The position numbers were made by a program, and so were the translations under genes. A DNA stretch of 26,834 nt from a virus: IMG/VR virus record IMGVR_UViG_3300023184_000450, positions 1 to 26,834 of that record; one strand, given 5' to 3'. Positions 1 through 26,834 of the stretch are shown piece after piece; within the stretch, counting starts at the first letter, position 1, and every line of letters begins with the position of its first letter. The notes under the pieces are model-generated. The model saw only the letters and a list, made by a program, of their open reading frames with translations, was not told where the DNA came from and ran no database searches.

Positions 1-725
1 GAAATCATATTCATAGAAGAAAATCCTCCTTCAAATCCACCAGAAGCTCCTATTGTCAGTGATCCACCAGGTATTCTAAGGCCTAAAGAATTTTCTGTTG
101 GTATCGTGGATGGCCAATAGAAAAAAGGATGTAGTGAATAATCTGCTATAGTGCCGTCTGCTATATCACTTCTAGAAAATTCTAAAAGAGGTGAATCATT
201 TACACTACTATCATTAGATATCGAAAATTTAGAAAGGAGTTCGTCGATAACACCGCTTTCTGGTGTAACGTCGCTAAGGACAAATAAATAATTTTTAGGC
301 AATATCTGGGACATCTGTATAGCAACACCGGTGCCTCCTGCATAGGTAGCTCCCGCTGGATAGGTGAAGCTATCTGTTCTAAATAGATCTGATCCTGTTC
401 TTAGATTATATCCTGTAGAATTCCATCCTGTCAGTTCTAATGTGTATATGTCACTAGTAGATGAATTTATCCAATAATCTCCTTCTTGTGCATAACCAGC
501 TGGGGTTAGCGAAGAAACAAACCATCTTGTTCCCCTTGCTCCGGATAATCCGGTATGGCCAAATGTGCCAACATCACCAATAGCTCCTCTGTCCCCTGTT
601 GGGCCTAAAGTACCCTGGCTTCCTCCATGAAGTTCTACTATTTCATCGAAGTTGTTATTCAACTTGTTTACTAGCTGACCCTGGTTGTCACCGTAATTTA
701 AGGCCTGTATATTAGTATTTGGCAT
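1..725 (-). CDS. Collagen-like fibre protein, 3' end beyond window
   Basis: An open minus-strand frame starts at ATG 723-725 and stays open to the left edge (about 241 codons), so the C-terminus is missing. The start lies 3 bases after the stop of the 1846-aa gene, which suggests co-transcription. Residues 1-33 form a short N-terminal module with the pattern LVNKLNNNFDEIV, resembling the N-terminus of the 304-aa protein at 12187-13101 and likely an attachment segment. Residues 35-67 are eleven uninterrupted Gly-X-Y triplets (for example GPTGDRGAIGDVG), a collagen-like rod. After that comes a beta-rich region beginning RWFVSS. Collagen-like repeats in phages usually sit in trimeric fibres and appendages. 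A fibre or appendage role is inferred from this and from the structural-gene neighbourhood. The exact protein is not recognised. Confidence 0.8.
   Translation of the reverse strand, partial: MPNTNIQALNYGDNQGQLVNKLNNNFDEIVELHGGSQGTLGPTGDRGAIGDVGTFGHTGLSGARGTRWFVSSLTPAGYAQEGDYWINSSTSDIYTLELTGWNSTGYNLRTGSDLFRTDSFTYPAGATYAGGTGVAIQMSQILPKNYLFVLSDVTPESGVIDELLSKFSISNDSSVNDSPLLEFSRSDIADGTIADYSLHPFFYWPSTIPTENSLGLRIPGGSLTIGASGGFEGGFSSMNMI
525..623 (-). repeat. Collagen-like Gly-X-Y repeat, 11 triplets
   Basis: Eleven consecutive Gly-X-Y triplets occupy residues 35-67 of the left-edge fibre protein. The codons differ between triplets, so this is a protein-level repeat and not a recent DNA tandem duplication. 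It probably forms a trimeric triple-helical rod. Confidence 0.8.
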
Positions 726-728
726 TTC

Positions 729-3700
729 TTATATCTTAGCTATTCTTATATTAAACATTAGTGAGTAATAGAATCCAACTTCAGTTGAATATTCAAACTC
801 ATATATTAAATTGGTAATTGGTGTTAATTTATAGTTGCTATCTATAAAATATTCCATCTTATATCTATCAGAAGGAAATAAATCGCCTCTAACTATTTCT
901 AAATCTGGTATTACAGTATTTGCTGTCTTTTTAACGTATAAATCAAATTCATCACCCCTGTATATAGGTGCAACATTTACATCTATGTAAGTGTTTATAT
1001 CATCGTTTATTGATAAGGGATCACCTACACCAAATTGTGATATCATGTTGTCTATAAAAACTTTCTTTACGCCAGAATTTAATAGGTATCTTCTAAGTAT
1101 TCTATCTACTCTTATTATACCTTTTATTTTACCCTGATCCGGAAAATTCTGCCAAATAACTTCTGCATTAGTAAATATCTTAAGATCCAATTTATTGTAA
1201 TCAACACCAGAAAGATAAGGACCGACTGATCCTATTCCAGTAGCCGAGTTACTTTTTGATATCTCCTGAACGCTTTTGATATAGCTATCAATTGTTGCAT
1301 TTATTATCTTTGTATTTCTGCTACCCGTTGTTCTAGAAATCTCCAAAGTGATATAATTATTAGCCTGAATTGGATCTGGAGTTTGCATAACCTTCGAGCC
1401 AAAAAAAGTTTTATATTCTTTCATTGCTCTAGTACCTGCTACTGGAGATCCTTTACCGGTGCTAATGTATCTGTTATAATATCCAGGATCCCAAGACGAA
1501 GAGAATATATTAAAATCTTTTTTAGCTATAGGGGTTAATCCAATTAAAGGATAAACAGGACCCTGTGGATACGAGCTTGCAGCAGCTAATATATTAGATC
1601 CTTCCGAAACCTTGGTATATGATAAATTTCTTGATATTCCGAAATATGCTTTATCTGGAGCGAAGTTACAATTTCTAAAAGATAAATCGATTGAATTAGA
1701 TCCAATTATGGTATCGGATTTATCCCTATCGAAATGTATAACTTTTCTGAATATAGGCTCATATGCACCAGAATATCTAGTAAAGATAGACGGTAAACCC
1801 GGATCTGGATTTTTTATAGAATAACCAGTTTCAACCCTTGCGCCTTTTAGTGTTTGCGGTCCACTATAATCTCTAACAACCAACGATCCGCTAGGTTTTG
1901 TTATTTTAGTTGGTTTTTCGAAATAAAGTTCAAACCCATCGGAAACTAATATTGTTGATACGGACGACGAATCCCATTCATAAGTTTGGTATTTTATATA
2001 CTGGGAACTTCTATTGAATTTATCCGCTATATAAGATACCGAGCACCTTGATAATATCCCTTTATAATAGTTAGATCCGCCACCTAGCTGTACAACAGGT
2101 TTACCCTTGTATATAGAAGAGGGTCCAACAGGAACGGTTACTGGACTAGATGTGGAAAATGGTATGGCGAATAAATAAGAAGATCCCGTAGCGACCTTTC
2201 CGAACTCTACAAAGCTAGGGCCAACCCCAGTTGGCCAAGGATATGTGGATGCTATAGGTGATACGCTAAAGCTTCCGGCCCCTGTTGAGCTTAGTCCTCC
2301 CGTAGCACCATCAGGATTTGGTACATATATAGTATGTATTTCTTCTCTTAGATCCGTATCATAATCAGGATTTTTTACTATATTTATAATTCCCGTTGCT
2401 CTGGTTGTATTAACAACACTGCCTGATACCAACGAAAGATCTAGAGCAGCACTTAATTTTATATCATCTATTGAATAAAATTTTTGCGAAGATGCTAAGG
2501 GATATTTTATTTTTTCCTTATCGTTTAATGTATAAAGAAGAGTGTAATCTAAAATAGGATTTCCCCCTGTCCCCCCTGTATATCCAAGATCAAATGCCTT
2601 CTGATCCTTAATCACTATATCACAAACAAAAAGTATAAATTTTTGCTGGTCATTTTCTATTACCTGATATTTAACAGGCGGCTGTATAATAGCGTTATCC
2701 TCAGGAATAGCTCTTAATATAGCAGAGAATTTATAATCTTCATAACCCCTATAATATTTTATGTAGCGGTCGGATTCTACCGAACCATCAAAATAAGTAT
2801 CAGATCTTTTCTTTAGAACTATTTTGCATCCTCTAAATATTGTCTCATAATATCCGGAAGCTTCGCTATAGACTAAAGGTGTAAATAATTCTTTAGTGTA
2901 AAATGAGCTGTCTCTAAATTCTGAATCATAATCAGAAGGTTCCACAGTAAAATACGAGGAAAGATATAAGACATCATTCGGATCTGCACTTTTTGCTTTA
3001 TCCAAATCTATTCTGTGTGGGAGATAACTGTTCTGATCATTCATAAACTCCTTGGGAAAATATCTAGGCGGTTGCTCCAATAAAAACAATTCATGGGTTA
3101 GATATTTCGGATCAGGAGCTATTTTTTCAAAGCTTGGAGAAAAATTTGTAGGAGAGAAAGCAGGGCTACTATTTAACCTATACCTATTTCCTCTAGAATC
3201 AGTACCTAGTGATGACCCCCATTTATTTATATAAGGAACTATTCTTGATATGTTAGCTCTTTGTACCGTATAATTCTCCTTGAGATATTCATATTCAGTA
3301 TTAATTTTACCGTAATAGAATACTTCTTCCTTGGTTGGACTAACGTTCTTAGGGTCAAGTAAAATTCCTTGAATGCCTATAAATCCATTAAAAGATTCTA
3401 GGTCTCTGGTATATCCTATGCTAGAATAAGCTGCTGACGGAGAAGTGTATAAAACATCGGAATACTGTGCAGGGAATACTACCACATTTCCAGATGATGC
3501 TGTCCTCGATATAAGATCATTTACTGCTGCATTGGAAGAACTTAGATTTAAACTTGGATCTGAAATTTTAAATGACGTATATCCGGTTACCCCGTAAAAT
3601 AGATTACCCTCATTGTAGATATTTCCTGTACCCCCGTAGCTTATTTGCCCTTTTTTTACAAAATATGGGATATTAGGTTCTATTACACTATCAGTATCTG

Positions 3701-6269
3701 GTTTTATCTGGAAATACTTATATGTTTCGGGAATTGGCGAATAGCTATAGTCGGAACTCCAGAAATCAAAATTAAATTCTTTAGTGTCAAAGAAAGTGAA
3801 TACCCCAATGTTTAAAGACGCAGAATCATATACGTTAAAAGAACTGTCGGATCCCAAATTTATCTGTGAATATATGTCGCTAAGATTTAGTACAAGCTTA
3901 TATTGAAAGTCATTAAAGCCAACGATTTTTCTAGTAATAGGATCAATCTTAGGATCATCTACGTACTTATTAACAGAGTCAATCATAGAAAATCCCGACT
4001 CGGTCTTAATGTAATAACCAGGTAAAACTTGATTTGAATATTTACTATCAAATACTATTCTATTGTTTTTATTCACCGTCCCGCCTATGAATTTAACATT
4101 CTCCGTAATCTCCGAAACATCAGTCCCGTTTATCTTAACGTATCCTGGATATTCGAAAGTAGAATACTCAATCCAGTTATTAGATAAATTTGGACTAGTC
4201 GTAAATTGATTTCCCCCTGTTGGTCCTATCCAGCTAGATGTGGAATAATATATGTCATCATAAAGAACAATATCATTTTCTAAATATGTTGTCATGTTAT
4301 CCCATGCCCCCTTATACTTAGAAGTAAAATTAGCATAGTTATCAAATATCGAAACAGAATATGTATTATTTCCGTATAGTCCTGAATTTTTAACTCTAAT
4401 AATAGTGGATTGTCCCGAGTTACCGTAATCCATAGTTGAGATATCTATATCACCAAGCACCGAGTATAATGCTAAAGCTATCTCATTAGTTGTTCCCGTA
4501 GATGCGTTAAAATAGTAAGAATTACCGGTTGAGTAATACGATCCGCCCGTCCATATCATCATAGATGAGTAATCTGCAGAACTTATCAAATCATACCTTC
4601 TTGATCCATCTTTTCTAGATCCGTTTGGCCAATATAGTTTAATCGTCAAAGGTGTATTCTTATCATAAGATTGAAGAAATTCGATCTCTGTATAAGCTTT
4701 ACCAGCACCCAAAGGTAGATCTCCCTTTATAGTAACCAACTTATCGTCGCTCCCCGTAAATTTTAGAAGATCTATAGTTTTATTTTGTATTACCAGTGAT
4801 CCTGATGTCGCACCCGTCGATCCAGTTGCAGAAAATTCTCCAGTGGTATAATTAAAAGGTCCATAAGAATATTTAGGATTAGAACCCCCATATACTTGAT
4901 AATCCTCAGTTCTTTTTAAATTATAGAAGTTGTCATTTTTATCGGTTAAATAAAATAACTTATTTGGGTCCAACAGATTCACGTTATCTGAGCCTGGTAA
5001 AAATCCCGTTGCATTTTCATAAAATAATCTAATCCCTGAAGTAGCACCTAACTCGTAGGAATTGTTATTATAATAATATCCGACATTATCCCTCGATGGT
5101 ATAGGTGTATTTTCATTGCCTTCTAAATTTCTATACTCATAGAAGAATTTGCCATTTGTTCTTAAAGTAGCAATATCGTTTCTGGAAACATACATCCCAA
5201 CATATCTGTTTATTGTGTATAAATCAGAATCATCATCATCAAAGAAAAACTCAAGATTAAGAAGGTTGGGGCAAACTATACCATTTCGGGAAAATCCCGA
5301 AGTTACGTAATCCTCAAGATCGATCATAGGATCTGATTTAGAAGAAGACAAATATTGATTCAGTAATTCACCCTTTCTGGTATAAACACCATCTGATACA
5401 CTGACCCCTTTATAGTAGGTATATGAATTATATCCCCAACTTATCTCAAGAGGTGAATTTGAGAATTGTTTATTGTTGAATATTGATCTTATGTACTTAC
5501 CAATCTTAGTATTCTCTCGGAGATCAAAAGTTTTTATCGCAGTTGCTTTATTTAAGATCTTATTTTTAAATGTCGAAGATACGTCATCTACTAGTGGTAA
5601 ATTTTCTAACTCTGCATATACCGCAACCTTACCAGTACCACTTATTATACTGTAAGTTGAATTGTTTGTATTACCCTTGAATATTTGTCCATCATAATAG
5701 TATATGTCGCTCCCCGAAGGATTCTTGCCGTAAGAAATTTTAAATTCCTCCGCAGTGTCATAATCAGCAATTACCTTGTAACTTTTAGTCGGTTCTATTT
5801 GGGTTACGTTTAGTGAATACGGATAATCCATCGGATCATCTAATTTAAAGATAACAAAAAAATCGGGTATTTCATTCTTGATCCATAATGGAGCAAAATA
5901 GCTAAAATCCTCTGTATAGTTTTTATCAATTAAAGCAGATGCACCGCTTGCATAAAAAAAATCATACTGATCAGAAAAATACTGAGCGGGTTGGTTTTCA
6001 CCATTACTGAATTTACCAACCTGGAATATTATATCATTAGAGATCTTACCATTAGAAAAAAAAGTAGAGACATCACTTGCATAGCTATTCTCCCCTGTTA
6101 CTGTGTATTTTTTAAATGCATCATTACTTAGGGTGTTATTTACGTCCATTGAATTGAACCAAACACCGCCTTGAGAATCTACTGAAATTTTAAAATTCCC
6201 GGTTAATTTTGGATTCGTTCTAATAACAGAAAAAGAAGTATTATAATCAAAAAGTCTGGATTGAGACAT
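729..6269 (-). CDS. Giant 1846-aa virion structural protein
   Basis: A very long single-frame protein with no signal peptide or membrane segment. It starts at ATG 6267-6269, 23 bases after the upstream gene's stop. I do not recognise a named family. Visible features: an N-terminal domain with the aromatic motif SYFAPLWIKNEIPDFFVIF (about residues 123-141); an acidic run of four Asp near residue 346; a block around residues 1035-1075 containing NFSPSFEK, THELFLLE and PPRYFPKEF; and a beta-rich C-terminus ending FNIRIAKI. Tyr, Ser, Asn and Gly are abundant, as in large beta-structured phage proteins. Short G-x-T-G turns (GSTGATSG, GPTGGN, YTGGTGG, GATGG) punctuate the chain. Its place in a run of baseplate and fibre genes makes a virion appendage or baseplate-associated role likely (inference). 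It could be a tail fibre, a baseplate-decorating protein or a neck/whisker component. Confidence 0.85.
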   Translation of the reverse strand: MSQSRLFDYNTSFSVIRTNPKLTGNFKISVDSQGGVWFNSMDVNNTLSNDAFKKYTVTGENSYASDVSTFFSNGKISNDIIFQVGKFSNGENQPAQYFSDQYDFFYASGASALIDKNYTEDFSYFAPLWIKNEIPDFFVIFKLDDPMDYPYSLNVTQIEPTKSYKVIADYDTAEEFKISYGKNPSGSDIYYYDGQIFKGNTNNSTYSIISGTGKVAVYAELENLPLVDDVSSTFKNKILNKATAIKTFDLRENTKIGKYIRSIFNNKQFSNSPLEISWGYNSYTYYKGVSVSDGVYTRKGELLNQYLSSSKSDPMIDLEDYVTSGFSRNGIVCPNLLNLEFFFDDDDSDLYTINRYVGMYVSRNDIATLRTNGKFFYEYRNLEGNENTPIPSRDNVGYYYNNNSYELGATSGIRLFYENATGFLPGSDNVNLLDPNKLFYLTDKNDNFYNLKRTEDYQVYGGSNPKYSYGPFNYTTGEFSATGSTGATSGSLVIQNKTIDLLKFTGSDDKLVTIKGDLPLGAGKAYTEIEFLQSYDKNTPLTIKLYWPNGSRKDGSRRYDLISSADYSSMMIWTGGSYYSTGNSYYFNASTGTTNEIALALYSVLGDIDISTMDYGNSGQSTIIRVKNSGLYGNNTYSVSIFDNYANFTSKYKGAWDNMTTYLENDIVLYDDIYYSTSSWIGPTGGNQFTTSPNLSNNWIEYSTFEYPGYVKINGTDVSEITENVKFIGGTVNKNNRIVFDSKYSNQVLPGYYIKTESGFSMIDSVNKYVDDPKIDPITRKIVGFNDFQYKLVLNLSDIYSQINLGSDSSFNVYDSASLNIGVFTFFDTKEFNFDFWSSDYSYSPIPETYKYFQIKPDTDSVIEPNIPYFVKKGQISYGGTGNIYNEGNLFYGVTGYTSFKISDPSLNLSSSNAAVNDLISRTASSGNVVVFPAQYSDVLYTSPSAAYSSIGYTRDLESFNGFIGIQGILLDPKNVSPTKEEVFYYGKINTEYEYLKENYTVQRANISRIVPYINKWGSSLGTDSRGNRYRLNSSPAFSPTNFSPSFEKIAPDPKYLTHELFLLEQPPRYFPKEFMNDQNSYLPHRIDLDKAKSADPNDVLYLSSYFTVEPSDYDSEFRDSSFYTKELFTPLVYSEASGYYETIFRGCKIVLKKRSDTYFDGSVESDRYIKYYRGYEDYKFSAILRAIPEDNAIIQPPVKYQVIENDQQKFILFVCDIVIKDQKAFDLGYTGGTGGNPILDYTLLYTLNDKEKIKYPLASSQKFYSIDDIKLSAALDLSLVSGSVVNTTRATGIINIVKNPDYDTDLREEIHTIYVPNPDGATGGLSSTGAGSFSVSPIASTYPWPTGVGPSFVEFGKVATGSSYLFAIPFSTSSPVTVPVGPSSIYKGKPVVQLGGGSNYYKGILSRCSVSYIADKFNRSSQYIKYQTYEWDSSSVSTILVSDGFELYFEKPTKITKPSGSLVVRDYSGPQTLKGARVETGYSIKNPDPGLPSIFTRYSGAYEPIFRKVIHFDRDKSDTIIGSNSIDLSFRNCNFAPDKAYFGISRNLSYTKVSEGSNILAAASSYPQGPVYPLIGLTPIAKKDFNIFSSSWDPGYYNRYISTGKGSPVAGTRAMKEYKTFFGSKVMQTPDPIQANNYITLEISRTTGSRNTKIINATIDSYIKSVQEISKSNSATGIGSVGPYLSGVDYNKLDLKIFTNAEVIWQNFPDQGKIKGIIRVDRILRRYLLNSGVKKVFIDNMISQFGVGDPLSINDDINTYIDVNVAPIYRGDEFDLYVKKTANTVIPDLEIVRGDLFPSDRYKMEYFIDSNYKLTPITNLIYEFEYSTEVGFYYSLMFNIRIAKI

Positions 6270-6293
6270 ATTTTAAGCCCGTATTATGTTTTA

Positions 6294-9200
6294 TTAAAAA
6301 TTAAGTGATTTAACACCGCTATCAAAATTAGGAGCTACTAAAGTGTCATTTTGATATGCTCCACTGACCTGTATATCGAACGAGAATGAGTCATCATTTC
6401 TTATTTGTATATCAATACCTAATTTTTTAGTGTATGCTATATTAGATAAATTTCCAGCCTTTCTCCATCCCCCAATATATCCTAATTTATCCACTGCTCT
6501 AAATTGGAATATTACTGGTATATTTATTGAATTTGTTTCGCCTTCGCCTAAATATGTAACAGATAATACTGTTGTTCCTGGTACCTGTAATACAGTGTTA
6601 GAAACCGGACCAAGATATAAATAAGCCCCACATGAATATTTACCTATTAGATACTCGTCATTAGAAGAGAATCCTAATTTATCCGCGTACATATTATCTT
6701 CTCTGGCTGCAGTAGCGCCAGTAGCAAAATCTATAGGGGTTCTTGATGATTGCTGAACCCAATATTGTGGTAAACTAGTATCACCCCAGAATGTTTGCGT
6801 GTGTCTAAATGGTGCATAACTTACAGAAGTTGAGCTGTAAGGCTTAACCATATCTGGATAACTAGTGAATGAATAAGTACTTCCAACAGAAGTCAAGTAA
6901 GGATGACTTGTGTGTATACAGAATTCTGATAAATATCCGTTTCCTACCGGAGATCCGCCCGTTGTACCGGTGAATGTTCCGTTCCAAACAGCTGCTGCAG
7001 TACCACCTATGACTGTACTATATGATGAAGTTAATGTAGGATCATAAGGTGTAAAAATTGTACCGTTCTGCGGATAAATCCCGGATGTACCAAAATTACT
7101 TTGTGTGGAAGATGAAATCCCGTTATATGTATACGAAGAGCTATACGAGTTTGTGAAATATTGACCCAAATCAGTTAGTGCAGGATTGTAATAAAGTACC
7201 TGATTAAATCCTATGTTTTTATACCTAGGATAAAGATACTGTGAATACGCGCTAGACGAAGCATAAGGAGGAGCCTGTCTAAAATCTGTTGAGCTTTCAA
7301 CATCATTAGTTACTAGTGCAGTCAAAGATATAGGACCATCGCCATATCTCAAATTATCATTATACCCTACAGGGAATGCCGAGGATATTGAAGATGGTAC
7401 TTTAGTCTCTAGTCCCCCTGGAATTATAGAAGCAAGTTCTATCGGATTAGCTTTCTCATTGTATAGCTGAATATTATAAGATATGGAAGCTATTTTACCA
7501 GCATCAGTGGTCGTTGCATTAGTAAATATGTCATTATAGAATCCGGAATTAAGTTTGATCGTAGATCCCTTAGAAACTTTTATTTTATTATTATTTGCAT
7601 CTACTATATAAACCTGAAGGATTCCCTTAGTATTACTTAATTCAGCTTTTAACATTGTTAACTGATTCTGTAAATCTGTTAACTTATCAAATAGATTTAC
7701 TACAGTCCCAGCATTGCTATAAAACCCGCTAGCAATACCAACTGAACTGTGGTAATATGTAGCATTGCCAGAGGTAAATTGCTCAGATAAGTGAGAGGGT
7801 AAACCTTGAGCATTTAGCTCTGCTTGCATTCTTGTAACTGCAGAATCTTCGGTATTAGTTCTTAATGCTACATCCACCCCGGTAACTGATAAGTTATCAG
7901 GGAAAGATACTATAGTGGATTGGGAGTAATCAGAAGTTAAAGGATTCTCTGGCCATCCAGCTTCAGATATTGAAGCTATTTGGATTTCTAATTTTTCGCC
8001 CTTTGTTATAGCTAGATCTAGCTGATTAATATTTTGAACATCAGAATTAGAAGGATCCTCTGGTGCCCATATATAAACGCCCTTCTTTGGATCATAAACT
8101 TTTTTTCTAATGTCAGTTTTGTATTCTGTCCAATTAGAAAAAGAAGCATTTTTCTTAGTTCCGTCATTGTCCAAAAATTCTATCTGATCGTTTGGCTGTG
8201 CTGATCCGCTATCACTAAGATATCTGTACCTAACTTTAAATTGAATAACCTCCTGTGACCCTGTTGATGGACTAATCTGAGGAGACGGAAATGCCCAGAA
8301 TCCCCTAACTCTATATTTAGGTGGGGTTACTATTTGAGGAGCATCCACGCTGAGGGTCTTAACTTCGGAAACTAGAGAAGAATAGAGTTCTACTTTTTTA
8401 ACTCTCTCCTGTATAAGTGAGCTTAGATTTGCTTTAACTGCCTCTACGTTAACTCCTATTGGAGTTGTCTTTTGTCCGGTTACACTAACTGGACTTAAAT
8501 TAGAACCTAATATAGGACTGGAATTTACATTAGTTAATTGTAAGGATCCTTCGTTTATAGCAGAAAACCCAGTGTTTAATTGAAGTTTAGATTGGTTGAT
8601 TGATTCATCAAGCTGATTTATTTCGCTCTTTATAGATGATTTCATCGCTAATTTATCATTAACAACTTTTATCGGTGTAGAATCTGTTACCTGTTTGTTT
8701 ATCTGTACTACTTTAAAATTACTTTGTGCTATTACCGGTGCAGTCGGTACTAATCCCTCAATAGCAGGCACTTTATTTTCTTTAGCTGCCCCAAGAAATA
8801 TTTTACCCAGATCTGATACTTCACTTAGGTAATATGCTTCTAGATTTACAACTTGACCATTTGAATTTTTAGTCTGAAGTTCGTTGCTCCAAAAAACAAT
8901 ACCAGTTGACCATACCGCTCCAACTATATTGAAATTATCGTCAATAGCTTTAAAGAAAATTCCTTGTCTTTCGTTATATCCAATATTAACCTGTGCATAT
9001 CTAGGACCAAAATCTGTCGAAGATATCGAAAGCGTGTTTGCACCTATTGTAATTGGTTGATATCCGGAAATTCTTTTAGCCTGTATAGAAGATTGATCTC
9101 TATCTACCGATGTTACCTGATACAGTGTTCCGTCTTGTGTTGCTATCTGATCGCCAACATTAAGTGATCTACCGTCGACAAATGTGCTAAGCGTATCTGT

Positions 9201-9944
9201 ATATGCAAGTTTATCAAGTTTGTAATTTCTTCTTGTTTCCTGAAATTGATTCCCGCTTGCATCAGTAATGGTAACTAGATCGTCATAATAACTGGTTACA
9301 CTAAATCCACCAACAAATCTTATTGTTCTTAGTGGAAGCTGTTCTATCGACTCGTCTACAAAATACCCAATCCCATTATCTGTTAATGTCTGAATAAATT
9401 GATCATAAGAAAGATCATTTCTACCCTTTAAACTCGTATCAAAATAATTCTTCTGAGTATCTGTGGTGGTATTTGCAATTATCCGCTTAACCACTATTCT
9501 ATCTGCTGCTTCTGGAACTTGGCCCGTTACATTTACGTTTATGTATAAAAGAGGGGTTAAAAAGCTTTCAAAGAACCAGTTATCCTTAACATCAAATGTG
9601 CTTGGTACTGCTAGGTTTGTTAATCTAGCGGGTTCTTTTAAAGGCTCGCTTTTGTAAATCTGAGAGTATGTGCCATCTGGATTTCTTACCGTTGCAGATG
9701 AATCGCTAATACCAGCTAAAGATTGAATGTTATTATCAATTCTTTGAATTTCCCCCCTTAAAAAGCCATAAGAAGGAATGTTTTGGTTTTGAGGTAGACC
9801 TTGTTCGTCAAGGAATTCTATCGTAACTGTATCATTAGTAGATACCGCAACTTCATTTAATCCATTTATAATTTCTAATGAATTTTTTTGGAGCCTCAGA
9901 AACTGAGCTACTAATGAACTTATTGAATTTTGTGTGCCTGCCAT
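6294..9944 (-). CDS. 1216-aa structural protein with FN3-like domain and coiled coils
   Basis: The start ATG 9942-9944 lies 13 bases after the previous stop, behind an A-rich leader without a Shine-Dalgarno sequence. The N-terminus (MAGTQNSISSLVAQFLRLQ) looks helical. Heptad-like stretches occur near residues 425-462 (IKSEINQLDESINQSKLQL), 505-530 and 750-770 (LTDLQNQLTMLKAELSNT), suggesting a trimeric stalk. Between them, about residues 538-685, is a fibronectin-III-like unit with YRVRGFWAFP, EVIQFKVRYRYLS, a FSNWTEY turn and IASISEAGWPENP. The C-terminal third is beta-rich, Ser/Tyr/Thr-rich and carries GTTGG and GATAA turns. The alternation of coiled coil and beta domain is typical of fibre or whisker-like proteins. 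No catalytic motif was seen. The specific role is unknown; its position implies a virion appendage. Confidence 0.85.
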   Translation of the reverse strand: MAGTQNSISSLVAQFLRLQKNSLEIINGLNEVAVSTNDTVTIEFLDEQGLPQNQNIPSYGFLRGEIQRIDNNIQSLAGISDSSATVRNPDGTYSQIYKSEPLKEPARLTNLAVPSTFDVKDNWFFESFLTPLLYINVNVTGQVPEAADRIVVKRIIANTTTDTQKNYFDTSLKGRNDLSYDQFIQTLTDNGIGYFVDESIEQLPLRTIRFVGGFSVTSYYDDLVTITDASGNQFQETRRNYKLDKLAYTDTLSTFVDGRSLNVGDQIATQDGTLYQVTSVDRDQSSIQAKRISGYQPITIGANTLSISSTDFGPRYAQVNIGYNERQGIFFKAIDDNFNIVGAVWSTGIVFWSNELQTKNSNGQVVNLEAYYLSEVSDLGKIFLGAAKENKVPAIEGLVPTAPVIAQSNFKVVQINKQVTDSTPIKVVNDKLAMKSSIKSEINQLDESINQSKLQLNTGFSAINEGSLQLTNVNSSPILGSNLSPVSVTGQKTTPIGVNVEAVKANLSSLIQERVKKVELYSSLVSEVKTLSVDAPQIVTPPKYRVRGFWAFPSPQISPSTGSQEVIQFKVRYRYLSDSGSAQPNDQIEFLDNDGTKKNASFSNWTEYKTDIRKKVYDPKKGVYIWAPEDPSNSDVQNINQLDLAITKGEKLEIQIASISEAGWPENPLTSDYSQSTIVSFPDNLSVTGVDVALRTNTEDSAVTRMQAELNAQGLPSHLSEQFTSGNATYYHSSVGIASGFYSNAGTVVNLFDKLTDLQNQLTMLKAELSNTKGILQVYIVDANNNKIKVSKGSTIKLNSGFYNDIFTNATTTDAGKIASISYNIQLYNEKANPIELASIIPGGLETKVPSSISSAFPVGYNDNLRYGDGPISLTALVTNDVESSTDFRQAPPYASSSAYSQYLYPRYKNIGFNQVLYYNPALTDLGQYFTNSYSSSYTYNGISSSTQSNFGTSGIYPQNGTIFTPYDPTLTSSYSTVIGGTAAAVWNGTFTGTTGGSPVGNGYLSEFCIHTSHPYLTSVGSTYSFTSYPDMVKPYSSTSVSYAPFRHTQTFWGDTSLPQYWVQQSSRTPIDFATGATAAREDNMYADKLGFSSNDEYLIGKYSCGAYLYLGPVSNTVLQVPGTTVLSVTYLGEGETNSINIPVIFQFRAVDKLGYIGGWRKAGNLSNIAYTKKLGIDIQIRNDDSFSFDIQVSGAYQNDTLVAPNFDSGVKSLNF

Positions 9945-9957
9945 TTAATTTTTAATG

Positions 9958-12162
9958 TTATTGGTTATTCGTTAAACTTTTTCCTACTATATCTACTTGG
10001 AATTTTAAATTCTTCTCATCTATACAGACAATTTCAAAAACTGGCATATAATCATATGCAGAAAATGAGCTATCATCAAGTGAAACTATAAGAGTAGAAT
10101 AAGCAACTCCTGATGGATTGCTTAATGGGTATAACCCATCAGCATTAGTTAATATGTTTATTATAAAATTATTAGGATATACTTGATCGCCAAAGGATAT
10201 TCTAAATCTTTGTCCTGACACCCATCTAGAGTTTGCGCTATCCTTTAATCTTATTGTTAAATCTCCATTTAGAGTTAGTGGTGTGCTATTATTAACGTGC
10301 TTGAAATAATTTGAATAATTTATGAGCGGTATCTCGTTTAATCCGCTCTGTGTTAAAGTTCCTTTACTTAAAGTATTGGAGATATTAAAATCCTGTACAG
10401 CATTTATAACAGAGAGTTGATTGGGTACACTTCTATCTACAATTATACCAGCACCTTGTTTAACGAGATCTAGATCATACGATATTTCAACGCTAGTTTG
10501 ATTATTTAGTATTGATCTTACTAAATCATAATTCTGATCAATAAGTTGCATTATAGACTGTGTATTGTTGAATAAAGCTTGATTTGCAGCTAATGTTTTT
10601 TCAATACTTTCTATTCTTCTGTCCATATTGATGGAAGTTGGACTGCTTAGAGTTACATTTTCTAAATTTGTTACCCTGTTACTTAATCCAATAAAATCAG
10701 AAGAAGCATTATTTAGTGTCGAGCTAGCATCTTGTAAAACGTTCATGGCATCCATGAACATAGAGAGAGAGAATGGCGAGTAATCATTTATAGCTTGCTC
10801 TACCCCAGTCTGATCAACATCAGTATCAAATTTTAGATTAATTTTAAATCCGTATGAGTTACCATTTAATTTGGTTACCGGATTAGGCCTATGTTTCTTT
10901 AATCTAGGAATATAAATATCACCTCCTTCACTATTTACGTCATCTAAAAATAAGACACCATACAGGTTCGTAGCGGACGTAGAAGGATTCGCTGGATCAT
11001 ATACATCATAATATATCAATACTGTGTTAAACTCAAAGTCTGCTGCATCTGCGGTGGCGTTAAACTCCTCTAATGTAGAAATATTAGAATTGGTTAATAT
11101 CTGCTGGTATGAGTTTGGATTGAAATCAATACCAATAGAATCCAATTTGCTCCTAGTGTAAACTAGAGTGTTAGAATTATCGGTCTTGGTAAGAATATAG
11201 TTAGAAGGATCAGTAAAAATGTTTTCTGAAAAATAAGTGTTTGCTGTGTCTCTAGGAGAATACCAGTTACCAGCTGCAGTGGCTCCGTTAATTCCGGTAT
11301 CGAAATATGTAGCTGTAGGTGCTCCTAAAACATCATCATCAAAAATTGCTAGAGTTGTTAATCCACTAGGATTAGTTTCGTCATAATTTCTGCCGAAAAG
11401 ATATTCATCATTTAAAGGATTACTTGGGTTATTAGTCCATTGATAATCTGGATAATAATTTTTATCAGTTACGTTCTTAAATAAAACATATGGTGTATTT
11501 CCGTCCTTAGTTGGAATATAAACATAAACCTCAGAATATGCGTTTGTTGAATTCTTTACAGAGTTAACGATATCTAAATTACCAACATACTGAACCACCC
11601 TATTATATGGTGCTCCAGTCATTCCATAAGCTCCTGTAGTTCCGTAAGGTGCATCGCCTTCAACGTATCTTTTCTGAGTTATGGGAACGTCATTGACAAT
11701 AGTAACGGTATTCTGATCCAATGCAGGAGAAACCTCAGTCGAATCAGCCGCTGAATATCTAATCGCTCCTATTTCCTTTAACCATTTAAAAAATATTCTT
11801 TCCGAAATATTTTGCTTTAGTGAAGAATCGTATTGATCGTCACCTGTTATAGTAGACTCTATGTTTAAGCAATAGCTCTGAAAACTTTGGGAGAAATCTA
11901 TATTTGCATCGCCAGTTATAATTTGCTGAGTGCTATTAGCCCAATCGAGAAATGCACTGTCCGGACCATTTAATCTTACGTAGTTGGTTTGAGTAGATGC
12001 ACTGTTATCTATATTAGGTATGTTCAATAAAGCAAACTTGGAAAATCTAAATTTACTGTCAGAGTTATTGAACGTAAATGAAAGATCCTCAGCAGACGAA
12101 GAAAAGGTGTAGAATGTCCCTCCCTGTACTTGTAAAGGCCGCACAAAAGGTGTTTTTGCCAT
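9958..12162 (-). CDS. 734-aa structural protein with central coiled coil
   Basis: The start ATG 12160-12162 follows an A/T-only leader 24 bases after the 304-aa gene's stop. The N-terminal domain contains FVRPLQVQGGTFYTF and, at residues 121-135, ERIFFKWLKEIGAIR. The second motif is helical and looks like a conserved interaction segment. The middle is beta-rich with GTTGAYGMTG turns. A predicted coiled coil spans about residues 487-552 (LSNRVTNLENV, RRIESIEKTLAANQALF, IMQLIDQNYDLV), and a compact beta C-terminal domain follows (LTIRLKD, FRISFGD). This plan, an N-terminal anchor, a trimerising coiled coil and a beta tip, suggests a short fibre or a baseplate-peripheral protein comparable in layout to T4 gp8-gp12 products. 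That comparison is structural analogy only; no sequence identity is claimed. Confidence 0.85.
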   Translation of the reverse strand: MAKTPFVRPLQVQGGTFYTFSSSAEDLSFTFNNSDSKFRFSKFALLNIPNIDNSASTQTNYVRLNGPDSAFLDWANSTQQIITGDANIDFSQSFQSYCLNIESTITGDDQYDSSLKQNISERIFFKWLKEIGAIRYSAADSTEVSPALDQNTVTIVNDVPITQKRYVEGDAPYGTTGAYGMTGAPYNRVVQYVGNLDIVNSVKNSTNAYSEVYVYIPTKDGNTPYVLFKNVTDKNYYPDYQWTNNPSNPLNDEYLFGRNYDETNPSGLTTLAIFDDDVLGAPTATYFDTGINGATAAGNWYSPRDTANTYFSENIFTDPSNYILTKTDNSNTLVYTRSKLDSIGIDFNPNSYQQILTNSNISTLEEFNATADAADFEFNTVLIYYDVYDPANPSTSATNLYGVLFLDDVNSEGGDIYIPRLKKHRPNPVTKLNGNSYGFKINLKFDTDVDQTGVEQAINDYSPFSLSMFMDAMNVLQDASSTLNNASSDFIGLSNRVTNLENVTLSSPTSINMDRRIESIEKTLAANQALFNNTQSIMQLIDQNYDLVRSILNNQTSVEISYDLDLVKQGAGIIVDRSVPNQLSVINAVQDFNISNTLSKGTLTQSGLNEIPLINYSNYFKHVNNSTPLTLNGDLTIRLKDSANSRWVSGQRFRISFGDQVYPNNFIINILTNADGLYPLSNPSGVAYSTLIVSLDDSSFSAYDYMPVFEIVCIDEKNLKFQVDIVGKSLTNNQ

Positions 12163-12186
12163 TTTTATTTTTTATTTATTATTTTA

Positions 12187-13101
12187 TTAAACCGTTACAT
12201 TAGTGCCTGATAAAACGATCCAAGAACCATTTTGATCTGCTTGGCCTTGGCCGACTCTAGGTTCCCATTGAAGAGTTACTGATGAACGATAAGCTTTGCT
12301 AGCAGCTATTGTTATACCACCGGTAGCATATCCACCATAATTAGCACTGGTATTAAATCCGGTGTAGTAGGTTGAGGTTGTTCCTGTTACCCCAGTATAG
12401 ATATACCCTGTTGCCGCTGACGTATTAACGATAGTTACTCTAGTTCCTTGTGCAATATTAGGTAGGGTTAAACCTACTGGGGATGTTCCGTCGACAACTT
12501 TCATATAGAATCCAGTAGGTCCACAATTTGCATAAATAACGTCTTCTAAACCTGAAAATTGATAAGGAGAGTTTACTGAGGTAACAAGTCCACCACCACC
12601 AATTCCAGATGCTGTTGAAGCAAACGCCGAACCTGCAGTTAAACCACTTCTATAAGTTGTATTTGAACTTATAACGTGACCCACAGGACCTAATTTAAGT
12701 GCTCCATTAGCACTTAGACTTCCATTAAAACTAGATGTTCCGCCAGCTACGAAAATAGAGGATGATCCAAATGTAACCGTTCCATTTAGTACTACAGCTC
12801 CTGATGCTGTTATATCAGTAGATTGTACGCTTACAAATGAAGCTGCTCCTAAGTTGTTTACTGATGCTGTAGGTACGCCCGTAGAAGGAATAGATAAAGC
12901 ATCAAAAGCTCCAATCTTTGCTTGTACTTTACCCGTAGAAGCCCCACTAAGATCTAGTATTCCGTTTACCGTATCGATACCAAAAACTGTGATGTATCCA
13001 TTTATCCAATTTTGTAAGATCAGGAAGTTGGAGTTGATCGTTACTCTTGAGCCTGAGATCGAGTCAGTGCCTAGAATTTCTGTAATGTTTACTGTTGCCA
13101 T
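12187..13101 (-). CDS. 304-aa fibre-like protein
   Basis: The first minus-strand gene after the phoH cassette, starting at ATG 13099-13101 behind a 62-base divergent region. The N-terminus has GSRVTINSNFLILQNWING, matching in pattern the N-terminal module of the left-edge fibre protein (an IN-x-NF core). The middle is a low-complexity succession of short Gly/Ser/Ala beta strands (GAVVLNGTVTFGSSSIF, SFNGSLSANGALKL), as in phage fibre shafts. The C-terminus ends NGSWIVLSGTNVTV, a common closing style for phage head- or tail-fibre proteins. It is small and Gly-rich with no cysteine-rich or catalytic motif. A short tail fibre or appendage is the best reading (inference); a head fibre is possible. 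Confidence 0.8.
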   Translation of the reverse strand: MATVNITEILGTDSISGSRVTINSNFLILQNWINGYITVFGIDTVNGILDLSGASTGKVQAKIGAFDALSIPSTGVPTASVNNLGAASFVSVQSTDITASGAVVLNGTVTFGSSSIFVAGGTSSFNGSLSANGALKLGPVGHVISSNTTYRSGLTAGSAFASTASGIGGGGLVTSVNSPYQFSGLEDVIYANCGPTGFYMKVVDGTSPVGLTLPNIAQGTRVTIVNTSAATGYIYTGVTGTTSTYYTGFNTSANYGGYATGGITIAASKAYRSSVTLQWEPRVGQGQADQNGSWIVLSGTNVTV

Positions 13102-13163
13102 TTTATTATTTTTATTTCTTTTTGAATTGAAATATATATCTACATCTCAGACAACACTTAAAT
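13102..13163. promoter_or_regulatory. Divergent promoter region between fibre gene and phoH cassette
   Basis: 62 bases separate the starts of the leftward 304-aa gene and the rightward 51-aa ORF. They contain an almost self-complementary AT run (AATATATATC at 13131-13140), placed 31 bases from the leftward start and about 25 bases from the rightward start. Because it reads similarly on both strands, it could serve transcription in both directions. The promoter assignment is inferred from position; no classical sigma-70 -35 box is evident. Confidence 0.4.
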
Positions 13164-13319
13164 ATGGCAATACTCAAAAATGAACTTACCATAATGGACA
13201 TCAAAGACATATCTTTAAGTCCAAAACAAGTGATTTATTCCAAGAATATAGACAATTTTACTAGCATCAAAAAAATCAATCAGATTAAGGATAGTCCGTG
13301 CGGTTACTACAAAAAATAA
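13164..13319 (+). CDS. 51-aa small protein upstream of phoH
   Basis: Starts at ATG 13164-13166 and stops at TAA 13317-13319, 7 bases before the phoH ATG. The product is basic, starting MAILKNELTIMDIKDISL and ending DSPCGYYKK, with one Cys and no membrane segment. The context before its start (AATATGGC) resembles that of phoH (also AATATGGC), supporting real initiation and coupling. It occupies an otherwise empty 225-base gap between the 304-aa gene and phoH, in the same direction as phoH, so a two-gene operon is likely. I do not recognise the family. It might regulate or accompany phoH, but nothing in the sequence proves that. Confidence 0.6.
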   Translation: MAILKNELTIMDIKDISLSPKQVIYSKNIDNFTSIKKINQIKDSPCGYYKK

Positions 13320-13326
13320 ATATAAT

Positions 13327-14094
13327 ATGGCTAACAGAAAAAAAAGAATTAGTGACGAAGAATTTTATGAAACGTTCCCCCCGGGATACCAATCTCCTAA
13401 TGTATCTAAATTTGATCTACAAAAATTAAAAGTAGATTTCAAATTTAAAAACGAGAGTCAAAAAAATCTAATAAATTTAATTAATGGAAATAAAATCACT
13501 ATCGTGGCTGGTCCAGCTGGAACAGGAAAAACTTATCTAGCATGCGCACAAGCTTTAAAGCTTTTAAAAACGGACCAAAGATTTAAAAAAATAATTCTAG
13601 TTAAAAGTGTGACTGTTTTAGAAGGGGAGGAAGTAGGATTTCTTAAAGGTGATCTTAAAGAAAAAATGTTGCCATTTACTATATCTTTCCTCGATAACTT
13701 CCATAAAATAATCGGGGAGGGATTAACTCAAGCGATGCTGGACCAGAACTACATTGAGGTTTTGCCGCTAGCTTTTATTAGGGGGAGATCAATAGATAAT
13801 GCAATTATAATTGTGGATGAAGCTCAAAATATAACTCAAAAAAATATGAGATCCACAATGACCAGAATAGGTACGGACACCAAGATGATTATTACAGGGG
13901 ACACCAAACAGGTAGACATGAAAAACCCAAAGCTATCATCGCTTGACTTAGTTGTTAAAATCTTCCAGAATAAGGATAATATTGGAACAATGCACTTTGG
14001 TATTGGCGATATTGTCAGGGATCCTATAGTAAAATTAATAGAGGAAACTTTTGATGAATGGGATGAGAAAAACTCAAAACAAAATAAAGAATAA
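13327..14094 (+). CDS. phoH: PhoH-like P-loop ATPase
   Basis: A 255-aa PhoH-family protein. It has Walker A GPAGTGKT at residues 62-69, Walker B IIIVDEAQN at 160-168, the PhoH-typical IEVLPLAFIRGRS just before Walker B (143-155), a sensor-like MIITGDTKQVD at 187-197, and a C-terminal FGIGDIVRDPIVKLIEE. All core motifs are present, so it should bind and hydrolyse ATP in the cytoplasm. PhoH proteins resemble the ATPase core of superfamily I helicases and are frequent in large phages, often called auxiliary metabolic genes. The true substrate is unsettled, with RNA or phosphate-stress roles proposed. The length fits phage and bacterial short PhoH forms without an N-terminal PIN domain. It lies on the plus strand inside a minus-strand virion cluster and shares a terminator palindrome with the converging gene. 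Confidence 0.95.
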   Translation: MANRKKRISDEEFYETFPPGYQSPNVSKFDLQKLKVDFKFKNESQKNLINLINGNKITIVAGPAGTGKTYLACAQALKLLKTDQRFKKIILVKSVTVLEGEEVGFLKGDLKEKMLPFTISFLDNFHKIIGEGLTQAMLDQNYIEVLPLAFIRGRSIDNAIIIVDEAQNITQKNMRSTMTRIGTDTKMIITGDTKQVDMKNPKLSSLDLVVKIFQNKDNIGTMHFGIGDIVRDPIVKLIEETFDEWDEKNSKQNKE

Positions 14095-14118
14095 GTCTTT
14101 TACGGCTTATTCTTTATT
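14083..14118. terminator. Convergent bidirectional hairpin terminator
   Basis: A perfect 13-bp inverted repeat (AATAAAGAATAAG at 14083-14095 and its complement at 14106-14118) surrounds a 10-base loop. It overlaps the 3' ends of both converging genes, phoH (TAA 14092-14094) and the 1339-aa gene (TAA on the minus strand at 14107-14109). The stem is AT-rich, so as an intrinsic terminator it is weak by classical rules. However, U-rich tracts are present in or beyond the second arm in both directions, and its placement exactly between convergent genes supports a terminator or transcript-end stabiliser. Confidence 0.65.
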
Positions 14119-17100
14119 AAACGTAGAATCCGGATTATCTGGTATAATTATAGCAGATCCAAATTGACCCTTATTAGTTCTCATTATTTCAATTTCTTGA
14201 TTTATTAGATCCCTACCTAATCTCATTGCTTTGTAATCTCTAGCAATAAAAGGAGGATTAGGATATCCATAGTCGATAGAATCTACAAAATCCGGCCTTT
14301 TATCATCCGGCCTTTTGTCTTTGTGATTTATTACTTTTATAAATCCTGCCTTAGAAACTTCGTAAACATTACCCTCTGAATCTTCTACCTGATTGTATAT
14401 AGTATAATAGCCTGGATTTACGAACGTATAAATAAAATAAGGGCTTTCTTTAATATTAAGAAATTCCTCACCCGTTTCAGGATTACTTAATACCCATTTA
14501 TTATTTGTCTTACCGTAAATATTAGAAGCATAATTATTAAAAATTACAGTGGACAGTAACGGGATTTCCATATAACTATCTGTCGAATGAACATCGCACC
14601 AAGTCCAAGCACCTGAACCTGGTCTGGATATAATATTACCTAAGTTTATACCAAGTTCTGGTTTATATTGTTTTATTATGGAAGAAAATCCTGCAGTAGC
14701 ACCAAAATATATTAGACTTCCCGTTCCCCCTGTAGTTCCGCTAGTATTTATACCTGACGAAAATAGGTTAGATGAGCTGTCTTTAGTGAATGCTATATCG
14801 CCAGTGAATAGGCCTAAATTTTCTAGATCCAAATTTTTACCTGCATTATTTGTCTTCAATAAAGCTACGTTATATCCGGTTAATCCTGGCGTGTTTATCT
14901 GATATGATGATATGAATTGATTGTTATCTAATTTATCAAAATATAAAATTTCCATCTCCCTATCAAAGACACCAGTCTTATTTGAGAATATATTCTTTAC
15001 TGTTCCCTGGTCAGTTATCTCTGCAGTATAAAGATAATTATCTCCAGTCGATCCTAGAATTATCTGGCTTCCGAAATAACTACCTGTTATACCCTGTCCA
15101 TAGTCACCTATTATAGTGTTTACGCAGTATCCAGACTTATCTTTGGCTGAATATATTTTATCTATATTTCCGTTTGCAGATGTTCCTCCTATATTTATTA
15201 CTCCCCCTGTTATCCCATTTCCTGTTGGCCCCGATATTATGTAAAAAGGATAGCTGCTATATGGAGAGGGCGATGGGTGATAAACGTTTAATCCGAACAT
15301 GCTAAAGTTACCTTTAGATTGTCCTGTAATCAAAACACCCGTTTCGTTATCTGATGATTTTATCCCGCTTATGTAAAAACCCCCGGTAGTTCCTGTAGTA
15401 TTTATGACATTATCTAGAGCAAGATTATCGCAATCCAATTTTACGTAAGACCCAAAGGTATTCTCTGATGCATTGCCTATAATACTAGGTGATGTACTTA
15501 AATCATCATTTCTATTCCAAGCATTTTTTAATGTGTCAAAAGTGACCGGGCTACTTGCTTCGTGTGTAATAGCAAGATTCACATAGTATCTACTGGAATC
15601 TATTGATGTGTAAGCAGTTCCCCCTGGATATGTTGATGTTGGTACGAAATGTCTAAATGAATTTATTTTATATGCTTTTTGTACTGAATTGTTATAATCT
15701 CCAGTAACACCAGCAAATGATGAAATGTTACCTAGATCTCTTCCTATTTTAGCTACAAATATAGCTTTAGAATTTTGCTGGGACGTATTATTATAAAGTG
15801 TATATGGATAAACTACTGGGAATCTGTCATATATGTAAATACTAACCGGTGTTCCGTTAGTGTAATTATTAACTGCATTAGTTGAACCGTATTGATAAGT
15901 AACCCCGATACTGAAAGAATCCGAATCTCGGTAAATCTGATCTATTCTATAATAGGAGATGTCAACGGAATCACTATCTACATCTAGTTCTATAGTTTGT
16001 CCTGTTAATATATTGCTAATAGTAGAATACTGGTTAACACTGGAGGAATCCGTGAAATTAAGGTAGATTCTGTTAACAGTATTATAATTTCCGCCATATC
16101 CTGCAGTTACGCCGATAAATCCTAGATCGCAATATGTTGAGGCGACAGTATCCTTATTACCAATAGAAAGATCCCATATTGCGGAAAGAAGAACTGCTCC
16201 CGTATCGGGAACCCCTATTCCTGCTATAGATCCAGAAGTTGCACCGGGTACCATAGGGTTAGTAACTCCTATCGGAGAACCTGTTGCTCCAGTAGGTCCA
16301 CTTAGATTTTCATATGCGCTCCATACATACTCGCCAACTTCTATAAACTTATCAAATGTTCCGGAAGCATATAAATAAAGACCATCTTCACTTGAACATA
16401 TACTTTGGACATCAGTACTAAATCCTCTAAAAGGAAGTATCGAATCAACCTTTCCGCTTTCCGAATAAGCGACTATAAATCCGGTTTTACCGTTATTTGC
16501 GGTATTGTATGTCGAAGAAGTACTAGAATTTAAGCTAGGACCAACACCAGATAATATAGCTGGTGTATTGTCTGCGTAATAGCCGAATTGAACCGAATAA
16601 CTTCCGGTGTATATGTCGGGTATAACACTTCCCGCGATGTAGTATTTATTTTCACCAAAGAATGTTTGAGATGTAGATGATGTTACGTTAACCATACCAA
16701 TATTACCTGATGCTCCAGAAATATACGAGATTGCTTCATCCCAAACAGGTGCTTGTATGCTTTCGGTTATCTGATCTTCTTCAAATGTTGGGATCGGCCA
16801 ATTATTCCAATATGCTTGTTTACCAGCTCTTCCGTCAGCTATATCACTTAGCTTAGTTGTCAAAAATAAATTATCTAGGTCTAATCCAGGATGCTTGTAT
16901 GCTAAAAAAGAATTATCATAAACCATCCACTCAGGATAATCCCACGTGTATTTGTTTATTTTTGGCAAAGGTGCGCCTCCCCCGGTAGCAGTATAATATG
17001 TGAAGTTCCATCCAGTAGCTCCTGCGTATTTTGATGATCCATAAACGTGGGGTAGATCGTAATCGAAATTTGAAAGAGTATTATAACCAAGAACCCATAG

Positions 17101-18126
17101 GTCATTTTCGTGTATAGTGAGATTATCTTGTGTTGTATTATGTCCTATTATCTCTATACCAAGAACACCATTGGAGGGTAAGGCGGAATTAGAATTATTA
17201 AATTGAGTGTGTGTAGTGCCATTGAAATGCCAAAGCCCGGTACCGAGTCCAAGCTCGCCATCTCCTTTGGAGTAGAAAACGTGGCCATTTTCTCTTGCCT
17301 TTATAGATGTTATTGGGCCTCCGCTAATAGAGTAATTCCAAAATTCTATGCCATCGAAATAAGAAAGTCCAATATCTGTCCCTATCCAAAGGTTACCATT
17401 TTCATCAAAATCTAAGCAATAAATATTATCTGATATTATCCCACTTGTGCTTGAGTTATAGATCTTTGCTTGTTGAATGTATTTAGATCCGTTTGTTAGT
17501 GTAAGAGTCTGTAGCTTTCCCTGCGGAACTACAAAGAGTCCTTGGGAAGTACCCATATAGTATAAATAGTCCTTTCCGCCATATCCCTTTGTTTTTATAT
17601 CATAAATATGTGGCCAGGTGTAATCATCAACGGTTTCATCCCATTTATCAATTTCTTTAAAATAATAAAATAACCTTCCTCCGGTAGCTCCTTTAATTCT
17701 AGTGTAAGCAGATGCACCTGTACCCCCTATTCCGTTAAGAGGATTAACGAAAGCTAAAATATCGTCACCGAAAGGACAGGCATAAACCAGGGAGACCTCT
17801 TGAGGCTGATCGAATGTACCTAATGCTTGGAATGTCCAATTGCCGCCCTCGTCAACATTGTTGGTATTAATCCAAAAAACAGCAACCTGATTGAAATTAC
17901 CCGCTGTTGGTCCTTGTGCAACACCAACCCAAGCTTTATCATCAGGATCTATCGAGATAGATCTAGTATCTAAGTAATACGGCGAAACTTGTGGAACTGC
18001 AGAGTTTGTGCTATTATAATATTCCCAACTTGATCCATTAAATCTTCTAACATCCTGTCCCGAAGCCCAAACATAAAATTCTTGGTCTAAATCTATCTGA
18101 TTAATATAAAGTGAGCTGCTTGGCAT
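14107..18126 (-). CDS. 1339-aa beta-propeller and PKD structural protein
   Basis: The start ATG 18124-18126 follows a 59-base leader. The N-terminal part repeats blade-like units of the two-component-regulator propeller type. Around residues 20-75 are WASGQDVRRFNGSSWEYY and SIDPDDKAWVGV; around 232-262 are IYCLDFDENGNLWIGTDIG and LSYFDG; a third unit follows with GLWHFNGTTHTQF, NSALPSNGV and NDLWVLGYN. A second blade-rich region lies in the middle (YLYASGTFDKFIEVGEY, KAIFVAKIGRDLGNI). Near residues 1199-1265 is a PKD-like domain (NKWVLSNPETGEEF, YTFVNPGYYTIYNQVEDSEG), then a tandem DKRPD repeat and a conserved-looking tail (ARDYKAMRLGRDLINQEIEIM). Such domains are typical of extracellular binding. 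In this virion cluster it is probably an adhesin-like appendage (inference). GATG and GPTGATG turns join the blades. Confidence 0.85.
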   Translation of the reverse strand: MPSSSLYINQIDLDQEFYVWASGQDVRRFNGSSWEYYNSTNSAVPQVSPYYLDTRSISIDPDDKAWVGVAQGPTAGNFNQVAVFWINTNNVDEGGNWTFQALGTFDQPQEVSLVYACPFGDDILAFVNPLNGIGGTGASAYTRIKGATGGRLFYYFKEIDKWDETVDDYTWPHIYDIKTKGYGGKDYLYYMGTSQGLFVVPQGKLQTLTLTNGSKYIQQAKIYNSSTSGIISDNIYCLDFDENGNLWIGTDIGLSYFDGIEFWNYSISGGPITSIKARENGHVFYSKGDGELGLGTGLWHFNGTTHTQFNNSNSALPSNGVLGIEIIGHNTTQDNLTIHENDLWVLGYNTLSNFDYDLPHVYGSSKYAGATGWNFTYYTATGGGAPLPKINKYTWDYPEWMVYDNSFLAYKHPGLDLDNLFLTTKLSDIADGRAGKQAYWNNWPIPTFEEDQITESIQAPVWDEAISYISGASGNIGMVNVTSSTSQTFFGENKYYIAGSVIPDIYTGSYSVQFGYYADNTPAILSGVGPSLNSSTSSTYNTANNGKTGFIVAYSESGKVDSILPFRGFSTDVQSICSSEDGLYLYASGTFDKFIEVGEYVWSAYENLSGPTGATGSPIGVTNPMVPGATSGSIAGIGVPDTGAVLLSAIWDLSIGNKDTVASTYCDLGFIGVTAGYGGNYNTVNRIYLNFTDSSSVNQYSTISNILTGQTIELDVDSDSVDISYYRIDQIYRDSDSFSIGVTYQYGSTNAVNNYTNGTPVSIYIYDRFPVVYPYTLYNNTSQQNSKAIFVAKIGRDLGNISSFAGVTGDYNNSVQKAYKINSFRHFVPTSTYPGGTAYTSIDSSRYYVNLAITHEASSPVTFDTLKNAWNRNDDLSTSPSIIGNASENTFGSYVKLDCDNLALDNVINTTGTTGGFYISGIKSSDNETGVLITGQSKGNFSMFGLNVYHPSPSPYSSYPFYIISGPTGNGITGGVINIGGTSANGNIDKIYSAKDKSGYCVNTIIGDYGQGITGSYFGSQIILGSTGDNYLYTAEITDQGTVKNIFSNKTGVFDREMEILYFDKLDNNQFISSYQINTPGLTGYNVALLKTNNAGKNLDLENLGLFTGDIAFTKDSSSNLFSSGINTSGTTGGTGSLIYFGATAGFSSIIKQYKPELGINLGNIISRPGSGAWTWCDVHSTDSYMEIPLLSTVIFNNYASNIYGKTNNKWVLSNPETGEEFLNIKESPYFIYTFVNPGYYTIYNQVEDSEGNVYEVSKAGFIKVINHKDKRPDDKRPDFVDSIDYGYPNPPFIARDYKAMRLGRDLINQEIEIMRTNKGQFGSAIIIPDNPDSTFNKE
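14290..14319 (-). repeat. 15-bp tandem duplication encoding DKRPD twice
   Basis: Two adjacent 15-base units differ at one base and encode DKRPDDKRPD just after the PKD-like domain of the 1339-aa protein. The near-identity suggests a recent in-frame duplication in a linker. Confidence 0.8.
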
Positions 18127-18185
18127 TTATTTTTTTTTAAATTATATTCTATATATTTGAATTACTATAATTGGTATATTAGCAA
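18127..18185 (-). promoter_or_regulatory. Leader of propeller gene with ATATATA element
   Basis: A 59-base AT-rich intergenic stretch. On the minus strand it carries AAATATATAG (18149-18158), 23 bases upstream of the ATG, followed by an A tract. The same core occurs ahead of three other genes here. A late-promoter role is a guess. Confidence 0.3.
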
Positions 18186-19889
18186 TTAAGGATTTCCGAA
18201 ATACCAGCCTCTTACTGGGGTATCAGCTGAAGTGTACACTGTCTGATATGGGTTAGCTATCCTATTAGTGTTAAAAGAGATCCAATTTGAAATCCCAGGA
18301 GAGGTTGGTGTTCCTGGAAAAACATAAGGAGGCCAAGGTCCATTATCAGTTAAATCCACTGCTACTATATAAGGTCCAGTCCCTCTATCTATAATAGAGA
18401 TCTTAAGTCCATTGAAAGCATTTACATCGTATGCTCCCAAGTCATACGCCCATGCGTAATCGGGAGAGGCTGAAGCAACTATATTGGAATCATATCCAGC
18501 TGAAATTAAAGCTCGGTTTATTAATGTTGCAACACCAAATCTTAATCCAGAAGTTGTATCCTGCATAACTACTAAATTACCATCCGGACTATTCCCTGGT
18601 GATCCCCCTGAGGAAATTGTAACGGGGACTGTAATATCTTGTTCAGGCTCTATCATATCAATTGATCCAGAACCGCTGAATTTTATTGTTAAATAAAGCT
18701 CTATTTTTAATCCCGTATTTGTAAACTGACTGGAGGGTAAACAAGCTCCACCTTTACCTCCACTCGCTCCGGTTGCTCCGTCAAGGCCTACACTATAAGC
18801 TACCGGGGATCTACCTAAACCTATACTTAATTCAAGAGCTCTGGAAGACTGATATCCTATGGAAGCTTCATTAAAAATCAGAGATTCGACCTGCTTAGCT
18901 GTCCAATACCTGTTAATTAATAAATTTTTAGCGTATGCGTTTGTATCTGCGAAATAAAATACATAACTAAAATAAGTACCAAGGTCTTCAGGGATCATAT
19001 AATTACCCTGTGTGTATCTGGTTAAAGATCTCCATCCTGTCTGTGTAACTCCAAGAGCATCAAAGGCAGAGCTTGAAGCAATGTATTGTCCTCCAAACAT
19101 TCCGCTGTTTGTAAACTCTATATCTTGTGAAGAAGACCAGTAGGTAGTAGTTTCTCCTTGAGCCCTAAATTGTGTGTTGTTTATAGGGAGGTATGATGCG
19201 TAATTAGTATCTACAAGATAGGCATTACCTGAACCAGCCATACCCAATGTTCCCACAGCTGCTCCTGTGTCACTAACATTATAGTAATTAGTTCCTGCAG
19301 TGAAACCCGACATTAGGTAATTATAAGGCTCGAATCCGCCATTTTTGCTGTATGTAACATTCACGTTGGAAGACGATGTGTTTCCCAAAGCGCTATTGAA
19401 AGCAACAGATGATGTTGAAGTGTAAGTTGAATACACAGCACCAGATTCAGATCCAGTTAAATTCAGCCAGCTGTAAAGGGGGGTCTGCTCAGATTGCGAC
19501 GTTCCGGTAAATCCGGTCACCCCAGCAAGGATCCAGCTATAATAAGAAAGATTCCCGGTAGATCCTGCTGCAGTATAGCTTACAGATGTTCCCATGGGTA
19601 CTGATGAAACAGTATCAACATTTGTAGATAACGTAACCGAAATATTCTCGGGTGACACAACAATTATATTCGATTCTTCTTTGGTAGAGCTATTAGTTTC
19701 TACTCCTTTATATACTGTCAAGGAAACATTAAACCCTAAAGATGATGGTGAAAGATATCTAACAATAGGATTGGTATCAGCGGAAAATGTTGGGCTTCCC
19801 CCAGAAAAACCCCAACGTCTTCTTGTTGGATTTCCAACTGAGGCATCTTGGAATAAAACGTAATCCCCCTGGTTTATCGATAGTGACAT
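18186..19889 (-). CDS. 567-aa PKD-domain structural protein
   Basis: The start ATG 19887-19889 lies behind a 43-base leader. Residues 1-65 form a recognisable PKD-type domain: VLFQDASVGNPTRRRWGF, the GG turn at residues 30-31 where PKD domains have GDG, then NPIVRYLSP and FNVSLTVYKG. A second Ig-like Ser/Thr-rich segment follows (about 80-185, with SYYSWILAGVTGFTG). The C-terminal half is mixed and contains GLDGATGASGGKGGA, a five-triplet collagen-like stretch, and a compact domain with DLGAYDVNAFNGLKISIIDRG and ending PVRGWYFGNP. PKD domains mediate carbohydrate or protein contacts on cell surfaces and are plentiful in Bacteroidetes. Here the likely role is an exposed tail or baseplate appendage (inference). 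No protease or glycosidase catalytic motif was found. Confidence 0.85.
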   Translation of the reverse strand: MSLSINQGDYVLFQDASVGNPTRRRWGFSGGSPTFSADTNPIVRYLSPSSLGFNVSLTVYKGVETNSSTKEESNIIVVSPENISVTLSTNVDTVSSVPMGTSVSYTAAGSTGNLSYYSWILAGVTGFTGTSQSEQTPLYSWLNLTGSESGAVYSTYTSTSSVAFNSALGNTSSSNVNVTYSKNGGFEPYNYLMSGFTAGTNYYNVSDTGAAVGTLGMAGSGNAYLVDTNYASYLPINNTQFRAQGETTTYWSSSQDIEFTNSGMFGGQYIASSSAFDALGVTQTGWRSLTRYTQGNYMIPEDLGTYFSYVFYFADTNAYAKNLLINRYWTAKQVESLIFNEASIGYQSSRALELSIGLGRSPVAYSVGLDGATGASGGKGGACLPSSQFTNTGLKIELYLTIKFSGSGSIDMIEPEQDITVPVTISSGGSPGNSPDGNLVVMQDTTSGLRFGVATLINRALISAGYDSNIVASASPDYAWAYDLGAYDVNAFNGLKISIIDRGTGPYIVAVDLTDNGPWPPYVFPGTPTSPGISNWISFNTNRIANPYQTVYTSADTPVRGWYFGNP

Positions 19890-19932
19890 TGAAAGATAAG
19901 ATAATTTAAACTATATATCCACTATAAAAGGA
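19890..19932 (-). promoter_or_regulatory. Leader of PKD gene with ATATATA element
   Basis: A 43-base gap. On the minus strand it holds GGATATATAG (19911-19920), 22 bases before the ATG. The spacing is nearly the same as in the leader of the 1339-aa gene. Promoter function is inferred from recurrence only. Confidence 0.3.
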
Positions 19933-22900
19933 TCATGGATAAGTGCCGTAGGTAAAACCTGCAATAAGCAATCCGCTACCCCCTATAATCGAAGGTGGAG
20001 CAGAGCTGGCAGAAACAGAAACGTTTGAATTATTTATTATTACATTTATAGGTGGTGTATCTAAGGGAAGATTACCGCTTTCATTTGGGATAGGTCTATA
20101 GTAAAAATTCTGTATATTTGGATCAGAAGAGTTATTTAATTGATCTGCAAGTTCACCAATAGTTAATGACGATGCTCCTGGCTGTATTGTCATTCCGATA
20201 GGATACGGATAAAATTCATTACCTGTGCTGATTTTTATAAAATCCCCAGGGGTTATATTATGTAATTCATATCCACCGAGCCAGTCATTATTAAACTCAT
20301 AATCAAACCACGTGTGTGCATAACCTTCGTCCCATGCATTATCAGTAAATATGTTCCAGTTTAATTTTTTAGTCCCCCAGTATTTTAAATTTGCATTAGG
20401 TAAATCCGGGCTAGATTCAGACCAATACACATAAGATTCGATTGGACTAACTCCACCACTCAATCCAGTAGAACTAGAAATTACAGAAAGAGATCCAGTA
20501 GCTTCATAGGTAAGTTGAACCCCATTTTGATCAGCACCCAATTCATCAGGTGCGCTGATAACTAACGTAACATTAGGGGAGTTTCCTGGATCTGTACATG
20601 ATGCAAAATAATCTGGATATGTTCTAAGCGAGTTAATGGACGATGTGATAGCATTCACACTCCTATATAAAGAATCTCCAGATTCGCTAGATCCTACCAA
20701 TCTTCCGCCTACATATACTGAAATAGAACCTGCTCCTGTAGCATATTGATTTGGGTATATTAAAGAATATACTGATAATCTAGTAGGTCCAGCTTGATTA
20801 ATTGTATAACTCCATGAACTTTGGATTATTATCGGTATTTTAAAAGTATTATTAGATCCGTCGGGTACTATTATTGTCCATTTTCCAACAAGCTGAGGTA
20901 TAGTTCCAAATAATGTTACTTCATCACCTGTTTGTAGACCATGATTAGCAGAACAAATAACGGTGGCAAAACTATATTGGCCAGGGATTATCTGATATGA
21001 AGTTATTTCGGTTATGGTTATATTAGATTGGGTAAGAGAAATATATCCAGTTGCTCCGATAGGATCCGCATTAACTTTAACATAAGCATCCTGTCCTTCT
21101 TCTGATTTATTGCCATAAGTTGCAAAATCTAAAATCTCACTAGGTATTGTTTTTTCTAAAACCTCTATAGATTCACCTTCAGCTGGATATTCCCAGATTG
21201 AGTTATAATCTTCCCAACCTTTAAAAACATTTCTCCATGTATAATCTTCAACTTCTCTGTATCTTGTCCAAGCATCTATATCAACGATTTTAGGGTTAAC
21301 CGTTATAGCTCCATTTTTTATTGCTACTGTTTTAGCGTTAAAAGCGTCATAGACGTTGCACGTTACTTGATAAACCCCAGTGTATGGTACAAAGTGGGCT
21401 AAGGTATAAAAGTCCAGTATAGAGCCTCTAAATTGAAAATTATAAGGGCTTCCTTGCTGTGTCGCTGGCTTGTTCACTATCCATTCGATATCAACCATAT
21501 TAGAAAAATCAACATTTTTCCAATTCAATAAAGAATAGTTTTGTATGCTTGAAAATAGTGATGCCTCATCGGTATTTATAACAGTAGAGTTATCAAGGAA
21601 AATTGTATAAATACCCGTCGAATAGCTAACCGCAGTTACTGTACCGAACACGTTTGTTGGCTTATATAAAACCCTACTTCCGACTTTAAATACAGGGGTC
21701 AAAAGAGAAGACCAATTTATATTCAATTCATCCCATGACCATCTATCCAAAATAAGTTCCAAAACTATTGGCATTCCTATAGGGGTCTTATAGGTCAATC
21801 CTGTTATCGGATCAATATAAGCAGGCGGATCATATTTCCCATCACCAAGTTGTAATAATTCTCCATTCTGCTTCAGATCATAAAAGTTACTAATAGCGTT
21901 TAGCAATGAATCATTCTGAGTTGGTGTATAATACTGTTGATTTGAAAGCGGATCTATTGTATTTCCAAGATCCGATAATTCGGATGGAGCTACATTTATA
22001 ACTCCATTTAAAAGAGATTTATTATTGGATGAATAGTAGTAAACAGGAGATGTTTGTTGTGGGCTTACATTCCAAATTAAACCGGGTCCTCCCGAGGTAA
22101 CACCATTATTAGTTAAACCGATAGGGTCAACTTGAGATAGTAGTGGATCTGTGGTTATATAAAAATCAAATCCTGCTGTAGAAAGACTAAATTCATAGGT
22201 CTTTCCTGCGTTAATATTCAATACAGGATTTGGTCCTGATAAGCCAGTTGCTCCGGTAAGTCCAGTTATGTATATGGCACTTCCTGTACCACCCAATACA
22301 CTTGTCTGAACATTAAAATAATTATAATATGAAGAAGGGGTTTGTATGGATGTACTTAGGGGTCTAATTGAAAAGTTCCTAAGATCCTCAATAAATCCAA
22401 AATCTGGTGTAACTTTAATATCAGTATAAAAACCAGAATCAATATCAGGTCTTTGCATAATATCAGTCCATGCTTTGGTATTATAAACATTAAAGTAAAT
22501 TCCCTCCCCTGTTATATCTATAATTCTAGCATTTAATGGTAAATAATCTCTCTTAAGTCTTTCCTTAAGGGCAAACATTTTTATAAGGACCTCTTCCTGA
22601 GTGAATTGAAAAGAATCAACTACTTCTGGATATCCATAGTCCGAATCATATCCTGTCGTTTTGTTTATATCGTAATAAAGTCCAAACAAAGACGTTTTTT
22701 TATAGGTTCTACTAGGCAGTATTGTATTGTCTGAAGAAACGTCTAACACATATTGTCCATCTGAATTCGGCCCGTATGTTTGAACTAATTTATATTTTCC
22801 TGAATTAGGATTATCTAAAACATCTCCAATCTGATAGCCCTGGCTATATCCTTTAGACTGCTGTTGTTTTATTGCATCAAGAAATCCTTGATTTTGCTGT

Positions 22901-24126
22901 AACGGTGATTCTAATCGTGCGCTCTTATATTGGAGATTTAACCAATATTCCTTTATTCTTAAATCCTGATATCCAAAAAATCTGATTGCATTTATCAAAC
23001 CCTTATAACTACCTAGATATGGGAAAATCTCCTCTCCAGCTATTAATAATTCTTTTCTTTTGTCGTTTATCTCTATGTAATTAGGTAAAGGCTCCTTCGG
23101 ATCATGATCTCTAAGTATAATCGAATCTTCAGGGTAAAAAGCTCTTCCCATGTTTTGTAACATGACGCTAAACCTTTCGTCCTCACCGACAATTTCTCCA
23201 TAGAAATCCATCTCAATAATTTTTTCGGGAGTTCCTGTACTAATATCTTCTATGATTAATTTCCTCTCGTAGATATTAGAAGCTAAATCTGTTGCATTTA
23301 TTGCAACGTTTATAGATAAAGCCTCGGAATTTACTACTGATGTTGAGACATATCCGCTTCCTGTGAGTGTATCTGCAGAATTTGAGTCTACACTATAAAC
23401 TATATTGGGATAACTGATTATCAAAGGTTGGCCGTCTCCGCCTTCCATTTGATTCTCTATTTTATAAGTGAATATAATCTCAGATACATCAGTCTCACCA
23501 TAACTATCATTATACCATCTAGATCTCCACTTAGCAGCGGTAGCTCCAGTAGCCCCTGTATGCGGAAGTCCATATTCTAAAGTACCAGAATTATTAAGTG
23601 TCTGAACAATGAATATTTGCTGGTTCTCGTAAAGTCCGGAAGAAACTGGATCGAAATATATGTTACCCTTAAAATAACCGCCTGGCCTATTTGTGTAAGC
23701 TGTAGTGAAATATATTTGATTATTTAGACTTATTAATCTTTGTCCGTTTATAGCATCAAGTTCAAAGCTAACCCTTAGGTAAGTGGAGTTATTAGTTATA
23801 GAGGATATCTTTGCTTCAAATTCGCCTTGACCTACGATTCTACCTTTAATGTATACGTCTGCACCATTAAGTATGTAGTTATTTATTTCTAATCCCCACT
23901 CAAGAATGTTAAATCCATTTAGATCTTCTATATTCAGATCAATATAACCAGGATCAACATCAAGTTGACTAACAGAAACCTGCCCAGATGATGAAGATGA
24001 AGATGATGTTACATAGGTAAAATTATGATCGAGATTACTCGGTCCGGTTGCACCTATATAATCGAAGTTTAATGGACTCCCGGTTTTATCGTAAAAATTA
24101 AGCCTCCTATAGAAAAATTCTGACAT
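19933..24126 (-). CDS. 1397-aa multidomain baseplate protein, tail-protein-I/gp7-like core
   Basis: Starts at ATG 24124-24126, 3 bases after the 176-aa gene's stop. An N-terminal beta region (with a seven-Ser run at 41-47) leads to a core at about 320-400 (ERFSVMLQNMGRAFYPEDS, GEEIFPYLGSYKGLINAIRF, FGYQDLRIKEYW) and 505-545. This is the pattern of tail protein I-type baseplate proteins. Downstream modules are a cupredoxin-like fold without metal ligands (633-713), an SH3/Tudor-like barrel (812-857, FKVGSRVLYK...VFGTVTAV), a PKD/Ig-like domain (877-946, GVYQVTCNVYDAFNAKTVAI) and a hairpin unit with NHGLQTGDEVTLFG (1061-1098). The position after gp25 and gp6 equals T4 gp7 or P2 I, so a wedge protein linking the inner baseplate to peripheral appendages is likely. 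It is longer than T4 gp7 (about 1030 aa), apparently by added domains. It ends with TGA, unlike the TAA of its neighbours. Confidence 0.85.
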   Translation of the reverse strand: MSEFFYRRLNFYDKTGSPLNFDYIGATGPSNLDHNFTYVTSSSSSSSGQVSVSQLDVDPGYIDLNIEDLNGFNILEWGLEINNYILNGADVYIKGRIVGQGEFEAKISSITNNSTYLRVSFELDAINGQRLISLNNQIYFTTAYTNRPGGYFKGNIYFDPVSSGLYENQQIFIVQTLNNSGTLEYGLPHTGATGATAAKWRSRWYNDSYGETDVSEIIFTYKIENQMEGGDGQPLIISYPNIVYSVDSNSADTLTGSGYVSTSVVNSEALSINVAINATDLASNIYERKLIIEDISTGTPEKIIEMDFYGEIVGEDERFSVMLQNMGRAFYPEDSIILRDHDPKEPLPNYIEINDKRKELLIAGEEIFPYLGSYKGLINAIRFFGYQDLRIKEYWLNLQYKSARLESPLQQNQGFLDAIKQQQSKGYSQGYQIGDVLDNPNSGKYKLVQTYGPNSDGQYVLDVSSDNTILPSRTYKKTSLFGLYYDINKTTGYDSDYGYPEVVDSFQFTQEEVLIKMFALKERLKRDYLPLNARIIDITGEGIYFNVYNTKAWTDIMQRPDIDSGFYTDIKVTPDFGFIEDLRNFSIRPLSTSIQTPSSYYNYFNVQTSVLGGTGSAIYITGLTGATGLSGPNPVLNINAGKTYEFSLSTAGFDFYITTDPLLSQVDPIGLTNNGVTSGGPGLIWNVSPQQTSPVYYYSSNNKSLLNGVINVAPSELSDLGNTIDPLSNQQYYTPTQNDSLLNAISNFYDLKQNGELLQLGDGKYDPPAYIDPITGLTYKTPIGMPIVLELILDRWSWDELNINWSSLLTPVFKVGSRVLYKPTNVFGTVTAVSYSTGIYTIFLDNSTVINTDEASLFSSIQNYSLLNWKNVDFSNMVDIEWIVNKPATQQGSPYNFQFRGSILDFYTLAHFVPYTGVYQVTCNVYDAFNAKTVAIKNGAITVNPKIVDIDAWTRYREVEDYTWRNVFKGWEDYNSIWEYPAEGESIEVLEKTIPSEILDFATYGNKSEEGQDAYVKVNADPIGATGYISLTQSNITITEITSYQIIPGQYSFATVICSANHGLQTGDEVTLFGTIPQLVGKWTIIVPDGSNNTFKIPIIIQSSWSYTINQAGPTRLSVYSLIYPNQYATGAGSISVYVGGRLVGSSESGDSLYRSVNAITSSINSLRTYPDYFASCTDPGNSPNVTLVISAPDELGADQNGVQLTYEATGSLSVISSSTGLSGGVSPIESYVYWSESSPDLPNANLKYWGTKKLNWNIFTDNAWDEGYAHTWFDYEFNNDWLGGYELHNITPGDFIKISTGNEFYPYPIGMTIQPGASSLTIGELADQLNNSSDPNIQNFYYRPIPNESGNLPLDTPPINVIINNSNVSVSASSAPPSIIGGSGLLIAGFTYGTYP
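23986..24006 (-). repeat. TCA/TCT trinucleotide run encoding seven serines
   Basis: Seven consecutive Ser codons (TCA and TCT alternating) form residues 41-47 of the 1397-aa protein. It is a short microsatellite that could change length in frame. Confidence 0.8.
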
Positions 24127-24129
24127 ATT

Positions 24130-24660
24130 TTAAAAAACTCTTTTATTATTTTTTTTAACGGTGTAATTGACAAAATTCTTAATTTGCTTAGTTGTTTCAA
24201 CTAGTCCAAAAACTACTCTGTTAAAATATCCAAGTATCCCTTCTTTAATAGGATCTCTATAAAGAACATTAGACAAAGATCTTTTTAATAATTGATCTTT
24301 ATAATCAAATCCATTATAAAGATTGTCATTAAAGCTATCCCGTATATCATAAATGTTCTGAGTGGGATCAAATTCATAATATCTCCTTTCTACTGGAATT
24401 TTAGGCATTGATTTCATTATAGACTTATATTGAATTCCATCTGAGCACGGGGAATATCTATATTCACCTAGACCACTTGATAATATTCTTCTGTATCCAG
24501 AACAACCTATATTATAGGCTCTATCAGAAGCAAGCTCTGCAGTAGGATAAAAATCCTTTGGATCATAAAAAGTAGTGTTATCTGTTCTCGGTTTTATCCC
24601 AGATACCGTATAATTTACTCCTTTTTTTAGATCAGGGAAAAATGGTGAATAATTATCCAT
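24130..24660 (-). CDS. 176-aa baseplate-cluster protein with GCSGY...PC motif
   Basis: The start codon overlaps the gp6-like gene's stop (TAATG), so translation is probably coupled. The protein is basic at its C-terminus (VKKNNKRVF) and has no membrane segment. Residues 38-72 contain YPTAELASDRAYNIGCSGYR followed by SPC at 70-72. This recalls a small module seen in phage and bacterial proteins, with the pattern A-x-x-x-A-x-x-I/L-G-C-S-G-x-H...PC, where Cys and His probably bind a metal. Here the His position is Tyr-Arg. The position between the gp6-like and gp7/I-like genes suggests a small wedge component comparable in place to T4 gp53, but I see no sequence proof of that. Function otherwise unknown. 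Confidence 0.8.
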   Translation of the reverse strand: MDNYSPFFPDLKKGVNYTVSGIKPRTDNTTFYDPKDFYPTAELASDRAYNIGCSGYRRILSSGLGEYRYSPCSDGIQYKSIMKSMPKIPVERRYYEFDPTQNIYDIRDSFNDNLYNGFDYKDQLLKRSLSNVLYRDPIKEGILGYFNRVVFGLVETTKQIKNFVNYTVKKNNKRVF

Positions 24661-26384
24661 TAGCTATTTTTTATAAGTTGTGATTTCATATCGGCATTTA
24701 AAGACATGTTAAAATTAACAGGTATTATTTTGGTAATGCTTATATTAAGAGCTCCGGGCTTACCTTGTATTATACCTTGCTGATAATTTGTACCATTCCT
24801 ATCCGTCCATCCACCTCTTAAAACAATCAATTCACCTCTTCCGATTACCACATCGCCAAATTCGTTCAGGCCTATTTGTTGTTGTAACTGGGCATCAGAA
24901 ACATTGGTTAAACCCCTCATGAGCGTTTGATTTTCTTCATTTGCTTGACCTACAAAATAAAAAGAAACAGAGTCAACGCCTTCTACGGATTCAACAATAG
25001 CAATCATATCTGATTTTGGAATAAAGTCTCTTCTTTTTAAATTGAGCATATATTCCGAGATTTTCTTCCTTATCGTTTGTCTTATTGTTTCTGGATCATA
25101 CCCTTCGAACATTGTGATAACAACATTTGCTATGAATCTTTTTATCTGTGGCTCAACTATTCTAACAACCGTTGTTGCGATCATAGATCCGGAATCCTCA
25201 ATAAGATTTATCACTTTATTTTTTTGATTAGTTGTAAGTAAAAAATCAGATACCGGAATATCGAAGTAATCTTCATTAGAAGAAATGTTTAGGGTTATGT
25301 CAGGAACCAAGAAAATATAAATTACGTTATCATCATCAAGATAATCATCATCGAAAGTAGAAAAAGCTTGAATCTGAGAAAATATACCCAGCTTGTTAAG
25401 AAAAATCTCATAATTCTGCGCATTAGCAAAAACAAAAGACCTGCTGGTCTTTGGAGCGACTAATCTTATAAGATTTACTGTCTCCGGATTTGTACCAAAC
25501 GATGGATCTACAGAATTAAAAGCATCCATATAATTATTTAAGTCTACCTCATTTCCAAATAGATCTGTCCCGGTAGTAACGAATTTGTAGGTTAGCGGTT
25601 TTTCTCTAGTGGAAATAGCGTTTCCTGATCCACCAGAGGTCTGAAGATATTCTATTCTTATTCTCGATCCCCTTTGAGGAACCATACCAAAATTAGAATT
25701 ACCAAAATAAACGTCCAATCCTTCCTGGATACCTGTTCTAACAATAAATCCCTTTCCGTTTAAAGGTATATCATATAGGGAATCGTACCTTCTCCATTTT
25801 TCCTCATTAACATAAACATCAACATAGAATTGATCAAGATAAGCTCCAGAAGAAGACGGGAGATTAAAACTTTGCAAAGCGTTTCCCGTTCCGGTTACTA
25901 CGGAACTAATAAAATCTCCCTGTGCTACTTTAACTCTAAGAGGGCTTGGACTACCGCTAAGCTGAATAGTTACCCTTGAAGATCCAAAAATTAAAGAATA
26001 TAATTTTCCATTTTCCTGACATCTTATCTGTGCGTGATTATTTATTATAACGGCACTTCCGCCAATATCTGATTGCCTTCTATTCCAGGATAAAGTTACT
26101 TCACCCTGAGCAGTGCTTGCTCTTCCTGGGTCATATCCAGCAATTCTAGCCAAACTTCTAACAGAATAATCCCTAGTTGCTTGCTCGATATTTAATTCTG
26201 TTATCGAATCCTCTATGAAATAAAGGATCATCTGGGAAAGGTTTTGTAAAACGAATAAAATCTGTCCCCATGCAGATGCTACAGTAAACAGATTAGTTGT
26301 TTGGTTATAAGTGTCCTGCAAGAAGGAAAACGTGTCGTTTAATAGACCGTTAATAAGGACATTATTCTTCTTAAAAATATTCAT
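24660..26384 (-). CDS. Baseplate wedge protein gp6 / baseplate J-like
   Basis: A 574-aa protein with the expected gp6/J landmarks in order: an N-terminal helical region; SVRSLARIAGYDPGR (74-88); the beta section with DVYFGNSNFGMVPQRGSRI (224-242) and a GGSGNA turn; NPETVNLIRLVAPKTSRSF (299-317), the hallmark of J-type proteins; and C-terminal RDFIPKSDMIAIVESVEGVD (452-471). In contractile tails this protein forms the dimeric iris ring around the hub and transmits sheath contraction. It is slightly shorter than T4 gp6 (about 660 aa). An acidic loop, FDDDYLDDDN (344-353), is conspicuous. The start ATG 26382-26384 is 9 bases after the gp25-like gene's stop and preceded by AGAGAA. It is co-transcribed with gp25 upstream and overlaps the next gene by one base. 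Confidence 0.9.
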   Translation of the reverse strand: MNIFKKNNVLINGLLNDTFSFLQDTYNQTTNLFTVASAWGQILFVLQNLSQMILYFIEDSITELNIEQATRDYSVRSLARIAGYDPGRASTAQGEVTLSWNRRQSDIGGSAVIINNHAQIRCQENGKLYSLIFGSSRVTIQLSGSPSPLRVKVAQGDFISSVVTGTGNALQSFNLPSSSGAYLDQFYVDVYVNEEKWRRYDSLYDIPLNGKGFIVRTGIQEGLDVYFGNSNFGMVPQRGSRIRIEYLQTSGGSGNAISTREKPLTYKFVTTGTDLFGNEVDLNNYMDAFNSVDPSFGTNPETVNLIRLVAPKTSRSFVFANAQNYEIFLNKLGIFSQIQAFSTFDDDYLDDDNVIYIFLVPDITLNISSNEDYFDIPVSDFLLTTNQKNKVINLIEDSGSMIATTVVRIVEPQIKRFIANVVITMFEGYDPETIRQTIRKKISEYMLNLKRRDFIPKSDMIAIVESVEGVDSVSFYFVGQANEENQTLMRGLTNVSDAQLQQQIGLNEFGDVVIGRGELIVLRGGWTDRNGTNYQQGIIQGKPGALNISITKIIPVNFNMSLNADMKSQLIKNS

Positions 26385-26393
26385 TTCTCTATA

Positions 26394-26765
26394 TTAGGTT
26401 ATTCTTAGTGTAACTAGAGGACTTAATCCTCCATTTACCGGTATTTTAAAATCTATTGTTGCTATATCTCTTTCTGTTCCGACATAAAATTTAAGATCAT
26501 AAGAGCCTCCGAGTTTTCCAAAAAGAGGTATATACGTTTTTAAAAATAGACTCAATTCGTTTCTTATACTAGATTCAGATAAATTTAAACTAAATATAAG
26601 CTCCTCTAGATTAAGTCCGAATTTGGTATCACCTAATACTTCACCCTTGTTTGTGAGAAGCATCATTTTTAATTGACCTATGCAAATCTCCACCGGGTCG
26701 GTTGTTTCGATCTGGTATGGGTTGTAGCTTGGGTCTAATGGATCCCTGTTATAAATCTCTCTCAT
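26394..26765 (-). CDS. Baseplate wedge protein gp25-like (W-like)
   Basis: A 123-aa protein of normal gp25 size (T4 gp25 is about 132 aa). Residues 29-55 hold the family core: IGQLKMMLLTNKGEVLGDTK, then FGLNLEE, followed by the helix ESSIRNELSLFLKTYIPLFG and terminal strands TIDFKIPVNGG. gp25, P2 W and the type VI secretion protein TssE share this fold, which docks the first sheath ring onto the baseplate. The usual GER-x-x-x-PxFG segment is degenerate here (GEVLGDTKFG). It is immediately followed by the gp6-like gene, the standard partner. The start ATG 26763-26765 sits 14 bases after an ATATATA element. Confidence 0.9.
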   Translation of the reverse strand: MREIYNRDPLDPSYNPYQIETTDPVEICIGQLKMMLLTNKGEVLGDTKFGLNLEELIFSLNLSESSIRNELSLFLKTYIPLFGKLGGSYDLKFYVGTERDIATIDFKIPVNGGLSPLVTLRIT

Positions 26766-26834
26766 AAATATTACTTTATTATATATCGCATTTTTTTATT
26801 CCTATAAAAACATAGAACAAAATAAAATTTTATA
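26766..26834 (-). promoter_or_regulatory. Leader upstream of gp25-like gene
   Basis: 69 very AT-rich bases at the right edge. On the minus strand GATATATAA (26778-26786) precedes the ATG by 14 bases and matches the element ahead of three other genes. A short frame open from the edge to a TAA at 26771-26773 could be the tail of an upstream gene, but it is too short to call. Confidence 0.3.

Follow-up and report, generated by a model that had tools for sequence, protein, structure and literature searches.

The locus considered here raises the question of whether a domain folded like the blue-copper proteins, lying inside a phage structural protein, can have lost its metal site and been retained as a building element, and where such a domain came from. 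The stretch of DNA analysed, referred to below as the window, comprises positions 1 to 26,834 (26,834 nt) of the IMG/VR virus record IMGVR_UViG_3300023184_000450. A first-pass annotation, made from the sequence alone, had placed a cupredoxin-like domain with replaced metal ligands at 21988-22230 on the minus strand; this interval does correspond to residues 633-713 of a 1397-aa ORF, and the motifs quoted for it are present.

Host protein and gene context

The host phage is of the jumbo type. A PHROG search with the full-length 1397-aa protein gave phrog_28177 as the sole match at E <= 0.1 (E-value 4.6e-23) and revealed no counterpart of the N-terminal part of the gp9-like protein (PHROG 677); neither the Pfam search with this protein nor the PDB sequence search with the profile of its whole family, core included, produced a match. 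Since a gp6-like gene and a gene with weak similarity to gp25 stand ahead of it, and its homologues in the Chryseobacterium phage MA9V-2 and the 462-kb uncultured phage LR756500 are placed after genes of like size or similarity, the protein is probably a baseplate wedge protein in a gp7-like position, as judged from gene order. The set of relatives comprised 80 loci with a homologous core, containing 58 distinct domain sequences (59 including that of the window). The lengths of the relatives vary from about 1340 to 1841 aa (loci L008, L012, L158, L164 and L362-L364); some of them carry C-terminal extensions, and L362-L364 have an N-terminal extension of approximately 330 aa.

Table 1. Coordinates of the features discussed; residue counts refer to the 59 distinct domain sequences.
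Feature	Position in the window	Strand	Basis
1397-aa structural protein, carrier of the domain	19933..24126	minus	ORF; position after gp6-like and gp25-like genes
Metal-free cupredoxin-like domain, residues ~600-716 (117 residues), predicted	21979..22329	minus	AlphaFold2, Foldseek, HMM, HHalign
Leu706, Met ligand position	22009..22011	minus	alignment; Leu 39, Met 13, Ile 7 of 59
Lys703, second His ligand position	22018..22020	minus	alignment; Pro/Lys/Thr in 50/59, His in 0/59
Ser700, Cys ligand position	22027..22029	minus	ungapped YYYQCxxHxxMxG / YYYSSNNKSLLNG; Ser/Thr in 44/59
Phe653, first copper ligand position (His of HPF)	22168..22170	minus	alignment; Tyr/Phe in 53/59
Conserved core of the 1397-aa protein, residues 300-590, directly before the inserted domain	22357..23229	minus	common to domain-less jumbo phages (e.g., LR756500, MA9V-2, pT24, MaF61)
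gp6/baseplate J-like wedge protein	24660..26384	minus	phrog_219, E 3.7e-34
gp25-like baseplate wedge protein, weak match	26394..26765	minus	phrog_120, E 0.0028; Pfam GPW_gp25, E 0.15, below cut-off

Several other features of the window were observed. A 1339-aa structural protein (14107-18126, minus strand) contains a PKD-like stretch and shows a weak match to Reg_prop, the two-component regulator propeller repeats (E-value 0.003, below the cut-off), and it may hold a beta-propeller. A gene recognised by sequence motifs as that of a PhoH-like ATPase (13327-14094, plus strand) is embedded in the tail gene cluster in opposite orientation, and a 241-aa fragment (3-725, minus strand) includes a collagen-like Gly-x-x stretch. 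Scattered TGxTG words occur above chance in several structural proteins, with different codons each time.

Sequence homology and predicted fold of the domain

A profile of ligand-bearing domains was built from 76 non-redundant sequences, drawn from 120 viral stretches that contain the preset motif YYYQCxxHxxM. This profile matched residues 620-713 of the 1397-aa protein with a domain E-value of 8.3e-6 and a protein score of 26.1 bits; the best of 1000 shuffled decoys reached 9.9 bits with the same profile, which rules out a chance resemblance. Relatives of the protein scored 14-26 bits; L009, which diverges most within the initial set, was unmatched. An HHalign comparison of the window-family profile with the ligand-bearing one (probability 96%, E-value 3e-9, 93 columns) paired the HPF and YYYQCxxHxxM loops with FDF and YYYSSNNKSLL of the window. 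Since the first profile was built from a preset motif, PHROG profiles, made by others, were also used, and the domain was matched by phrog_9158 (E-value 1.7e-4) and phrog_677 ("baseplate wedge tail fiber protein connector", E-value 2.8e-4), the latter over profile positions 324-410 of 412, i.e., its C-terminal domain. All three comparisons uphold the initial suggestion that the layout is shared with structural proteins of marine phages. PDB sequence searches with the window domain and with its family profile gave no useful match, and the tie of the domain to known cupredoxins is, at the level of sequence, indirect, running via the ligand-bearing phage domains; the latter match plastocyanins in the PDB at an E-value of 1e-6, and 3 of 6 tested (from viral contigs) passed the cut-off of the Pfam family Copper-bind (PF00127, plastocyanin/azurin). 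The window domain has the same fold as that family, but the window protein, with none of the four copper ligands, is not matched by it. No second copy of the domain was found within the window.

AlphaFold2 modelling with an 89-row alignment, which includes ligand-bearing relatives, predicted a structure of eight strands with a pLDDT of 87.1 and a pTM score of 0.83. All 50 PDB matches listed by Foldseek for this model possess the cupredoxin fold (probability 0.95-1.00), among them rusticyanin, plastocyanin, pseudoazurin, amicyanin, nitrite reductase, laccase and factor VIII; moderate TM-scores (0.34-0.57 on the query) were obtained against the PDB cupredoxins. Against a library of viral structure models, cyanophage tail proteins matched best, with a TM-score of 0.78 and an rmsd of 2.8 for the S-H34 baseplate wedge tail fiber connector. 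When the alignment was limited to the window sequence and eleven ligand-less relatives, the model was weak (pLDDT 52, pTM 0.54) and was judged too poor for use alone; the 50 PDB matches listed for it were all cupredoxin-fold proteins or oxidases containing the fold (rusticyanin, E-value 4e-5). The models indicate that residues ~600-716 form a cupredoxin-type β-sandwich, as the first-pass annotation had expected of an AlphaFold check, and not some other architecture; the interval given there is too short, since the domain starts near residue 600 and the first two strands lie outside.

Copper-ligand positions

The ligand register was counted back from the invariant Gly708, which places Cys at -8, His at -5 and Met at -2. 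The type-1 copper set defined by the Pfam PF00127 criterion (His, Cys, His and usually Met) is absent from the window domain, where Phe653, Ser700, Lys703 and Leu706 stand instead. Replacement of all four ligands had been proposed earlier, correctly for Phe653, Ser700 and Leu706; the residue named for the second His, an Asn, resulted from a slip in register. Replacement ligands from nearby residues, the outcome set against that proposal from the start, are ruled out, as Cys, His and Met are entirely missing from the 117-residue domain, and no conserved Cys or His was found in the domains of the relatives. At most one of the four ligands is kept in any of the 59 distinct sequences; where there is one (13 of 59), it is Met. 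Loci L378 and L381 retain both the Pro after the first ligand position and the Met (YPL/FPL ... MNG), which looks like a vestige; L344-L346 and L379-L380 have a Cys in a shortened loop (YYYC), in an ambiguous register.

Insertion site and selection

The domain is present at the same site in all 80 loci with a homologous core, and a ligand-bearing version in the same host protein was found in none of these relatives. The stretches compared of more distant core homologues, belonging to LR756500, the Lak phages, MA9V-2, the Tenacibaculum phage pT24 and the Flavobacterium phage MaF61, contain no such domain, and therefore it was most likely gained after the core, in one branch. No homologous core was found in the other domain-bearing contigs compared outside the window clade. 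Comparison with the two nearest of the relatives used puts the dN/dS ratio of the domain at about 0.07, similar to that found elsewhere in the protein, the core excepted; more distant relatives give 0.09-0.23, and all of these are rough values with dS near saturation. The domain is under purifying selection, and gene decay was rejected on dN/dS.

The domain family in marine phages

Marine phages have homologous domains in their tail fibres, in connectors and in further tail proteins. The family that includes the window domain is frequent among the tail proteins of cyanophages, one of them the "baseplate wedge tail fiber connector", and its copper ligands are often complete there. The gp9-like connector of PHROG 677, also a baseplate protein, has a C-terminal domain homologous to that of the window, as the profile match and the S-H34 model indicate; it differs in that the examples examined have the complete His-Cys-His-Met set and in that the domain is placed at the C-terminus of another host protein. 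Plastocyanin-type domains with the complete set abound in large phage proteins, among them tail fibres and baseplate connectors, with examples in viral loci L024-L143 and L192-L306 and in phages S-H34, P-SSM2 and Bellamy; no report of any test of copper binding by them was found. The domain of the P-SSM2 tail fiber-like protein (L146) showed a weak match, below the cut-off, to the Pfam family PF25489 (At5g54830-like, E-value 4e-4), a domain of plant proteins with possibly the same cupredoxin fold.

A search with the ligand-blind pattern NNGA..G..YY revealed 34 domains with all four ligands and, outside the protein family of the window, 16 clear ones with two or fewer. A tree was built without the ligand columns, leaving out rows that were truncated, too divergent or in a wrong register; it is unrooted and short (108 columns). 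Parsimony requires at least six changes of ligand state on it (bootstrap 6-6), or four if only starred branches are counted. The window family forms one clade (support 98/94). Seven "GFPF...YYQASN" domains, found in Synechococcus phages such as RN05-S, S-B05, RB11-B and S-B43, adjoin the ligand-bearing Bellamy domain (97/95), which implies one local state change; they have also lost His, Cys and His, the first His being replaced with Phe as in the window, but they retain Met and Pro and represent a separate change of state. The tree thus suggests that ligand loss is recurrent, with ligand-less versions arising several times in phages, and the original description of a single metal-free case was too narrow. 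The direction is read as loss rather than gain because complete sites are typical of the superfamily, a reading that depends on the root of the unrooted tree. Metal-free cupredoxin folds are also found in cells, where ephrins and early nodulin-like phytocyanins use the fold without copper for binding or as a structure; these differ from the phage domains in being eukaryotic extracellular proteins.

Possible role of the domain

The evidence makes it likely that residues 600-716 are a metal-free cupredoxin domain of marine-phage copper-type descent that acts as a structural or docking module in a baseplate protein. Its ancestor would have been a copper-type domain of marine phage tail or baseplate proteins, which entered a baseplate protein of a jumbo phage in a single insertion, behind the conserved core. 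In the window clade, the type-1 copper site would then have disappeared, the first His giving way to an aromatic residue, Cys to Ser/Thr and the second His to Pro/Lys/Thr, with Leu, Ile or Met remaining at the Met position. With the site gone, the domain most likely neither binds copper nor takes part in electron transfer. It may provide a stiff beta-sandwich that keeps adjoining subunits of the baseplate or fibre in place, a function conceivable also for its homologue at the C-terminus of the cyanophage tail-fibre connector. Docking or scaffolding appears to be the best reading of the role because the domain is constrained and apparently metal-free, occupies a fixed site in a baseplate protein and is homologous to the terminal domain of the fibre connector. 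The metal-free structural reuse of a redox fold proposed by the first-pass annotation is supported, in that it fits the ligand absence, the purifying selection and the fixed insertion site; the lack of metal and the role themselves are deduced from these.

The main rival, though rather unlikely, is a surface-exposed module for adhesion or glycan binding, in which the fold would be reused for contact with the host or a polysaccharide and not for baseplate cohesion. Tail fibres of cyanophages, and other tail proteins, do contain related domains, and accessory beta-sandwich domains of phage tails are often adhesive; the window domain, however, lies mid-protein at a fixed place in every relative, and its dN/dS, similar to that of the protein outside the core, gives no sign of the rapid divergence usual for receptor-binding parts. 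That a metal or another ion is still bound, at a different site or through the oxygen ligands of Ser, Asp or Tyr, is improbable: conserved Asp, Asn, Ser and Tyr residues are present near the loops, but no soft ligand is left, and aromatic or aliphatic residues occupy the first-His and Met positions. Least tenable, and largely refuted, is an ordinary Ig-like beta-sandwich with a coincidental likeness to cupredoxins, for which weak Ig and filamin matches of some ligand-bearing relatives, all below the cut-off, could be cited; both models retrieved only proteins containing the cupredoxin fold among their 50 listed PDB matches, and the alignment of the sequence profiles extends through both ligand loops.

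A search of open-access literature yielded no paper that connects cupredoxins with the baseplates or tail fibres of phages. The fold and the phage domain family are known; here they are seen with the copper site lost and in a new host protein. The finding also assigns a fold to one portion of a family of proteins lacking functional annotation. A tentative possibility is that phage tails harbour a large unrecognised blue-copper-like family, whose complete sites would bind copper in the virion, and that the site has been lost repeatedly elsewhere, leaving here a purely structural domain. In the preferred reading, a redox fold has become a virion part, and since the complete site and its absence both exist within one phage domain family, the use of copper by phage tails is directly testable.
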